In this document: positions 1-64,000 of the stretch, one piece after another
Layout of the letters: every line of letters starts with the position of its first letter
Numbering within the stretch: position 1 is the stretch's first letter
NCBI RefSeq assembly: GCF_000515395.1
Contig: NZ_KI911782.1
Coordinates: 248,001-312,000 of the forward strand
DNA: 64,000 bases
Direction: 5' to 3'
Source: Jiangella gansuensis DSM 44835
GTDB lineage: Bacteria; Actinomycetota; Actinomycetes; Jiangellales; Jiangellaceae
The notes under the pieces: generated by a model
What the model was told of the DNA's origin: nothing
Databases searched by the model: none
Seen by the model: only the letters and a program-made list of their open reading frames with translations
Made by a program: the position numbers and the translations under genes

Positions 1-1028
1 CCACCGGTGCCGTCGGCACGGTCATGCGCGACATCCTCTCCACCCGGCAGGACGTCTGGGGCGAGATCCGGCTCATCGCGTCCGCGCGCTCGGCCGGTCG
101 CCGGCTCACCGTTCGCGGTGAAGAGGTCGAGGTCCAGGCGCTGACCGCCGACGTCTTCGACGGCGTCGACGTCGCCATGTTCGACGTCCCCGACGAGGTG
201 TCCGCCGAGTGGGCGCCGGTCGCCGTCGAGCGCGGCGCCGTCGTGGTCGACAACTCCGGCGCGTTCCGCATGGATCCGGATGTCCCGCTCGTGGTTCCCG
301 AGGTCAACGCGCGGGCGGCACGGCAGCGGCCGCGCGGCATCATCGCCAACCCCAACTGCACCACCCTGACCATGATCGTGGTGCTGGGGGCACTGCACGC
401 CGAGTTGGGGCTGACTGCCGTGCATGCCTCGTCGTACCAGGCCGCGTCCGGTGCCGGTCAGGCCGGCATCGACACGCTGCACGACCAGCTGAACAAGGTC
501 GCCGGCAACCGCGAGCTCGGCACCCACCCGGGTGACGTGCGCCGCGTCGTCGGTTCCGAACTGGGTCCCTTCCCGGCGCCGCTCGCCCTGAACGTCGTCC
601 CGTGGGCGGGGTCGCTGAAGAGCGACGGCTGGAGCTCGGAGGAGCTGAAGATCCGCAACGAGTCGCGGAAGATCCTCGACCTCCCCGACCTCAAGGTATC
701 GGCCACCTGTGTGCGCGTCCCCGTGGTCACCACCCACTCGGTCACCATGCACGCGACGTTCGAGCGTGAGGTCAGCACCGAGCGGGCGTGCGAGATCCTG
801 CGCGACGCTCCTGGCGTGGTTCTCTACGACGACCCGTCCCGCGGCGAGTTCCCCACGCCGGCCGACGTGGTCGGCACCGACCCGACGTGGGTCGGGCGCG
901 TGCGCCGGGCACTCGACGACCCGCAGTCGCTGGAGCTGTTCGTGTGCGGCGACAACCTGCGCAAGGGCGCGGCGCTCAACACCGCGCAGATCGCCGAGCT
1001 GCTGGCCCCGGAGTTCACCACCGCCTGA
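1..1028 (+). CDS. asd: Aspartate-semialdehyde dehydrogenase (5' end outside window)
   Basis: This enzyme reduces aspartyl-4-phosphate to aspartate-4-semialdehyde with NADPH, the branch point to lysine/DAP, methionine and threonine, in the cytosol. The reading frame is already open at the left edge, where TGAVGTVM continues the GxTGxVG nucleotide-binding loop, so only about ten N-terminal residues are missing. The catalytic cysteine is in NPNCTT (codon 357-359). The substrate loop QAASGAGQ and the C-terminal GDNLRKGAALN helix are intact. It ends 9 bp from a convergent HEPN gene. The family assignment is firm. No regulatory region is visible because the promoter lies outside the window. Confidence 0.96.
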   Translation, partial: TGAVGTVMRDILSTRQDVWGEIRLIASARSAGRRLTVRGEEVEVQALTADVFDGVDVAMFDVPDEVSAEWAPVAVERGAVVVDNSGAFRMDPDVPLVVPEVNARAARQRPRGIIANPNCTTLTMIVVLGALHAELGLTAVHASSYQAASGAGQAGIDTLHDQLNKVAGNRELGTHPGDVRRVVGSELGPFPAPLALNVVPWAGSLKSDGWSSEELKIRNESRKILDLPDLKVSATCVRVPVVTTHSVTMHATFEREVSTERACEILRDAPGVVLYDDPSRGEFPTPADVVGTDPTWVGRVRRALDDPQSLELFVCGDNLRKGAALNTAQIAELLAPEFTTA

Positions 1029-1037
1029 CCACGGTGA

Positions 1038-1463
1038 TCACGAGCGAGTTCGAGAGAACTCCTCGGCGGTCTCCACCAGGTGCTTCGCTTGCGGAAGCGC
1101 TGCGGTCACTCGTTGCTGTCCGACGTGCAGGACGCCGTAGTGAGCGTCGTCCTTGACGGACAACAGCCGGCTGAGGTCCCGAGCCATCGTCTCGCCGATG
1201 CCGGTGACCTGCCGGAGCAAGTCGCTGGCTTGCCTGTGATCCTGACCACGTGAGCGCTGGCCCAGCGCGATGCAGCAAACGGCGTCGGAAGCGCCTCTTC
1301 CGGCCAGGACGGCGAGCGACGCGGCCACGTTCGGGGTGGCCAAGTCATCGTCCTGATCGCCCACGAGTTCAGCGACGTCGAGGAAAGCGCGTGCGTGTTC
1401 CAACCGGGCGGCGGCCTGTGCAGGGTCGCATCGTGCTGTCCGTCCACCCGGACGAGCGTTCAT
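1038..1463 (-). CDS. HEPN-domain protein, toxin partner of the adjacent nucleotidyltransferase
   Basis: This is a 141-residue helical protein. Its ATG overlaps the stop of the upstream nucleotidyltransferase gene by 4 bp (ATGA), so the two are translationally coupled. HEPN proteins in such pairs act as RNases with an R-x4-6-H active site. Here the candidate is RSRGQDH at residues 70-76, giving R70-x5-H76. The Tyr that follows His in HepT-type proteins (RX4HXY), the target of AMPylation, is not present at that spot. Family knowledge suggests a toxin neutralised by its MNT partner. The identification as HEPN rests mainly on size, composition and gene pairing, so it is moderately sure. Confidence 0.66.
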   Translation of the reverse strand: MNARPGGRTARCDPAQAAARLEHARAFLDVAELVGDQDDDLATPNVAASLAVLAGRGASDAVCCIALGQRSRGQDHRQASDLLRQVTGIGETMARDLSRLLSVKDDAHYGVLHVGQQRVTAALPQAKHLVETAEEFSRTRS

Positions 1464-2095
1464 GTGCGCCTCCTCTTGACGTCGCGGAGCAGGTCTCGAA
1501 GCCCGCCGCCGGCGAGCGTGATGGAGTCGCGGATCCACTCGTCGACGAGTGGATCCGCGGCCGCCACATGCTCGGACAGCCGATCGATGTCGAGGTGGAA
1601 AGGCTGGCAACGGTTGCCGGTCCAGCTCTCGGTGCGGCGTTGGAGTTCGTCGATCTGCTCCAGCCAGGTTCGATCGTCATCAGCGACGTGGGCCGGCCGG
1701 ACCACGAGGATGTCGATATCGGAGTCGGCGTCGCCATCGCCACGCGCGGTTGAACCGAAGAGCGAAGCATGCGTGGGCGGCGTGTGCCACGATTCGAACT
1801 CGGCCCGCAGCCGCTCTATGAAGGTCCGCCGGACCGACGCCAGGATTTCGACTGCCGGCCATGCGAGATGGTCACGGTTCGCCTCATAGAAGACCGCTGA
1901 ACTACGCTCATCGGCCCGAACCACTCCTTGCCCGACGAGGCGTGCCAGGGCTAGGCGTATCCCATTGGGGGAGCCGATACCGGCCAGCTGCTGGACCTCA
2001 CGCCCGGTGAGCGGACGAGTCGTGCGCGCCAGCACCATGAGCACGGGGCCGTCAAGGGTAGGGACGATCGAACGAATCGGAAGAGCAACGTCCAT
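1460..2095 (-). CDS. Winged-helix plus minimal nucleotidyltransferase (MNT) protein
   Basis: This 211-residue protein has two parts. Residues 10-90 look like a winged helix (REVQQLAGIGSPNGIRLALARLVGQG...). Residues 108-200 are a nucleotidyltransferase with the GSTARGD...DSDIDILVV signature at 114-131, where D126 and D128 would bind metal. MNT proteins paired with HEPN toxins transfer AMP to the toxin and silence it. The extra DNA-binding domain suggests this antitoxin also represses its own operon. It starts at ATG 2095 and is the first gene of a two-gene operon with the HEPN protein. The nucleotidyltransferase call is firm and the antitoxin role is inferred from context. Confidence 0.85.
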   Translation of the reverse strand: MDVALPIRSIVPTLDGPVLMVLARTTRPLTGREVQQLAGIGSPNGIRLALARLVGQGVVRADERSSAVFYEANRDHLAWPAVEILASVRRTFIERLRAEFESWHTPPTHASLFGSTARGDGDADSDIDILVVRPAHVADDDRTWLEQIDELQRRTESWTGNRCQPFHLDIDRLSEHVAAADPLVDEWIRDSITLAGGGLRDLLRDVKRRRT

Positions 2096-2188
2096 GGTGG
2101 CACCATTCTGCGCACGTGCTCAGTTTCATGACTACGTGTGCAGAATAGTGGCCATCGAAACGCCGCGCCACCCTCCCAGCAGCACGAG

Positions 2189-2641
2189 CTAGGAAAGCCG
2201 TGCTTTGACGGCGGCGGCGACCTTGCTGCCCTCGACGCGACCCAGGACCTTCGGCTGCACGATCTTCATGACCTTGCCCATGTCGCGCGGCGACTCCGCG
2301 CCGGCCTCGGCGATGGCAGCCGTCACGATCTCGTCCAGCTCGGCGTCGGTGAGTGGCTGAGGCAGGTAGTCGGCGATGACGGCGGCCTCGGCCTCCTCCT
2401 GCTCGGCGCTGTCGGGCCGGCCGCCGCTGCGGAACGCCTCGGCGGCTTCGCGGCGACGCTTCGTCTCGCGGGTGAGAACGGCGGTGACTTCGTCGTCGGT
2501 CAGCTCGCGTGCCTCGGAGCCGGCCACCTCCTCGGTGCCGATGGCGGCCAGCACCATCCGGAGGGTGGACTTGCGCACGTCGTCTTTGGCGCGCATGGCC
2601 GTGGTCAGGTCGGCTCGGAGTCGGTCCTTGAGTGCTGCCAT
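2189..2641 (-). CDS. GatB/YqeY domain-containing protein
   Basis: This 150-residue protein matches the YqeY family over its full length: an N-terminal MAALKDRLRADLTTAMRAKD helix, the middle motif EAFRSGGRPD and a C-terminal GKVMKIVQPKVLGRVEGSKV block. The family resembles the C-terminal tRNA-binding domain of GatB, but free-standing YqeY has no settled biochemical role. It is a single gene on the minus strand, with 44 bp to the end of the MFS gene upstream. The start at 2641 gives the usual family length. Confidence 0.93.
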   Translation of the reverse strand: MAALKDRLRADLTTAMRAKDDVRKSTLRMVLAAIGTEEVAGSEARELTDDEVTAVLTRETKRRREAAEAFRSGGRPDSAEQEEAEAAVIADYLPQPLTDAELDEIVTAAIAEAGAESPRDMGKVMKIVQPKVLGRVEGSKVAAAVKARLS

Positions 2642-2685
2642 GCGCCTAGTCTGCCGTGTTCGGTGGGCCGGCGGCACCGAGGCTG

Positions 2686-4200
2686 TCAGTGTCCGTGCGT
2701 TGTCGGCAGGCCCGGTGCTGGGGGACAGGGCGCGGACGGGGCGCTTGCCTCGCCCGCCGTCTCGGCCTCGCCGGCGGGCACCGGTGCGCCGGCCGGCTCC
2801 GTCGCCGGCGGTTCGGTCAGCGCCTGCGGGCGAATAGCCGCCGCCGCCACCACGCCGAGCACCAGCAGGCCCGCGCACACGAGCATCGCGATCCGGTAGG
2901 CGTCGGTGAGCTGGACAGGGTCGGCATACGCTTCGCCGGACAGCCCGGCGACGGCTGGCAGAGCGGCCACCGCGATCAGCCCGGCAGCGCGCGAGACGCC
3001 GTTGTTGACTCCGCTGGCGATTCCGGCCAGGTGTTGCGGTGCCGACGCCATCACTGTCGCCGTCAGCGTCGGCACCAGTATCGTCAGGCCGATGCCGAGC
3101 AGCGTCACGCCCGGCAGGACACCGGCCACGTACCCGTCGCCGGCGTCGACGGCGGACAGCAGCGCGATGCCGACGGCGCCGCATGCCGTGCCGACCACCA
3201 GCGGCGGCCGGACCCCGAACCGGGCGGCCAGGTCCGCGGAGCGGCCGGAGAACAGCAGCATCAGGATGGTGATGGGCAGTGTCGCGATGCCGGCTTCGAG
3301 TGGACTCCACTCCAACGACACCTGCAGCTGCATGATCAGGAAGAACATGACGCCGGACAGTCCCGCGTAGACGGCGAACGTCATGATGTTGATGCCGCTG
3401 AAGGTACGGTCGGCGAACAGCGACAGCGGCACCATCGGATGCGCCGCCACCCGCTCCCGGTACAGGAAGGCCGCCGCGGCCAGCACGGACGCCACCGCCA
3501 TGGTGACGTTCGCTGCCGACGCGCCGGTTTCGGGCCAGCTGATCAGGGCGTACGTGCTGGCGCCGAGTGCCACCGCGCCCAGCACCGCGCCGGGGACGTC
3601 GAACCGTCCGCCGGCCTCCTCGTCCCGGCTCTCCGGTGCGCTGACGGTGATCAGCCACACCGTCACCACGGCCAGTGGCACGTTGATGCCGAACACCCAA
3701 CGCCAGTCGAACTCCAGCAGCCAGCCGCCCAGCAGCGGCCCGATGACGCCGGACACCCCGGTCAGGCCGGCCCAGGCGCCGATGGCCCGGGGACGGTCGT
3801 CCGGGTGCATGGTGGTCTGCAGGATCGCGAGTGCGCCGGGGGTCAGCAGCGCCCCGCCGATGCCCTGCAGCGCCCGGGCGCCGATCAGTACCTCCGCGTT
3901 GGGCGCCAGCGCGCACAGCACCGACGCGACCGTGAACCACACGACGCCGACGGTGAAGATGCGCCGGCGGCCGAGCCGGTCGCCGAGCGCACCCCCGAGG
4001 AGGATCAGCGCGGCCAGCGTCAGCGTGTAGGCGTTGACGGTCCACTGCAGCGCGGCCAGGTTCGCGTCGAGCTCGCGGCCGATGGTCGGCAGGGCGACGT
4101 TGACCACGGTGCCGTCGAGGAAGGCCATCCCGGAGCCCAGAGCGGTCGCGGTCAGGAGCGCCCGGCCGCGCGGAGTGCTGAGGCGTAGGCCGTCGTCCAT
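2686..4200 (-). CDS. MFS drug exporter, DHA2 (14-TM) family
   Basis: This is a 504-residue integral membrane protein. Family motifs are visible: LDGTVVNVALPTI in TM1 (motif D1), GDRLGRRR in loop 2-3 (motif A), and GPLLGGWLL (motif C, typical of drug/H+ antiporters). Fourteen membrane segments fit the EmrB/QacA branch, which exports drugs in exchange for protons. The C-terminus is an Ala/Pro/Glu-rich tail. I chose the ATG at 4200; an upstream ATG at 4266 would run into the start of the divergent phosphoesterase gene. No adjacent regulator gives a clue to the substrate. Confidence 0.93.
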   Translation of the reverse strand: MDDGLRLSTPRGRALLTATALGSGMAFLDGTVVNVALPTIGRELDANLAALQWTVNAYTLTLAALILLGGALGDRLGRRRIFTVGVVWFTVASVLCALAPNAEVLIGARALQGIGGALLTPGALAILQTTMHPDDRPRAIGAWAGLTGVSGVIGPLLGGWLLEFDWRWVFGINVPLAVVTVWLITVSAPESRDEEAGGRFDVPGAVLGAVALGASTYALISWPETGASAANVTMAVASVLAAAAFLYRERVAAHPMVPLSLFADRTFSGINIMTFAVYAGLSGVMFFLIMQLQVSLEWSPLEAGIATLPITILMLLFSGRSADLAARFGVRPPLVVGTACGAVGIALLSAVDAGDGYVAGVLPGVTLLGIGLTILVPTLTATVMASAPQHLAGIASGVNNGVSRAAGLIAVAALPAVAGLSGEAYADPVQLTDAYRIAMLVCAGLLVLGVVAAAAIRPQALTEPPATEPAGAPVPAGEAETAGEASAPSAPCPPAPGLPTTHGH

Positions 4201-4264
4201 GAAGAAGGAGCGTAGCCGCCGAATCGGTCGACAAGGCAATGTCGGACTATGGGAGTCTGGAGGC

Positions 4265-5188
4265 ATGGTCGTGAAACAGGTGGCGCTCGGAGCGGCCGTG
4301 GCAGCCGCCGCCGGGCTGGCCTACGCGGCCGGCTATGAAGTCAGGTCGTATCGGCTGCGGCGGTTCGACGTGCCGGTGCTGGCACCAGGCAGCCGGCCGC
4401 TACGGGTACTGCACGTGTCCGACCTGCACCTGATCCCTGGGCAACGCTCGAAGGCGGCGTGGGTACGGCGGCTGGCGGCACTCGAGCCGGACCTCGTCGT
4501 GAACACCGGCGACAACCTCGCCCACCCGGACGCGGTGCCGGCCGTGCTGGACGCGCTCGGTCCGCTGCTGGCCCTTCCGGGCGTCTTCGTGTTCGGGTCC
4601 AACGACTATTACCGGCCGCAGCCGAAGAACCCGGCCCGGTACCTGCGTTCCCTGGACGACATCCTCGACGAGAACGCCCGCGACCAAGCCGGCGCCGTCG
4701 ACCTGCCGTGGAAGGAGCTGCGCGACGAGTTGCGCTCCGGCGGCTGGCTGGACCTCAACAACGCCCACGGGTCCCTGACGGTGGACGGCCGCCGGATCGC
4801 CTTCGCCGGCGTCGACGACCCGCACCTCGGCCGCGACCGGCTCGAGGACATCGCCGGACCGGCCGACTCCTCCGCCGATCTGACCGTCGGCGTCTCGCAT
4901 GCGCCGTACCTGCGGGTGCTCGACCACTTCCGCGCCTACGGTTACCGGCTGCTGCTGGCTGGGCACACCCACGGTGGCCAGCTCTGCGTCCCCGGCTTCG
5001 GCGCACTGGTCACCAACTGCGACCTCGACCGCAAGCGCGTCAAGGGCGTGTCGCGGCACCCGGCGGTGGGCGGCGCCGACGCGGCGTGGCTGCACGTGTC
5101 CGCCGGATTGGGCACGTCACCGTACGCGCCCGTACGATTCGCCTGCCCGCCGGAGGCGACGTTGCTCACCCTCACCGGCTCCCGGTGA
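4265..5188 (+). CDS. Membrane-anchored metallophosphoesterase (YkuE/PgpH-like calcineurin fold)
   Basis: This 307-residue protein begins with a short hydrophobic anchor (residues 5-22). The calcineurin-like metal motifs follow in order: DLHL, GDN, GSND (a variant of GNHD), SHAP and GHTHGGQ, as in YkuE-type phosphoesterases associated with the membrane. The substrate is not known from sequence. The gene is divergent from the MFS exporter, with 64 bp between the starts. It is followed by tRNA-Pro. Confidence 0.93.
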
Positions 5189-5247
5189 CCGACCACTGAA
5201 CCGGATTTCGATCCTGGGCCGGGCTCGGATATGCTGGCCCGGCAGAT

Positions 5248-5324
<77 letters not shown>

Positions 5325-5342
5325 TTCATCATCGCCGTGCGC

Positions 5343-5365
5343 GAGCCCTCTCCGGAGGGCTCTTC
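5343..5365 (+). terminator. Hairpin terminator after tRNA-Pro
   Basis: GAGCCCTC, a TCCG loop and GAGGGCTC form a perfect 8-bp stem 18 nt after the tRNA, followed by TTCT. It probably ends the tRNA transcript. Confidence 0.75.
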
Positions 5366-5522
5366 TGCGTCTGAGGGGTCGTACCCGCCGGACCGGGTCG
5401 GCGGACCGCCAGCGCACCCGGCGTCTGGGCGCTGACCCCATACATCGGGTCCGGGTATCCCCACCTTCACGATGCCGGTGAGCACCCGTGTCATCGGGGC
5501 GGTTGATCGGCAGGGTGGAAGC

Positions 5523-6998
5523 ATGCCCACGAACGTCGCGCCCTCGGCGTCCTCGACTCTCCCACCAGCCACGAGTCCGGTGGCTCGGCCTACCCGCGAC
5601 CCGATCCTGGACGTGTTGCGCGTCTTCGGGATCGCGCTCGTGGTGCTCCAGCACTGGCTCATGCCGGTGCTGGCGTACGACGATTCGCAACTGCAGACGG
5701 GGAACGCGCTGAGCGCGCCCGGCGCCTGGATCGTCACCTGGGTGAGTCAGGTCATGCCGTTCGTCTTCATCGCTTCCGGTGCGGCCGCCGCGATCAGTTT
5801 GCGACGACGGACGGCCCGGCCCGACGGTGGTGGTGGCCGGGCCGCGGGGCAGACCGTGGCACCGTGGATCGCGGCGCGGCTGCAACGCCTTGCCCTGCCG
5901 GTGCTGGCGCTCGCGGCCGTGTGGATCGTCCTGCCGCACCTCATGCTCGTCGCAGGGCTGCCGTCGCAGCCGGTGGAGCTGGCCGGCGAGTTCGTCGGTG
6001 CGCTGCTCTGGTTCCTCATCGTGTTGGTGCTGATCTCCAGCCTCACCCCGGTCCTGGAGCGGATCGCGGATCGCTTCCGCGGTTGGGAACTCCTCGCCGC
6101 CGCGGCCGGGGCGCTGCTGGTCGATCTGGTCCGGTTCACCGGCTGGGAGCCGCTCGGCTACGTCAACGTGCTCATGGTCTGGGGTGCGGTGTACCAGATC
6201 GGTATCCACTACTCCCGCGGGCGGCTGACCTGGATGCGCGGCTGGCGGGCGTGGGCGGTTGCCGCCATGGCGTTCGGCGTGGTGGCGCTCGCCGTCGGTG
6301 CCGGGCCGTACCCGCCGAGCATGATCGGCATGCCGGGCGCCGAGGCGTCGAACATGAACCCGCCCGGAGCCGTGCTGCTGGCCCTGACAGCCGGGCAGCT
6401 CGGAATCGCCATGGCGCTGCGTCCGGCGATCGTGCGCTGGGCCCGCCAGCCGGTGGTGGACGCTCTCCTGCAGCGTGCCAACTCCTCGGCCATGACGCTG
6501 TACCTCTGGCACACGCCGGCGCTGGTGCTGGTCGCCGGTGTCGTCGTGCTCGGGCTCGGCGGGCACACGCCGGACCCGACCACGTGGGCCTGGTGGGAGC
6601 GGCTCCCGACCTGGCTGTTCCTGCTGGCGATGACGGTGTCCGTGCTGGTCAAGCGGGTGGCGCCGGTCGAGCGGATCGTGCTGCCGATGCGCGATGTGAG
6701 TGTTCGGCGGGTGACGGCAGCGACCGTGCTCGTGGCGGCGGGCCTGCTCGGGCTCACCGTGGTCGGTTTCGGGCCGTCCGTGACGTTCGCGCTGGTCGGT
6801 CCGGTGACCTCGACCGCGGCCATCGCCGCTGGTCTTCTCCTGCTCGTCAGGTGGCCCGCGGCAGGCATGGTTCAACGCCGTCGTGAGCTGGGAGGACGGT
6901 CGTCGTCCAGTCGCGGAGTGCGGACGAGCGCGAGAACGCTGAGTGCTGCCAACACGGCAGCCGTTCCCATCGCCAGCCGCATGCCGGTGATGGTGTAG
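5523..6998 (+). CDS. Acyltransferase-3-type multi-pass membrane protein
   Basis: This 491-residue protein has about ten hydrophobic segments and the layout of acyltransferase family 3 proteins: an N-terminal RDPILDVLRVFGIALVVLQH stretch with the expected histidine in TM1, and a late LYLWHTPAL motif. Such proteins O-acylate sugars or other cell-surface molecules; the acceptor is unknown. ATG 5523 is preferred over 5472 because GGTGG lies just upstream. The last 127 bp overlap the end of the convergent MFS gene, and the final 40 residues are polar and low in family character. The true protein may have acquired a run-on tail. Confidence 0.86.
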   Translation: MPTNVAPSASSTLPPATSPVARPTRDPILDVLRVFGIALVVLQHWLMPVLAYDDSQLQTGNALSAPGAWIVTWVSQVMPFVFIASGAAAAISLRRRTARPDGGGGRAAGQTVAPWIAARLQRLALPVLALAAVWIVLPHLMLVAGLPSQPVELAGEFVGALLWFLIVLVLISSLTPVLERIADRFRGWELLAAAAGALLVDLVRFTGWEPLGYVNVLMVWGAVYQIGIHYSRGRLTWMRGWRAWAVAAMAFGVVALAVGAGPYPPSMIGMPGAEASNMNPPGAVLLALTAGQLGIAMALRPAIVRWARQPVVDALLQRANSSAMTLYLWHTPALVLVAGVVVLGLGGHTPDPTTWAWWERLPTWLFLLAMTVSVLVKRVAPVERIVLPMRDVSVRRVTAATVLVAAGLLGLTVVGFGPSVTFALVGPVTSTAAIAAGLLLLVRWPAAGMVQRRRELGGRSSSSRGVRTSARTLSAANTAAVPIASRMPVMV

Positions 6999-8263
6999 CC
7001 GGGTAGGGCCCACAGCGTGGTCGCCAGGGCAGGGCCGAAGGCGATGCCGATCTGGCGGACCAAGCTCGTCGACGCCCCTGTGGTGCCCATCAGGTGGCGC
7101 GGTGCGTGGTTCATGGCCATCGTCTGGTTCGGCCCGGCGAGCAGACCGGCGCCCACTCCGATGACGGCCAGCCGCCAGCTCAGCTCGGCCATGCCCCATC
7201 CCTGCGCCAGCGGGACCATCAGGGTCACCCCGAGCGTGACCACCACGGCGCCAACACCGGTCACCCGGCGCGGCGTGAACCGGTCCGCGAGAGCGCCGCC
7301 GATCAGGCCGAAGGCCATCGTGGCGAGCGGGAACGCGAGCATGGTCAGGCCCACCTCGGCGGGCGTCGCGCCGGCCGCGCGTTGAAGGTGGAACGGGACG
7401 AGGAACGCGATGACCATGACCGCGGTCATCTCGGTCACGAGCACCAGATGAGGGCCCAGCATGCCCGGTGCTCGCAGCAGCTCTCGAACCGTCCCGCTGC
7501 TGGGATGCCGGTACCACAGCAGGACGAACGGAAGCGCCAACGGTGCCAGCACCAGCCAGCCGGGCCCGTACTCGGCCGTGAAGGTCAGCGACAGCATCAA
7601 GGCGACCGCGGCCGTCGCGAGCAGCGCGATCTCCCCCAGGAAGCCGCGGCCAGGGAGGCGCAGCGCCGAGCCGGACGGCAGCTGGGTGAGACCGATCGCG
7701 ATCACGATCAGACCGACGGGCACGTTCAGGTAGAAGATCCACTGCCAACCGGCATGTTCGACGAGCAGCCCGCCGAGGACTGGACCGCTCACGCCGCCCA
7801 GCGGTCCGAGCGTCATCACGATTCCCATGGCGCGCCCGCGCTGATCGGGCCGTGATGTCACGGTGGTCAGCACCGGGATCAGCGCGAACAGCACCGCGGC
7901 GAAGGCGCCTTGGAGCACCCGTGCCGCGATCAGCCAGCCGATGCTCGGCGCCAGTCCCACGGCCATGCTGGTGAGGACGAAGCCCGCCACGGCGAAGACC
8001 AGCGCGTTCCGGTGGCCCACCCCGTTCAGCCACCGCCCGCTCGGCAGCGACAGGGCGATCATCGGAAGGACGTAGCCCAGGACGATCCACTGCGTGAGGC
8101 TGGTGCCGATGCCGAAGTCGTTCTCGATGGTCGGTAGCGCGACGTTGACCACCGTGGTGTCCAGCTGCGCCATGAAGACGGCGACGCCGGTGGCTGCGAC
8201 CACGAGCCAGTTGGTTCGCCGCGGCGCCTGCGCATCGGGAACTGCCGGCTGAGCTGTCGTCAT
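6872..8263 (-). CDS. MFS drug exporter (EmrB/QacA-like)
   Basis: This 463-residue transporter has LDTTVVNVALPTI in TM1, GRWLNGVGHRN at the motif A position and GPVLGGLLVE (motif C). About fourteen membrane spans are expected. Its ATG overlaps the stop codon of the upstream epimerase gene by one base (TGATG), so the two form a coupled operon. The operon lies beside a two-component system and may be controlled by it (see the shared palindrome at 9275). Confidence 0.93.
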   Translation of the reverse strand: MTTAQPAVPDAQAPRRTNWLVVAATGVAVFMAQLDTTVVNVALPTIENDFGIGTSLTQWIVLGYVLPMIALSLPSGRWLNGVGHRNALVFAVAGFVLTSMAVGLAPSIGWLIAARVLQGAFAAVLFALIPVLTTVTSRPDQRGRAMGIVMTLGPLGGVSGPVLGGLLVEHAGWQWIFYLNVPVGLIVIAIGLTQLPSGSALRLPGRGFLGEIALLATAAVALMLSLTFTAEYGPGWLVLAPLALPFVLLWYRHPSSGTVRELLRAPGMLGPHLVLVTEMTAVMVIAFLVPFHLQRAAGATPAEVGLTMLAFPLATMAFGLIGGALADRFTPRRVTGVGAVVVTLGVTLMVPLAQGWGMAELSWRLAVIGVGAGLLAGPNQTMAMNHAPRHLMGTTGASTSLVRQIGIAFGPALATTLWALPGYTITGMRLAMGTAAVLAALSVLALVRTPRLDDDRPPSSRRR

Positions 8264-9207
8264 CACGACGCGTCCGCCGCCGCCAATCCGCCCAGTTCGG
8301 TGGCGAACCCCGCGCGCCACGACGCGTACCGCGGCTTCCAGTCGAGGGCGTTCTTGGCGCGGGTGTTGTCCGCTCCCCGCAGCTGGGACATGAAGGCGAC
8401 GCCCCACGAACCGACCGCGAGCCGAGCGAGGAACGCGGGCGCGGTCTTGGGCTGGGGTGCGCCGATGAGCCTCGCCAGGAACGGGAGCCACTCGCTCATG
8501 CGGGCCGGCTCGTCGTCGACGACGTTCAGGACGCCGGCCTCGTCGCTGTCCAGGGCCGCGACGACGGCCGAGGCGATGTCGACGGTGTGCGAGAACGAGA
8601 ACGTCGCCGCGCCACCGCTGACGAGGGGCATCTTGCCTGCTCTCACCTGACGAAGGAGCGACCCGTCCGGCGCATAGATAGTTCCCGGGCCGTACACGTG
8701 GCCGAGCCGCAGGACCAGCCCGCCGGCGTCCCGGGTCGACTGTTCCAGCTCGCGGAGGGCGGCCAGGACCGGGACGAATGGTTTCGGCGGCTTGCGCCAC
8801 AACGGCGCGTCCTCGTTCGCAGGGCCATCCCCGTGGGGGTCGTACGCGTACGCGAGTCCTTGCGCGATCATCCGCTCGACGCCACCGGCGGCGGCGATCA
8901 GGTTGCGTGTGCCCTCGGTGCGGAGCCGGTTGGTCAGCGTGAACTGCTCGGCGAGCCGCTTCGGATCGATCTCCGGCGGAATCGCGGTCAGCATGTTCAC
9001 GACCGCATCCGGAGCCGCCTCGTCGACGGCACGTTGGATCGACGAGCGGTCCAAGGCGTCGCCGACGACGATCCGGACACCCGCCAGGCCGGCATCCGCG
9101 CCCGGAGCGCTCCTGGCCAGGCCGACGACGTCGTGCCCGGCAGCGACCAGGGCAGGACACAACTGACGGCCGATCACCCCGGTGGCTCCCGCGACCAGAA
9201 CGCGCAT
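8263..9207 (-). CDS. NAD(P)-dependent epimerase/dehydratase family protein
   Basis: This is a 314-residue extended short-chain dehydrogenase. The N-terminal MRVLVAGATGVIGRQL contains the GxxGxxG dinucleotide loop. The catalytic Tyr-x3-Lys is not obvious: the expected region reads AQGLAYAYDPHG, so the active site may be atypical. Two ATGs follow the ribosome site GGAGG; the second (9207) has the better 4-nt spacing. It forms an operon with the MFS gene downstream. The substrate is unknown; a role in modifying the exported compound is a guess from context. Confidence 0.9.
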   Translation of the reverse strand: MRVLVAGATGVIGRQLCPALVAAGHDVVGLARSAPGADAGLAGVRIVVGDALDRSSIQRAVDEAAPDAVVNMLTAIPPEIDPKRLAEQFTLTNRLRTEGTRNLIAAAGGVERMIAQGLAYAYDPHGDGPANEDAPLWRKPPKPFVPVLAALRELEQSTRDAGGLVLRLGHVYGPGTIYAPDGSLLRQVRAGKMPLVSGGAATFSFSHTVDIASAVVAALDSDEAGVLNVVDDEPARMSEWLPFLARLIGAPQPKTAPAFLARLAVGSWGVAFMSQLRGADNTRAKNALDWKPRYASWRAGFATELGGLAAADAS

Positions 9208-9274
9208 CATTCCTCCAAGCGATCGGCAGTCGGATACGCCGTTCACGCTCGCAGCGCGGGCCCGGTCACCACCA

Positions 9275-9291
9275 GTGCTCAGCGCACTGAC
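9275..9291 (+). promoter_or_regulatory. Candidate response-regulator site upstream of the epimerase-MFS operon
   Basis: GTGCTCAG, four bases, CTGAC. The same 13 fixed bases occur in inverted orientation just upstream of the response regulator gene (9997-10013). The centre is a palindrome, TCAG-N4-CTGA, as expected for a NarL-type dimer. Function is inferred. Confidence 0.45.
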
Positions 9292-9376
9292 TGACCGCGC
9301 GGACGCATCGGCCGGACATGCAATCCGCACCGTGCGCGGGACGGGTGCGACAGGGGTCCGGTGCGAATCGCGGTGC

Positions 9377-9982
9377 CTAGATCCAGCCGGCTTCCGTGGC
9401 GATCCGGATGGCGTCGACCCGGTTCCGCGCGCCGAGCTTCGTCACGGCGGCAGCGAGGTAGTTGCGCACCGTACCGTACGTGAGGTGCAGCCGCGCCGCG
9501 ATCTCTCGCGGGTTCGCACCTTCCGAGGTCAGCCTCAGCACATCGGCTTCGCGCTCGGTCAAGGGGTTGTCGGCCACGTCCAAGGCCGCGTAGGCGAGCT
9601 GGGGATCGATCACCCGGCCGCCGGCCGCTATCGTCCGGATCGCGGCGACCAGATCCTGCGGCCGGGAGTCCTTCAACATGAAGCCCGCCACGTTGGCTCT
9701 GGCGCTGCGTCGCAGGTTGCCGGGCCGGCCGAGTCCGGTGAGGATCAGCGACCGGCACCCCGGCAGGAGGTCACGCAACTCGGCTGCCGCGTCCAGGCCG
9801 TCGCGCTCGGGTAGCTCGATGTCGATCACGGCGACATCGGGCCGATCCCGCAGGGCCGTCGGCACGATCGCATCGCCGGTCGCGACCGACGCGACGACTT
9901 CGATGTCGTCCTCGTAGCTGATCAAGTCGACCAGGGCCTCGCGGAGCAGGCGGACGTCCTCGGCCACCAGAACCCGAATCAC
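9377..9982 (-). CDS. NarL/FixJ-family response regulator
   Basis: This is a 201-residue two-domain regulator. The receiver domain covers residues 1-120 with the acidic pair E8/D9, phospho-acceptor D54 (AVIDIELPERDG) and the conserved Lys in FMLKD. The LuxR-type helix-turn-helix runs from about 138 to 195 (LTEREADVLRLTSEG, NPREIAARLHLTYGTVRNYL). It is transcribed away from the histidine kinase gene, with 165 bp between the starts, and the pair almost certainly work together. A palindrome 15 bp before its start suggests autoregulation. Confidence 0.95.
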   Translation of the reverse strand: MIRVLVAEDVRLLREALVDLISYEDDIEVVASVATGDAIVPTALRDRPDVAVIDIELPERDGLDAAAELRDLLPGCRSLILTGLGRPGNLRRSARANVAGFMLKDSRPQDLVAAIRTIAAGGRVIDPQLAYAALDVADNPLTEREADVLRLTSEGANPREIAARLHLTYGTVRNYLAAAVTKLGARNRVDAIRIATEAGWI

Positions 9983-9996
9983 AGAATGCCCCCAGC

Positions 9997-10013
9997 GTCA
10001 GTCAACTGAGCAC
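9997..10013 (-). promoter_or_regulatory. Candidate autoregulatory site of the response regulator
   Basis: On the minus strand this reads GTGCTCAG, TTGA, CTGAC, matching the site at 9275-9291 in all fixed positions. It lies 15 bp upstream of the response regulator ATG, in the divergent promoter region shared with the kinase. Confidence 0.45.
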
Positions 10014-10147
10014 GGTCATGTCACCCTACGTGGTCCGGGCTCTGCGATGATGACGCAACTGACCGTGAAGGTGATCGCCCGGGAAGGCGGTCGCGGCGCG
10101 CTGGCAACCCAGCCGGAGCCGACGCTGAGCTGGAACGGAGGCACCTG

Positions 10148-12076
10148 GTGACACGGCAACCGCGGTTCGCCTGGCTGGTGGCGTTCGGCGTCGTCGCGCT
10201 CCTGTTCGTGTCCCGGGTCATCTATCACCTGCAAGCACTCGACTACCACGCGAAATGGACGGCTGGCCTGGCCGCGTTCAGTGTCGCGGCGGTCGTCGCC
10301 CTGGCGATCAGCCTGGTGCTGCTCATCGTCCGGCGCGGGAACCCGGCGCTGCTCCTGGGCATCCAGGCTGTTGCGGTGTTTGCGCCCTACCTGGTGATCG
10401 GGCAGGGTTGGGCCCTTGCGGGCACGGTGCTGTGCGCGAGCATCCTGCTGGTGGTTCCACGGCGCACCTCCTGGGTGCTGTTCGCCGCCGTGGCCATCGG
10501 TGACGCCGGCCTCGCCGCCTCCCTCCACCCGTCCGCCCTGATGTTCGTGTACGTCGTGTTCGTCAACGTGGCCAACGGCTTCGCGATCTTCGCCATCGTC
10601 CGGATGGCTCAGCTCGTGCAGCAGACTCACGACGACGGGCAGCGGCTCGCCGACATCGAGGTCGAGGCGGAGCGGTTGCGTGCGGCCGACCGGCTCAGTG
10701 CCGACGTGGGCAGCCACCTGTCCGCCCTCACCAGACAGACCCGTGAGGTGCTCAGGTCGCCCACGCTCGGCGACGACCGCCTCACAGTCATTCGTGGGCT
10801 CGCCGACCGGGCAGCCACCGACGCGCGGACGATTGCCGACATCCACCGCAACCTCAGCGTGCACAGCTCGTCGCCCACGCGACAGCCACCTGCCGGCGTC
10901 GGGCTCCGCTTCGCCACCTGGGCACACCTGTTGATCGTGGCCAACTTCGTCGCCACCTCCGTCATCAACCTGTTCATGGGCGGGGGCGTTCCTGACCACC
11001 TGATGGTGGGGCTGGTCGTGGTCCTCGTAGCGGCGGCACTCCAGCTCGCCATCGGCACCCCTCGTGCCGGCGGTGCCGCGGTGCGCTGGTGGCCGATCGC
11101 CCTGGCTGTTCAGGTCAGCCTGCTCGTCGGCGCCACGGTTCTGGTGTTCCCCGGCGGTGCCATCTCGATCTTCCTGGTGCTCGCCGGCGGCACCGTGCTC
11201 GTGCGGATACCCGCTCCGTGGTCGTGGGCCGTGCTCGCGGTGAGCGTGGTCGCCTACTGCGCGTACTTCCAGCGCTATGAGGGCGCCTGGGGCGGAAGCT
11301 ACATGGCCATCGGCGTTCCGTACTGGGCCGTCATCATCTACGCGTTGCACAACCTGCCCGTGATCACGCACCGCCTCCACGCCACTCGAGACGAACTGAC
11401 TCGAGTCGCCGTCATCACCGAGCGGCTCCGGCTCGCGCGCGACATCCACGACCTACTCGGTTTCCATCTGTCGGCCATCAAGCTCAAGGTCGAGCTCGCC
11501 GTCAGAACCAAGGAGACCGATCCTGCCAAGGCTCGCGACCACCTCGCCGAGGCTCAGCGCAGCGCCGAACGAGCGCTCACCGAAGTCCGCACGTTCGCCA
11601 ACGCGTTGGAGAACGTCACCTGCCGCGACGAGCTCATCGCTGCGCAGGCCATCCTCGAAGCCGGTGGAGCCGCCGTCGCCGTCAGGGCCGACGTCGGTTG
11701 TCTCCCGCAGAGCGTGGACAACGTGATCGGGATCGTCGTCCGTGAGGCGGCGACCAACATCATCAGGCACTCCACGCCTGGGACCTGCACGTTCGACATC
11801 TCAGGTGCCGGTGGGGAGGTAGCGGTGCGGATCACCAACGACGGCGTGGAGCGGCCGCGGCCGCCGGTCGACCGCAGCCCGCCCGCCGGCCTGGACAACC
11901 TCCAGGACCGTGTCGAAGCCCTCGGCGGGCGACTCACGGCCGTCACCGACCACGACACGTTCACCCTCACCGCGCAGCTCCCGGTGGAGCCTCCTGCTGC
12001 CCTGCCGATCGCGCCCGTTGGCGGTGCAGAATGCACGTCCAGCGATGCTGCAGTCACTGTGCGTGCGGCCGGTTGA
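10148..12076 (+). CDS. DesK/NarX-type sensor histidine kinase with a duplicated sensor module
   Basis: This is a 642-residue membrane kinase with a GTG start preceded by GGAGG at 6-nt spacing. Residues 5-155 hold a first bundle of about six TM helices, followed by a helical segment near 175-240. A second bundle spans about 260-410. A HisKA_3 domain follows with LARDIHDLLGFHLS near residue 435 (phospho-acceptor His), then a HATPase domain (REAATNIIRHS, ITNDG, GLDNLQDRV). The segment after the first bundle (RLSADVGSHLSAL) resembles the H-box but lacks the histidine, pointing to an internal duplication with a dead first copy. It is the partner of the divergent response regulator. Confidence 0.93.
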   Translation: MTRQPRFAWLVAFGVVALLFVSRVIYHLQALDYHAKWTAGLAAFSVAAVVALAISLVLLIVRRGNPALLLGIQAVAVFAPYLVIGQGWALAGTVLCASILLVVPRRTSWVLFAAVAIGDAGLAASLHPSALMFVYVVFVNVANGFAIFAIVRMAQLVQQTHDDGQRLADIEVEAERLRAADRLSADVGSHLSALTRQTREVLRSPTLGDDRLTVIRGLADRAATDARTIADIHRNLSVHSSSPTRQPPAGVGLRFATWAHLLIVANFVATSVINLFMGGGVPDHLMVGLVVVLVAAALQLAIGTPRAGGAAVRWWPIALAVQVSLLVGATVLVFPGGAISIFLVLAGGTVLVRIPAPWSWAVLAVSVVAYCAYFQRYEGAWGGSYMAIGVPYWAVIIYALHNLPVITHRLHATRDELTRVAVITERLRLARDIHDLLGFHLSAIKLKVELAVRTKETDPAKARDHLAEAQRSAERALTEVRTFANALENVTCRDELIAAQAILEAGGAAVAVRADVGCLPQSVDNVIGIVVREAATNIIRHSTPGTCTFDISGAGGEVAVRITNDGVERPRPPVDRSPPAGLDNLQDRVEALGGRLTAVTDHDTFTLTAQLPVEPPAALPIAPVGGAECTSSDAAVTVRAAG

Positions 12077-12141
12077 GTGCCACCGTAGTGGCCTGATCGT
12101 CAGCGCATTCGTCGCTGAGCCCAATAGCAGGAGGCACCGGC

Positions 12142-12573
12142 ATGACCTTCGAACCCACCGCTATCCAGAAGCTGAACGTCCAGGATGCGCCCGACTGGTT
12201 GCAGGTCGGTGAGCACCAGGCGTACGTCGGCTACATCGCCGACGAGGAGGAAGGGTCCAAGATCGGGCTGGCCTACATCCGCTTCCGCGCCGGAGTGAAG
12301 TTCGATTTCCTGTGGGCGTACGACGAGGTCGCCGTCGTGACCAAGGGCAGCTTGACGGTGCGGGTCGGAGACGAGGTCGTGACGGCGGGAGTCGGAGAGT
12401 CCGTCTACATGCCCGCTGGGGTGCGCGGCGCTTTCGACATCCGTGAGGACGTGGAGGCGTTCTGCGTTCACTATCCGACCGACGGTCAGGCCGGCCGTCA
12501 GTGGCAGGGACCCGAACGCCTGCCGTCGGAGACGGAGATCCGCCCGGTGTCGATCGACGACGTATGGCCGTGA
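12142..12573 (+). CDS. Small cupin-domain protein (EutQ-like)
   Basis: This 143-residue single-domain protein has a jelly-roll pattern: FRAGVKFDFLWAYDEVAVVTKGSL followed by VGDEVVTAGVGESVYMPAGV. The usual two-His cupin metal motif is poor, as in EutQ-like cupins. A GGAGG lies ahead of ATG 12142. It overlaps the next gene (CocE-like hydrolase) by 10 bp and is therefore co-transcribed with it. Its biochemical role is unknown. Confidence 0.82.
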   Translation: MTFEPTAIQKLNVQDAPDWLQVGEHQAYVGYIADEEEGSKIGLAYIRFRAGVKFDFLWAYDEVAVVTKGSLTVRVGDEVVTAGVGESVYMPAGVRGAFDIREDVEAFCVHYPTDGQAGRQWQGPERLPSETEIRPVSIDDVWP

Positions 12574-14285
12574 CACCTGGTCCGCTGAGGCGGGCGGTCG
12601 GTCGGATCCGCAATGTCATCCGCCCGAATGTCACGATCACGACGCCACCGGACGGCGTGCTGGTGGAGTACGACGTCCCGGTGGCCGTGCGGGATGGGAC
12701 CGTGCTGCGGGTCAACGTCTACCGGCCGGAGGGCGGCGGCACGTACCCGGTCATGATGTCCGCTCACCCGTATGGGAAGGACTACCGGCCCAAGCCGACT
12801 CGCAACGGTTATCGGCCCTTTCCCAACCTCCGGATCCTTCCCCAGTCACAGCCGTTCTCCTTCTCGGCGTGGACCGGCTGGGAAGCGCCGGACCCGGCCT
12901 ACTGGGTGCCGCGCGGCTACGTCGTCGTCAACGCCGACCTGCGCGGGTGGGGAACGTCCGAGGGCATCGGGACACTGCTCGGCGCCGGCGAGGGCGAGGA
13001 CTACCACGACCTGATCGAGTGGGCGGCCGCGCAGCCCTGGTCGACGGGGCGCGTCGGCCTCAACGGCGTGTCGTACCTCGCACTGTCCCAGTGGGCCGCG
13101 GCGGCGACGCGCCCACCGCACTTGGCTGCGATCTGCCCGTGGGAGGGCTTCACGGACTTCTACCGGGACGTCGCCAGGCCGGGTGGGGTCCGCGAGAACG
13201 GCATGATGATCGTGTGGACCAAGGGAACCGCCCGCACCCGACCCGACAGCGCCGTCGACCTGCGTCAGCAGCAGCTCGCCAGGCCGCTGTACGACGAATG
13301 GTGGGCGGAGCGTGACCGGGAGATCGAGAAGATCGACGTCCCGGCGCTGGTCTGCGGCAGCTTCTCCGACCACAATCTGCACACCCGTGGCTCGTTCGAG
13401 GGGTTCCGGCGGATAGCTTCCCGGCAGAAGTGGTTGTACACGCACCGCGGCCCGAAATGGTCGGTCTTCTACAGCGGCGACGCTCTTGCCGAGCAGGCCC
13501 GGTTCTTCGATCATTTCCTCAAGGGCGAGGACAACGGCCAGGACGCGTTGCCCCCAGTCCGGCTGGAGGTGCGTGAGGACGCCGTCACCGTCACGTCGGT
13601 CCGGCGTGAGCAGCAGTGGCCGCCGGCGGGTACCGCATGGCAGCGATGGCACCTGGGACGAGACGGCAGCTTCAGCGACCAGCCCGCGTCGTCCCCGGCC
13701 ACGTCGTCGTTCCACACCCGCCGCGGAAATCTCGTCTACCGCCGCCGGTTCCGGACAGACACCGAGATCGTGGGTCCGATGCGTCTCCAGCTCGCCGTCG
13801 AGGTCCAGGGTGGCGGCGACGTGAACGTCTTCGCCGCTGTCCGCAAGGTGCGCCGAGGCCGGCTCGTCGCCTTCGAGGCCGCCTACGGCTTCCGTGGACC
13901 GCTGGTGACCAACGGCATGCGCAAGGTCTCCCACCACATCCTCGATGCGGATGACCGGCCGCGTGACGACGTCGCCGAACCGCTCCGCCCCGGCCAGATC
14001 GTTCAGCTCGAGATCGAACTGTTGCCGTCAGCGACCCTGTTCCGGGCTGGTGAAGACCTCGAGCTGGTGATCCAGGGCCAGTGGTTCCACGCCCGGAACC
14101 CGTTCACCGGACAGTTTCCGTCCTACTACGAGAAGAGCCCGCGCGGGGTATGTACCGTGCACTTCGGGGCGGGCCACGACACCTACCTCGACGTCCCCGT
14201 ACAAACAGGAGCTGCGGCATGGCCACCAGTTGGGCCTACATCTACGGGCAGCCGGGAGCCGACCCCGTCGCCGACCGAATCGTGA
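12564..14285 (+). CDS. CocE/NonD-family serine hydrolase (X-Pro dipeptidyl-peptidase-like)
   Basis: This 573-residue protein combines an alpha/beta hydrolase (about 45-330) with a C-terminal jelly-roll domain (about 340-560), the CocE layout. The nucleophile is in GLNGVSYLALSQW, the acid in GSFSDHN, and the usual WYP-like oxyanion tyrosine region is near AHPYGKDY. Members cleave esters or N-terminal dipeptides; the substrate here cannot be read. I chose ATG 12564 (MAVTPGPLRR), inside the end of the cupin gene. The last 20 residues are Pro/Ser/Thr-rich and overlap the next gene by 67 bp. No signal peptide is seen, so it is probably cytosolic. Confidence 0.9.
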   Translation: MAVTPGPLRRAVGRIRNVIRPNVTITTPPDGVLVEYDVPVAVRDGTVLRVNVYRPEGGGTYPVMMSAHPYGKDYRPKPTRNGYRPFPNLRILPQSQPFSFSAWTGWEAPDPAYWVPRGYVVVNADLRGWGTSEGIGTLLGAGEGEDYHDLIEWAAAQPWSTGRVGLNGVSYLALSQWAAAATRPPHLAAICPWEGFTDFYRDVARPGGVRENGMMIVWTKGTARTRPDSAVDLRQQQLARPLYDEWWAERDREIEKIDVPALVCGSFSDHNLHTRGSFEGFRRIASRQKWLYTHRGPKWSVFYSGDALAEQARFFDHFLKGEDNGQDALPPVRLEVREDAVTVTSVRREQQWPPAGTAWQRWHLGRDGSFSDQPASSPATSSFHTRRGNLVYRRRFRTDTEIVGPMRLQLAVEVQGGGDVNVFAAVRKVRRGRLVAFEAAYGFRGPLVTNGMRKVSHHILDADDRPRDDVAEPLRPGQIVQLEIELLPSATLFRAGEDLELVIQGQWFHARNPFTGQFPSYYEKSPRGVCTVHFGAGHDTYLDVPVQTGAAAWPPVGPTSTGSREPTPSPTES

Positions 14286-14542
14286 TCGATCGTGGTGAGC
14301 ACCGGACGACGCTCGTCCCGGTGCCCGACGAGTCCGCCGCCGCAGGGGTCGCGGTCGAGCTGGTCGACGACGGCGTTCAGCTCATCGAGCTGTGCGGTGG
14401 GTTCACGGTCCACGACGCCGCGCGCGTGATCGAAGCGGTGGACGGTCAAGTGCCGGTCGGTCACGTGACCTTCGGCCTGGAGTCGGTCACCGCCGCCGCC
14501 GCGTACAAGGCACAGTTCGACGCGCAGGACCCAGTTGACTGA
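14219..14542 (+). CDS. Small conserved protein (DUF6506-like)
   Basis: This 107-residue protein has the conserved core ELVDDGVQLIELCGGF and a following PVGHVTFG strand, which I associate with the DUF6506 family. It is preceded by AGGAG and overlaps the CocE gene, making it the last gene of a three-gene operon. No function is known for the family. Confidence 0.8.
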   Translation: MATSWAYIYGQPGADPVADRIVIDRGEHRTTLVPVPDESAAAGVAVELVDDGVQLIELCGGFTVHDAARVIEAVDGQVPVGHVTFGLESVTAAAAYKAQFDAQDPVD

Positions 14543-14567
14543 CTCGCGTAGGACGATCCCGCGCAGG

Positions 14568-15116
14568 TCAGCTCTTGATACGGGCGAGCACCCCACCGTG
14601 GACTTGTGACGCGCGTTCCTGCTCACCTGCGAAGGAGCTCACGACGATGAGCGCGCCAGTGAGCGCCGGAACAGCCCATTGGAGGACCGACAGCTGTCGT
14701 TGTGCCGCGGCGGTCTTGGGCGGGGTCGCCTCATCGGGATCAGTGCCCGACGACGCCGGGACGTCTGTGCGGTCTGAAGCTTTTTTGCCGACGGCTCGAC
14801 TGTACGACGTCGCTGCCAGCGCGGCAGCCGTCAGGGCGGTCTTGGCGATCGCCATAGTCGCGACGCCTCGCTGCGCACGAAGCCGGCCCATGTTTCCGAC
14901 CAGCTGACCGGTGCTACCGACCAGATGTACACCTATCGCCGCCGCGTTGACCGGAGTCCAGCGGTCCCAGCCGATGTTGGCGACGGCGCCGGTGCTCGAT
15001 GCGTCACCGGCCGCGCCCGCAGCTGGGTTCAGCGCAATCGCGTTCGCGAGTGTCCCGCCGAACCAGGCGGCCAAGCCGAGATCGTGCATGGTCCGAGAGA
15101 TCGTGTTGCGTGTCAT
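14568..15116 (-). CDS. Membrane protein of unknown function
   Basis: This 182-residue protein begins MTRNTISRTMHDLGLAAWFGG and has about four hydrophobic stretches (17-33, 52-70, 85-100, 150-168) with a polar Asp/Pro/Lys linker near 115-140. AAGGGGG precedes the ATG at good spacing. Similar proteins are common in actinobacteria without known function. It is convergent with the CocE operon. Confidence 0.82.
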   Translation of the reverse strand: MTRNTISRTMHDLGLAAWFGGTLANAIALNPAAGAAGDASSTGAVANIGWDRWTPVNAAAIGVHLVGSTGQLVGNMGRLRAQRGVATMAIAKTALTAAALAATSYSRAVGKKASDRTDVPASSGTDPDEATPPKTAAAQRQLSVLQWAVPALTGALIVVSSFAGEQERASQVHGGVLARIKS

Positions 15117-15228
15117 GGATTGCCCCCTTACTCGAAGACTGAGGCGGTACCCATGCACGGATGGGTGACACCTTCTCGCGACAATCGCCGGTGACGGTCC
15201 GCGATCTGTACTCGCACAGCTTGGTACG

Positions 15229-16095
15229 GTGATGATGAGTGAGGCGCCGCGCGACCCGGCCGGGCCTGACGTGGACACCGGACCGAGGCCGCCTGAGCGC
15301 CCGAGGGTGTGGGGCCACATGAGTGCAAATGATCATCGCAACCGCGATCTTGCCCGCTTGCTGAGCGCCTTGCCCAATCTGCTGCTGAACACGCCTCGGG
15401 TCGAGACCTTCCTGGCGGAGCTGGCGGACCTGGCGGCGGTGATCATCGAGCCACCAGCCTCCTGCGGCATCATGACCCGGTACGAGGGCCAACTGCGCAC
15501 CGTAGTCGCCAGCGACGAGCGCGCGACCGTGGTCGACGCTGAGCAGTACGGCGCGGGCCGAGGGCCTTGTCTGGAGGCGTTGCAGACCGGCAGCATCGTC
15601 GAGGTGCCGGACCAGATGTCGGATCCGAGGTGGCCCGGCTATCGCGAGCAGGCGATCGCCCAGGGAGTCCGGTCGTCGCTGAGCCTGCCGCTAATCGTCG
15701 ATTCAGGCCCCGTCGGTGCCATGAACCTCTACGGCTTCGACCGGCCACAGTCGTTCGACCCCGACACCCGGCATCGCGCCGAGATCTTCGCCGCGCAGGC
15801 GTCCACCACACTGGCGCTCGCGCTGCGCCAGCTGGCTCAGGCCGAGCTGGCCGAACAACTGGAACAAGCGCTGTCGTCACGCACGGTCATCGACCAGGCC
15901 ATCGGCATTCTCATGGCTGAGCAGCGCTGTTCCGCCGATGACGCATTCGCCGTCCTGCGCACGCACTCGCAGAACAACAACCGCAAGCTACGTGACGTGG
16001 CCGAGGCGCTGGTCACCAGGGTCTCGCGACGTCCGGCGCAGCCCGGCGCGTTGTTCCGCCGCCCTGGCGACGGTGGTACGAAGGCGGAGGAATAG
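15229..16095 (+). CDS. GAF-ANTAR transcription antitermination regulator
   Basis: This is a 288-residue regulator with a GAF sensor domain (about 40-200; AGRGPCLEALQTGSIV and SSLSLPLIV) and a C-terminal ANTAR RNA-binding domain (about 215-275; VIDQAIGILMAEQRCSADDAFAVLRTHSQNNNRKLRDVAEAL). ANTAR proteins bind paired hexaloop RNA hairpins and block termination. Three in-frame starts (GTG 15229, ATG 15232, ATG 15235) lie together; the first 30 residues are disordered. A second ANTAR protein follows 95 bp downstream. Confidence 0.94.
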   Translation: MMMSEAPRDPAGPDVDTGPRPPERPRVWGHMSANDHRNRDLARLLSALPNLLLNTPRVETFLAELADLAAVIIEPPASCGIMTRYEGQLRTVVASDERATVVDAEQYGAGRGPCLEALQTGSIVEVPDQMSDPRWPGYREQAIAQGVRSSLSLPLIVDSGPVGAMNLYGFDRPQSFDPDTRHRAEIFAAQASTTLALALRQLAQAELAEQLEQALSSRTVIDQAIGILMAEQRCSADDAFAVLRTHSQNNNRKLRDVAEALVTRVSRRPAQPGALFRRPGDGGTKAEE

Positions 16096-16189
16096 GTTCA
16101 TCCAAGCAAGGTGCTAAAATCACCACAACGGTTGGGACGTCAGCCGGCGGCAAGTCACGCCGCGAGTGGTTCGTCCGTCGGAGTCCCAT

Positions 16190-16507
16190 ATGGCTCACGC
16201 CCGCTCTTCTTCTCATCTCACGCTCGGTCCCCTGAGCCGTCCCGCCCCCACTCGCACCGAGCCGCCCGGCGGTGTCCTCGACCAGGCACTCGGCGTGCTG
16301 ATTGGTCTTTTCGGCATGGATGCCGATGCGTGCCGAGCACTGCTCGACCACTGGGCACGCCGATACGGCACAGATGTCTACGAGGTCGCGGACACCCTGG
16401 TCCTCACGGTGTGCCAGGGCCGGCCCGGCAGTGATCTGACGCTCGCCCGGTGGCTCGAACAGCAGCTACGGCACACCCCGGAGGCGGCAAATCGGGACGC
16501 GTGGTGA
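16190..16507 (+). CDS. Small stand-alone ANTAR-domain protein
   Basis: This 105-residue protein has an ANTAR-like helical core at about 28-75 (GVLDQALGVLIGLFGMDADACRALLDHWARRYG...). It lacks a sensor domain. Start ATG 16190 is preferred; GTG 16166 is possible. It follows the GAF-ANTAR gene in the same direction and may form heterodimers with it (inference). Confidence 0.72.
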   Translation: MAHARSSSHLTLGPLSRPAPTRTEPPGGVLDQALGVLIGLFGMDADACRALLDHWARRYGTDVYEVADTLVLTVCQGRPGSDLTLARWLEQQLRHTPEAANRDAW

Positions 16508-16555
16508 GAGCGGGACGGTGTGGCGACGGCGGCCGTCACCAGCTGACCCCGGGTG

Positions 16556-17788
16556 TCATGGCGTGCCGGGTGCCGTCCGAGGTGGGGTGGCGTCGATCCA
16601 GGCGCGCACTGATTCGTCGTGCTGGCCGAGGGTGGGCGGCGGCTGGTGGTGGTCGCGGCCGCCGGCGTACGGGAGGTCGCCGAACCGTAATGCTGGGCCG
16701 GGCAGCTCGACTGGCCCGAGCACCGGATGGTGGACGGTGACGACGAGGCCCTGGGAGCGGGTCTGTTCCCATTCGAACACCTCGTCGACGGTGCGGACGC
16801 GGCCGGCCGGGATGCCCGCGTCGGCCAGCCGCTTCAGCCACTCGGCGGCCGGCCGGGCAGCCAGACGGGTCTCGATGTCGGCGGTCAGCTCGCCGCGGTG
16901 GCGTACCCGTTCGCGGTTGGTGACGTAGCGGGGATCGTCGGGGTCGATGCCGACGAGCCCGGCGAAGGTGCGCCAGCTGCTCTGGCTGCCGACCGCGATC
17001 TGGATGGTCGCGTCGGGCGCGGCGAAGCTCCCGTACGGGGCGATGGCCGGATGCGCGTTGCCCTCACCGGTGGGTACCTCGCCGGCCACGGTGGCGCGGG
17101 TGCCCTGGAAGGCCAGCGTGGCCGCCACCGAGGCCAGCAGCGACGTGCGCACCACCTGCCCGCGTCCGGTGTGGTGCCGCTCGGCGATGGCCGCGACCAC
17201 GCCGAGCGCGCCGTGCAGGCCGGCCAGCAGGTCGGCGATGGGCACGCCTACCTTCGTCGGCTCGCCGGGTGGGCCGGTGACCGACATCAAGCCGGCCTCG
17301 CCCTGCGCGATCTGGTCGAACCCTGCCCGCTGCCCCTCGGGGCCGTCCGGCCCGAAGCCGGAGATCGACAGCACAACGAGCGACGGGTTGACCTGATGCA
17401 GCCGCTCGACCCCGAGACCGAGGCGGTCGAGCGTGCCGGGCCGGAAGTTCTCGATCAGCACGTCGGCCCTGGCGGCCAGCTCCTCGACGAACCGGCGGCC
17501 GTCGTCGGTCTTCAGGTCGGCGGTGACGGACTCCTTGTTGCGGTTGCAGCTGAGGAAATACGTCGAGATGGGGTCATCGGCCGGCCCCATGAACGGCGGG
17601 CCCCAGTGCCGGGAGTCGTCGCCGCGGCCGGGTACCTCGACCTTGATGACCCGGGCGCCGAGGTCTCCGAGCAGCATGCCGGCGTGCGGGCCGGCCAGCG
17701 CTCGACTGAGGTCGACGACGACGCAGCCGGCCAGCGGGCCGGCGGATGGGGCGTCCTGCGCTTCGGACAACGGCAGACCTCCGCTCAT
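16556..17788 (-). CDS. CaiB/BaiF-type CoA transferase (family III)
   Basis: This 410-residue enzyme moves CoA between carboxylic acids through an acyl-aspartate. The catalytic Asp is D158 in GFDQIAQGEAGLM. Other family landmarks are VVDLSRALAGPHAGMLLGDLGARVIKVE, NRNKESVTADLK and VENFRPG-like ENFRPGTLDRLGLG. The length is normal. The substrate is not predictable. Upstream is a short helix-turn-helix remnant that may once have been its regulator. Confidence 0.94.
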   Translation of the reverse strand: MSGGLPLSEAQDAPSAGPLAGCVVVDLSRALAGPHAGMLLGDLGARVIKVEVPGRGDDSRHWGPPFMGPADDPISTYFLSCNRNKESVTADLKTDDGRRFVEELAARADVLIENFRPGTLDRLGLGVERLHQVNPSLVVLSISGFGPDGPEGQRAGFDQIAQGEAGLMSVTGPPGEPTKVGVPIADLLAGLHGALGVVAAIAERHHTGRGQVVRTSLLASVAATLAFQGTRATVAGEVPTGEGNAHPAIAPYGSFAAPDATIQIAVGSQSSWRTFAGLVGIDPDDPRYVTNRERVRHRGELTADIETRLAARPAAEWLKRLADAGIPAGRVRTVDEVFEWEQTRSQGLVVTVHHPVLGPVELPGPALRFGDLPYAGGRDHHQPPPTLGQHDESVRAWIDATPPRTAPGTP

Positions 17789-17798
17789 TCGGTGGAAT

Positions 17799-18050
17799 CT
17801 ACCGGCTTTCGCTCTGGTCGATGATGATGCGCAAGCCCGGCGGCGCCAGCTCGCGCAGACGGTTGTCGGCCATGGCGCTGAGCATCCGACGGACAGTGCT
17901 GGTGGTCAATCCCGTATCGCGAGAGATCTCGGCGATGCTGGCCACCGAAACAGCGCAGCATGGTGACTGTCCGCGGTCCACGGCCCGGGCCGGGCCTCGC
18001 GCGTCGGTTCCCCTTGCCTTCCCCGCCGGCACTTCCTGGTCAGCGGCCAC
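17799..18050 (-). pseudogene. Remnant of an IclR-like helix-turn-helix regulator
   Basis: The 83-codon frame contains AEISRDTGLTTSTVRRMLSAMADNRL, which resembles the first part of IclR-type regulators (AEIARRTGLPKSTVHRLL). No effector-binding domain follows, and the frame ends in a short unrelated tail 10 bp before the CoA transferase gene. It may be a decayed regulator of that gene. The upstream 45 residues have no clear structure. Confidence 0.4.
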
Positions 18051-18327
18051 GCCCAGGTGATGCCGTCGCTGCCCGGCGACATCGTCGACCGGGTACGTCT
18101 GGCGCCGTGCCGAGCGCCGTCAGCGACGACGTCGTCGAATCCAGCGTCTGTGGCGGCCGAACCTGGTCAATCCGTTCGTCGACCAGCTGCGGGTGACCCG
18201 AGCGGGTGGAGCGTCGATGGTAGCCCGCGTCGGTTTCCGCCAGGCCGTTCCTGTCGTCGAGGTCGCGCCAGTGACCTCACGCCAGACGACATCGGCGCCG
18301 GGCGTTGCGGGCGTGGCGAGGCGCTGA
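18051..18327. other. Intergenic stretch without a supported gene
   Basis: Open frames here are antisense or low-quality GC-rich frames. I see no ribosome site followed by a plausible protein, no hairpin with a T run and no RNA gene. Confidence 0.5.
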
Positions 18328-19738
18328 TCAGAACGGTGGCGTGTCGTCCGGATCGGGTGGCTGGCCGGCGCGGTCGCTCTGGTCGCCGGCGGTGTCATGG
18401 TGGTCGGCGTCGTGGGGTGGTTTTGCGGTCGGGCTGGTGGGGCCAACTGGTTCGGGTGGTTTCCGGTAGGTGTGTCCGGTGGGGCTGGTCCACACGGTGG
18501 TGCCGTCGGGTTGCTGCTGCACGCGCCAACGGCCGCGGTGTTTGAGCAGGTGATGGGTCCGGCACAGTGGCTGGCAGTTGCAGGCGGTGGTGGGGCCGCC
18601 GGCGGCGTGGGCGACGACGTGGTCGATGTCGCAACGTGTCGCGGGCTGGTGGCAGCCGGGGGTGCGGCAGGTTCGGTCGCGCAGCACGACATGGTCGATT
18701 AACGCCTGGGTGGGCCGGTAGCGGGTGTGGCCGTGGTCGACGTACCGGCCGCTGGCCGGGTCGGTGCCGACCCACTGCCAGATCCCGGCGGCGGCCAGAT
18801 GCCTGCCTATGTGGGCCGGGATGGGGCCGTAGCCGTCCAGGTGCGCGGGCTCGTCGCTGAGCCCGGCCAGTGACCGGAACGCGAACGTCACCTGCACCGC
18901 CACCGCCCGCCCCTGCGCCGACGCGAGCGGAATCGCCACCCGCTCCCCCAACAACCGTCCGGCCCCGCCCGGCGGTGGCGGTCCGGTCGTGCCCGGCGGG
19001 GTGGTCTCGGCGGGCTGCCCGGCTACCGCCTCGGCATCGAGCCCCGGAAGACCGAACCCCACCCCGGCCGTGGCGGGGTGGCAGTTGCAGGGGCAGCCGG
19101 GCCGATGCAGGAACGCGGGCGCGACCGGCTGCGGGACCGGGTTCGGGTTCGGGTTTGGACCGGGGCCGATGTGTTGGGTGTCCAGGGCGGCCCAGGCCAG
19201 CGCCGCGAGCGCGTCCGCGCGACACTGCGCCACCGTACGAACCGGCTGGCGTCCGGCGGCACGGTCACCACGCTTCAGGGTGCCGGCCGCGGCGTCCAGG
19301 ACCGTCTTCACCGCCATCGCGTCCTCCGCCGGCAAGAACGCCTCCAGATACGCCATCGCATCCGCCGCCGCAGTGACGGTGACCTCACGCCGCTGCCTGG
19401 CCTCGCGACACCGCTGCTGCACCGGCACCGGGGCAAGCTCGTGCAGCAACTGCACGATCCGCTGCCGCAGCGCCACCGAGTCCAGCATCGGCGCCACCGG
19501 CAGCACCGCCGCCTCCACCCGCCGCCGCACCTGCTCGTCCTGTCCACCCAGCTCGCCGGTGATCACCCGCGCGCGACGCTCATCAATCACCCCGCCCGCC
19601 AGCGCCTGCTGGGTGGCGGGAAAGTCCTGCACCAATTGCACCGCGTGCCCGACCAGGTTCTCCGCCTGCCGAGTCGTGGACACCGTGCGCGCGGCCACCT
19701 CCACCGCGGTGTTCGTGACCGGATTCACCGACCGGTAC
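18328..19738 (-). pseudogene. DUF222/HNH endonuclease gene, 3' part, split by the prophage
   Basis: This is the C-terminal 470 residues of a 13E12-type protein: most of DUF222 (VEVAARTVSTTRQAENL to about residue 300) followed by an HNH nuclease with RTPGCHQPATRCDIDHVV and NCQPLCRTHHLLKHRG. The missing N-terminus lies 21 kb away at 40814-41232. Joining the halves at the shared 12-bp core gives 1818 nt, a multiple of three (605 residues), with the frame reading ...CGYRSVNPVTN.... In the lysogen an ATG inside phage DNA (19800, or 19782) stays in frame with this part, so a truncated protein with an intact HNH motif could still be made. Confidence 0.92.
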
Positions 19739-20021
19739 TGCGGTTGAGACCTTCCTTCCCGGCGTAGCCGAACATCAGCCATTCGAGATCGACCCCACAT
19801 GCCTCAGCCAGTAGCCGGAGGTCGCGACGCCGCGGGGTCGTGACGCCGTTCACCCAGTTGCCGATGCTCGACTTGCTTACCTCGATGCGTTCGGCCAGCT
19901 CCCGATAGTCGTAGCCAGCGATCCGCATCGCCTTGCGGATGCGGTCAGCCAGATCGAACTCGGGGACGACCGCCGGCGCCTTCTGCGTCGGCCGCGTCTG
20001 CATCTCCGTCATGCGCTCCAT
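19725..20021 (-). CDS. Phage immunity repressor (XRE/Cro-CI HTH), truncated form made in the lysogen
   Basis: This 98-residue protein (95 from ATG 20012) has a helix-turn-helix at about 40-75 (YRELAERIEVSKSSIGNWVNGVTTPRRRDL, split in text for length). The last codons, STGR and TGA, lie in attL; the final two bases of the stop codon are host DNA. In the excised phage the frame continues through the core for 48 more codons and stops at 40668. ATG 20021 sits 7 nt after TAGCTT, fitting a leaderless promoter; ATG 20012 has GGAG only 3 nt upstream. A near-palindrome overlaps this promoter, suggesting self-repression. The gene is divergent from the excisionase-like gene. Confidence 0.9.
   Translation of the reverse strand: MERMTEMQTRPTQKAPAVVPEFDLADRIRKAMRIAGYDYRELAERIEVSKSSIGNWVNGVTTPRRRDLRLLAEACGVDLEWLMFGYAGKEGLNRSTGR
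19727..19738. repeat. attL core (12-bp direct repeat)
   Basis: ACCGACCGGTAC is identical to 40814-40825. Flanking bases differ on both sides, so the exact identity is 12 bp. It encodes the end of YRSV in the host gene and STGR in the repressor, in different frames of the minus strand. Confidence 0.92.
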
Positions 20022-20023
20022 CA

Positions 20024-20039
20024 TGTCCAAGCTAGGACG
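20024..20039. promoter_or_regulatory. Candidate repressor operator O1 over the repressor promoter
   Basis: TGTCCAAG-CTAGGACG is a near-palindrome with half-site TGTCCAAG. It overlaps the TAGCTT -10 element of the repressor gene. The same half-site occurs in O2. Confidence 0.5.
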
Positions 20040-20055
20040 AGTTGGCAACCCTGGC

Positions 20056-20085
20056 TTGACGACGAAACTTGGACATGGCCAAGAT
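20056..20085 (+). promoter_or_regulatory. Early rightward promoter of the prophage
   Basis: TTGACG, 18 bp, CAAGAT, then 6 nt to the ATG of the excisionase-like gene, compatible with a leaderless or very short leader. O2 lies between the two hexamers, so bound repressor would block it. Confidence 0.5.
20068..20083. promoter_or_regulatory. Candidate repressor operator O2 over the early promoter
   Basis: CTTGGACA-TGGCCAAG is palindromic except for one symmetric pair and shares the CTTGGACA/TGTCCAAG half-site with O1. Confidence 0.5.
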
Positions 20086-20091
20086 TGGCCC

Positions 20092-20295
20092 ATGGCAACC
20101 ACGACCCCGGAGCTGATCGACGCCGCCGAAGCGGCCGAGATTCTGCACATGTCCCGCCGGCACGTCAGCCGACTCGCCGCCGCCGGGCACCTGACCCCGG
20201 CCGCCAAGGGCCGCGGCGTCCGCGGGCTGCGGCTGTTCGACCGCGCCGACGTCATCGCGCTCAAGGCGAAGCTCGCCGCGAAGGCCGCCGACTGA
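20092..20295 (+). CDS. Excisionase/MerR-like helix-turn-helix protein
   Basis: This 67-residue protein begins MATTTPELIDAAEAAEILHM and has a winged-helix core SRRHVSRLAAAGHLTPAAKG typical of excisionase-family DNA-binding proteins. Being the first gene opposite the repressor, it could act as a Cro-like switch protein, as directionality factor, or as both. Its stop overlaps the next start (TGATG). Confidence 0.85.
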   Translation: MATTTPELIDAAEAAEILHMSRRHVSRLAAAGHLTPAAKGRGVRGLRLFDRADVIALKAKLAAKAAD

Positions 20296-20513
20296 TGGCC
20301 GGGCGGGCGGACCACACCCCGCACCCGAAGGCTCACGAGTGGATGAAACCGGGCGCCGGCTTGCAGGACTCCGGCCGCGGCTACGGCGGCGGTGGCGGCT
20401 CGTCGAGGAAGGGCGGCGGTGGCCTCTTCGGCTGCTTCACCGTCATCGTCCCGGCCGGGCTGCTGCTGCTCACCTTCGGAGTCCAGGTCGGCATGGCCGT
20501 GGTGCCCGCATGA
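20295..20513 (+). CDS. Small glycine-rich membrane protein, prophage
   Basis: This 72-residue protein has a Gly-rich linker (residues 27-43) and one C-terminal TM helix (FTVIVPAGLLLLTFGVQVGM). Start and stop overlap both neighbours. Function unknown. Confidence 0.68.
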   Translation: MAGRADHTPHPKAHEWMKPGAGLQDSGRGYGGGGGSSRKGGGGLFGCFTVIVPAGLLLLTFGVQVGMAVVPA

Positions 20514-20599
20514 CGGCCGCCATCGAGCCCCCCGCGGGACCGGAGGACGCCCCCCGTCCCGGTCCCGCGGGGCTGGACCCGGAGCACTTCCGTGGCTGA
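20510..20599 (+). CDS. Tiny Pro-rich ORF, prophage
   Basis: This 29-residue frame has an ATGA overlap with the gene before and ends inside the start of the next. The chain of overlaps is its main support. No similarity recognised. Confidence 0.38.
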   Translation: MTAAIEPPAGPEDAPRPGPAGLDPEHFRG

Positions 20600-20735
20600 G
20601 ACGGCGCTCGTGATCAACGAGACGTCCGGCGCGCTGACGTGGGTGTGCGCGGAGAACGACCCGCTCGACCCCGGCGCCATCTGTGGGCGCGACATCGAAC
20701 ACCGCCCGTGCCCGATGCACGGCACCAGCAACTGA
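20592..20735 (+). CDS. Small cysteine-containing prophage protein
   Basis: This 47-residue protein has a GTG start, and Cys residues in WVCAEN, AICGRD and RPCPMHG could bind zinc. It is followed by the ribosome site GGAGG of the next gene. Function unknown. Confidence 0.5.
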   Translation: MAETALVINETSGALTWVCAENDPLDPGAICGRDIEHRPCPMHGTSN

Positions 20736-20746
20736 CCGGAGGCGTG

Positions 20747-20956
20747 ATGCTGTACCTGCTCATCCTCGGCGTCGCCATCCTCGTGGCGTTCGTCGCCGGC
20801 GCCGCGTACGTCGAGCACCACCCCACCGAGTGGACCGACCCCCGCAGTCCCGGACTCTCCGACGCCGCCACCGCACGAGCCGACGACTGCACCGTGACCG
20901 GTTCATGCGAGCCCGGCGACCACACCCACACCTACCCGTGCCAGGTGGCCTGGTGA
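20747..20956 (+). CDS. Small single-TM prophage protein
   Basis: This 69-residue protein has an N-terminal hydrophobic helix (LYLLILGVAILVAFVAGAAY) and a polar tail with two Cys. GGAGG precedes the ATG. It overlaps the next gene by GTGA. Confidence 0.62.
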   Translation: MLYLLILGVAILVAFVAGAAYVEHHPTEWTDPRSPGLSDAATARADDCTVTGSCEPGDHTHTYPCQVAW

Positions 20957-21336
20957 CCGCGGCCACCCTCACCCGCACCGGCCTCGTGTGCCACACCTGC
21001 CACCGGCCCATGCGCCGCCGCGGCACCACCGCCGCCGACCACCCCGGCACCGTCCTCGCCGAGACGAACACCCGGTGCCGCAGCTGCTACGAGCGCTCCC
21101 GCCGGCGCCGCAACGGCATGCCGGACCTGCACGCACGGCGCCGCGCCGTCGTCGAGGACGTCGAATGGCTCACCGACCCCGCCAACTTCGTCGACCGGCC
21201 CGACCGCATCGCCGCCCGCCTCGGCTACGACTCCGTATGGAACCTGCTCATCACCCTCCGCCGCGCCGGCCGCGACGACCTCGCACAGCGGCTACTGGAA
21301 CGCCGCGAGCACATCGGACGCGAGGCCGTCGCATGA
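20953..21336 (+). CDS. Prophage zinc-finger/HTH protein
   Basis: This 127-residue protein has CHTC and CRSC about 30 residues apart, forming a likely zinc site, and a C-terminal helix-turn-helix-like part (RIAARLGYDSVWNLLITLRR). GTG start in a 4-bp overlap. It is possibly an early regulator; no named family. Confidence 0.7.
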   Translation: MTAATLTRTGLVCHTCHRPMRRRGTTAADHPGTVLAETNTRCRSCYERSRRRRNGMPDLHARRRAVVEDVEWLTDPANFVDRPDRIAARLGYDSVWNLLITLRRAGRDDLAQRLLERREHIGREAVA

Positions 21337-22106
21337 GTCTCACCGTCCTGTCGCTGTTCTCCGGGATCGGAGGACTCGAGCTCGGTCTTGAGTGGGCCGG
21401 CATGACCACGGTCGGACAGGTGGAGATCGACCCGTACTGCCAGCGCGTGCTGGCCCGACACTGGCCGGAGGTCCCGCGCCATGACGATGTCCGAACCGCC
21501 CCGGAATGGTGGCTCGGAGCACCCAGGCCAGTTGTCGATGTGGTCGCCGGCGGATACCCGTGCCAGCCGTTCAGCGATGCCGGCCGGCGGCGCGGTGTCG
21601 CTGACGAGCGGTGGGGCTGGCCGTGGTTCGAAGCAGTGGTTCGCGCAGTACGACCCCGATACGTCGTCGTGGAGAACGTCCCAGCTCTCGCTGACGACAC
21701 CGAAGCCTTTGGATGGATGCTCGGTGACCTGGCCGCGCTCGGGTTCGATGCGGAATGGGACGTGCTATCCGCGTGCGCCGTGGGTGCCCCACACACACGT
21801 GAACGGCTGTTCCTGGTGGCCTACGCCGACAGCCTCCATGGGTCGGCGGGGATGGGGGGTGGGCAAGAACAGCAGCTCGCCCGGCTCGCGGGGTGGACAT
21901 CAGCGGGCATCCGTGGCGGTTCTCAGGCGGGTGCATGGGGTGATCGCGTCGACTGGGCGGTGGAGACCGCCGGTCTTGATGATCGAAATGCTAATGGGAC
22001 TACCGCCCGGATGGCTGTCACTGCCGGCGGCAACGCCGTCGTCCCCCAGGTCGCAGAGCTGATCGGACGCCTGATCACGGCCCACGACGAGGAGATGGCC
22101 GCATGA
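21333..22106 (+). CDS. Phage DNA (cytosine-5-) methyltransferase
   Basis: This 257-residue protein carries all main C5-methyltransferase motifs: I LFSGIGGLELGLE, IV GGYPCQPFS with the catalytic Cys, VI VVENV, VIII ERLFLVAYAD and X GNAVVPQ. The target-recognition part between VIII and X is short (about 65 residues). No restriction enzyme is next to it, so it is probably an orphan protecting phage DNA. Start and stop overlap neighbours (ATGA). A second open frame at 21481-22062 also looks family-like (see findings). Confidence 0.95.
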   Translation: MSLTVLSLFSGIGGLELGLEWAGMTTVGQVEIDPYCQRVLARHWPEVPRHDDVRTAPEWWLGAPRPVVDVVAGGYPCQPFSDAGRRRGVADERWGWPWFEAVVRAVRPRYVVVENVPALADDTEAFGWMLGDLAALGFDAEWDVLSACAVGAPHTRERLFLVAYADSLHGSAGMGGGQEQQLARLAGWTSAGIRGGSQAGAWGDRVDWAVETAGLDDRNANGTTARMAVTAGGNAVVPQVAELIGRLITAHDEEMAA

Positions 22107-22420
22107 GCCCGGCGACGCTCGGCGTGCCGACACCTGACGGCCGCTGCGAGAGCTGCGGCGCGCCCGTCCGCTGGGCCGTCACCGCCGCGAACCGGCGGCC
22201 GATACCGCTCGACCCCGAGCCCGTCGAGCCTCGCACCCGTGGAGCGCTGGTGCTGATCGGTGAGACCGCCTACGGCCGCCGTGACGCCGCTGCCCGCCTG
22301 ATGGCGATGTTCGCGGAGTCCGAGGCCGACGCCGACCACCGCGCCATGACCGACTACGCGTGGCACGTCGCGCACTTCGCCACGTGCCCGAAAGCCCACC
22401 ACCACCGGAGGAACCGATGA
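22103..22420 (+). CDS. Prophage zinc-ribbon-like protein
   Basis: This 105-residue protein has an N-terminal CESCGAP followed by RPIPLDPEP, and a C-terminal HVAHFATCPKAHHHRR that would complete a Cys/His zinc site. Similar small proteins sit after methyltransferases in actinophages. Function unknown. Confidence 0.72.
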   Translation: MSPATLGVPTPDGRCESCGAPVRWAVTAANRRPIPLDPEPVEPRTRGALVLIGETAYGRRDAAARLMAMFAESEADADHRAMTDYAWHVAHFATCPKAHHHRRNR

Positions 22421-22830
22421 CCACCAAAGACCAGCTCCGCGGAACGCCATGGCACGACGTCGACCACCCCGACGAGCACGTCGCCGCCGAGGGTGCCGCG
22501 CACCTGCTGACCCGGACTGCGCACCTGATGCGCCAGCACGCCGCCGCCGCCGACAGCGACGTAGGCGGGCCGTACTGGTTCGCCGACCAGGCACAGAACG
22601 GCCGCTGCTCGATCATCGTCGAGCACGAGGGCTGCTACGTCATCGGTTCCGCCCCCGAGCCCGTCGCGCAGCACGCCGCCCGCTGGGACCCGCACACCGC
22701 GGCGACGGCCGCCGCGATGCTCGAAGCCTCGGCCCGGATCATCCGCATGGACGGCCGGATCGGTGACCACGCGCCCGCGGTCGACCTGGCCCGCGCCTAC
22801 ATGCGCTCGTACGGGGAGCCGGTCCGATGA
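22417..22830 (+). CDS. Hypothetical prophage protein
   Basis: This 137-residue soluble protein has ATGA overlaps on both sides. The N-terminus is rich in His and Ala, followed by an alpha/beta-looking centre (CYVIGSAPEPVAQH) and a C-terminal helix. No family recognised. Confidence 0.7.
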   Translation: MTTKDQLRGTPWHDVDHPDEHVAAEGAAHLLTRTAHLMRQHAAAADSDVGGPYWFADQAQNGRCSIIVEHEGCYVIGSAPEPVAQHAARWDPHTAATAAAMLEASARIIRMDGRIGDHAPAVDLARAYMRSYGEPVR

Positions 22831-23165
22831 CGCGGCTGAACGCATCTCTCCCGAAGGGCGACGGGAACGGTCTCGGGTCGCTCGAGCTGGCGCTGACGTC
22901 CGAGCCGCACCGCGTGCACGTCGTGCTCATGCTGATCGACTGCAAGAAGATCACCACCGACGCCGACACCGGCGACATCGAGGCAACGGCCCGTATCCGC
23001 CGTATCGAGCCGATCCCGGCCGAGGACCGCGACCTGGCGGGGAAGATGCTGCGGCGTGCGTTCGAGCGCCGAACCGGCAAGACGGTGCTGCCGTTCGACC
23101 TTGAGCAGGACGTGATCGAGGCGTTCGGCGAGCACCCGGCCCGCGGTGACGAGGACCAGCCATGA
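22827..23165 (+). CDS. Hypothetical prophage protein
   Basis: This 112-residue protein has a beta-strand-rich N-terminal half (VHVVLMLIDCKKI...IEATARIRRIEPI) and a charged helical end. It overlaps both neighbours. No family recognised; a role in early phage metabolism is only a positional guess. Confidence 0.7.
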   Translation: MTRLNASLPKGDGNGLGSLELALTSEPHRVHVVLMLIDCKKITTDADTGDIEATARIRRIEPIPAEDRDLAGKMLRRAFERRTGKTVLPFDLEQDVIEAFGEHPARGDEDQP

Positions 23166-23278
23166 GGCGGGCCGCCCGCTGGCTGGCCGTGCAGGCCGGC
23201 ACCTGCGTGATGATCGGCTTCGGCTGCATGTTCGCCACGTTCGCCACGCTGGCGCAGCTCGCCCAGGGGCAGGCATGA
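23162..23278 (+). CDS. Tiny single-TM prophage protein
   Basis: This 38-residue frame has basic residues first and then a hydrophobic segment (VMIGFGCMFATFATLAQL). It is held in place by 4-bp overlaps with both neighbours. Confidence 0.5.
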   Translation: MRRAARWLAVQAGTCVMIGFGCMFATFATLAQLAQGQA

Positions 23279-23490
23279 GGACCGGCCGGGCGAAGGCTGA
23301 TCTGTGGGTGCAGCTGCGCCGGCACCCGATGTACACCTACAGCGCCGAGGTGGTGAAGGTCACGAAGCGGCGCCCGATCAAGCCGGAGCCTGGCGCCGTC
23401 GTCGTGCGCGTCGCCGTGGACGTCCCGCTGGCGCTGTTCAGCCTCGAAGCGACCGCCACGGTGACCTTGCCCGAGGACGACCGCCCATGA
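23275..23490 (+). CDS. Small hypothetical prophage protein
   Basis: This 71-residue beta-rich protein (AEVVKVTKRRP, AVVVRVAVDVPLALF) has ATGA overlaps on both sides. Function unknown. Confidence 0.6.
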   Translation: MRTGRAKADLWVQLRRHPMYTYSAEVVKVTKRRPIKPEPGAVVVRVAVDVPLALFSLEATATVTLPEDDRP

Positions 23491-23723
23491 CCGCGAGCAG
23501 GGTGGTGTGCCGCGGCTGCTCGATGTGCACGCCCGGCCCGGACTCGGACGCCGTCCTGGCCGCCTCACGGGCCGCTGTGGCCGCGCACGGCCCCGCGGGA
23601 GACGTGTGCGTGCTGTGCCGTGCCGCGCCCGGCACGCTCCGCGTACGGGGCAGCAGTGACCGCGTGTGCGGCCTGTGCGCCGACGTGCTCGCGGTGCCGC
23701 TCGTGTCGCCGGATGACGGGTGA
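23487..23723 (+). CDS. Small cysteine-rich prophage protein
   Basis: This 78-residue protein has CRGCSMC near the N-terminus, then CVLC and CGLC, enough for one or two zinc sites. It may bind nucleic acid. It is the last of the run of overlapping early genes. Confidence 0.62.
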   Translation: MTASRVVCRGCSMCTPGPDSDAVLAASRAAVAAHGPAGDVCVLCRAAPGTLRVRGSSDRVCGLCADVLAVPLVSPDDG

Positions 23724-23767
23724 CGAGCTGATGCGTCCTGTCCTGCTGTCGATGTTGGGGGTTCTCT

Positions 23768-24712
23768 GTGGCGTGGGTCCGCGGTGGAGACACCGCGCTG
23801 ACGCATCCGGTCGTGGTGCGCGGTATGACGGTGGCCGGCGCGGACTCGCGCACGTGGCGCGAGCTGCTGGGCACCGCGCACCTGCTCGCCTCCGTGGCGG
23901 GCGCGCATCTCACCGATGGGGTGATCGAGGCCGGGCACCTGATGATGGTGTGCGGCGCCGACATGCCCACCGTGGCCGCGCAGATGGTGGAGGCCGGCTA
24001 CCTCACCCCCGACGAGATCGACGGCCGGCAGGTGTGGCGGCTGATCAACGACCCCGAGCTGATACACATACGCTCTCGCGCCGAGGTCGAGTGGGACCGC
24101 GCCCGCAAGCGGGACGCGTCGAACGCGGACGTCACCTTGCGCGTGGTCCTCCGCGACGGCTCGGCGTGCCGGTACTGCGGCCGGACCGTGTCGTGGAAAG
24201 ACCGCCGCGGCACCCGCGCCGCCACCTATGACCACCGCATCCCCGGCAAGCCGGCGAAGATTGCGGATGACCTGTTCGTGGCCTGCAAGGGCTGCAACTC
24301 ATCGCGCAAGGACGACCCGACAGGCGCGTGGGACCGAGAGCACCCGCGCCTGCCGGCACCCGACAAGCCCTACTACTGCGACCACGCCCGTGCACGCCTC
24401 GCGGCGGCCGGCATCACCGTCGACCCCGCCAGCGCGCCACCAGAGACCGGCTCAGGCCCCACCGGCACGAACGCACCCGCCACGGCGGGCCGCGGGCACC
24501 GGGACGAGCGGCCAGCGGACCTGGCGGACCTGGATGAGGGTCCGGAAGCCAGCTTCCCCGGGACGGGTCGGGACGGGTCGGGTCAGGCCGTGTCGGGTGC
24601 CGCTGCTCGCCGCAGGGCTCGACGTCGCCGTACCCGAGCACCAGACCGACCCCGCGAGAGGGGGACCAGTGGACCTGGAGGACATCGCACTGACCGAGGC
24701 CATCAGGGGTGA
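23768..24712 (+). CDS. Prophage HNH endonuclease-domain protein
   Basis: This 314-residue protein has a GTG start. Residues 1-110 are helical with no known fold. The HNH module is at about 125-180: CRYCGRTV, then YDHRIPG (the DH pair) and ACKGCNSSRKD. The last 95 residues are low-complexity (Gly/Arg/Pro) and overlap the next gene, so the tail may not matter. It could be a homing or recombination nuclease. It is separate from the terminase-linked HNH gene at 26023. Confidence 0.85.
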   Translation: MAWVRGGDTALTHPVVVRGMTVAGADSRTWRELLGTAHLLASVAGAHLTDGVIEAGHLMMVCGADMPTVAAQMVEAGYLTPDEIDGRQVWRLINDPELIHIRSRAEVEWDRARKRDASNADVTLRVVLRDGSACRYCGRTVSWKDRRGTRAATYDHRIPGKPAKIADDLFVACKGCNSSRKDDPTGAWDREHPRLPAPDKPYYCDHARARLAAAGITVDPASAPPETGSGPTGTNAPATAGRGHRDERPADLADLDEGPEASFPGTGRDGSGQAVSGAAARRRARRRRTRAPDRPRERGTSGPGGHRTDRGHQG

Positions 24713-24944
24713 ACGCATCCTGCCCGACGTCGGCGAAACGCACTCGTGCGGATGCCCCTCGTGCAAGCCGCGGTGTCGAGTGCTCACCGACGAGACGCTG
24801 ATGTCTCGGTGCGCGCACCCGGCCGTGCTCATCGTCGGCCCGGTGCAGATGTGCGTCATGCACGTCGCCGGCACCGTCGCCGGGCTGCGGCTGATCGGCG
24901 CGCTCGACGCCCCTGACGTGTCGAACACGCTTCCTACACTGTGA
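24669..24944 (+). CDS. Small cysteine-rich prophage protein
   Basis: This 91-residue frame starts with GTG after GAGAGGGGG. CGCPSCKPRC and later Cys residues (SRCAHP, QMCVMH) suggest a zinc site. It begins inside the tail of the HNH gene. No family recognised. Confidence 0.6.
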   Translation: MDLEDIALTEAIRGERILPDVGETHSCGCPSCKPRCRVLTDETLMSRCAHPAVLIVGPVQMCVMHVAGTVAGLRLIGALDAPDVSNTLPTL

Positions 24945-25003
24945 CCAGGCCACGAGCTGATCACTGTGCAACGTGACCAGCCATCGGCCAGAAGAGAGGA
25001 CAC

Positions 25004-25831
25004 ATGGCCTACCTGGTGAAGAACCCGCCGCGGGTCCGGCAGTTCCGGCCGCGCCGCGCCGGCCTGTGGGGCGTCATCGGCGTGCACACCGCCGAGTCGT
25101 TCCCCGACGAGACCGGCCCGGACACCGGCGCCGAGAACGTGGCCCGGTTCATCCGTGACCGCACGACCCCAGGCTGCTACCACCGCCTCAGCGACAGCGA
25201 CTCCCGGATCGAGCTGGTGCCGTTCGAGCTGGCCACGTTCCACATCGGCACGCACGGCCTGAACGACCGCACCATCGGCATCTCCGCCGCGACGCAGGCC
25301 GCGAAGTGGCGCAGCCTCGACCCCGACTACGTCACGGCCATGGTGCAGAACATGGCCCGCGACGCCGCCGACGCCGCCCGCTGGCTCAAAACCGAGCACG
25401 GGATCACGGTGCCGGCCCGCCGGATCACGCTCGCCCAGGCACTCAACGGCCAGCACGGGTTCCTGGCTCACGGCGACGCCGACCCCGGCCGGCGCACCGA
25501 CCCCGGGGAGCACTTCCCCTGGCCGCTGTTCCTGTCCACCTACGCCGCGCTCATGCGTGGCGACACCACCACCGACGACGAATGGAGCGAAATGGCCAGC
25601 CGCGAAGAGGTCGAACAGGCCTCGTACGAAGGGACGATGCGGGCGCTCGCCGACGCCGCCGCCGGCAACGGGCTCACCGTCCTGCACGAACGCCTACAGG
25701 CCGAGGTCGAACAGGGGGTGGCGCGCCAGTTCGTCATCCTGATCGACGAGGCCGCCAACCGCAGCACCGCCCGAGGTCGAGCCCTGTCCAACGACCTGTG
25801 GGCCATCACCCGCGGGGAGCGTGGCGAATGA
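25004..25831 (+). CDS. Endolysin: N-acetylmuramoyl-L-alanine amidase
   Basis: This 275-residue protein has an amidase_2 (PGRP-like) domain over residues 15-175. The zinc ligands are expected in GVHTAE, FHIGTH and HGDADPGRRTDPGEHFPW. A helical C-terminal part (about 185-275) replaces a classical wall-binding repeat. It cuts the bond between muramic acid and the stem peptide at lysis. AGAGAGGA precedes the ATG. It overlaps the holin gene by 4 bp; together they are the lysis cassette, placed ahead of the terminase. Confidence 0.92.
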   Translation: MAYLVKNPPRVRQFRPRRAGLWGVIGVHTAESFPDETGPDTGAENVARFIRDRTTPGCYHRLSDSDSRIELVPFELATFHIGTHGLNDRTIGISAATQAAKWRSLDPDYVTAMVQNMARDAADAARWLKTEHGITVPARRITLAQALNGQHGFLAHGDADPGRRTDPGEHFPWPLFLSTYAALMRGDTTTDDEWSEMASREEVEQASYEGTMRALADAAAGNGLTVLHERLQAEVEQGVARQFVILIDEAANRSTARGRALSNDLWAITRGERGE

Positions 25832-26019
25832 GGGCCGCGCTGCGCAGGACCCGCAAGGCGGTCGGTGCGCTGCTCGGTGGCGTCACCGGCGCCGCCGTGA
25901 TCGCCGTGGCCGACGCGTTCGACGCCGACGTGGAACCGACCCTGGCCGGTGCCATCGCCGTGATCCTCGCGGCGGCCGGGACGTGGCTCGCGCCACCAAA
26001 CGAGCCGGCCGAGGGCTGA
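25828..26019 (+). CDS. Putative holin (two-TM)
   Basis: This 63-residue protein has a basic N-terminus and two hydrophobic helices (VGALLGGVTGAAVIAVA and LAGAIAVILAAAGTWL). The 4-bp overlap with the amidase gene supports a holin role; there is no sequence signature that proves it. Confidence 0.72.
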   Translation: MRAALRRTRKAVGALLGGVTGAAVIAVADAFDADVEPTLAGAIAVILAAAGTWLAPPNEPAEG

Positions 26020-26022
26020 CCG

Positions 26023-26313
26023 ATGGCTGCCGGATGGTCCGGACGCACGGTCACGCGTGCGCGCCGGGCCATCCGCGCCAAGGGACAGCACCAGGCGTGC
26101 TGGCGATGCGGCCGACCGCTCGACCTCGACCGCGAGAAGTGGCACGTCGGCCACATCGTCGACCGCCGGCTTGGCGGCACGAACGCACCGAGCAACACGG
26201 CGGCCGAGTGCCCGCCCTGCAACCTCAAGGCCGGCGGCCGGCTCGGCGGCAAGATCGCCGCAGCCAACCGCCGCGCACCCATCCAGCGAACCGAGAGGAC
26301 CCGTCGATGGTGA
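26023..26313 (+). CDS. HNH endonuclease, packaging-associated
   Basis: This 96-residue protein has a compact HNH fold: CWRCGRPL, HVGHIVDRRLGG, NTAAECPPCNLKAGG. In HK97-like phages an HNH protein beside the terminase is needed for specific genome cutting during packaging, and this position fits, five genes before the large subunit. Confidence 0.9.
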   Translation: MAAGWSGRTVTRARRAIRAKGQHQACWRCGRPLDLDREKWHVGHIVDRRLGGTNAPSNTAAECPPCNLKAGGRLGGKIAAANRRAPIQRTERTRRW

Positions 26314-26492
26314 GCGACCCGAACACGGCGAACGACAACGGGCCCGCGCCGAAGATCGTCGGGCTGTCGAACACCGGGCCGACACCGATGTGTGTGCACG
26401 TCGATGGCCACGAGCACCCGGCCCCGCTCGACAGCTTCGGCACGGCCATGCTCGACCCCGAGTGCGCCGCCGGCCCGGACATCGAGCCGTGA
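26307..26492 (+). CDS. Small hypothetical prophage protein
   Basis: This 61-residue protein has an ATG overlapping the HNH stop; it is beta-rich with PKIVGLSNTGPTPMCVHVDG. Unknown function. Confidence 0.6.
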   Translation: MVSDPNTANDNGPAPKIVGLSNTGPTPMCVHVDGHEHPAPLDSFGTAMLDPECAAGPDIEP

Positions 26493-26644
26493 CCACCACC
26501 GCCGCCCGGCCGCGTACTCACCACGTCACGGTCAGCGTCGGCACCCGGCCAACTGCCGAGGTGCGCTGCTCGTGCGGCTGGCACACCGAGACCACCAAGG
26601 ACAAGGCGCTGCCGTACGGCGCCGCCCACCTGAGAGAGGCATGA
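26489..26644 (+). CDS. Small hypothetical prophage protein
   Basis: This 51-residue protein has a GTG start in a 4-bp overlap. The core VRCSCGWHTETTKDKALPYG resembles small phage proteins with a CxC-GW motif that precede the terminase. Unknown function. Confidence 0.58.
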   Translation: MTTTAARPRTHHVTVSVGTRPTAEVRCSCGWHTETTKDKALPYGAAHLREA

Positions 26645-26847
26645 TCATGCACCCAAGCACCGTGGCGATCCTCCAGTACTTCGCCTACGACCACCTGCCG
26701 GCCTACTTGCAGGGGGTGTCGCGTCCGTTCGCCGAGCTAGCCGCGGACATGGCTGACCGCCTCGACGGGCCGGAGCTGACCGTCTGTCTGCGGAAGCTGT
26801 TGGAAGCGAAGGACTGCGCCGTCCGCGCTGCTCTCGCCGGACCATGA
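26641..26847 (+). CDS. Conserved small actinophage protein
   Basis: This 68-residue protein carries HLPAYLQGVSRPFAELA and LRKLLEAKDCAVRAAL, a pattern I recognise as common in actinobacterial phages without known role. It is the last gene before the terminase. Confidence 0.75.
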   Translation: MIMHPSTVAILQYFAYDHLPAYLQGVSRPFAELAADMADRLDGPELTVCLRKLLEAKDCAVRAALAGP

Positions 26848-26920
26848 TCGTTTTTGAGACGGCCGATAACCCCAACACGCAGTCCGCTCCCTTTTTCTAT
26901 CGGGGCTGGTCAGGGGCCTG

Positions 26921-28450
26921 ATGAGGCACGATTGCGCCGAGTGCGGCCGTGACTTCGAGGGCCGATCTGACGCCCTGTATTGCACGACCTCTTGCCGCTC
27001 GCGGGCCAGTAGGAAACGCCGTCAGAGCCGTGCAAAGGCGTTCCCACCTGCGGATATGCGGAAGGGTCGGCCGAGTTCGCCCCGAATGGAGGCCGGAGCG
27101 AAGCTGCTCGGCGTCGAGCTGCATGATCACCAGCTTGAGCTGGGCGAGCTGCTGGACGCCGGCCACGAGACGACGGCGATTCAGTGGCCGCGGCGGGCGG
27201 GCAAGACCACGAGCATATGGGCGTGGCTGCTCGGCAGGTGTGCGACCGAGGATGACACGCTGATTCTGACGACGGCGCAGTCCGGGTTCAAGGCTCGCGA
27301 CCGGTTCATGTCGATCATGCGGATGTTGGACCGGGCGAAGGCGCCCGGGCGCCCACGGGTGTATCAGGGCGCCGGGCACGAGGCGTTCGAGTTCGCGAAC
27401 CACTCGCGGTTGTGGGTGGTCGCGCCGAAGGCTGACACCGCGCTCGGTGACGCCGCGAACGTGATCTACGTGGACGAGGCGCAGGCGCTCGCCCCGGACG
27501 CGTCGCTGGACTTCGAGCAGGCCGCGATGCCGCTGCTGGACACCGTCGAGGATGGCCAGGTGGTGCTGTCCGGCACGCCGGGGAAGGTCCGGGCGGGCTG
27601 GTACTGGAACGCGCTACAGACCGGGCTGGGCGAGCGGACCGGCGTCGTCGTCGGCAGCTACGCACCCGGGCACGCGGTGTCGGTGTACGCCGCGCAGCCG
27701 GGCGACAAGTGGGACGACGAGCGGGTGTGGCGTCGAATACACCCCGGCATCGGGCGGCTTACCACCATCGAGAAGATCCGTGCCCGGCACACGAAGTTCG
27801 CCAAGGAGCCGCTGCGGTTCGCGATGGAGTACCTGGGCGTGTGGCCGGGCACCGACCAGCGCCGCGCCATCGACGCCGACGAGTGGGCCGCCGCCGGCGA
27901 CGACTTCGCCGAGAAGCCGGACAGGTTCGGCCTCGCCTACGACGTGGACCCGCTGGGCGTCCAGGCGTCACTGGTGGCCGCCTGGCGCGACGATGACGGC
28001 CTGGCGCACATCGAGTTGCTGATGCACGGCGAGCCCCGCCAGATCGGCAAGGAGGCGCTACGCGTGGCCCGGGAACACCGGGTGCCCATCGGGTACGACA
28101 ACCTCGGGCAGAACCTCGACGTAGCCGAAGGGCTGAACCGAGCCAAGCCGAAGCCGAAGATGATGCCGCTCGCGCTGCGAGACATCGTCGCCGCCCAGTC
28201 CGGGCTGATGGCTGAACTGCGGATCACCGAGAAGCACCCCGCCGTGACGCTGCAACACCCGGACCAGCCCGTCCTGAACGCCGCGGTCGAGTCGGCCGCG
28301 TGGCGCACGGTCGGCGACTCCGGGCAGCTGTTCGGCCGGCGCGTGTCGACCGGCGACATCACAGCCATCGTCGCGGCGGCGAACGCGCTGCTCGTGTTCG
28401 ACCGGATGCCGAAGCGAACGTCCATTCGGATCGTGACGCGGGCGAGCTGA
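26921..28450 (+). CDS. Terminase large subunit with N-terminal zinc ribbon
   Basis: This 509-residue protein is the packaging motor and nuclease. The first 30 residues form a zinc ribbon (CAECGRDF...YCTTSC) not usual for this family. The ATPase has Walker A WPRRAGKTTS near residue 88 and Walker B VIYVDEAQ near 183. The nuclease half uses acidic residues such as AYDVDPLG near 343. No small terminase gene is visible; the zinc ribbon may supply DNA recognition (inference). The ATG follows 73 bp of non-coding sequence. Confidence 0.95.
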   Translation: MRHDCAECGRDFEGRSDALYCTTSCRSRASRKRRQSRAKAFPPADMRKGRPSSPRMEAGAKLLGVELHDHQLELGELLDAGHETTAIQWPRRAGKTTSIWAWLLGRCATEDDTLILTTAQSGFKARDRFMSIMRMLDRAKAPGRPRVYQGAGHEAFEFANHSRLWVVAPKADTALGDAANVIYVDEAQALAPDASLDFEQAAMPLLDTVEDGQVVLSGTPGKVRAGWYWNALQTGLGERTGVVVGSYAPGHAVSVYAAQPGDKWDDERVWRRIHPGIGRLTTIEKIRARHTKFAKEPLRFAMEYLGVWPGTDQRRAIDADEWAAAGDDFAEKPDRFGLAYDVDPLGVQASLVAAWRDDDGLAHIELLMHGEPRQIGKEALRVAREHRVPIGYDNLGQNLDVAEGLNRAKPKPKMMPLALRDIVAAQSGLMAELRITEKHPAVTLQHPDQPVLNAAVESAAWRTVGDSGQLFGRRVSTGDITAIVAAANALLVFDRMPKRTSIRIVTRAS

Positions 28451-28469
28451 TCCACGTATGCAGAGATGT

Positions 28470-28491
28470 CAAATGCTCTCTATAGCATTTG
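28470..28491 (+). other. Perfect 8-bp hairpin between terminase and portal genes
   Basis: CAAATGCT, loop CTCTAT, AGCATTTG. It is strikingly AT-rich for the region and ends 4 nt before the portal GTG. No T run follows, so it is not an ordinary terminator. It could be a processing site, a protein-binding operator or a translation control element. Confidence 0.5.
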
Positions 28492-28495
28492 CCTC

Positions 28496-29542
28496 GTGGG
28501 TGTCATCAGCGCGTGGCGGGACATGCTCTCGCGGCCGAAGCCGGGCTTGCCGTTGGCGTCGCCGTGGTCGACGTCCACACTTCAGACCGCGGTACTGGCG
28601 GACATCTTCGGCAAGGAGAACTTGCCCGTCACCCGCGAGATGTGCATGTCCATCCCGGCGGTGTCCAAGGCTCGGGCGCTCGTCGCCGGGAAGCTGGCTC
28701 GCCAGCCCCTTAAGGCATACCGCGGTGATGCCGAACTGCCGGCCCGGTCGCAGCCGTCGTGGCTGTATCGGACCAACGGCGACGTGCCGCCGCAGATGCG
28801 GATGCTGTGGACCATCGATGACCTGTTCTTCGGTGGGTGGTCGCTGTGGGGTGTGGAGCGCGGCACGGCCCGCGACGACCAGCGATACGGCCCGATCCTC
28901 GACGCCTACCGGGTGCCGTACGAGTGGTGGGAGTTCGACCCGGACGGGAAGATTCTCGTCAATGGAGGCGAGGTCACCGAGGACTCGGTGATCCTGTTTG
29001 CCGGCCCGTTCGAGGGCCTGATCGAGGCGGCGGCCGACACGATCCGCGGCGCCCGGAACCTTGAGCGGGCGTGGGCGAAGCGGGTCAACAACCCGATCCC
29101 CGCGACCGAGCTGCACCAGACTACCGACGACGTCATGGAAGACGAAGAGATCGACGAGCTCGTCGACACCTGGATCGGCATGCTGAATAAGGGCGGCGGC
29201 GTCGCCTACACGCCGCCGTCCATCGACGTGCGAACGCACGGTGAGACTGTGCTCGACCTGTTCATCGAGGGCCGCAACGCTGTCACGCTCGATGTCGGGC
29301 GGCACACCAACGTCGGCGCGCAGATGCTCGACGCATCCATGGCGACCAGCTCATTGCAATACGTGACCGCGGTCGACGGCCGCAACTCGTTCATCGACGA
29401 CACCCTCGACTACTGGGCGATGCCCATCGAGGCGCGCCTGTCGATGGACGACGTCGTACCCCGCGGACAGCGGATCGCGTTCGACCTGTCCCACCTCACC
29501 CGGCTCCCACAACCGTCGACCGGACCAGCAACGGAGGACTGA
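28496..29542 (+). CDS. Phage portal protein (HK97 family)
   Basis: This is about 348 residues from the GTG at 28496; an ATG at 28466 is in frame but lies upstream of the hairpin. It matches HK97-type portals: LARQPLKAYRGD, a central LFAGPFEGLIEAAADTIRG, and a C-terminal YWAMPIEARLSMDDVVPRG. It forms the ring through which DNA enters the capsid. It directly follows the terminase, in the standard order. Confidence 0.88.
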   Translation: MGVISAWRDMLSRPKPGLPLASPWSTSTLQTAVLADIFGKENLPVTREMCMSIPAVSKARALVAGKLARQPLKAYRGDAELPARSQPSWLYRTNGDVPPQMRMLWTIDDLFFGGWSLWGVERGTARDDQRYGPILDAYRVPYEWWEFDPDGKILVNGGEVTEDSVILFAGPFEGLIEAAADTIRGARNLERAWAKRVNNPIPATELHQTTDDVMEDEEIDELVDTWIGMLNKGGGVAYTPPSIDVRTHGETVLDLFIEGRNAVTLDVGRHTNVGAQMLDASMATSSLQYVTAVDGRNSFIDDTLDYWAMPIEARLSMDDVVPRGQRIAFDLSHLTRLPQPSTGPATED

Positions 29543-29546
29543 TCCC

Positions 29547-29786
29547 ATGAACGCACGCAAGTCGACCAAGGACACCGAGGCGGCGGACGTCGAGCCGGCC
29601 GAGACCGAGACGGCGCAGGCCGAGACGCCCGGCGCCGCCACCAACGAGGCAACCGGCGAGGTGGTCCGCATCGTCCCGAAGCCGCACGGCCTGGAAGCCG
29701 TGTACGTCCGCGGGGCGGACGGCAGCACCACCCGAATCGTGCGCAAGCGGTCCGCCGACACGGACGAGCCCGCAACGGAGGACTGA
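29547..29786 (+). CDS. Small acidic prophage protein between portal and capsid
   Basis: This 79-residue protein has an Ala/Glu/Thr-rich disordered first half and a second half GLEAVYVRGADGSTTRIVRK with beta character. It sits where head-assembly accessory or scaffold-like proteins occur. Unknown function. Confidence 0.62.
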   Translation: MNARKSTKDTEAADVEPAETETAQAETPGAATNEATGEVVRIVPKPHGLEAVYVRGADGSTTRIVRKRSADTDEPATED

Positions 29787-29789
29787 CCG

Positions 29790-31454
29790 ATGGCGAAGAC
29801 CACCGCGTTGCAGGCGCTCGGCACGCTGCTGGAGGCGTCCGCCGATGACCGCACGCTGACCTACCGGCTTCTGCCGTACGGCGAGCAGGGCCGCACCAAC
29901 CTCGGGCGCGTGACAGCTGGCCCGGGTGTCGTGCGCATCCCGGGTGACCCGTCCGAGCTGGTGGCCAACCTGGAGCACGACCGCAAGCGGCCGGTCGCCC
30001 GGGCCACCTCGATCACCGAGGATGACGGCGGCCTGACTGCCACGTTCCGTATCGCCGCGACGACGGCCGGTAACGACTTGCTCGCCGAGGCGGCCGAGGG
30101 TCTGCGCACAGGCATCTCCGTTGAGCTGTCCGACCCGGTCATCCGCAACGGCAAGCTGCTGTCCGCCGAGCTGGCCGGCGCCGGGTTCGTCGCCTCTCCG
30201 GCGTTCCCGTCCGCACAGCTGGTCGCGGCCGACGCCGGCGAGCTGCCCGACGAGATCGCGCCGGACTCGCAGTCGCACAGCGTCAGTGAGGACGTCATCG
30301 AGGTGGACGGAAAGAAGTACCGCCGCATCACCGAGTCCAGCTACGAGACTCGCACCGAGCCCGTCGCGGGCAACGACGACGACCCGCCGGACGGCGGGGA
30401 CGAAGACACCGAGGACGACGCGTCCGAGGAAGACCAGGAGGACCAGCAGATGACCGCTTCCACCGCCAAGAAGGCAGCGTCCGCGCCGGCGACGCTCCGC
30501 GGCGCCGCTGCCAAGGGCGGCGGCCGCGGTACCACGCTGCTCGCCGCCGACGCCGGCCCCCGCGACCTGTTCCGACTGTTGGCCGAGGCCGGCAAGACGC
30601 AGGACAGTGAGCTGATCGCCGAGCTCGTCGACATCACGCAGTCCGGCGCCATCGGCAACACTGAGGTGCCCCAGTATGTCGGCGAGCTGTGGGATGGCCG
30701 CGCAGCCGAGCGGCGCATCATCCCGCTGTTCAACCACGCCGACCTCACCAGCTACAAGGTGCACGGCTGGCGCTGGGTGAACAAGCCGCAGGTCGCGCCG
30801 TACGCCGGCGACAAGGCCGACGTTCCGAGCAACGCCGTGTCCACCGAGCAGGTGACGATCTCAGCCGAGCGGATCGCCGGCGCCCACGACATCGACCGCA
30901 AGTACCGAGACTTCGGGGATGAGGCGTTCTGGCAGTCGTACCTGGCGGCCATGACCGAGTCCTACGCCGTCCAGTCCGACGCCGCCGTTCTGGCCGACGC
31001 GCTCGCGGCGGCCACTGCGGTCACCGTAGGTGATCCGGTGACCGGTGTACCCGCGGTCTGGATCAAGATCGTGGACGGCGTCCTGTCTGTGTTGCAGGCC
31101 ACCAACGCGATGCCCAGCTTTTCGGTACTGGCGTTCGACCTCTACCGTGACTTCCTGCTGACGCCGCAGGACGGCGGCCTGGAGTACCTGAACGCCGCGC
31201 TCGGGTTCGAGCGGGGCACCGTCAACCAGGGCAACTTCTCGGTGCTGCCGCATGCGGCCATCCCTGACGGCGGAGCACTGACGGGAGCCCGCGAGGCGGT
31301 CACCGTGCACGAGCTGGGCGGCGGCACCCCGATCCGAGTCGAAGCCGAGAACGTCGGCAAGGGCGGCATCGACGCCGGCGTGTTCGGCTACTACGCCGTC
31401 AACATTCACGACACCGGCGGCCTGGCGCTCGTCAACGACCCGATCACCCCCTGA
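29790..31454 (+). CDS. Prohead protease-major capsid protein fusion
   Basis: This is a 554-residue fusion. Residues 15-150 are an HK97-type prohead protease with the His in NLEHDRKRPV and the Ser in GISVELSDP. Residues 175-225 are an acidic linker (NDDDPPDGGDEDTEDD). From about 230 on comes an HK97-fold capsid protein (NTEVPQYVGELWDGRAAERR, KVHGWRWVNKPQV). An in-frame ATG at about 30450 could give capsid protein alone. The linker probably replaces a scaffold delta domain and is removed by the protease at maturation. Confidence 0.92.
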   Translation: MAKTTALQALGTLLEASADDRTLTYRLLPYGEQGRTNLGRVTAGPGVVRIPGDPSELVANLEHDRKRPVARATSITEDDGGLTATFRIAATTAGNDLLAEAAEGLRTGISVELSDPVIRNGKLLSAELAGAGFVASPAFPSAQLVAADAGELPDEIAPDSQSHSVSEDVIEVDGKKYRRITESSYETRTEPVAGNDDDPPDGGDEDTEDDASEEDQEDQQMTASTAKKAASAPATLRGAAAKGGGRGTTLLAADAGPRDLFRLLAEAGKTQDSELIAELVDITQSGAIGNTEVPQYVGELWDGRAAERRIIPLFNHADLTSYKVHGWRWVNKPQVAPYAGDKADVPSNAVSTEQVTISAERIAGAHDIDRKYRDFGDEAFWQSYLAAMTESYAVQSDAAVLADALAAATAVTVGDPVTGVPAVWIKIVDGVLSVLQATNAMPSFSVLAFDLYRDFLLTPQDGGLEYLNAALGFERGTVNQGNFSVLPHAAIPDGGALTGAREAVTVHELGGGTPIRVEAENVGKGGIDAGVFGYYAVNIHDTGGLALVNDPITP

Positions 31455-31467
31455 CGGCGGCTGACCG

Positions 31468-31803
31468 ATGGCGGAATGGGCGACGCCCGAGCAGGCGCGG
31501 GACTCGTGGAGCGACGCGCCTGACGACCCTGCCCTGCTGGGCCGTCTGCTCAACGCCGCGCAGGAGATGTGTGAGCTGTACGCGCCGGCACTGGCCACGG
31601 GGGAGCCAGTGCCGGCCCGCTACACCGAGGCGGTGATCTTGCAGGCGCGGGAGGTGTGGCAGGCGATGGACCGTGACGGCGACGTGCTCGGGTTCGACGG
31701 CGAGTACGCCGTCCGGGTCCGGCCGCTGTCGGCGTCGGTGAAGTCGCTGCTGCGTCCGCCGCGGGGTCGGCCGTCGTTCGGGTCCTGGGGGTCGACGTCG
31801 TGA
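31468..31803 (+). CDS. Head-tail connector protein
   Basis: This 111-residue helical protein begins MAEWATPEQARDSW and has the pattern of HK97 gp6-type head-completion proteins (LNAAQEMCELYAPAL, YTEAVILQAREVWQAM). It overlaps the next gene by 4 bp. Confidence 0.78.
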   Translation: MAEWATPEQARDSWSDAPDDPALLGRLLNAAQEMCELYAPALATGEPVPARYTEAVILQAREVWQAMDRDGDVLGFDGEYAVRVRPLSASVKSLLRPPRGRPSFGSWGSTS

Positions 31804-32198
31804 CGAGCATTCAGAAGTGGGTTGCGGGTGTGCTCGATGACGCGCTGCCGGACGCGTACATCGTGCGCGGCTACTGGTGGGCGCCGGACGGGGCCGAGCC
31901 CGGCCGGACGTACGTGTCGGTGTACCGGACGCTGGCCGAGCCGGCCGCGAACGTGCAGGGCGCCCGCCGGCACGAACTGAACGTGGACGTCATGACGAGC
32001 ATCACCAACCCGAAGAAGGCGGACGACGCGCTGGACGCGGCGCTGTCGGCCGTGCTCGACGTCATCGACACAGACGAAGACTTCGGCGGCCTGACGTGGG
32101 TGCGGGCGGACCGGATCGTGGCCGGCGAACAGCAGTACCCGGCCTACACCATCAGCGTGTGGTGCGTGAGCACCCGAGAGACAGAGGAAGGCGCCTGA
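31800..32198 (+). CDS. Probable tail terminator / minor tail protein
   Basis: This 132-residue protein has a GTG start in a 4-bp overlap. The sequence VNVDVMTSITNPKKADDALDAAL-like middle and beta strands (RTYVSVYRTL, YTISVWC) fit tail-terminator proteins that cap the tail tube. The assignment is mostly from position. Confidence 0.68.
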   Translation: MTSIQKWVAGVLDDALPDAYIVRGYWWAPDGAEPGRTYVSVYRTLAEPAANVQGARRHELNVDVMTSITNPKKADDALDAALSAVLDVIDTDEDFGGLTWVRADRIVAGEQQYPAYTISVWCVSTRETEEGA

Positions 32199-32199
32199 C

Positions 32200-32787
32200 A
32201 TGGCACAGATTGCCGTCAAGCCGTTCGTGCTCAAGGACGTTCTCCTGGGCATCGAGGTCGACAACTACGAGGCGCACGTGTCGGCGGTGACGTTCACGCC
32301 GGCCAACTCCGCGCAGGAGTGGCGCGGCCTGACCCCGTCCGCGGTGTTCACCGACCCGGGGTCGGAGACGTGGACGGTCACGCTGGAGATCGCGCAGGAC
32401 TGGGAGACCCCGGATTCGCTGGCCCGGTACCTGTTCGAGAACGCCGGCCAGACGCGGGCGGTCACGTTCAAGCCGCAGTCCGGGTCCGGTCCCACGTTCG
32501 AGGCGAACGTCACGCTCGTGTCGCCGGCCATCGGCGGCACCGGCAACTCGTACGCGACGGCGTCCGTGGCGTGCGGCGTGCAGGGCCGCCCGACTCTGGT
32601 CGACCCGTCGCCGGCGCCTGACGCCTGGACCGCGGAGACCGCCTACGAGGTGGGCGACCGGGTCAGCATCGGCGCCGCGGTTCTGCGTGCGCTGACGGAC
32701 GGCACGTCCGCCGCCGCCGAACCGACCGCGCCCGGCCGCAGCAACGTCGTCGTCGACGGCACCGTGGCCTGGCTCCAGACCGCCTGA
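32200..32787 (+). CDS. Major tail tube protein with C-terminal carbohydrate-binding-like domain
   Basis: This 195-residue protein's first 130 residues are a tail-tube beta-barrel (FTPANSAQEWRGLTP, ETWTVTLEIAQDW). The last 50 (AWTAETAYEVGDRVSI...EPTAPG) resemble CBM5/12-type modules often fixed to phage tail tubes. Such a module would decorate the tail surface. Confidence 0.85.
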   Translation: MAQIAVKPFVLKDVLLGIEVDNYEAHVSAVTFTPANSAQEWRGLTPSAVFTDPGSETWTVTLEIAQDWETPDSLARYLFENAGQTRAVTFKPQSGSGPTFEANVTLVSPAIGGTGNSYATASVACGVQGRPTLVDPSPAPDAWTAETAYEVGDRVSIGAAVLRALTDGTSAAAEPTAPGRSNVVVDGTVAWLQTA

Positions 32788-32790
32788 CCC

Positions 32791-33294
32791 ATGCTGCGCG
32801 TCGGGAACCATCGCGAGCTACAGGCCGTCGTCTTGGCGTTGAAGGCGATGGACCGTGACCTGGCCCGCGATATCCGGCGCGACACCGTCCGCACGATGGG
32901 GCCGGAGTGGAAAGAGGCCGTACAGCGGCGGGCGTCCTGGCACATGGATCACCGGGTGATCGTGCCGGGCACCCGCATCGCTGGCGGCAACCCGCCAACG
33001 ATGATCGCCGCATCGTCCCGGCGGCGGCTGTCCGGCGGGCTGGTGCCGGTGCAGGCGTGGGGCGGGTTCGAGTTCGGGTCGAACCGGAGCCGCCGCACCA
33101 CCTACACCCGCCGCAACCGCCGCACGGGCGGCACACACAGCGTCACCCGCAACACCACCAGGCAGCTACCGCGGCGCGCACCCCGCGGCCGTGTCGCGTA
33201 CCCGGCCGTCGCCGAGATGGCGCCACGCCTCGCGTCGCTGTGGGTCCAGACCGTAGTCCGTCGAGTGCACGAGGCCGCCGAAGGGAGGCAGTGA
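32791..33294 (+). CDS. HK97 gp10-like minor tail protein
   Basis: This 167-residue protein has an N-terminal helical part (LALKAMDRDLARDIRRDTVRTMGPEWKEAV) typical of the gp10 family, followed by a very Arg-rich stretch (about 105-140). In most phages this gene precedes the tube gene; here it follows it. No chaperone pair lies between it and the tape measure. Confidence 0.72.
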   Translation: MLRVGNHRELQAVVLALKAMDRDLARDIRRDTVRTMGPEWKEAVQRRASWHMDHRVIVPGTRIAGGNPPTMIAASSRRRLSGGLVPVQAWGGFEFGSNRSRRTTYTRRNRRTGGTHSVTRNTTRQLPRRAPRGRVAYPAVAEMAPRLASLWVQTVVRRVHEAAEGRQ

Positions 33295-33297
33295 GAC

Positions 33298-35037
33298 ATG
33301 GCCCGCCCGATCCGCATACCCATCGTCTCCGACGTCTCCGGGGTCTTACGCGGCACCAACGACGTAGAACGTGCGCTGGACGACGTAGCCGACTCGCTCG
33401 ACGACGTCTCCCGCGAGGCGCAGCGAGCCGGCCAGGACGCCGGCCGCGAGCTAGCGGACGGGTTCGAGCAGGGCATGCGGCTGGTCGACCGCGTTGCGGA
33501 GGTCGCGGGCGAGGACGCTGCCCGCGAGTTCGAGGCCGGACTACGCGCCGGCAAACCGGCCGACGTGCTGGCCGACGACTTCCGGGCCGCTGCCGACCGG
33601 GTCGGCGCCGAGGCTGACGGCATGGCCGCCGAGGTTGAGGGCGCCACCGAGCGGATGGAACGCAGCTTCCGCGACGCGTTCGACAGCATCCCCAACACGA
33701 CGCGCCCGGCGATGCAGCGCACTGCGCAGGACGTGGACGACACCGCGTCGCGTACCCGGGCCAGCATGCGCGAGCTGGGCGACGAGGCCAGGCAGAACGC
33801 AGCCGAGACGTTCTCCAGCTTCGACGGCAGCGCCCGGTCATTCGCGGACGGGCTACAGGGCACGTTGGGCGGCATCGTCGGGTCGCTCGGCCCGCTCGGT
33901 GCTGCCATCGGCGCCGCCGGAGCGGCCGGCGTGGGGCTCGTCGTCCGGCAGTTCGACCGGGCAGGAGAGCGCGCCGAGGCGTTGCGCGAGCGTGTCCGCG
34001 GTGTGCTCGACAGCCTTAACGAGATACGCGACCGTGGCGGGTCCGCGCTCGATCCCATGATCGACCGGCTGTACGAGATGGCCGATGCCGCCGGCGAGGG
34101 TGACGAGTCGCTGGCCCGGCTGCGTGAGGACGCCGAGGGCATCGAGGGTCTGTCGTTCGAGGGGCTGGCGCAGGGTCTGGCCGGCGACGCCGACGCGCTC
34201 GACGAGGCCGCGGACCGGATCCGCGACTACCGGGCCGTGATCGAGGACGAGCTGTTGCGCGCCATCCGACTACAGGACACCGAGGGGGAAACACGCTGGG
34301 CGCGGGAGAGGGACCGCGTAGACGACCTAATCGGTAAGACCGAGGAAGAGGCCGAGGCTCGCCGCCGGGCCGCAGAGGAACGCGCCGCGCTCGAAGCAGC
34401 GGGAATTCAGGAGCTGATCCGCCGCCAGGAGGCCGAAGAGGAAGCCGCTGCGGCCCGCCAAGCTGCGGTGGATGAGTACCTGGCGGCTGGCGAGGTGGTC
34501 GCCGAGCGGGAAGCGGCCATGCAGGCGGAGCGGGTCGAGGCGGCGGAGGCCGCGAACCAGCGCATCACTGAGTCGGTGCTGTCGCTGTCGGAGGCGTACG
34601 GCGAGGTCCGTAACGACGCCATCGAGGACGGCGAGATCACCGCGTCCGAGTTGATCGGGATTCTCGACCAGCAGTTGGCCGACCAGAACGCTCGCATCGA
34701 GGCGTGGGCGTGGGCGCAGGAGAACCTGACGGCGCGGCAACGGCAGGTGCTGCTCGACATGGGTGAGGACGGGTTCTTGGCGTTGCAGGGCCTCATCAAC
34801 GCCACGCCGGAGCTGCGCGCCGACGCGCTGGCCCGGCTCACCACGGTCGGTGAGCGCAAGGCGTCCGCGGAGGTGGACGGCTACGAGCGCGGCATACCGG
34901 ACACGGTGCCGGGACCGAACATCGTTGCTGGGTTCGACGGGTCGGCCATCGAGCGCGGCTTGGCGAGGTTCCACGGCATGACGATCCCGATCAACTTCCG
35001 CGGCACGGTGGGCCGTACGAACGTGATGACGAACTGA
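33298..35037 (+). CDS. Tape measure protein
   Basis: This 579-residue protein is mostly long coiled coil (residues 10-175 and 225-470, rich in Glu/Arg/Ala), with a hydrophobic segment at about 180-212 (GGIVGSLGPLGAAIGAAGAAG). It sets tail length and is short for the family, implying a short siphophage tail. The C-terminal end binds the tail tip. Confidence 0.9.
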   Translation: MARPIRIPIVSDVSGVLRGTNDVERALDDVADSLDDVSREAQRAGQDAGRELADGFEQGMRLVDRVAEVAGEDAAREFEAGLRAGKPADVLADDFRAAADRVGAEADGMAAEVEGATERMERSFRDAFDSIPNTTRPAMQRTAQDVDDTASRTRASMRELGDEARQNAAETFSSFDGSARSFADGLQGTLGGIVGSLGPLGAAIGAAGAAGVGLVVRQFDRAGERAEALRERVRGVLDSLNEIRDRGGSALDPMIDRLYEMADAAGEGDESLARLREDAEGIEGLSFEGLAQGLAGDADALDEAADRIRDYRAVIEDELLRAIRLQDTEGETRWARERDRVDDLIGKTEEEAEARRRAAEERAALEAAGIQELIRRQEAEEEAAAARQAAVDEYLAAGEVVAEREAAMQAERVEAAEAANQRITESVLSLSEAYGEVRNDAIEDGEITASELIGILDQQLADQNARIEAWAWAQENLTARQRQVLLDMGEDGFLALQGLINATPELRADALARLTTVGERKASAEVDGYERGIPDTVPGPNIVAGFDGSAIERGLARFHGMTIPINFRGTVGRTNVMTN

Positions 35038-35040
35038 GGG

Positions 35041-35406
35041 GTGGGTGTGGCTACGACGATCAGCAACGGGACGTCGGCGGTGGTGCCGCTGCTGGTGCTC
35101 GGGTGGGCGCCGGTGCGGCCGTCTCGCGCTGTTGTGCACCGCCTCATCGGCGATGTGTTCGCGGCGGTGACGCTGCGCCCGCAGGCGGCTCGTGAGGGCA
35201 CGCTGCGGCTGCTGTGCGCGGACGAGGCGGCCGCGCAGGCCGCGGTCGATCTGCACTCGCAGGGTGTCGTCCTGACGATCACGGACGGGGACGTGGCCGC
35301 GGTGTCGATGACGTACGTGGTGACCGGGAACGTCGCTTCGGAGCTGGACCCGCAGACGCTGCGCCGGTGGCTCGTGTCCGTGGACTACACCGAGGTCGCG
35401 CCGTGA
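35041..35406 (+). CDS. Minor tail protein
   Basis: This 121-residue beta-rich protein starts with GTG (35041, or 35047) and directly follows the tape measure, the place of distal-tail or tail-tip adaptor proteins. It overlaps the next gene by 4 bp. No motif allows a finer call. Confidence 0.66.
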   Translation: MGVATTISNGTSAVVPLLVLGWAPVRPSRAVVHRLIGDVFAAVTLRPQAAREGTLRLLCADEAAAQAAVDLHSQGVVLTITDGDVAAVSMTYVVTGNVASELDPQTLRRWLVSVDYTEVAP

Positions 35407-37601
35407 CGGTCTCGACCCACCTGACCCGGCTGACCATCGCCGGCCGCGCTGTCGACGTCGCGGACGCGTCGTTGACCCTGGACGCTGACCAGAACCCGTA
35501 CGCCGTCCTGACCGCCACGGTGCCGCTGGCGGCGCTGAGTGACGGCGACGTGGCCACGAACGGGCACGGCCAGTTCGGGACGCGGGACATCTTCAACGAG
35601 GACCCCGAGAGCTGGTGGTTCAATCCGCACGGCATCCCCGGCCCGGCGGACACGGTCCTCGTGGATGGCATGTGGGTGACGACGTGGAATGAGCCGTCCT
35701 CGGCGTACCCGCTGCCGCACTCGCGCACGTCGTTTCAGTACGTGCCGGCGCTGGCCCAGCACTCCTACACCGCCTCGACCCGCATCCGAGCCGACGTCGA
35801 TCTGCTCACCGCGACCATGGTCGTGGAAATGGTGCGCGAGGGCGGGTGGTTCGACGAGGTCGGCCGGTTCACCGTGCCCAACGTGCCGGCCGGCGAATGG
35901 GCGCAACTCGCAGTCGAGTTCGCCGCGCCGACCGGTGCCCGGTATGTGCACGTGCACGTCGAGACCCGCGCCGTCGACGGGTACGAGGTCGGGGACACGC
36001 TCGTGCAGGACGGCGTCACGATGGCGCGGACGCTGTCCATGGACGCGCTCGACCCGCGCCAGACCCCACCGCCACCGGTGTCCGTGGGGCTGACGCAGGC
36101 GTTCTCCTACGGCAACCCGCTGGCGGACATCTCCGCCGACTACGCCGGCGCCACCTTGGCGGACCTGGCCCGGGTGGAGACCGACTTTCTACTCACGGCC
36201 GACTTTGAGGACGGCTTGGACGGGTTCACCGGGACCAACCCGAACAGCGCCGTGTGGCCGAACCACGAGTCGATCTTGACGCTGTCGACCGAGCGTGCGC
36301 ACAGCGGCGCGCAGTCGGTGCACGTGCAGGCGGTCAATCCGACCAACGTGTGGATGATGTTCGGGCCGCCGGCGCCGATCCCGCCGGGGAAGCCGTTCTT
36401 CGCCGACGCCTGGTTCTACTGGACCGGCACCGGCCCGGCGGCCGCGGCGACCATGGTCGAGTTCTACGACGCTGACGGGCAGTGGGTGGCTATCAGCTAC
36501 GGCACCGCCCACGCCGCGCCCGTAGGCACGTGGAACCGTGTGCGCGGCGACATCGAGGTCCCGGACAACCCGGCCATCGCGACGGCCCGCCTCGTCGTGT
36601 ACGTGTCGGCGGCCGGCGCCACCGATGTCTGGTTCGACGACGTCACGTTCCGGTTCGCCCGGCTCGGACTGTCGTCGCTCACCAGCGAGTACGGGCGGGC
36701 GTTGAACCCGAGGTTCGGGTTCGCCCCGTCGACGAGGGTGCGCGCGAACCTACACCTGCGCCGCGTGAGTGTCGGCCACCAGCCGGGGACGGTCGCCATC
36801 GAGGCGGCGTCCGCGGACTCGCTGCTGCTGGACTACAGCCTGGTCGCCACGTCGGCGATGACGCCTACCGGATCGACGATCCGCGACTGCGTGAACATGG
36901 TCTTGTTGCACGTGCTCGGGGTCGCGTTGCCGGCCGGCGACACCGGCGGCGAGCTGGTCGACACCGAGGCGCTGCCCTGGCAGCCCGGCGAAGGCAGCTA
37001 CGACTACCTCAACAGCATCGTGGCGATGGGCGGGTACCGGCTGTGGTGCGACGAGCGCGGCACCTGGCGCCTGGAAGACCCCGAGCTGGTGGTGCCGCCG
37101 TCACGGTTGGCCGGGTCCGCGCTCACCGCGGTCGACCTCACCGAAGAGATCGACCGGGCCGGCGGGCTGTGGTGTGACGCGGCCGTGGTCACGTACGAAT
37201 GGGAAGACAGCAACGGCACGTCGCGGCGCCGGCACGACGCCGCCGGCATCACCGGGTCACGCACCGCCACAGCCACGGTCCAGCGGCCGTACCCGGGGTC
37301 GGGGATGGCGCGGGGCATGGTGCGCAAGGGCCAGTCCTACGGCCGCGTGGTCGGCTACACCGGGGTCTCGAACTACGACGTGCGCCCGTACTGGGCGGTG
37401 CAGTTCGACATGCCGGACGGGTCGATCCAGCAGGGCGTGATCTCACAGGTGCGGTGGGACCTGCCGGCCGACGAGATGACCGTAACCACGCGCTGGCTGC
37501 TCGGCATCACCGAGCACTCCTACCTGTACACGCCGCCGGGCGTGGCCTATGACGACGTCCCGGCCGGGGTGTCGTACGACGACTACCAGTGGACGGGGTG
37601 A
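35403..37601 (+). CDS. Large tail-tip protein with an inserted carbohydrate-binding module
   Basis: This 732-residue protein has a GTG start in a 4-bp overlap. The ends look like a tail-associated baseplate/hub protein (N: LTRLTIAGRAVDVADASLTL; C: GQSYGRVVGYTGVSNYDVRP). The middle (about 265-425) is a CBM4/9-like jelly roll: DFEDGLDGFTG, HSGAQSVHVQAVNP, VWFDDVTFRF. A second beta domain near 85-215 has similar strands (WAQLAVEFAAPTGARYVHVH). The inserts probably bind the host envelope glycan. Confidence 0.85.
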   Translation: MTVSTHLTRLTIAGRAVDVADASLTLDADQNPYAVLTATVPLAALSDGDVATNGHGQFGTRDIFNEDPESWWFNPHGIPGPADTVLVDGMWVTTWNEPSSAYPLPHSRTSFQYVPALAQHSYTASTRIRADVDLLTATMVVEMVREGGWFDEVGRFTVPNVPAGEWAQLAVEFAAPTGARYVHVHVETRAVDGYEVGDTLVQDGVTMARTLSMDALDPRQTPPPPVSVGLTQAFSYGNPLADISADYAGATLADLARVETDFLLTADFEDGLDGFTGTNPNSAVWPNHESILTLSTERAHSGAQSVHVQAVNPTNVWMMFGPPAPIPPGKPFFADAWFYWTGTGPAAAATMVEFYDADGQWVAISYGTAHAAPVGTWNRVRGDIEVPDNPAIATARLVVYVSAAGATDVWFDDVTFRFARLGLSSLTSEYGRALNPRFGFAPSTRVRANLHLRRVSVGHQPGTVAIEAASADSLLLDYSLVATSAMTPTGSTIRDCVNMVLLHVLGVALPAGDTGGELVDTEALPWQPGEGSYDYLNSIVAMGGYRLWCDERGTWRLEDPELVVPPSRLAGSALTAVDLTEEIDRAGGLWCDAAVVTYEWEDSNGTSRRRHDAAGITGSRTATATVQRPYPGSGMARGMVRKGQSYGRVVGYTGVSNYDVRPYWAVQFDMPDGSIQQGVISQVRWDLPADEMTVTTRWLLGITEHSYLYTPPGVAYDDVPAGVSYDDYQWTG

Positions 37602-37604
37602 CAC

Positions 37605-38189
37605 ATGGCCAACGGTGATGACGCCGCCGAGGTCGGCATGGACGTGGTGGCCGGGTCCCAGGACATCAGGCAGGTCTACTCGGAGGTCAACAAGACCCGC
37701 GACTACCTCGCGCAGCACCGCACCAGCGGCACGCACCGGGCCGACCAGATCACCAGCGGCACACTGCCGGTGGCGCGTGGCGGCACCGGACGGAACAACC
37801 TCTACGCCGCGTTCAGCGACGTCGGCGCGCACCCGACCACCAATCGTCTGCTGATGGTCGACCAGAACAACATCGTGCGGAGCCTGCGCAACGGCGACCT
37901 CGACCCGGCATACATCGGGTACCGCCTGCACTTCGGCATTTGGGAGGGCCTGACGTTCGCCGCCGATGGCACGGAGGTGGTCGCCCACGAGGCCGGATTC
38001 ACGCCGACGTTCGTGCAGACGCAGGGGTTCCTCACTGCCGGCGGGACCGCCGTCATCGTCACGCCACGTGCGGACAACGAGCCGGCCAACAGTGAGAACG
38101 TGTTCTTGCGGGCGTTCAACCTGCATACCGGGACGCCGTACCAGGGCAACCTCTCGAAGGTGTCCTACATCGTGGGGAGGTCGGCCTGA
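37605..38189 (+). CDS. Tail fibre-like protein
   Basis: This 194-residue protein has the collar motif ADQITSGTLPVARGGTG that links tail fibres to shafts in many phages. The distal half is beta-rich. It directly follows the tail-tip gene and likely contributes to receptor binding. Confidence 0.82.
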   Translation: MANGDDAAEVGMDVVAGSQDIRQVYSEVNKTRDYLAQHRTSGTHRADQITSGTLPVARGGTGRNNLYAAFSDVGAHPTTNRLLMVDQNNIVRSLRNGDLDPAYIGYRLHFGIWEGLTFAADGTEVVAHEAGFTPTFVQTQGFLTAGGTAVIVTPRADNEPANSENVFLRAFNLHTGTPYQGNLSKVSYIVGRSA

Positions 38190-38190
38190 C

Positions 38191-38715
38191 ATGGGCGCGC
38201 TGGACGAGAACGGCATCTGGCTCTACACCGAGGACGACCCCGCTTCCCCGTTCTCGGACACCCTCAACCTGCTCGCCGAGTCGACGTCGGACCAGTTCAC
38301 CGCCGACCGTGCCCGCCTGTCGGCCGTTGAGGGCCGCGGCAACGCGTCCGCGTGGTCGCCGTCGTTCACCAACGCCGCGGTCGGCAACGGCGCCGTGAAC
38401 GCGTACTGGGCCAGGGTTGGTGCCCTCGTCCACTGGTCGTGGAAGTGGGTGTTCGGGTCGACCTCGAACATCACCGGCGTGTTCGTGTCCGACCTCCCCA
38501 CGGCCGTCACCGGCGGGTCGTGGATGGCGGTCGGGTCCGGGTTCGTCGGCCGCGGCACGGCCACGTCGAACCGGACAACCCTGGTGTGCCGCATGTCCAG
38601 CTCGAGCGGGTTCAACCTGTGGATGGACGGGGACAGCGTCAACGAGGATTCGCCGCTGGGGCCCTGGCTGGCTGGCGACGTCATCAGTGTGGGAGGGGTG
38701 TACCTCGCGGCATGA
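38191..38715 (+). CDS. Putative distal tail / receptor-binding protein
   Basis: This 174-residue protein has a short helix (about 28-48) followed by a beta-rich domain (VHWSWKWVFGS, AVTGGSWMAVGSGF) common in small actinophage tail proteins. No named family. It overlaps the next gene by 4 bp. Confidence 0.7.
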   Translation: MGALDENGIWLYTEDDPASPFSDTLNLLAESTSDQFTADRARLSAVEGRGNASAWSPSFTNAAVGNGAVNAYWARVGALVHWSWKWVFGSTSNITGVFVSDLPTAVTGGSWMAVGSGFVGRGTATSNRTTLVCRMSSSSGFNLWMDGDSVNEDSPLGPWLAGDVISVGGVYLAA

Positions 38716-39026
38716 GCGACACAGTCACCGTGGCACTCATCGGCGCGATTGGCGCCATCCTGGCCGGCGTGCTCGTCGAACTCGTGCGAACCCGCCGCCG
38801 AGCCGACGTCGCCGCCCACGAGGTACAGCCCAACGGCGGCGACTCGCTCCGTGACGTCATCAACCGGATCGACCGCCGCCAGCTCGTCGCCAGCGAACGC
38901 GCCTCCCGTACGGAGGGAAAGGTCGACCGGCTCGGCATCCAGCTCGCGGACCACCTGGCCGCCGCGGCCGAGGAATCACGGACCATCGCCCGCATACTGC
39001 GCCACCTCGACCTACCAGACGCGTAG
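38712..39026 (+). CDS. Single-TM coiled-coil protein, possibly a second holin or spanin-like
   Basis: This 104-residue protein has an N-terminal TM helix (VALIGAIGAILAGVLVELV) and a long charged helix. Such N-in anchored proteins at the end of tail operons are often holin-like. The lysis cassette at 25-26 kb already contains a candidate holin, so the role is uncertain. Confidence 0.68.
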   Translation: MSDTVTVALIGAIGAILAGVLVELVRTRRRADVAAHEVQPNGGDSLRDVINRIDRRQLVASERASRTEGKVDRLGIQLADHLAAAAEESRTIARILRHLDLPDA

Positions 39027-39042
39027 CGGGGAGAGCCGCTAC
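39023..39042. terminator. Bidirectional hairpin terminator between tail operon and leftward genes
   Basis: GTAGCGG, loop GGAGAG, CCGCTAC: a perfect 7-bp stem spanning the stop codon of the rightward gene (39026) and the end of the leftward gene (39039). No clear T runs. Confidence 0.6.
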
Positions 39043-39317
39043 AGGCGCTCGATGCGCTCTGCGATCTGCGAGCCAAGGCCGGGCCGGCGGGCGTCTGGCT
39101 GCCAGGTGAGCGCGGCGACGACCAGCCAGGCCATGAGGAAGGCGCCGCCAGCGCCCATCATTAGGACTCCAAGGGTGCGGCCGGTGGCGCTGCCGTCGTC
39201 GTAGCCTTCGGGCAGGCTGAGGCCGTAGGCGATGGCGCCACCGGCGAGCAGGACGCCGGCGAGCGTGACCAGGGCGGCCCGGAACGGGTTGACTGGCGTC
39301 GGGGTGGGTGTGCTCAT
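39039..39317 (-). CDS. Small two-TM prophage protein
   Basis: This 92-residue protein has start ATG 39317, preferred over 39329 because GGAGG lies at the right distance. The two membrane helices are FRAALVTLAGVLLAGGAIAY and LGVLMMGAGGAFLMAWLVV. It lies downstream of the integrase in the same direction. Function unknown; superinfection exclusion is one possibility for a membrane protein in this place. Confidence 0.68.
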   Translation of the reverse strand: MSTPTPTPVNPFRAALVTLAGVLLAGGAIAYGLSLPEGYDDGSATGRTLGVLMMGAGGAFLMAWLVVAALTWQPDARRPGLGSQIAERIERL

Positions 39318-39396
39318 CGGGTCCTCCATGGAAGCGGTCGGGTACGTCTACCACGGACCCCGGACACAACCCGCGGTGTCCGGGGCCGGCGGGTGT

Positions 39397-39516
39397 CTAC
39401 GTGGCGAGTCCGGCGATGATGGCGAAGACCATCATGGCACCGATGGCGCCGAGGATGATCATTGCCCAGCGGGCCAGGCCGGGTGGTGGGTCGTTGGGGT
39501 CGGTAGGGTCGTGCAT
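39397..39516 (-). CDS. Tiny single-TM prophage protein
   Basis: This 39-residue protein has GGAGG 7 nt before the ATG, an N-terminal Asp/Pro-rich stretch, then one TM helix (WAMIILGAIGAMMVFAIIAG). The ribosome site and TM pattern support a real gene. Confidence 0.6.
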   Translation of the reverse strand: MHDPTDPNDPPPGLARWAMIILGAIGAMMVFAIIAGLAT

Positions 39517-39597
39517 GGGCCTGCCTCCAGCCTGCGTCTGGCGGGTGGGTCAAGAGCCCGTCGCGGTGTTGGCGCACCTGCGGCGGGCTCGCCACGT

Positions 39598-39675
39598 CTA
39601 CGGTGCGGGCACCACCGCCTCTCGATCGCGGACGGCCGCGGCGGCGGCGCCGTGCTGGTTGGTGTGCAGGTACAT
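39598..39675 (-). CDS. Tiny ORF downstream of integrase
   Basis: This 25-residue frame begins MYLHTNQHG with AGGAG 6 nt upstream of its ATG, starting 13 bp after the integrase stop. It may be a real short peptide; there is no similarity to support it. Confidence 0.35.
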   Translation of the reverse strand: MYLHTNQHGAAAAAVRDREAVVPAP

Positions 39676-39687
39676 GGTGGTCTCCTG

Positions 39688-40671
39688 TCAGATGGCGTCG
39701 ACGACAGCGGTCAGTTCGTCGTCGTCGACGAGGGTGTAGATCTGTGTGGTGGCTACCGACGCGTGCCCGAGCAGCCGTTGCACGGCGCGCAGGTTGCCGC
39801 TGGTGCGCAGCGCCCGGGTGGCGAAGCGGTGCCGCAGGGTGTGGCCCTTCATGCCAATGGCTCGCTTGGCGATGTCGCCGACGAATCCGGGCGAGACGTG
39901 CCCGCTGGTGCGGCCGGGGAACACCCATTCGAGCAGGTCGTCTTTGCGTGCTCCGCCGTAGCGCCACCCGGTGCCGGTGGCGCCGGCCTGCCGCCGCTCG
40001 TATTCGTCGGCCAGGGCCAGCGCCCACCGCCGCTTCACCGGCAGCACGCGGGTCTTGCCGCCCTTGCCGTGCAGCCGGATTCGGACCGGGATGGTCCGCA
40101 TCGTGCCGTCGTCGAGGATCACCTGCGACCACGTCATGTCGTCCCACCGCTGCCGGGCTGTCTCCGCTGCCCGGGCGCCGCCTTCCGCACCCGACAGCAG
40201 CACGAGCGCGGTCTTGTGGTCGGCGGCGGCTAGCGCGTCCTCGAACACCGGTTCGGGGGTGGGGGTGGGGACGCCGCGGGGCACGCTGGGCGTTTTCAGC
40301 CCGATGGTGGGGTCGCTCTTGCACCGCTTCGTCTCGACCATCCACCGGTAGAACCCGCGGAGCGCGGCGATCTCGGACTTGAGGGATTCGGCCGACCACT
40401 TCCAGGATGCGAGCCAGCTCACGATGTCGTCGCGGCTGACCTTGCCGGGCATGCGGTGCAGGTGGTACTCGCAGAACCGCCTGATCTGGTAGCGACGCTT
40501 CCGGATCGTGGTCTCCGGCTTGAAACCGGCGGCAGCCAGGGCTCGCGAGTAGGCGTTGATGCAGTCCGCCCAGGCGTCGATCCGTCTCCGGGCGTGCAAC
40601 TCGGTGGTCTCCCCGCTGGTACGTACATCGTGGCAAGGGTGATCTTCAGCCACGTCGCTACGCAAAGTCAC
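39688..40671 (-). CDS. int: Tyrosine-recombinase integrase
   Basis: This 327-residue protein has an N-terminal SAM-like core-binding domain (about 35-125) and a catalytic domain with the full set R167, K206, H277-x2-R280, H303 and nucleophile Y312 (HTLRHRFATR, LGHASVATTQIY). GTG start at 40671; its first bases overlap the stop codon of the phage-form repressor frame (GTGA). In the lysogen it is cut off from the repressor promoter and lies downstream of the host DUF222/HNH promoter in the same direction. It catalyses recombination between the 12-bp cores. Confidence 0.96.
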   Translation of the reverse strand: MTLRSDVAEDHPCHDVRTSGETTELHARRRIDAWADCINAYSRALAAAGFKPETTIRKRRYQIRRFCEYHLHRMPGKVSRDDIVSWLASWKWSAESLKSEIAALRGFYRWMVETKRCKSDPTIGLKTPSVPRGVPTPTPEPVFEDALAAADHKTALVLLSGAEGGARAAETARQRWDDMTWSQVILDDGTMRTIPVRIRLHGKGGKTRVLPVKRRWALALADEYERRQAGATGTGWRYGGARKDDLLEWVFPGRTSGHVSPGFVGDIAKRAIGMKGHTLRHRFATRALRTSGNLRAVQRLLGHASVATTQIYTLVDDDELTAVVDAI

Positions 40672-40813
40672 GACCCGCTCACTCTCTGTGACCGGATTGC
40701 AATGTTTGCCCCGGCGTGTCGGGAGGGTACGAGTTGCCGGATTGTGGCAATGGGCGAGCGGAGCGCCAGGACTTCGTGCGTGCTGACCTCAGCGGGAGCG
40801 GCTGAGTCGAAAT
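40668..40813 (-). other. Detached C-terminal extension of the phage-form repressor
   Basis: In circular phage DNA this stretch continues the repressor frame from ...STGR into YFDSAAPAEVSTHE... for 48 codons and ends in TGA overlapping the integrase GTG. The joined frame is 441 nt from ATG 20021, a multiple of three, without internal stop. In the lysogen it is silent as a repressor part. It does not end in an obvious ssrA-like LAA. Confidence 0.85.
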
Positions 40814-40825
40814 ACCGACCGGTAC
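40814..40825. repeat. attR core (12-bp direct repeat)
   Basis: ACCGACCGGTAC is identical to attL. On the minus strand it is the YRSV codons of the split host gene. Confidence 0.92.
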
Positions 40826-41232
40826 CCACACCGTTCGGGTTGCAGTTCCGGGCGGGTGGTGAGCTCGGCCACCGCGGCGGCCTGCTGCGCGGCAACCCAG
40901 GCAGCGAGCCGGGCCCATCCCGCGACCGCCTCCACCACCCCATACGTCGACACCGCCGTCACGTCCGTGTCGGCCAGCGCCCGCGCCAGCCCCGGCCCCG
41001 TCGGTGTCTCCTCGACCGGGACTTCCCCGCCCGCGTGGTCGTCGAGCAGGGCGGTCAACTCGTCGTCGAGGAGGCCGTCCGGCAGCACATCCAGGCCGAC
41101 GTCGGCGTCGGCGGGCAGCTCGCCCGGGTCGAAGCTCACCCATGCCCCGGTCCGCGGGTCGCGGGCCACCAGACCCGCCGCCGCGGGATCGACACCCCGC
41201 AACACACCACTCAGACCACCTTTTCCGAACAT
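40814..41232 (-). pseudogene. DUF222/HNH endonuclease gene, 5' part, split by the prophage
   Basis: This is the N-terminal 139 residues starting MFGKGGLSGVLRGVDPAAAG, then a helical DUF222 start (VEAVAGWARLAAWVAAQQAAAVAEL). After the core the frame enters phage DNA and stops at 40789. The start at 41232 is supported by TAGGGT exactly 7 nt upstream, a leaderless arrangement; longer upstream frames lack support. It is continued by 18328-19738. Confidence 0.9.
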
Positions 41233-41245
41233 ACGAACGACCCTA
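41225..41245 (-). promoter_or_regulatory. Leaderless promoter of the DUF222/HNH gene with an SOS-like half-site
   Basis: On the minus strand TAGGGT lies 7 nt before the ATG. The overlapping 16-mer TCGTTCGTATGTTCGG matches the actinobacterial LexA box TCGAACRNRYGTTCGA at 13 of 16 positions, but two mismatches fall in one core half. The promoter is likely, the LexA site is weak. In the lysogen it points at the integrase gene. Confidence 0.45.
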
Positions 41246-41532
41246 ACAGCCACCACCGACAACATCCCCGGAGCCAATGTGCGAACGGGGTCGGTCGCAG
41301 GGACAGGCGCACGTCGGCCAGCCGGAGCCGGCAGCATCAGGGGCATCTACCAACTGAGGCGCTGCGCGACTTCCGGCGTAGTCCGCCAGCCGCCCACCTG
41401 TGCCGTTCCAGCCGTCCGCCAGCGACCTCGGCGGCCCCTTCCGGCGGGGGCCCGCCGCGCCGTCGGCCACGTCGTGGAGCCCGCCCGAGCGGTCCCCGTT
41501 CCAAGCCGGCGAGCGCCGGACGTCGGGAGAGG
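41246..41532. other. Intergenic region upstream of the split gene
   Basis: No supported gene, RNA or terminator. It separates the end of xylA from the DUF222/HNH promoter, both on the minus strand. Confidence 0.5.
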
Positions 41533-42690
41533 TCAGCGCACGCCGTAGAGGTAGTCCAGTGCGAGCTGGTCCAGCCGCTCGAACGCCATGCCGCGGCTCG
41601 CGGCCTCGTCCGGGTCGAAGGCCTCGGCGCGCAGCGACTCGATGTCCTCGCCCTCGGCGAGGGTGGGGACGGCCAGCTGGTCGACCCGCGCCGCCTGCAG
41701 CGCCTCCTGCACCTCGGGGTCGGCCCGGAACGCGCGGGTCTTCTCACGCAGGATCAGGTAGTTGCGCATGCAGCCCGCGGCCGACGCCCACACGCCGTCC
41801 ATGTCCTCGGTGCGCGGCGGCTTGAAGTCGAAGTGCCGGGGGCCGTCGTAGCCGCCGGACTCGATGATGTCGACGGTCCAGAAGGCGCCGCGGGCGTTGC
41901 CCGCGCCGAACCGCAGGTCCTGGTCGAAGCGGGGGCCGTGCTGGCCGTTGAGGTCGATGTGGAAGAGCTTGCCGTGCCACAGTGCCTGGGCCAGGCCGTG
42001 CGCGTAGTTCATGCCGGCCATCTCCTCGTGCCCGACCTCCGGGTTCAGGCCGACCAGCTCGGGGTGCTCGAGCTCGTTGATGAAGGCGATGGCGTGGCCG
42101 ATGGTGGGCAGGAGGATGTCGCCGCGCGGCTCGTTCGGCTTGGGTTCGATGGCCACCCGCAGGTCGTAGCCGCGGTCCAGGATGTACTGGCCGAGGATGT
42201 CGAAGGCTTCCTTGTAGCGGTCCAGGGCCGCTCGGATGTCCTTGGCGGCGCCGGACTCCGCGCCTTCCCGGCCGCCCCACGCGACGAACACCTTCGCGCC
42301 CAGTTCGGCGCCGAGGTCGATCTGGTCGGCGGCCTTGCGGATGGCGAAGCGGCGCACGTCGCGGTCGTTGTTGGTGAAGCCGCCATCGCGGAAGACTGCG
42401 TGCGAGAACAGGTTCGTCGTGACCATCGGAACCTGGATCCCGGTCTCGTCCAGGGCGTCGCGGAACGACTTGAGCCGACTGTCACGTTCGGCCGCGGACG
42501 CACCGAACGGGACCACGTCGTTGTCGTGGAACGTGATGCCGTAGGCACCGAGCTCGGCCAGCTTGTGCACGGCGGCGGCGGGGTCGAGCGGCGGGCGCAC
42601 CGCGCCGCCGAAGACGTCCACCCCTTCCCATCCGACGGTCCAGAGCCCGAAGGAGAACTTGTCGTCCCGGGTCGGGGTGTAGTCGTTCAT
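41533..42690 (-). CDS. xylA: Xylose isomerase
   Basis: This 385-residue cytosolic enzyme converts D-xylose to D-xylulose. Family marks are [13 protein letters not shown] with the ring-opening His55, [10 protein letters not shown], the metal ligands in [10 protein letters not shown], and [18 protein letters not shown] 42690 has GGAGG upstream. The gene is divergent from a sugar-acid dehydratase gene; the 200-bp spacer carries two palindromes fitting the LacI regulator encoded at 45575. No xylulokinase is in the window. Confidence 0.96.
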
Positions 42691-42726
42691 GTGCCAGCCT
42701 CCAGTGCGGCGGTGATCGGGAGCGGG

Positions 42727-42740
42727 CCGAAATGTTTCGA
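42727..42740. promoter_or_regulatory. LacI-type operator O1 (xylA side)
   Basis: CCGAAA-TG-TTTCGA. It lies 14 bp downstream of the xylA -10 element and shares both arms with O2. A LacI regulator from the same cluster is the likely ligand. Confidence 0.6.
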
Positions 42741-42753
42741 CGGTGTTTCGCAC

Positions 42754-42783
42754 ACCCTATGGCTGCATCGAGCCGCCCCGCAA
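42754..42783 (-). promoter_or_regulatory. Candidate xylA promoter
   Basis: On the minus strand TTGCGG, 18 bp, TAGGGT. O1 falls between this and the ribosome site. Confidence 0.45.
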
Positions 42784-42822
42784 GGGTCAACAGCTGGCCA
42801 ATTCCGGTCACTGCGGTCGCCG

Positions 42823-42852
42823 TTGACAGGACGGTCACCGCGTCACTACGGT
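42823..42852 (+). promoter_or_regulatory. Promoter of the dehydratase operon
   Basis: TTGACA, 18 bp, TACGGT. O2 begins 8 nt after the -10, covering the start of transcription, so bound repressor would block initiation. Confidence 0.6.
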
Positions 42853-42859
42853 GACGGCT

Positions 42860-42872
42860 CCGAAACTTTCGG
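42860..42872. promoter_or_regulatory. LacI-type operator O2 (dehydratase side)
   Basis: CCGAAA-C-TTTCGG, a perfect palindrome, typical of actinobacterial LacI sites (CGAAACTTTCG). Confidence 0.65.
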
Positions 42873-42890
42873 TCCGGCGAGAGGTGACGC

Positions 42891-44627
42891 GTGGCCATCA
42901 GCGACGAGGTACGCAGGAGCCAGGCCTGGTTCGGCGCCGTCGCCGGCCGTTCCGGCATGATCTACCGGTCCTGGCTGCGCAATCAGGGGTATGGCGCGGA
43001 GGTCTTCGACGGGCGGCCGGTCATCGGCATCGCCTCCACCTGGTCCGAGCTGGCTCCCTGCAACGCACACCTGAACCGGGTGGCCGAGTCGGTGAAGCGC
43101 GGGGTGTGGCAGGCCGGCGGTTTCCCGCTGGAGTTCCCGGTCATGGCCACCGGCGAGACGCTGATGCGCCCGACCGCCATGCTCTACCGCAATCTGCTGG
43201 CCATGCAGGCCGAGGAGCTCATCCGGGCGAATCCGCTGGACGGGGTCGTGCTGCTGTCCGGCTGCGACAAGACCACGCCGGGGCTGCTCATGGGCGCGGC
43301 CAGCGTGGATCTGCCGGCCATCATGGTCACCGGCGGGCCGATGCTCAACGGCAAGTTCCGCGGCGAGGACGTCGGCTCCGGCACCCATGTCTGGAAGTTC
43401 GAGGAGGACCTCAAGGCCGGCCGGATGACCCAGGAGGAGTGCTTCGTCGCCGAGGGCTGCATGGCCCGGTCCAACGGCCACTGCATGACCATGGGCACCG
43501 CCTCGACGATGGCCTGCATGGCCGAGGCGCTGGGCATGCAGCTTCCCGGCTCCGCCACCTGGCCGGCCGTCGACGCACGCCGGTTCGAGGTGGCGCAGCA
43601 GGCCGGGCGGCGCATCGTCGCCATGGTCGACGAGGACCTGCGGCCCAGCGCCGTCATGACCCGGGCGGCGTTCGAGAACGCGATCCGCGCCAATGCCGCC
43701 ATCGGCGGGTCCACGAACGCGATCGTGCACCTGACCGCGCTGGCCGGGCGGCTCGGCGTCGAGCTCGGCCTCGACGACTTCGACGAGCTGGCCCGGCCGG
43801 TACCTACCATCGTCGACCTGATGCCGTCGGGTCGGTTCCTGATGGAGGACTTCTGCTACGCGGGCGGGCTGCCGGTGGTGCTGCGCGAACTCGCCGAGGC
43901 GGGGCTGCTCGACGGCGACGCGCACACCGTCACCGGGCAGAGCATCGGCGCGAACGTCGCCGCCGCAGAGTGCTGGAACCGCGAGGTCATCCGGCCGCTG
44001 GCCGAACCGCTGCAGGAGGCCGGCACCGGCACCGCGGTGCTGCGCGGCAACCTGGCACCGGGCGGCGCCGTCATCAAACAGTCGGCCGCCTCGCCGGGGC
44101 TGCTGACGCACACCGGCCGGGCCGTCGTGTTCGACACACCCGAGGACTACCACGCCGTCTGCGACGACCCCGACCTCGACATCGCCGCCGACGACGTCAT
44201 CGTCATCCGCGGTGCCGGCCCGCGCGGCTATCCGGGCATGCCCGAGGTCGCCAACGTCCCCATCCCCACGAAGCTGCTGCGCGCGGGCGTCACCGACATG
44301 GTGCGCATCTGCGACGGCCGGATGAGCGGCACCGGCTACGGGACGGTCGTGCTGCACGTGACGCCGGAGGCTGCGGTCGGCGGCCCGCTGGCGTTCGTCC
44401 GCACCGGCGACACCGTGACGCTCGACGTGCCGGCCCGCTCGCTCACCGTCGACGTGCCCGACGACGAGCTGGAACGCCGGCGTGCGGCGTGGAAGCCACC
44501 GGAACCGGCGCACGCCTCCGGTTACGGCTGGCTGTACACCCAGCACGTGCTGCAGGCCGACCAGGGCGCGGACTTCGACTTCCTGGTGGGTGCCCGGGGC
44601 GCGGCGGTCCCGCGCGAGTCACACTGA
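42891..44627 (+). CDS. IlvD/Edd-family sugar-acid dehydratase (xylonate/arabinonate dehydratase type)
   Basis: This 578-residue protein has a GTG start after GAGAGGTG. It has the iron-sulfur and magnesium sites of the family: PCNAHLNRVAE, LSGCDKTTPG, EGCMARSNGHCMTMGTAS, GGSTNAIVH, CDGRMSGTGYG. Members remove water from aldonic acids to give 2-keto-3-deoxy acids. With the FAH-type dehydratase next door it fits the Weimberg route from xylonate (or arabinonate) to 2-oxoglutarate semialdehyde. Exact sugar specificity cannot be read; co-regulation with xylA points to xylose. Confidence 0.93.
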   Translation: MAISDEVRRSQAWFGAVAGRSGMIYRSWLRNQGYGAEVFDGRPVIGIASTWSELAPCNAHLNRVAESVKRGVWQAGGFPLEFPVMATGETLMRPTAMLYRNLLAMQAEELIRANPLDGVVLLSGCDKTTPGLLMGAASVDLPAIMVTGGPMLNGKFRGEDVGSGTHVWKFEEDLKAGRMTQEECFVAEGCMARSNGHCMTMGTASTMACMAEALGMQLPGSATWPAVDARRFEVAQQAGRRIVAMVDEDLRPSAVMTRAAFENAIRANAAIGGSTNAIVHLTALAGRLGVELGLDDFDELARPVPTIVDLMPSGRFLMEDFCYAGGLPVVLRELAEAGLLDGDAHTVTGQSIGANVAAAECWNREVIRPLAEPLQEAGTGTAVLRGNLAPGGAVIKQSAASPGLLTHTGRAVVFDTPEDYHAVCDDPDLDIAADDVIVIRGAGPRGYPGMPEVANVPIPTKLLRAGVTDMVRICDGRMSGTGYGTVVLHVTPEAAVGGPLAFVRTGDTVTLDVPARSLTVDVPDDELERRRAAWKPPEPAHASGYGWLYTQHVLQADQGADFDFLVGARGAAVPRESH

Positions 44628-44654
44628 AGCTCCCCACGACGGACGGAGATCACC

Positions 44655-45578
44655 GTGCTGCTGGTCAGGTTCGCCACCCCCGACACCGCGACAGCCCGTA
44701 TCGGCGTACTGGACGCAGGCACCGTCACCGAGCTCGACGGTGTCGGCTCGCTCGCCGAACTGTGGCGGCTGCCGATGGCCGAGCTGCGGGCGAAGGTCGA
44801 GGCGCCGAGTGGACCCGCCGTCGATGTCCACCAGGTAGCGCTGCTGCCGCCCGTCGACGGCGGCACCGAGGTGTGGGCGTGCGGCGTCACGTACAAGGTC
44901 TCGGAGGAGGCCCGCATCGAGGAGAGTGAGCGCGCCGCCTCCGTCTACGAGCTGGTGTACGACGCCGAACGGCCCGAACTGTTCTTCAAGTCCGTGGCGT
45001 GGCGGGTGGTCGGCGACGGCGAGCCCATCGCCGTCCGGGCCGACTCCCGCATCGACGTGCCCGAGCCGGAGGTCGCCGTCGTCGTCAACGCGCACGGCGA
45101 GATCGTCGGCTACACGGTGTGCAACGACGTCTCGTCACGGACCATCGAGGGCGAGAACCCGCTCTACCTGCCGCAGGCCAAGTCGTATCTCGGCGCCTGC
45201 GCCGTCGGCCCCGGCATCCGGCCGGCCTGGGAGGTAGCCGACTCGTACGCCCTCACCGTGTCCATGACCATCAGCCGCGACGGCGCCACCGAGTGGGAGG
45301 GGACCGCCGGAACCCACCAGTTGCGCCGCCGTTTCGACGAGCTGGCGTCGTTCCTCACCCGGGCCGACGCGCACCCCGACGGCGCCGTGCTGTCCACCGG
45401 TACCTGCCTGGTGCCGGCCGCGCCCTGGACGCTCACCACCGGTCACGTCGTGTGCATCGAGGTCAGCGACGTCGGCGCGCTGACCAACCCGGTGGTGGAG
45501 GGGCTCGACGCGATGACGTGGCTGGTCGACGCCCGCGACGACGTCCGGCTCCGGGCCGCGGCCGCGTCACGGACATGA
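44655..45578 (+). CDS. FAH-family 2-keto-3-deoxy-pentonate dehydratase
   Basis: This 307-residue protein has a GTG start. The fumarylacetoacetate hydrolase fold is shown by WACGVTYKVS, the metal ligands in VPEPEVAVVVN and the strongly diagnostic CNDVSSRTIEGENPLYLPQAK region (given here only in part as NDVSSRTIEGENPLYLPQAK). This branch includes 2-dehydro-3-deoxy-arabinonate dehydratases, which make 2,5-dioxopentanoate. It lies 27 bp after the aldonate dehydratase and overlaps the LacI gene by 4 bp. Confidence 0.9.
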   Translation: MLLVRFATPDTATARIGVLDAGTVTELDGVGSLAELWRLPMAELRAKVEAPSGPAVDVHQVALLPPVDGGTEVWACGVTYKVSEEARIEESERAASVYELVYDAERPELFFKSVAWRVVGDGEPIAVRADSRIDVPEPEVAVVVNAHGEIVGYTVCNDVSSRTIEGENPLYLPQAKSYLGACAVGPGIRPAWEVADSYALTVSMTISRDGATEWEGTAGTHQLRRRFDELASFLTRADAHPDGAVLSTGTCLVPAAPWTLTTGHVVCIEVSDVGALTNPVVEGLDAMTWLVDARDDVRLRAAAASRT

Positions 45579-46576
45579 CCACCCGGGTCACCATCGCCGA
45601 CATCGCCCGCGAGGCCGGCGTATCGGAGGCGACGGTCAGCAAGGTGCTGAACGGCCGTCACGAGGTCGCGCCGGCCACCCGGTCGCGGGTGCAGGGCCTG
45701 CTGGAGGCCCGCGGCTACGAGCGGCGCGGCATGCGGCTCGAACGCCCGGCGGCCGGGCTCGTCGACCTCGTCACCTCCGAGCTCAACACCCCGTGGGCGA
45801 TGGAGGTGCTGCAGGGCGCGGAGCAGGAGGCCCGCCGGGCCGGCGCGGCCGTCGTCGTCACCGCCACCGAGGGCCGCGACGACGACAGCTGGCTCGAACG
45901 GGTCACCGCCCGCCGCACCGACGGCGTCCTGCTCGCGCTCTCGCCGCTGGCACCGGCGGCGGCCCGCAGACTGACCGCAGCCGGGACCCCGTTCGTGCTG
46001 GTCGACCCGGTCGGCGGGTTCGACCCCTCGGTCCCCACCATCGGGGTCACCAACTGGGCCGGCGGGCTGGCGGCCACCGAACACCTCATCGGGCTCGGGC
46101 ACCGGCGCGTCAGCGTCATCACCGGCCCGCCGGACCTCGTCTGCAGCCAGCAACGCCTCGACGGGTACCGGGCCGCGCTCGGCCGGGCCGGCATCGCCGT
46201 CGACGACACCCTGATCCGGTACGGCGACTTCCGTGCCGACGGCGGCGCCCGAGAAGTGGCCGCCCTGCTCGACCTGCCCGAACCGCCCACCGCCGTGTTC
46301 GCCGGGTCGGACCTGCAGGCCACCGGCGTCTACGCGGAGGCGCACCGGCGCGGGCTGCGCATCCCCGACCAGCTCAGCGTCGTCGGCTTCGACGACGTCG
46401 CCCTCTGCGAGTGGGTGTCGCCGGCACTGACCACCGTGCGCCAGCCCCTCACGGAGATGGCCCGTATCGCCATCCGCACCGTCCTGGACCGTCCCGGCAC
46501 CGGCCAGCCGCTGCGCATCGAGCTGGCCACCACGCTCGTGACCAGGGAAAGCACGGCGGCACCGGCCCGGTCCTGA
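45575..46576 (+). CDS. LacI-family transcriptional regulator
   Basis: This 333-residue regulator has an N-terminal helix-turn-helix and hinge (VTIADIAREAGVSEATVSKVLNGR, quoted in part) and a periplasmic-binding-protein-like sugar domain (about 60-325). Last gene of the dehydratase operon, ATGA overlap with the FAH gene. It most likely binds the two CCGAAA/TTTCGG palindromes between xylA and the dehydratase, with a pentose or aldonate as inducer. Confidence 0.95.
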   Translation: MTTRVTIADIAREAGVSEATVSKVLNGRHEVAPATRSRVQGLLEARGYERRGMRLERPAAGLVDLVTSELNTPWAMEVLQGAEQEARRAGAAVVVTATEGRDDDSWLERVTARRTDGVLLALSPLAPAAARRLTAAGTPFVLVDPVGGFDPSVPTIGVTNWAGGLAATEHLIGLGHRRVSVITGPPDLVCSQQRLDGYRAALGRAGIAVDDTLIRYGDFRADGGAREVAALLDLPEPPTAVFAGSDLQATGVYAEAHRRGLRIPDQLSVVGFDDVALCEWVSPALTTVRQPLTEMARIAIRTVLDRPGTGQPLRIELATTLVTRESTAAPARS

Positions 46577-46680
46577 AATTCTTGGAAGAAATCTCCCGCT
46601 CGATGTCGAGGGCCCGGCCGCGGCGCCGACGTACCCGGTGAGAGCTCGCCCACCGGGGCGGCCGCGAGAGGGAGACCACG

Positions 46681-48009
46681 ATGACCATCACTGCCGTTGC
46701 GGACCAGCGTTCCGCGGCCCGCGAGCTGCGCCCCGTCGTCGACGGTGCCGTCCACCTGCCCGGTGAGCCCGGTTACGACGAGCACCGCCGTCCGCTGATG
46801 CCGACCCTGGACCCGCGGCCCGCCCTGGTGGTGGAGGCCGTGACGCCCGCCGACGTCCAGGCGGCCGTCCGGGCCGCCCGCGAGCACGACCTGCCGTTCT
46901 CGGTCCAGGCGACCGGCCACGGCACCTACGTGCCGAACGACGGCGGCCTGCTGCTCAAGACCACCGCGATGAACACCGTGCGGATCGACCCGCACCTGCG
47001 GATCGCCAAGGTCCGGCCCGGCGCGGTCTGGGGCGACGTGCTCGCCGCCGCGGCGCCGTACGGGCTAGCTCCGCTGTCCGGCTCGTCCGCCACCGTCGGC
47101 GTGACCGGATACACCCTGGGCGGCGGCATGGGCTGGCTGGCCCGTCGGTACGGCTTCGCTGCCGACAGCGTGCTGAGCGCCGAGGTCGTCACCCCCGATG
47201 GGCGGCGCGTCATCGCCGACTCGCACTACAACACCGACCTGTTCTGGGCGCTGCGCGGTGGCGGCGGGAACTTCGGCGTCGTCACGTCGCTGACGTTCCG
47301 GCTCTACCCGGTGGCGCAGGTGTACGGCGGCATCTCGTGGTTCCCCGCCGACCGGGCCGCGTCCGTGCTGCGCACGTACCGCGACTGGGCCGGTTCGGCC
47401 CCGGACGAGCTGAGCACCGCCGTCGTCCTGAGCCGCATCCCCGACGCCCCGAGCATCCCGGAACCGCTGCGCGGCTGGCGTGCCGTCGGGATCAAGGCCA
47501 TGTACACCGGCGACGCCGAGACCGCCGAGGGGCTGCTGCGCCCGTTGCGGGACGCCGCCGGCCCGGCACTCGTCGACGGCTACCGGACGATGGCCTACGC
47601 CGACGCTGCCATGGGCGGCACCCCGGCCCGCTTCTTCGACTTCTTCCCGGAGCTCGGCGACGAGGTCGTGGACACCCTGGTGCACGCCGCCGACCGCCCG
47701 GGTGGCATCGGCCCCACGGTCGAGATCCGGCACTGGGCCGGCGCCACCGGCCGTCCCGGCCCCGGAGCCGGCCCGGTCAGCCACCGCGGCGTGTCGTTCA
47801 GTGTCATCGTCGACCAGCCGGAACTGTCCGTCACCGACCGGCTGCGCCCGCACGGCATCGGCGGGTCGTTCCGCAACTTCCTGGCCGACACGAGCCGGAC
47901 GGCAACCGCCTACACCGCCGCCGACTGGGCCCGGCTGCGCGAGGTGAAGCGCTCCTACGACCCCCACAACGTCTTCCACCTCGGCCACGACATCCCGCCC
48001 GCCGCGTGA
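46681..48009 (+). CDS. FAD-binding oxidoreductase (berberine-bridge/PCMH family)
   Basis: This 442-residue flavoenzyme has GAGAGGGAG upstream of the ATG. The PCMH FAD domain shows VQATGHGTYVPNDGG (the His would link FAD covalently), LSGSSATVGVTGYTLGGGMGWLARR and WALRGGGGNFGVVT. The C-terminal BBE motif SYDPHNVFHLGH is present. No signal peptide. Some relatives oxidise aldoses to lactones; next to the pentose operon such a role is possible but not shown. Confidence 0.92.
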   Translation: MTITAVADQRSAARELRPVVDGAVHLPGEPGYDEHRRPLMPTLDPRPALVVEAVTPADVQAAVRAAREHDLPFSVQATGHGTYVPNDGGLLLKTTAMNTVRIDPHLRIAKVRPGAVWGDVLAAAAPYGLAPLSGSSATVGVTGYTLGGGMGWLARRYGFAADSVLSAEVVTPDGRRVIADSHYNTDLFWALRGGGGNFGVVTSLTFRLYPVAQVYGGISWFPADRAASVLRTYRDWAGSAPDELSTAVVLSRIPDAPSIPEPLRGWRAVGIKAMYTGDAETAEGLLRPLRDAAGPALVDGYRTMAYADAAMGGTPARFFDFFPELGDEVVDTLVHAADRPGGIGPTVEIRHWAGATGRPGPGAGPVSHRGVSFSVIVDQPELSVTDRLRPHGIGGSFRNFLADTSRTATAYTAADWARLREVKRSYDPHNVFHLGHDIPPAA

Positions 48010-48010
48010 G

Positions 48011-48991
48011 CTACAGCGCGGCGACGGCGCGGACGCGGTCGAGCCGCTCCCGCCACCAGGCGACGCGGTCCGGGTCGCGCTGCCGGAACGCGTCCAGCCG
48101 GTCCGGATCCGGCGCCGGAACCGACCCCGTCGCCGGCACCGGGAGCCACCCGTCGACCGGCCGGAGCGCAGCGCCGTCCGCGACCACGTCGCCGTCCAGG
48201 AGAGACAGCGTCCCGAGCCCGCAGGCGAAGTCCAGCTCCGGCAGCGCACCGGCCAGGGCCAGCTGCGCGGCCAGACCGACACTGGTCTCCAGCGCCGACG
48301 ACACGACGCACGGCAGCCCGGCCGCGGCGGCGACGTCCAGCGACCGGCGCACGCCGCCCAGCGGTGTGCACTTGATGACGGCGACGTCGGCGGCTCGGGC
48401 CACCGCAACCCGTAACGGGTCCTCCGCCCGGCGGATCGACTCGTCGGCGGCGATCCGGACGTCCACCGTGCGGCGCACCGCGGCGAGCTCGTCGACGGTC
48501 CCGCAGGGCTGCTCGACGTACTCCAGGCCGCCTGCCGCCCGGTCGAGCCGCCGGATGTGCGCGATGGCGGTGTCGACGTCCCAGACAGCGTTCGCGTCGA
48601 CCCGGACCGCACCGGCCGGACCGAGAGCGGCGCGCACCGCCTCGACCCGCGCCAGGTCCTCCGCCAGTGAGCCGGGGTGGTCGGCGACCTTGACCTTCGC
48701 CGTCGTGCACCCGGACTCCGCGACGATGCGATGCGCGTGCTCGGGCCCGACGGCCGGCACGGTGCAGTTGACCGGGACGCGGTCGCGGACCGGCTCCGGC
48801 CAGCCGGTGGTGCACTGCTCGACCGCGGTGGCCAGCCACCCGGCCGCCTCGGCGTCGTCGTAGTCGTCGAACGGGCAGAAGTCGCCCCACCCGGCCGGAC
48901 CCTCGATCAGCATGCCCTCGCGGACGGTGATGCCCCGGAACCGGGTGCGCATCGGGATCGCATAGACGACCGCCCCGGCGTAGTCGGGCAT
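48011..48991 (-). CDS. menC: o-Succinylbenzoate synthase
   Basis: This 326-residue enolase-superfamily enzyme of menaquinone synthesis dehydrates SHCHC to o-succinylbenzoate. The catalytic lysine is in TTAKVKVAD, metal ligands in VDANAVWD, YVEQPC and AADES, and the second lysine in VIKCTPLGG. Length and order fit the short actinobacterial MenC. It ends 1 bp from the convergent oxidase stop and is followed upstream by vapBC; no other men genes are in the window. Confidence 0.94.
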   Translation of the reverse strand: MPDYAGAVVYAIPMRTRFRGITVREGMLIEGPAGWGDFCPFDDYDDAEAAGWLATAVEQCTTGWPEPVRDRVPVNCTVPAVGPEHAHRIVAESGCTTAKVKVADHPGSLAEDLARVEAVRAALGPAGAVRVDANAVWDVDTAIAHIRRLDRAAGGLEYVEQPCGTVDELAAVRRTVDVRIAADESIRRAEDPLRVAVARAADVAVIKCTPLGGVRRSLDVAAAAGLPCVVSSALETSVGLAAQLALAGALPELDFACGLGTLSLLDGDVVADGAALRPVDGWLPVPATGSVPAPDPDRLDAFRQRDPDRVAWWRERLDRVRAVAAL

Positions 48992-48993
48992 GG

Positions 48994-49416
48994 TCAGTCA
49001 ACCGAGCCCGCGGGCACGACCCACTCGGTGGCTTGACCGGTGACACCTGCGATCAGGTCGTAATCGGCGTCGTAGTGGACGACGACGGCGTCGTGCACGT
49101 GGGCGCACGCCGCGACGATGAGATCGGCGAGCGAGATGCCGCGATGTTGGCTCACCGCGGCCATACTCCGCTGTGTGTCCAGGGCATGGGACAGGACCTC
49201 GGGTGTTATCGGCAGCTCGCTGTAGGCGCTGATCAGCGCTGACCGCCGTGCTTCGTAGTCGCTGGGCGATGTCGAGCTCCGGAGCACCTCCAAGTCGGTG
49301 ATGGCGCACCGGTAGAGCGGTCGCCCGGCGCCGAGGTCGTCGACACGCTGGAGGACCGCGGGTTTCGCGAGCCGGTGGATCACCGAGGTGTCGAACAGGT
49401 AACCGCTCAGTGCCAC
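48994..49416 (-). CDS. vapC: PIN-domain toxin VapC
   Basis: This 140-residue ribonuclease has acidic active-site residues in [11 protein letters not shown] (D9-like), [11 protein letters not shown] (Glu), and [15 protein letters not shown] with the later [10 protein letters not shown]. It is overlapped by 10 bp with the antitoxin gene ahead of it. A typical type II toxin that cuts tRNA or rRNA when free. Confidence 0.93.
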
Positions 49417-49613
49417 GCCTGTTCCGCCTCCGCGTCCAGCTCCGCAGGCGTCTTCCCGGTCGCAGCGATGAGTTCGCCGAGGCGACGGCGCGCTTGTTTG
49501 GCCGTGGTGGACCGCAGCGCAGCCTCCACCGTCTCGCGCTTGGTCTTGGTGCCTAGAACCTGTGCGGCCTCGGCCAGCAGGTCTTCGTCGATGTCGATCT
49601 GCGTCTTCGTCAT
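49407..49613 (-). CDS. vapB: VapB-type antitoxin
   Basis: This 68-residue protein has an N-terminal ribbon-helix-helix ([20 protein letters not shown]) and a toxin-wrapping tail. GGAGG precedes the ATG, and TATACT lies further upstream as -10. An inverted repeat over this promoter suggests autoregulation by VapBC. Confidence 0.92.
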
Positions 49614-49643
49614 GGAGACCCTCCGGAAGGTATCGTCCTGAGT

Positions 49644-49661
49644 ATATCTCGCAGTGGATAT
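49644..49661. promoter_or_regulatory. Candidate VapBC operator
   Basis: ATATC, 8 bases, GATAT, overlapping the TATACT -10 on the minus strand, 31 bp before vapB. Confidence 0.5.
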
Positions 49662-49724
49662 CTGCCAGCCGATGTCTGCGCGCTGGGGCGTTTATGCGGG
49701 TCGCCGCTGGACACCGTACGTTTG

Positions 49725-51131
49725 ATGGACTGGATCTGGGTCGAGGGCTACTGGCTCAGCCGGCTGGTGTTCCAGCGGGCACTGGCCCTCGTGTACCTGA
49801 TGGCGTTCCTCAGCGCCGCGAACCAGTTCCGGGCGCTCATCGGCGAACACGGACTCCTGCCGGTGCCGAGATACCTGGCCCGCACGTCGTTCCGGCGTTC
49901 GCCGAGCCTGTTCCACCTGCACTACTCCGACCGCTTCTTCGCGGCCGTCGCCTGGACCGGCGTCGCCGTGTCGGCGGCGCTGCTGGCCGGGATCGGTGAC
50001 GGCCTCCCGCTGCCGGCACACATCGCCGTGTGGGCGCTGCTGTGGGCGATGTACCTGTCGATCGTGCACGTCGGACAGGTCTGGTACGGCTTCGGCTGGG
50101 AGTCGCTGCTGTGCGAGGTCGGCTTCCTGGCGATCTTCCTCGGCCCGGCGGACGTCGCGCCGCCGCTGCTGGTGCTGCTGGCCCTGTGGTGGGTGCTGTT
50201 CCGGCTGGAGTTCGGCGCCGGGCTGATCAAGCTGCGCGGCGACCGGTGCTGGCGCGACCTGACCTGCCTGTACTACCACCACGAGACCCAGCCGATGCCC
50301 AACCCGTTGAGCCGGACCTTTCACCACCTGCCGCGCTGGATGCACCGCGTCGAGGTGGCGGCCAACCACGTGACCCAGCTCGTGGTGCCGTTCCTGCTCT
50401 TCGTGCCGCAGCCGGTACGGGGCGCGGCCGCCGTCGTCGTCATCGTGACGCAGGGCTGGTTGATGCTCAGCGGCAACTTCGCCTGGCTCAACGCCGTCAC
50501 CATCGTGATCGCGACGACGGCGGTCGGCGACCGGCTGTGGGGGGTGGTGCTGCCGGTGTCGCCGCCGGGCGAGCTGGATCGGCCAGGCTGGTTCCTGGTG
50601 CTGACGGTGCTGCTGGCGGTGGCGATCGTGGTGCTCAGCTACTGGCCGGTGCGCAACCTCCTGTCGCGCGGGCAGCTCATGAACTACAGCTTCAACCCGC
50701 TGCAACTGGTCAACGCGTACGGGGCGTTCGGCAGCATCACCCGTATCCGGCACGAAATCGTCGTCGAGGGCACCGCCGATCCCGAACCCGGCCCCGGCAG
50801 CGAATGGCGCGAGTACGAGTTCAAGGGCAAACCCGGTGACGTGCACCGGCGCCCGCGGCAGGTGGCGCCCTACCATCTGCGCCTGGACTGGCTGATGTGG
50901 TTCGCCGCGCTGTCGCCCGGTTACGGCCAGCCGTGGTTCCCGCTGCTGATGAGCCGGCTGCAGGCGGGCGACCGGACGGTGCTGAAGCTGCTGCGCCACA
51001 ACCCGTTTCCGGACGCGCCGCCGGCGCACGTGCGCGCCCGGCTGTACCGCTACCGGTTCACCGACCGGTCGGAACGACGCGAAACGGGCGCCTGGTGGCA
51101 CCGCACCCTCGTCGGCGACTACCCCTGGTGA
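49725..51131 (+). CDS. Lipase maturation factor-like membrane protein
   Basis: This 468-residue multi-pass protein has LMF1-family features: GLLPVPRYL, FGWESLLCEVGFLAIFLGP, EFGAGLIKLRGDRCWRDLTCLYYHHETQPMPNP (quoted in pieces) and C-terminal HLRLDWLMWFAAL. In animals LMF1 helps lipases fold in the ER; the bacterial role is unknown. Start ATG 49725; a TTG sits one codon earlier. Confidence 0.9.
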   Translation: MDWIWVEGYWLSRLVFQRALALVYLMAFLSAANQFRALIGEHGLLPVPRYLARTSFRRSPSLFHLHYSDRFFAAVAWTGVAVSAALLAGIGDGLPLPAHIAVWALLWAMYLSIVHVGQVWYGFGWESLLCEVGFLAIFLGPADVAPPLLVLLALWWVLFRLEFGAGLIKLRGDRCWRDLTCLYYHHETQPMPNPLSRTFHHLPRWMHRVEVAANHVTQLVVPFLLFVPQPVRGAAAVVVIVTQGWLMLSGNFAWLNAVTIVIATTAVGDRLWGVVLPVSPPGELDRPGWFLVLTVLLAVAIVVLSYWPVRNLLSRGQLMNYSFNPLQLVNAYGAFGSITRIRHEIVVEGTADPEPGPGSEWREYEFKGKPGDVHRRPRQVAPYHLRLDWLMWFAALSPGYGQPWFPLLMSRLQAGDRTVLKLLRHNPFPDAPPAHVRARLYRYRFTDRSERRETGAWWHRTLVGDYPW

Positions 51132-51210
51132 TCCATGATCAACGCGGCTGGGTCCACACGTGCCGGTGCCCCGGACCGCGCGGGTCCGGGGCACAGTGCG
51201 TGGTGAAGGG

Positions 51211-51498
51211 TCAGCCGGCTTGTGCCGCGTACTCGTCCCGGGCCGCTTCGAGCAGGCCGCGCCACGAGTCGACCTCGGGCCGCCGGCGCAGCAGCGCCCG
51301 CCGCTCGCGCTCGGTCATGCCACCCCAGATGCCGAACTCGGTCCGGTTGTCCAAGGCGTCCGCAAGGCACTCGGTGCGGACCGGGCAGCCCAGGCACACC
51401 GCCTTCGCGCGGTTCTGCGCGGCCCCTTGGACGAAGAGCTCGTCAGGCTCACTGGCGCGGCACGCCGCCAAGCTGGTCCAGTCATCGATCCACGTCAT
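51211..51498 (-). CDS. whiB: WhiB-family iron-sulfur regulator (WhiB4/WblA-like by context)
   Basis: This 95-residue protein has the four cluster ligands C13, C35, C38 and C44 (CLGCPVRTEC), followed by the GIWGG turn (56-60) and a basic C-terminal helix. It is divergent from a PASTA penicillin-binding protein gene, with the ArsA-like ATPase pair beyond it, the arrangement known for whiB4/ponA2 in mycobacteria and wblA in streptomycetes. An inverted repeat lies 22 bp before its start. Confidence 0.94.
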   Translation of the reverse strand: MTWIDDWTSLAACRASEPDELFVQGAAQNRAKAVCLGCPVRTECLADALDNRTEFGIWGGMTERERRALLRRRPEVDSWRGLLEAARDEYAAQAG

Positions 51499-51519
51499 CC
51501 GGCTGTCACCCCCGTCAAC

Positions 51520-51535
51520 TTGGTGAACACACCAA
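51520..51535. promoter_or_regulatory. Inverted repeat upstream of whiB
   Basis: TTGGTG, AACA, CACCAA: a perfect 6-bp repeat 22 bp upstream of the whiB start. It could be an operator or a leader hairpin. Confidence 0.4.
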
Positions 51536-51723
51536 AAACCCTCTCTAGTTCACCCCGATGACGTGACGCTATGCAAAGCCGTGGGTCATGACCAGACCCT
51601 AATTGACCGAAACCAATATCAACCGGTCGGCCGATGGCGGGCTGACCGCGAGATCTGGTACATGTATGCGGCCCAGGTCCGTCAGTTACGGATAGTCTGC
51701 CACGACCACGTAAGCTGCCCCTC

Positions 51724-54129
51724 ATGGCGTTACGTCCCTCCGCCGTCGTAGCCACGGTTCGTCGCATCCTCCTCGTGGCCGGCGTCGCCGCTCTCTGCGG
51801 TGTCCTGCTGGCCGGACTCGCTCTGCCCGTCGTTGCCGGCCTCGGACTGACCGCTCGCGAAGGGGCGGACACGTTCGCCGAGATGCCCGCCGACTTGGAG
51901 CCCGGGCCGATGGCCCAGACGTCGACCATGGTCGATGCCAATGGCGAGCCGCTGGCCACGTTCTTCGACGAGAACCGCGTCTACGTCACGCTGGACCAGA
52001 TCGCGCCGGTCATGCTGGACGCGATCCTCGCCATCGAGGACGACCGCTTCTACGAGCGCGGCCCCATCGACATCCAGGGCACCCTGCGCGCCTTCATGCA
52101 GAACGTCGACGCCGGCGAGACTCAGGGTGGTGGCTCCACGCTCACCCAGCAGTACGTGAAGCAGGTGCGCATCTCCCAGGCCACCACCGAGGAGGAACTG
52201 GCCGAGGTCCAGGCCAGTAGCGGCACCGCGGGTTACCGACGCAAGCTCGACGAACTGCGAATGGCCGTGCAGATCGAGCAGGAGTTCAGCAAGGACGAGA
52301 TCCTCGAGCGCTACCTCAATATCGCGTTCTTCGGTAACCGCGCCTACGGCATCGAAGCGGCCGCCCGGGCGTACTTCAACACGACCGCCGCCCAGCTGAC
52401 GCTGCCGCAGGCAGCCATGCTCGCCGGCCTGGTCCAGCAGCCCATCCGGTACGACCCCACCAACGATGCCGAGGCCGCGCTCGGGCGCCGCAACGTCGTG
52501 CTGAACCGGATGGCCGCCACCGGTCGCGTCACCGAGGCCGAGGCCGCCGAGGCCCGTCAGCTCGAGCTGGGCCTCAACCTCGCGCCGACGTCGAACGGCT
52601 GCGTCAATGCGTGGGCCGGCTACTTCTGCGACTACGTGGTCAACGAGATCAGGACGCTCGAGGAACTGGGTGGGACACCGGACGAGCGGGAAGCCATGCT
52701 GCTGCAGGGTGGCCTGCGCATCGAGACCACCGTCAGCCGGCCCGCGCAGGAGGCCGCCGACGCTGCCGTGGCCGACATGATCGACCCCACCGACGAGCCC
52801 ATCGGGTCGCTGGCAACCGTCCAGCCGAACAACGGCTACATCCGGGCCATGGCCAACTCCCGCACGTACGGCGTCGAGGGCGAGGGCGTCAGCAACATCA
52901 ACTACGCCGTCGACCAGTCCATGGGCGGCGGCCGGGGTATCCAGTCCGGCTCGACGTTCAAGGCCTTCGTGCTGGCGGCTGCCATCAACCAGGGCATCGG
53001 CCTGAACCACTCGCTCAACTCGCCGCCGCGGATCAGCCTGCCGGTGAACTCGTTCACGACGTGTGACGGCCGGATCCGCAGCACGGAGACATGGTCGCCG
53101 CGCAACTCCACCGGTTCCGGGCGGTACAACCTGGTGTCCGCCACCGAGGACTCCGTCAACACCTACTTCGCACAGCTCGAGCGCGAGACCGGCATCTGCG
53201 AGCCGGCCACCATCGCGCAGAGCGCCGGCGTCATGCGAGCCGACCTCGACCCGGACGGCAACGTGCAGCCGCTGCAGCAGGTGCCGTCGTTCGTGCTCGG
53301 CGCCAACGAGGTCTCGCCGCTGGCCATGGCCGGTGCGTACGCCATGTTCGCCAACCGCGGCGCGTACTGCCCGCCCACGTCGATCGCACGCATCACCGAC
53401 TCGGCCGGCAACGTGCTGGTCGACCACACCCAGCCGGCCTGCGAGCAGGTCCTGGACCCGGCGGTCGCCGACGGAGTCAACGCGGTGTTGCAGAGCGTCG
53501 TCGACAACGGCACCGGTCGCAGGATGCGGCTCGACGACGGTCGCCCGGCCGCAGGCAAGACCGGTACCACGAACGACTCCATCGCCGTGTGGTTCGTCGG
53601 CTACACGCCGCAGTTGGCCACCGCGGTGGCCGTCGCCGATGTGGACGGCACCCAGGAGGACCTGGAAAGCCATCGGCTCAAGGGTGAGCGCATCCGGGAT
53701 GCCTGCGGTGGCTGCCTTGCAGGGCCGATCTGGAAGTCGATGATGGACGGCGCTCTCGCGGGCGCCCCGGAGGAGTCGTTCACCGCGCCCGACCCGAGCA
53801 CCATCCGCGGCGTCTCCGCCACCGTTCCCGACGTGCGCGGTCTGGACACCGACGCCGCCATCGCGGCGCTGGAGGGGGAGGGTTTCACCTCGTCCGTCGC
53901 CGGCCAGGTGCGCTCTGACTTATCCGAGGGCCTCGTGGTGCGCACCGACCCGGCCGCCGGGGCGGAGGTTGCTTCGGGTTCCAACATCGGCCTGTACGTC
54001 AGCAACGGCCAGCCGGAAGAGGACGAGGACGAAGACGAGCCCACCGACAACTTCACCATCGCGCCACCCACCGTTCCGCCCACCTTCGATCCTGACGGCG
54101 ACGAGGAAGAAAACGACGGCTGGCGCTGA
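51724..54129 (+). CDS. Class A penicillin-binding protein with PASTA domain (PonA2-like)
   Basis: This 801-residue cell-wall synthase has an N-terminal TM anchor (15-40), then a GT51 glycosyltransferase with the catalytic Glu in IEDDRFYERG near 105 and GGGSTLTQQYVK. The transpeptidase has SGSTFKAF (Ser near 410), SVNTYF and KTGTT near 613. One PASTA domain lies at about 700-760 (VPDVRGLDTDAAIAALEGEG), followed by an acidic disordered tail. Between the usual motifs Cys pairs occur (CDGRIR, CPPTS). Conserved neighbour of whiB. Confidence 0.96.
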   Translation: MALRPSAVVATVRRILLVAGVAALCGVLLAGLALPVVAGLGLTAREGADTFAEMPADLEPGPMAQTSTMVDANGEPLATFFDENRVYVTLDQIAPVMLDAILAIEDDRFYERGPIDIQGTLRAFMQNVDAGETQGGGSTLTQQYVKQVRISQATTEEELAEVQASSGTAGYRRKLDELRMAVQIEQEFSKDEILERYLNIAFFGNRAYGIEAAARAYFNTTAAQLTLPQAAMLAGLVQQPIRYDPTNDAEAALGRRNVVLNRMAATGRVTEAEAAEARQLELGLNLAPTSNGCVNAWAGYFCDYVVNEIRTLEELGGTPDEREAMLLQGGLRIETTVSRPAQEAADAAVADMIDPTDEPIGSLATVQPNNGYIRAMANSRTYGVEGEGVSNINYAVDQSMGGGRGIQSGSTFKAFVLAAAINQGIGLNHSLNSPPRISLPVNSFTTCDGRIRSTETWSPRNSTGSGRYNLVSATEDSVNTYFAQLERETGICEPATIAQSAGVMRADLDPDGNVQPLQQVPSFVLGANEVSPLAMAGAYAMFANRGAYCPPTSIARITDSAGNVLVDHTQPACEQVLDPAVADGVNAVLQSVVDNGTGRRMRLDDGRPAAGKTGTTNDSIAVWFVGYTPQLATAVAVADVDGTQEDLESHRLKGERIRDACGGCLAGPIWKSMMDGALAGAPEESFTAPDPSTIRGVSATVPDVRGLDTDAAIAALEGEGFTSSVAGQVRSDLSEGLVVRTDPAAGAEVASGSNIGLYVSNGQPEEDEDEDEPTDNFTIAPPTVPPTFDPDGDEEENDGWR

Positions 54130-54233
54130 GGTCCGACCGACGGCTGCGCGGCGCTGTTCAGGCGGCGTGCGAACCAGAGGGAAACGGAGTCATCGCCATT
54201 GCTAGCAAGAGGTGGAGGCGCCTCCGGAGGACG

Positions 54234-54659
54234 TTGGTCGGCGCGCTGATCGGTATGGCCGCGCTGGCCATCGCAGCCGTCCTCCTCGTGTGGTGGCAGT
54301 GGCAGCAGGCCGAGCAGAAGGTGCTGGAGGAGCAGGTCACGCAGGCCGAGACGATCCGCGGCCTGCTGGAGCGGTCACGCGCTGCCGGACGGCTCGAGGA
54401 AGCCGACGTCGAAGCGATCGTGCGCCGGGCCGAGGGTGGCGAGCTCTATTCGATGACGGAGCGGGCGGACGACATCTACATCGTCGCCCGAGTGGGGGCG
54501 CATGGCCGGCCGGCTTTCGGCGTGCCTGGTCTGGACTATGCCTGTTTCGGGTTCAACGTCCCAGTGTTCTCCGCTCCGGTGACCATCGAGCGGCTGTCGC
54601 CCGAAGAGGGCTACGGCTGGCCGGACGAGTGTCGCAGCGGCGAACCTGTCGTCGAGTGA
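54234..54659 (+). CDS. Single-TM protein of unknown function
   Basis: This protein has one N-terminal TM helix (ALIGMAALAIAAVLLVWW), a coiled-coil stretch (EQKVLEEQVTQAETIRGLLER) and a small extracytoplasmic domain with two Cys. Start is uncertain: TTG 54234 gives 141 residues; an in-frame ATT at 54198 after GGAG would add a basic N-terminus (ASKRWRRLRRTL) that fits membrane topology better. Located just after the PBP gene. Confidence 0.72.
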   Translation: MVGALIGMAALAIAAVLLVWWQWQQAEQKVLEEQVTQAETIRGLLERSRAAGRLEEADVEAIVRRAEGGELYSMTERADDIYIVARVGAHGRPAFGVPGLDYACFGFNVPVFSAPVTIERLSPEEGYGWPDECRSGEPVVE

Positions 54660-54664
54660 GCCTG

Positions 54665-55816
54665 TCACCGGGTGTCGAACAGGGCGCCGATGCGGCGTAG
54701 GCCGTCGAGGTCGTGGACGTCGCCGACCAGGGCCGGGACGTGGGTCACGGGGACCTCGGGGTGGGCCGTGGTGAAGCGTTCGCCCACCCGCTCGTCCCGG
54801 GCGGCCAGCCGCAGCCGCTCGGCGTGCAGCCGCAGCAGCGACGCGGTGAGCTCGTGCGACCCGGCCGCTTCCAGACGCTCGGCGGCAGCCACCGCCTGCT
54901 CCGCGCCGATGCCTCCGGACTCGCGCAGGTGCACCCGGTTGAGAACCAGTCCGGCCATCGGCATCGCGTCGCGGGAGAGCCGGTCGACGAAGTAGGAGGC
55001 CTCGCGCAGCGCGTCCGGCTCTGGCGCGGCGACCACGATGAACGCGGTCTCGGGTCGCTTGAGCAGCGCGTACGTCTGGTCGGCCCGCTCCCGGAATCCG
55101 CCGAACATAGTGTCCAGCGCGTTGACGAAGGTGGACACGTCACGCAGCAGCTCACCGCCGAGGATCTTCGTGAGCGCGGACGTCACGACGTTGAAGCCGG
55201 CGTGCAGCAGCTTGAGGTAGGTGCGCCCGCCGGCCCGGGCGGTGCCGCCGAGTAGCCGGATCAGGCGGCCGTCGAGGAACGAGCCGAGGCGTTCAGGTGC
55301 GTCCAGGAAGTCCAGCGCGGATCGCGACGGCGGGGTGTCGACGACGATGAGGTCCCAGTCGGAGCGGGCCCGCAGCTGGCCGAGCTTCTCCATCGCCATG
55401 TACTCCTGCGTGCCGGCGAAGGAGGAGGAGAGCGCCTGGTAGAACGGGTTCGCCAGGATCTGGCGGGCCCGTTCGGGGGTGGCGTGCGTCTCCACCACCT
55501 CGTCGAAGGTCCGCTTCATGTCGAGCATCATCGCGTCGAGCGTGCCGCCCGCGGACGTGTCGACTCCGGAGACCGCGCGGGGGATGTTGTCCAACTCGGA
55601 CAACCCCATGGACTGCGCGAGCCGGCGGGCCGGGTCGATGGTGAGCACGACGGCCTGCCGGCCCCGCTCGGCCGCGCGCAGCGCGAGTGCGGCCGCCGTC
55701 GTCGTCTTGCCGACGCCGCCGGAACCGCAGCAGACGACGATGCGGATGCGGCGGTCGTCGATGAGCCGGTCGGTGTCGAAGCCGACCGGCCGGTGGCCGC
55801 GAGCTGCCGGGTTCAC
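54665..55816 (-). CDS. ArsA/Get3-like anion-transporting ATPase (second of pair)
   Basis: This 383-residue P-loop ATPase has the deviant Walker A CGSGGVGKTTT at about 30-40, switch LTIDPARRLA and VVDTPPSRSALDFLD. It overlaps the partner gene by 4 bp (GTG start). In mycobacteria the equivalents (Rv3679-Rv3680) sit near whiB4/ponA2 and the two ATPases act as a pair; the substrate in actinobacteria is unsettled. Confidence 0.93.
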   Translation of the reverse strand: MNPAARGHRPVGFDTDRLIDDRRIRIVVCCGSGGVGKTTTAAALALRAAERGRQAVVLTIDPARRLAQSMGLSELDNIPRAVSGVDTSAGGTLDAMMLDMKRTFDEVVETHATPERARQILANPFYQALSSSFAGTQEYMAMEKLGQLRARSDWDLIVVDTPPSRSALDFLDAPERLGSFLDGRLIRLLGGTARAGGRTYLKLLHAGFNVVTSALTKILGGELLRDVSTFVNALDTMFGGFRERADQTYALLKRPETAFIVVAAPEPDALREASYFVDRLSRDAMPMAGLVLNRVHLRESGGIGAEQAVAAAERLEAAGSHELTASLLRLHAERLRLAARDERVGERFTTAHPEVPVTHVPALVGDVHDLDGLRRIGALFDTR

Positions 55817-56790
55817 GCGGCACCCTGCTCGGTCAGTGCCTCGGCCAGTTCGTAGAGCGCGGTCGGGTCGACGCCGTCGGCCTGCCGGGGCAGCTCGTAC
55901 ACGGGCCGGCCCAGCCCGGTGACGACCTTGCGCTGTTCGCGCTCCAGCGCCACCCGTTCGGCGTGGTCGGCGGCCTCGCGGGTGAGGAGGTCGACGACGT
56001 CGCCATCGGCCGGCAGCCCGGCCGCTTGCAGCCCGCCGGCGACGATGTCGCGGTCCAGTTTGCCGCGGCGGGCGGCGGTCAGCTCCCGCGGACTCAGATG
56101 GGCCGGGCGGACCTGGTTGACGACTACGGCTCCGACCGGGATGTGCGCGGCGTGCAGGTCGGCGACGGCGTCCGCGGTCTCCTGCACGGGCATGTCCTCC
56201 AGCAGCGTGACCACGTGGACGGCGGTACGCGGACTGTGGATCAGCTCGGTGATGGAGGTGGCCTGCCGGTTGATCGGCCCGACCCGGGCCAGGGACGACA
56301 CGGACGTGGCGACGTCGAGGAACCGGACGACGCGGCCGGTGGGCGGCGCGTCGAGCACCACCGCGTCGTAGACGAACCGGTCACCGGTGCGGCGTCGAGC
56401 GGCCTCGTACGCCTTACCGGTCAGCAGCACGTCACGCAGCCCGGGCGCGATGGTGGTGGCGAAGTCGACGAACCCCAGCTTGTCGAGTGCCCGGCCGGCG
56501 CGGCCCAGGCGGTAGAACATGTCGAGGTACTCGTGCATCGCCTCGCGCGCCTGGATGGCCAGCGCGTGTACCTCACCGCCGCCGGGGGCGGACGCGACTC
56601 GTTGCTCGGCATACCCCAGCGGGGGGACGTCGAAGAGCTGGGCGAGGCCCTGACGCTCCTCGACCTCGGCGACCAGGACCCGCCGGCCGCCGGTGGCCAG
56701 CGCCATGGCCAGCGCGCCGGCGACGGTCGTCTTGCCGGTGCCGCCTTTCCCGGTGACGACGTGCAGCCGCACGCCCTCCCAGTCACCCAC
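55813..56790 (-). CDS. ArsA/Get3-like ATPase (first of pair)
   Basis: This 325-residue ATPase has GKGGTGKTT as its deviant Walker A near residues 14-22, LVAEVEERQGL and VVLDAPPTGR. First gene of the ATPase operon, 10 bp after the PAP2 gene end, so possibly co-transcribed with it. Forms the conserved tandem pair with the gene downstream. Confidence 0.93.
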   Translation of the reverse strand: MGDWEGVRLHVVTGKGGTGKTTVAGALAMALATGGRRVLVAEVEERQGLAQLFDVPPLGYAEQRVASAPGGGEVHALAIQAREAMHEYLDMFYRLGRAGRALDKLGFVDFATTIAPGLRDVLLTGKAYEAARRRTGDRFVYDAVVLDAPPTGRVVRFLDVATSVSSLARVGPINRQATSITELIHSPRTAVHVVTLLEDMPVQETADAVADLHAAHIPVGAVVVNQVRPAHLSPRELTAARRGKLDRDIVAGGLQAAGLPADGDVVDLLTREAADHAERVALEREQRKVVTGLGRPVYELPRQADGVDPTALYELAEALTEQGAA

Positions 56791-56800
56791 GCCCCAGAGC

Positions 56801-57652
56801 CTACGTGACCGCCGGGACGTGCTGCGTGAAGGAGCGCACCGAACGGCCGTGCAGGAGCCGCTGCAGCGCGAACCCGGCCGACAGGGCGATGTAGCCGCCG
56901 ACGGCGTCGAGCACGTAGTGGTTCGCGGTGCCGGTGATGACCACCAGCGTGAGCAGCGGATACAGGACGCCCAGGACGCGCAGCAGCCGGTGCCGGGCGA
57001 ACATGACGATGGCGATGCCGCACCACATCGACCACCCGGCGTGCATGGACGGCATGGCGGCGTACTGATTCGTCAGGCTCTGCAGGTCGCCCGAGGTCAC
57101 CGAGCCCCACGTCTCGTGGATGGCGACGGTGTCGTGGAACAGTCCTCCGGGCAGCAGTCGCGGCGGCGCCAGCGGGTAGAGGAAGTACCCGAACAGTGCC
57201 AGCCCGGTGGTGAAGGCGAGAGCCGTGCGGGCGGCTCGATACCTGCCGGGGTGCCGCCAGAACAGCCACACCAGCACCGCGCCGGTGACGGCGAAGTGCA
57301 TGATCGCGTAGAAGTAGCTCATGGCCACCGCCAGCCATTCGGCGGCGTGGACGGTGTGGTTGAGCCACAGCTCGAAGTCGATGTTCAGGTTCTGTTCGGC
57401 GCGCCAGATGTCGAAGCTGCTGGCGATGGCGCGGGTCTGGTTCTCGGGCACCGCGTTCCGGATCATCGAGTACACGCCGTACGCGGCACCCAGCAGGGCC
57501 AGCTCGGCGATCAGGATGGGACGCCGAGGCGTCCGGACACGCCTCAGCACCCGCTGCCAGATGGACGGGTGAGGTGGAGCGGCGGCCGGCGCCGGTGGTA
57601 CCGGCGCCGGCTGCTCCACTACGGATGGATGTGCCACCCCAAAATCCCCCAA
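56801..57652 (-). CDS. PAP2-superfamily membrane phosphatase/transferase
   Basis: This 283-residue protein has a Pro-rich N-terminus, then six TM helices. Catalytic motifs of the inositol-phosphotransferase-like PAP2 branch: YPLAPPRLLP, MPSMHAGWS and TANHYVLDAVGG. It may act on lipid phosphates or make phosphoinositides. Confidence 0.92.
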   Translation of the reverse strand: MGDFGVAHPSVVEQPAPVPPAPAAAPPHPSIWQRVLRRVRTPRRPILIAELALLGAAYGVYSMIRNAVPENQTRAIASSFDIWRAEQNLNIDFELWLNHTVHAAEWLAVAMSYFYAIMHFAVTGAVLVWLFWRHPGRYRAARTALAFTTGLALFGYFLYPLAPPRLLPGGLFHDTVAIHETWGSVTSGDLQSLTNQYAAMPSMHAGWSMWCGIAIVMFARHRLLRVLGVLYPLLTLVVITGTANHYVLDAVGGYIALSAGFALQRLLHGRSVRSFTQHVPAVT

Positions 57653-57660
57653 CTACCGGT

Positions 57661-59316
57661 TCAGGTCGTCGTCAGATCGCGCCGGCGGAAGCCGAGCAGG
57701 CCGATCCAGACGAGGGCGACCGCTAGCACACCCATTATGACGAATGCCGTCCCTGCGGGGTCACCACCTGGTAGGCCTCCGGCCGCGTCGAACGGCGAGA
57801 TCTTCGTCACCCAGTCGGGGAACTGGAAGAATCCGCCCAGCATCCCGACGACCACGCCGTAGGCGACGACGGCCCACGCCAGCGGTAGTGCCCGCGGTAG
57901 GAACCCGACCAGAGCCACCGCGAGGGCCGCGACGAACCAGATCGCGACCGTGTGCGCCAGCGCGGCGCCGAAGTACTCGGGGAAGACGCTGCTGTCCCCG
58001 AGCGATGCCGCGGCGGTGATGCCGAGGCCCAGCCCACCCACGAGGATCAGCAGCAGGCTGCCGGCGAGGGCGATGACGAGGTGGCTTGCGGCGAACCGGA
58101 CTCTGCCGACGGCGGTGGCGAGCACCGGCTCGGCCCGTCCGGCGGTCTCCTCACTACGCAGGCGGGTGACGGCGATGATGGCGTAGGCGGCGGCCAGCAC
58201 CGCCATCAACTGGATGATCATCGCCATGAAACCCTCGATGATCGTCTGGCCGGTGCCCTGTTCGAGCATGTCGGCGATCGTGGAGTTGTCGTTCACGAAC
58301 TCCTCGATCGACGACGTCAGGCCGCCGTAGCCCAGGCCGAACATGAACAGGCCCACGGTCCAGCCGATCAGGTTGCCGCGCTGCAGCCGGATCGCCAGCC
58401 CGAGCGGCGTCGACAGTCTCCCGCCGGCGCGCTCCGGCCCGGGCTTCGGCCGAACTAGGCCGGCGCCGACGTCCCGGCGGCTGGTCAGCGCGAACGCGAC
58501 AGCGACCAGTGCCACCGACACGGCCAGCGCGATCAGCAGCGGCCACCAGCGGTCGTCGACGTAGACCATGGTGCGTTGCGCCCAGCCGATGGGCGACAGC
58601 CAGGACAGCGCCTCGCTGCCCACGTCGCCGATGGCCCGCAGCGCGAACGCGGCGCCGAGGGCGGCCGCAGCCATCCCGGAGGCGGCCCGGGCGTGCTCGG
58701 TGACCTGTGTGGTCACCGCGGCGATACCGGTGAAGACCAGCCCAACGGAGGCGGTCGCGGCACCGAACAGCAGCGAGCCGGACGCAGACAGTTCGTCGAG
58801 GGTGGCCGGCATCAGCAACGCCAGCAGGGCACCGATGACCAGGTTCGCGCCACCCACGACGACGATGGCCGCCGTCGTGCCCGCGTGCCGGCCGAGAACC
58901 CCGGCCCGCAGCAGCTCGGAGCGGCCGGTCTCCTCTTCGGCGCGGGTGTGCCGCACCATGAGCAGGATGCTCATCAGCGCCACGGCGATGGCCAGGAAGC
59001 CCAGCAGCTCGTTGGCGGTCATGGCGCCGTAGGTGTAGTCGTCCTTGCCGTACGCCGGCCCGGTCAGCGCGACGGTGGCCGGGTTGTCCAGCAGGTCCGC
59101 GCGGGCCTGCCGGTCGGCAGCCGTGGGATACGTCTCCGGGAACGTCGGCAGGCTGCCGACGACGGCGAGCACAATCGCGCCGATCCAGATGGGAAGCCGG
59201 ACACGGTCGCGCCGCAGGATGAAGCGGATGAGAGTGCCGGTGCCCGCGAGCGTTCCGCCGCCGCGCCGGGCGGCGGCGTGCTGACGCGGCCCTCGTTCGG
59301 CGGTGGCGACGCTCAC
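57661..59316 (-). CDS. ABC exporter permease
   Basis: This 551-residue protein has about twelve TM helices in two repeats, of the type often labelled polyketide-antibiotic or multidrug ABC permease in actinobacteria. GTG start. It overlaps the ATPase gene by 4 bp. Together they form an exporter that a MarR/GbsR-type regulator probably controls. Confidence 0.92.
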
Positions 59317-60239
59317 GTCGACGCTCCCGCCTCGGCCGCTGCCTGCTCAGCGGCGAGCTCGTCGCCGTAGTGCCGCATGAACAGTTCCTCGAGTGTGGGC
59401 GGCTGGCTGACCAGCGACTCGATGCCGAACTCGGTGAGGCGACGGATCGCGGCATCGATGTTCGCGGTGTCGACGTCGAAGTTCGCTCGCGTGCCGTCGG
59501 CGACCAGGTCGTGGATGCCGGGCAACTGCTCCAGCCCGCTGACCGGGCGGGAGGTCTCGACGGCGATCGACGTGCGGGTCAGGTGTCGCAGCTGGGAAAG
59601 CGTGCCGCTTTCGACGATCTTGCCGGCGCGGATGATGCTCACCTTGTCGCAGAGCTTCTCCACCTCGGCGAGGATGTGGCTGGAGAGCAGCACCGTCTTG
59701 CCGTCGTCCTTCCACTCGTCGATGCACTCGGTGAACACGGCCTCCATCAGCGGGTCGAGGCCGGACGTGGGCTCGTCCAGGATGAGCAGTTCGACGTCGG
59801 AGGCAAGCGCGGCCACCAGGGCGACCTTCTGCCGGTTGCCCTTGGAGTACGTGCGCCCCTTCTTCGTCGGGTCGAGGTCGAACCGTTCCAGCAGGCTCTT
59901 GCGGCGCTTCTCGTCGAGTCCGCCGCGCAGCCGTCCGAGCAGGTCGATCGCCTCGCCGCCGGACAGGTTGGGCCAGAGGTTGACGTCGCCGGGCACGTAG
60001 GCGAGCCGCCGGTGCAGGGCGACGGCGTCATGCCACGGGTCGCCGCCGAGCAGCTGGGCGGTGCCGGAGTCGGCACGCAGGAGCCCGAGCAGGACGCGGA
60101 TGGTTGTGGACTTGCCGGCGCCGTTGGGGCCGAGGAATCCGTGGACTTCGCCGGTGGACACGTGCAGGTCCAGCCCGTCCAGGGCGCGGACCGTTCCGAA
60201 GGTCTTCACCACGCCGGCGACGTCGATCGCTGTCGTCAT
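59313..60239 (-). CDS. ABC exporter ATP-binding protein
   Basis: This 308-residue ATPase has Walker [11 protein letters not shown] (37-46), signature YSKGNRQKV (a weak variant of LSGGQ), Walker [13 protein letters not shown] and the H-loop SSHILAEVE. The C-terminal extension of 90 residues is usual for DrrA-like exporters. Divergent from a GbsR-like regulator gene, sharing a palindromic site. Confidence 0.95.
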
Positions 60240-60259
60240 GCGACCGACACTACACAGTC

Positions 60260-60275
60260 TTCACACTTTTGTGAA
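60260..60275. promoter_or_regulatory. Palindromic operator between ABC exporter and GbsR-like gene
   Basis: TTCACA, CTTT, TGTGAA: perfect arms. A related sequence (TTCATGAAGTTGTGAA) precedes the second GbsR-like gene. Confidence 0.6.
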
Positions 60276-60326
60276 TCTATTTAAGTCCGTTATGGTCATG
60301 GCGTGCGTGAAGGGGGTGGCATCGGC

Positions 60327-60860
60327 ATGAGCGGGAAGAGCGACGAGCCCGGCCGGGCGCACGAGGAGGCCGTGCTCCGGTTCGTGGAGCGGTTCGCCCT
60401 GCTGTTCGCCGATTCGGGACTGCCCCGCATGCCGGCTCGGGTGATGGCGTACGTCCTGACCGCGGACGCCGATGCGCACACGGCCATGGACCTGGCTCGA
60501 GGGCTGCGGGTGAGCCCGGCCGCCATCTCCGGCGCCGTCCGGCTGCTGGTCGATGTGAGGCTGCTGGTCAAGGAGCGGGTGCCCGGTGGTCGTGTCGACC
60601 AGTACCGCCTGCACTACGACGACATCTGGGCGACATTGGTCGGGCGGCAGCTCCCGGTCTTCGATCGCTACGAGGAGGTGTTCACGGAAGGCTTGGGTTC
60701 GCTCGCACGGGACCGTCGGGGCGCCCGGCGGATCCGGGAGACCCGCGAGTTCTTCCGGTTCTACCGAGCTGAGCTGCTCGAGATGAACGAGCGTTGGACG
60801 GCCCGGTCGCGCGCCGTCACGAGCGAGCGGCGACCGGCTCCGGCGACACCGCCGGGGTGA
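60327..60860 (+). CDS. GbsR/MarR-family regulator
   Basis: This 177-residue winged-helix regulator has a recognition region LARGLRVSPAAISGAVRLLV and wing VKERVPGGRVDQYRL. ATG 60327 (after AAGGGGG) is preferred over GTG 60303. Likely represses the divergent ABC exporter and itself through the palindrome at 60260. It overlaps the end of the convergent DMT transporter by 44 bp. A close paralogue lies 1 kb away. Confidence 0.92.
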   Translation: MSGKSDEPGRAHEEAVLRFVERFALLFADSGLPRMPARVMAYVLTADADAHTAMDLARGLRVSPAAISGAVRLLVDVRLLVKERVPGGRVDQYRLHYDDIWATLVGRQLPVFDRYEEVFTEGLGSLARDRRGARRIRETREFFRFYRAELLEMNERWTARSRAVTSERRPAPATPPG

Positions 60861-61656
60861 CCGGCCGGTTGCTGCCGCGAGCCAGCAGCACCACTCCGGT
60901 GCCTGCGACGACGGCCGCGAGCGCGGCCACGGTGACGGTGCCCGCTCCGCCGCCGAGCCGCTCGCCCAGCAACCCGATGCCGATGGTGGCCGCTGCGACG
61001 GGGTTGACGATCGTGGCGGCCGCCAGTGGCGCGCCGAGGCCCCCGCGGTAGGCCGTGCGGGCCAGAGCCAGGCCGCCTCCGGCGAAGACCACGACGACGA
61101 TGCTGGCCGGGTTGAGCAGGCCGGTCCAGCCGGTGTCGGCCACCCGGATGGTGACCGTCTGGGCCAGTGCCGAGGAGACCCCGAAGGTCACCCCCGCGGC
61201 GAAGGCGTAGAGCAGGCTGCGGCGAACCGGGCGCAGGTGCATCCGGCCGGCCGCAACGACGGCTGCCAGGACCAGGAGGACGACTGTGCTGGTGAGAATG
61301 CCGATCTGCGGGGAGGTGAGTTCGCTGCGCGGCCGGGTCGGCGACGTGAAGAGCAGCAGCCCGGCGATTCCGGCCATGCTCAGGCCCATGCCGACCCACT
61401 CGCGCCGCACGACGCGCCGCGTGCCCAGGGCGGCCGACAGCATGAGCGCGAAGGCGAGACTCAGCACCCCGAGAGGCTGGACGACGGTGAGCGGACCGAA
61501 GTGCAGTGCGCACACATGCAGCGATGCCGCCGCGGCGGTCAGGGCGAGGGAGGACCACCAGTGGTGGCGGGCGACCATGCCGAGCGCGGCGACGGCATGC
61601 AGGCCGGCGGCCGCGATGGCGAAAGCCACGGCGAAGCCCACGATGCTCACCGCCAT
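60817..61656 (-). CDS. DMT-superfamily (EamA-like) transporter
   Basis: This 279-residue protein has nine to ten TM helices in two EamA-like repeats (VQPLGVLSLAFALMLSA, and NPVAAATIGIGLLGERLGG with the conserved glutamate). Substrate unknown. It lies between two GbsR-like regulators and is divergent from the second, so it may be its target. Confidence 0.9.
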   Translation of the reverse strand: MAVSIVGFAVAFAIAAAGLHAVAALGMVARHHWWSSLALTAAAASLHVCALHFGPLTVVQPLGVLSLAFALMLSAALGTRRVVRREWVGMGLSMAGIAGLLLFTSPTRPRSELTSPQIGILTSTVVLLVLAAVVAAGRMHLRPVRRSLLYAFAAGVTFGVSSALAQTVTIRVADTGWTGLLNPASIVVVVFAGGGLALARTAYRGGLGAPLAAATIVNPVAAATIGIGLLGERLGGGAGTVTVAALAAVVAGTGVVLLARGSNRPVTPAVSPEPVAARS

Positions 61657-61779
61657 CCCGTCTCGGCAGTCCGATGCGGGGAGCGCCGGTCACTCGGCGG
61701 CGGCTCCCACCCCCGAAAATGTAACGGCCCGCGGCCGGTGCGCGGCGGCACACCCCCGGAGGTCCGAGCCTACAGGGAT

Positions 61780-61795
61780 TTCATGAAGTTGTGAA
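61780..61795. promoter_or_regulatory. Operator-like element upstream of the second GbsR-like gene
   Basis: TTCATGAAGTTGTGAA shares TTCA and TTGTGAA with the palindrome at 60260, in the divergent space between the DMT transporter and the regulator. Confidence 0.45.
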
Positions 61796-61842
61796 TTAGA
61801 TGAAATGTATGATGGTGGTCACGCATGAGGGGGACCGAACCG

Positions 61843-62352
61843 ATGGCTGATCCGGCGCCGGCCGACGACTACGACCAAGCACTGCTGCGGTTCGTGGAAC
61901 AGTTCGCGCTCGTCCTGGCCGACTCCGGACTGGCGCGGATGCCGGCGCGGGTGTTCGCCTACGTGCTGGCCGACGACGCCGAACGGTACACGGCCGCGCA
62001 GCTCGCCGACGGGTTGCGGGTGAGCCCGGCCGCCATCTCCGGTGCGGTGCGCACTCTGGTCCAGGCGGGGTTGCTGGCTCGTGAACGCGAACCCGGCTCG
62101 CGCGCTGACAACTACCGCATCTACGACGACGACGTCTGGTCGCACATCATCATGCAGCGCGAGCCCTTGCTGCGCCGCTACTCCGAGGTGCTGTCCGACG
62201 GCATCGGCACGCTCGGCGACGCCCCGGGCTCGCGGCGGCTGGCCGAGACCCTGGCGTACATCGACTTCATGCGCGCTGAGCTGCCGGGCATCATGAAACG
62301 CTGGCGCGAGCGTCTGGCGGAGCTTCGCGAGGAGCGCTCAGAGGTCGAGTAG
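61843..62352 (+). CDS. GbsR/MarR-family regulator (paralogue)
   Basis: This 169-residue protein closely resembles the product of 60327-60860: shared LADSGL-RMPARV-AYVL and GLRVSPAAISGAVR. ATG 61843 follows AGGGGG; an ATG at 61825 is possible. It overlaps the convergent E2 gene by 15 bp. Candidate targets are itself and the DMT transporter. Confidence 0.92.
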   Translation: MADPAPADDYDQALLRFVEQFALVLADSGLARMPARVFAYVLADDAERYTAAQLADGLRVSPAAISGAVRTLVQAGLLAREREPGSRADNYRIYDDDVWSHIIMQREPLLRRYSEVLSDGIGTLGDAPGSRRLAETLAYIDFMRAELPGIMKRWRERLAELREERSEVE

Positions 62353-63561
62353 CAGTCCGAGCGGAGACTCCACCCGGTCCGCGACCCAGCGCAGGAACCC
62401 GCCGGCCACGCCACCGTCGCAGACGCGGTGGTCGAACGTCAGCGACAGCTGGGTCACCTTGCGGACGGCGAGCTCGCCGTCCACCACCCACGGCTTGTCG
62501 ACGATGCGCCCGACACCCAGCAGCGCCGCCTCCGGATGATTGATGATCGGCGTGGAACCGTCGACGCCGAAGACGCCGTAGTTGTTCAGCGTGAAGGTGC
62601 CGCCGGTGAGCTGCTCCGGCGTGAGCCCGCCGTCGCGCGCCAGCGCGGTCAGGGCAGCAAGCTCGCTCGCCAGTTGCGTGGTCGTCATGCGCTCGGCGCC
62701 GCGGACCACGGGGACGACGAGCCCCCGGTCCGTCTGGGCCGCGAAGCCGAGGCCGACGCCGTCGTGCCGAACGACCACGAGGTCGTCGCCGTCGTGCTCG
62801 ACCGAGGCGTTGAGCTCCGGATACTTCCCCAGGCCGGCTACGACGACGCGCCCGAGCAGCGCCAGCAGCCCGATCGGCCGGTCCGGCGCCGCCGCGCGCA
62901 GGGCCTCGCGTGCCTCCACGAGGGCCGTGGCGTCGACGTCCACCCAGGTGGTGGCGTCGGGGATCTCCCGCCGGCTGCGGGCCAGCCGGTCGGCGACGGT
63001 GCGGCGCACGCCGCGTAGCGGCTCGCGTCGACCGGACGCTGACGACGGCATCGGGCTCGGCGCCGGAACCTCCGCCGCTTCCACGTCGCGGCGGAGGATC
63101 ACCCCCGCCGGGCCGGTGCCGGACAGGAGTCGCACGTCGACGCCGCGGTCGCGGGCCAGTCGGCGCACCACCGGCGACAGCACCCGCGGCGCCGTACCCG
63201 CCCGCGCCTTCCGGCCCCGCGAGCGCCGCCGCAGCGTTGCCTGGCCGGTGCCGTACCCCACCAGCACCGCGCCGGACGTCGTCGTCGCCGGCTCCGCACC
63301 GGCGGGCGCGACGGTGACCAGCGGCGCGCCGACGGCAACCAGCTCACCCGGCGCCGCGTGCACCTTCGTCACCCGGCCGGCGTGCGGGCAGGGCACCTCG
63401 ACCGTGGCCTTGGCGGTCTCGACGTCCACCACGACGTCGTCGACGGCCACCTCGTCGCCCTCAGCCACCCGCCAGGTGACGATCTCCGCCTCCGTCAAAC
63501 CTTCACCGAGGTCGGGCAGGCGGAACGTGCGCTCCTCGCCCGGGATCGCGTAGTCGGTCAT
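62338..63561 (-). CDS. E2 acyltransferase of a 2-oxoacid (branched-chain type) dehydrogenase
   Basis: This 407-residue protein has a lipoyl domain (about 10-88) with the lipoyl Lys in VETAKATVE (K51), a peripheral-subunit-binding domain (about 125-160; VLSPVVRRLARDRGVDV) and a catalytic domain ending in FDHRVCDGG. It transfers the acyl group to CoA. Its ATG overlaps the E1-beta stop (ATGA). One lipoyl domain and the partner genes fit a BkdC-like E2. Confidence 0.94.
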   Translation of the reverse strand: MTDYAIPGEERTFRLPDLGEGLTEAEIVTWRVAEGDEVAVDDVVVDVETAKATVEVPCPHAGRVTKVHAAPGELVAVGAPLVTVAPAGAEPATTTSGAVLVGYGTGQATLRRRSRGRKARAGTAPRVLSPVVRRLARDRGVDVRLLSGTGPAGVILRRDVEAAEVPAPSPMPSSASGRREPLRGVRRTVADRLARSRREIPDATTWVDVDATALVEAREALRAAAPDRPIGLLALLGRVVVAGLGKYPELNASVEHDGDDLVVVRHDGVGLGFAAQTDRGLVVPVVRGAERMTTTQLASELAALTALARDGGLTPEQLTGGTFTLNNYGVFGVDGSTPIINHPEAALLGVGRIVDKPWVVDGELAVRKVTQLSLTFDHRVCDGGVAGGFLRWVADRVESPLGLLLDL

Positions 63562-64000
63562 GCTGATCCCGCCGTCAGGAAGCGCGGGTCGGGCGCGTCG
63601 TCCCACTGCAGGCGGTCGACGGTGTCCAGCACGCGGTCGACGCCGGGCAGGTGGTACCTCTCGAGCACCGGCGGCGGGTAGGGGATGTCCCAGCCGGTCA
63701 CGCGCAGCACCGGCGCCCACAGGGAGTGGAAGCAGCGCTCCTGCACCCGGGCCGCGATCTCCGCGGAGACGCTGGCGAAGCCCGCCGCCTCGGCCACCAC
63801 CACGCACCGTCCGGTCTTGCGCACCGACGCCGCCACGGTGTCGTCGTCGAACGGGACCAGTGTGCGCAGGTCGACCACCTCGAGCTCGCGGCCGCCGTCG
63901 TCCACCGCGGCGGCCGCCGCCTCCAGTGCCACCGGAACCGTCGGGCCGTACGCGAGCAGGGTCGCGTCGGCGCCCTCACGCCGCACCTCGGCCGTGCCGA
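63558..64000 (-). CDS. 2-Oxoacid dehydrogenase E1 component, beta subunit (5' end outside window)
   Basis: This is the C-terminal 147 residues of the transketolase-like E1 beta subunit: EVRREGADATLLAYG, VVDLRTLVPFDDDTV and a C-terminal VTGWDIPYPPP. The frame is open to the right edge. With the E2 gene it belongs to a bkd-type operon continuing beyond the window. Confidence 0.93.
   Translation of the reverse strand, partial: GTAEVRREGADATLLAYGPTVPVALEAAAAAVDDGGRELEVVDLRTLVPFDDDTVAASVRKTGRCVVVAEAAGFASVSAEIAARVQERCFHSLWAPVLRVTGWDIPYPPPVLERYHLPGVDRVLDTVDRLQWDDAPDPRFLTAGSA

Follow-up and report, generated by a model that had tools for sequence, protein, structure and literature searches.

The 64 kb stretch of DNA analysed here (the window) carries what we take, with a probability of roughly 75%, to be a siphovirus-like temperate prophage whose immunity switch depends on integration. 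By its anatomy and by the kinship of its integrase, repressor and divergent gene the system is, as judged from sequence, one of integration-dependent immunity: the attachment site lies within the phage's own repressor gene and integration therefore removes the tail of the repressor. New here is the use of the interior of a protein gene as the target, the same core being present in three intact paralogues. Counted in favour of the switch were the exact prophage ends, a GTGA overlap between repressor and integrase, a second prophage of the same plan in the genus (genome G002), a related cassette in known phages, the structural genes and the placement of an inverted repeat. Counted against it were the lack of degradation tags, a repressor tail that could be open by chance, the fact that the GTGA overlap is not a rule, flat GC3 in the tail, the lack of enrichment of the inverted-repeat sequence, the lack of a close relative for judging tail conservation and the dissimilarity of the G002 tail. 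With this switch, integration-dependent immunity would reach into a small actinobacterial order, two of whose prophages use different short non-tRNA sites.

Prophage ends and gene content

The 12 bp core ACCGACCGGTAC occurs in the window as an exact repeat at 19727–19738 (attL) and 40814–40825 (attR). As stand-alone proof of an attachment site this repeat was rejected as weak: with up to one mismatch ACCGACCGGTAC gave three matches in the window against 0.70 expected, three were reached in 6 of 100 shuffles, and nine exact copies are present in the 5.6 Mb genome. The two cores were paired as att sites because the outer flanks, when joined at the core, rebuild an intact host gene. On the minus strand the joined flanks read as one continuous DUF222/HNH frame, which aligned with a paralogue (L191) at 80% identity over 647 columns and was unbroken across the junction motif GYRSVNPV. 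The original prediction had placed the attL core at 19727–19738 and attB within a DUF222/HNH coding gene; the exact repeat, secured by the rebuilt gene, upholds the first claim, and the open frame with its identity to the paralogue through the junction upholds the second.

The 3' part of the severed host gene lies at 18328–19726 (minus strand) and was recognized by profile matches on the ORF 18328–19800 (DUF222, 3.2e-23; HNH, 0.002, the latter below the Pfam cut-off). The 5' part (40826–41232, minus strand) was delimited from the alignment of the rebuilt gene, its start at 41232 being uncertain. At attL, the frame of the 3' part begins with a prophage-internal ATG at 19800 (18328–19800); since it is open from this codon, the lysogen could make a 490-residue fusion with a short phage-encoded start, and this putative fusion overlaps the end of the repressor in another frame. 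At the opposite end the lysogen carries the integrase downstream of the cut 5' part on the same strand (40671–41232), and because the two are co-directional a host promoter may drive the integrase.

Genes with family matches include those for an endolysin (amidase) at 25004–25831 (Amidase_2, 1.2e-07; phrog_12609, 9.6e-24), the terminase large subunit at 26921–28450 (phrog_9, 2e-26), the portal protein at 28466–29542 (Phage_portal, 1.3e-12), the major head protein at 29790–31454 (phrog_2263, 6e-60) and the major tail protein at 32200–32787 (phrog_4574, 4.8e-15), all on the plus strand. A tyrosine integrase of 327 residues with a GTG start is encoded on the minus strand at 39688–40671 (Phage_integrase, 4.6e-17), its start being backed by the identical VTLR that the G002 homologue has in this position. 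The two cores are only 21.1 kb apart, as might be expected if the prophage were decaying and integration had broken its repressor. This reading is very unlikely, since the genes for terminase, portal, capsid, tail, endolysin, integrase and the excisionase-like protein have open frames and family matches and the helix–turn–helix (HTH) domain of the repressor is complete. An HNH endonuclease-like protein is encoded at 23768–24712 (phrog_15463, 2.5e-51), ahead of the endolysin.

Target sites in DUF222 genes

The attB site is not at a tRNA gene; the sole tRNA gene of the 64 kb window lies at 5248–5324. The genome gave 15 matches to the DUF222 profile, which correspond to 13 genes because two genes match twice each, and the 12 bp core was found in four of these genes, one of them cut and three intact. 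The core belongs to the stretch of DUF222 genes that encodes the motif Gly-Tyr-Arg-Ser-Val-Asn-Pro, and it is followed by GTGAAYCC. A pattern comprising the core and its surroundings, GTACCGGTCGGTGAAYCC, occurred 15 times in five of the 12 genus genomes (0 for the reversed control); the loci encode the DUF222 motif, and 14 of the 15 sites are intact by the longer pattern. No other prophage was found at the DUF222 core among these 15 sites in five of 12 genomes, only the present one being occupied; G002 carries one GTACCGGTCGGTGAAYCC site, yet its prophage occupies another locus. At each GTACCGGTCGGTGAAYCC site an identical TGA would be completed by the sequence that follows the core. Integration in any of the four core-bearing genes, or in any of 11 in four sister species, would thus yield the same short repressor, since GTGAAYCC completes the stop. 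With a target gene in multiple copies, it can be tested directly how many attB sites there are and whether they are equivalent.

Short and long forms of the repressor

The lysogenic repressor is encoded on the minus strand at 19725–20012 (95 residues from ATG 20012; HTH_3, 8.7e-13; phrog_2328 repressor, 3.2e-19) and ends in a TGA at 19727–19725, minus strand, composed of one core base and two host bases. Joining of the prophage ends placed the attP core in the repressor reading frame, about two thirds along the gene, and the frame read on for 48 codons beyond the core. The severed 3' end (40668–40814, minus strand) consists of these 48 codons and a stop at 40670–40668, which overlaps the GTG start of the integrase at 40671 as GTGA, a feature absent from the original prediction. 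Repressor and integrase are hence adjacent on the same strand in the phage form. Counted from ATG 20024, 20021 or 20012, the repressor has 99, 98 or 95 residues in the lysogen versus 147, 146 or 143 in the attP form; after integration the protein is shorter at its C-terminus, ending at the early attL stop, and retains the whole HTH domain. The split TGA and the 48-codon read-through that had been predicted were both read from the joined ends, and the predicted lengths (98/146 and 95/143 residues) are correct for the second and third ATG, the first (20024) giving 99/147.

The proposed switch starts from the free phage, in which, as the joined ends indicate, repressor and integrase would be co-oriented neighbours and the repressor would extend 48 codons past the core. 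On integration the core comes to lie in the DUF222/HNH gene, where the host GA after the core completes the TGA, so that the lysogen makes a repressor of 95–99 residues with a whole HTH domain. Lack of activity or a short lifetime would mark the long form, whereas the short form would bind the CATGTCCAAG inverted repeat between the repressor and the excisionase-like gene and so maintain lysogeny. Excision, the operators, the promoters, the start codon and the stability of both repressor forms are parts of this scheme that we infer.

The open 48-codon tail was considered as evidence of coding and discarded as weak: in a first-order model trained on the stop-free tail segment, 48 codons stayed open in 0.57 of 20 000 draws, and another frame of the same segment is open for 51 codons. 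GC3 is 0.68 in the tail versus 0.84 in the repressor body, the tails of related phages being equally flat. With the integrase as query, the viral contigs gave no closer relative in which conservation of the tail could be followed. If the long repressor too conferred immunity and were not rapidly degraded, a tail open by chance would be as expected, and so would the lack of a degradation tag on both the long repressor and the integrase. Such an outcome is nevertheless improbable, because the GTGA overlap with the integrase ends the tail in two diverged prophages, both have their stop at the first codon past the core, and tagless systems have been published, although a degradation signal is presumed there too.

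A search of viral contigs with the repressor returned two loci. In one (L238, 6001–6300) a 92-residue repressor, 48% identical to that of the prophage and ending in GLAA, precedes an integrase match of 30% identity by ∼1.6 kb.

Candidate control region

A perfect 10 bp inverted repeat, CATGTCCAAG/CTTGGACATG, lies between the repressor and the divergent gene. Its arms, at 20022–20031 (plus strand; CATGTCCAAG) and 20068–20077 (minus strand), are operator candidates. The first arm shares bases with the −10-like hexamer of the putative repressor promoter; the second is located between TTGACG (20056–20061) and a weak −10 (20080–20085) of the rightward gene, a promoter assigned by eye and absent from the output of the promoter scan. 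The promoter-like site TTGCCA-17-CATGAT at 20020–20048 (minus strand), a consensus match only, was found once against a shuffle mean of 0.0 and would have the repressor message begin at about ATG 20012, with hardly any leader. Exact copies of CATGTCCAAG numbered eight in the 5.6 Mb genome (two of them these arms) versus nine of the reversed control; with up to one mismatch, five were found in the window versus 2.10 expected.

The divergent gene (20092–20295, plus strand) encodes an excisionase/Cro-like (MerR-like) HTH protein of 67 residues (phrog_66, 6.3e-07), which is 39–45% identical to the products of the divergent genes of SallySpecial, Berka, Barebow and Phayonce. In BPs the two operators are located, respectively, between −10 and −35 of PR and downstream of Prep (PMC4557955); the inverted-repeat arms agree with the first of these places and only roughly with the second. 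Near the immunity region, a C5 cytosine DNA methylase is encoded at 20988–22106 (5e-38).

A second prophage in the genus

At a threshold of 1e-20 the integrase had matches in four of 12 genus genomes, two of them 36–37% identical; at 1e-45 only one further genome was matched among 393 drawn from the class. The homologues in G002 are 48% (integrase) and 42% (repressor) identical to those of the present prophage, and the G002 prophage runs from its repressor at 1715191 to its integrase at 1749979–1750914. Its ends share the 10 bp core ACGACTCGGT at 1714903 and 1751174. Because four 11 bp matches exceeded ACGACTCGGT in the first scan, this core was checked against empty sites. The joined G002 flanks were matched end to end by seven sister genomes and partly by others, and an empty site with the exact core in uninterrupted sequence was present at nine loci in nine of the 11 other genus genomes; exact ACGACTCGGT was not found in the matching stretch of J. 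gansuensis (L212) or of G004 (L254).

The G002 repressor has 96 residues in the lysogen versus 161 in the phage form. Its lysogenic stop is a TAA finished by host bases, its long form ends as GTGA at the integrase, and repressor and integrase likewise have no ssrA-like tags. The tail has no similarity to the present tail that is visible by eye. In contrast to the present prophage, the G002 core is of 10 bp and lies at an intergenic site upstream of an MshA-like gene (named by eye). ACGACTCGGT upstream of this gene (G002:C1; L202–L211) is exact in nine sister genomes; since the surroundings vary, it may have a host function.

Comparison with known systems

In BPs-type phages, attP lies in the repressor gene, repressor and integrase form one operon, a host base completes the stop, and the repressor of the BPs lysogen is shorter by 33 residues (PMC4557955, PMC9262239). 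The original prediction had described the present layout as integration-dependent immunity as in these phages, and the related cassette and the second genus prophage of the same plan bear this out. The BPs-type target is a tRNA gene with a 35 bp core, whereas here it is a DUF222 gene with a 12 bp core. Proteolysis of the long form is reported for BPs.

The integrase of Angel is 37.8% identical to that of the prophage, and Bakery is also among the integrase relatives. The repressors of Phayonce (Cluster P) and of the small phages SallySpecial, Barebow and Berka are 38–44% identical over the matched part; they end in VA, AA, AS and TI, in contrast to SGS here. In the stretch of Berka that was examined an integrase annotation is absent. 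The repressor frames of Phayonce, SallySpecial and Barebow contain what we take, partly by eye, to be a tRNA-like motif. A 4 bp overlap of repressor and integrase is annotated in Angel, Bakery and Hibiscus; in the other four of the seven phages with adjacent repressor and integrase (Phayonce, Barebow, SallySpecial and JustASigh) there is none, so the GTGA overlap is not a family rule.

Also comparable are systems of Mycobacterium abscessus, for which one paper (PMC8092301) describes integration-dependent immunity without ssrA-like tags in MabC, MabN, MabO and MabH, other degradation signals being presumed; a missing tag therefore does not exclude membership. According to the same paper, the first host base at attL makes the stop in MabC, MabK, MabN and MabO, and some of six sites (attB-8, -12, -13 and -14) are non-tRNA, with cores of 3–25 bp (PMC8092301). 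It had been predicted that the known cases use other targets; this holds for the BPs-type phages with their tRNA genes, but the M. abscessus prophages provide published non-tRNA sites with short cores. The M. abscessus non-tRNA sites described there lie between genes, at the start of a gene or seven codons away from the end of one, in contrast to the present site, which splits a gene internally; for serine integrases, gene-interior disruption is reported (PMC8092301). A tyrosine-integrase site of Bifidobacterium lies at the 3' end of dnaJ2, with the gene restored (PMC6109161), and a 2022 review states that every phage with integration-dependent immunity has a tRNA attB (PMC9262239). An interior, unrestored gene was not found as a target in the literature passages on integration-dependent systems, and a literature search on the genus name plus 'prophage' returned no publication.

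Integrase clade and the missing ssrA-like tag

The long repressor ends in QRVSGS and the integrase in AVVDAI, both without an ssrA-like end, so that the difference in stability proposed in the original prediction finds no backing in the sequence. An integrase tree was computed with a quick method, without inference of the root, from 82 distinct sequences, the last 12 residues being left out; the 82 remained from 91 rows after removal of eight identical to others and filtering of L150. An AA ending is present in 50 of the 82. The present integrase grouped with those of G002, L104, L119 and L130 (SH-aLRT 95, unrooted), and none of these five ends in AA, all ending in I or L. The -AA label requires 16 changes on the tree, so absence of -AA also came about or was retained outside this group, for example in Angel. 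Among the 80 viral loci of the matches listed, 27 repressor-like ORFs lie upstream of the integrase (near-copies were kept; L160 was left out because its match overlaps the integrase frame). Within this set 21 end in AA and eight share 4 bp with a potential integrase start, near-copies of one phage accounting for five of the eight.

A whole integrase branch without an ssrA-like end offers a natural test of tail requirements, and if the switch works in this branch another route for silencing the long repressor must exist. As a version of the main reading rather than an exclusive alternative, the switch could operate without an ssrA-type tag, either through another protease signal or because the 48 extra residues block oligomerization. 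We regard this version as plausible, though at somewhat less than even odds: all five integrases of the clade are tagless and its long repressors end in SGS (present prophage), TKP (G002) and ASQ (L130), but in BPs the two repressor forms do not differ in DNA binding, and it is degradation that inactivates the long one (PMC4557955). More doubtful still is the fuller proposal of a tagless switch branch whose stop is supplied by a conserved coding motif of the host, shared by several paralogues, and whose long form is silenced by a non-ssrA signal.

Two members of the clade were rejected as having the same layout. In L104 a different ORF overlaps the integrase and a repressor match is absent from the record; in L119 the repressor is ∼1 kb away from the integrase. 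A search of genome contigs found integrases of 25–36% identity across many phyla among the best 80 matches. The metagenomic phage L130 (2477–4014), of the same integrase clade, has a 4 bp overlap of repressor and integrase with no AA end, and its core contains, by eye, a tRNA-like motif.
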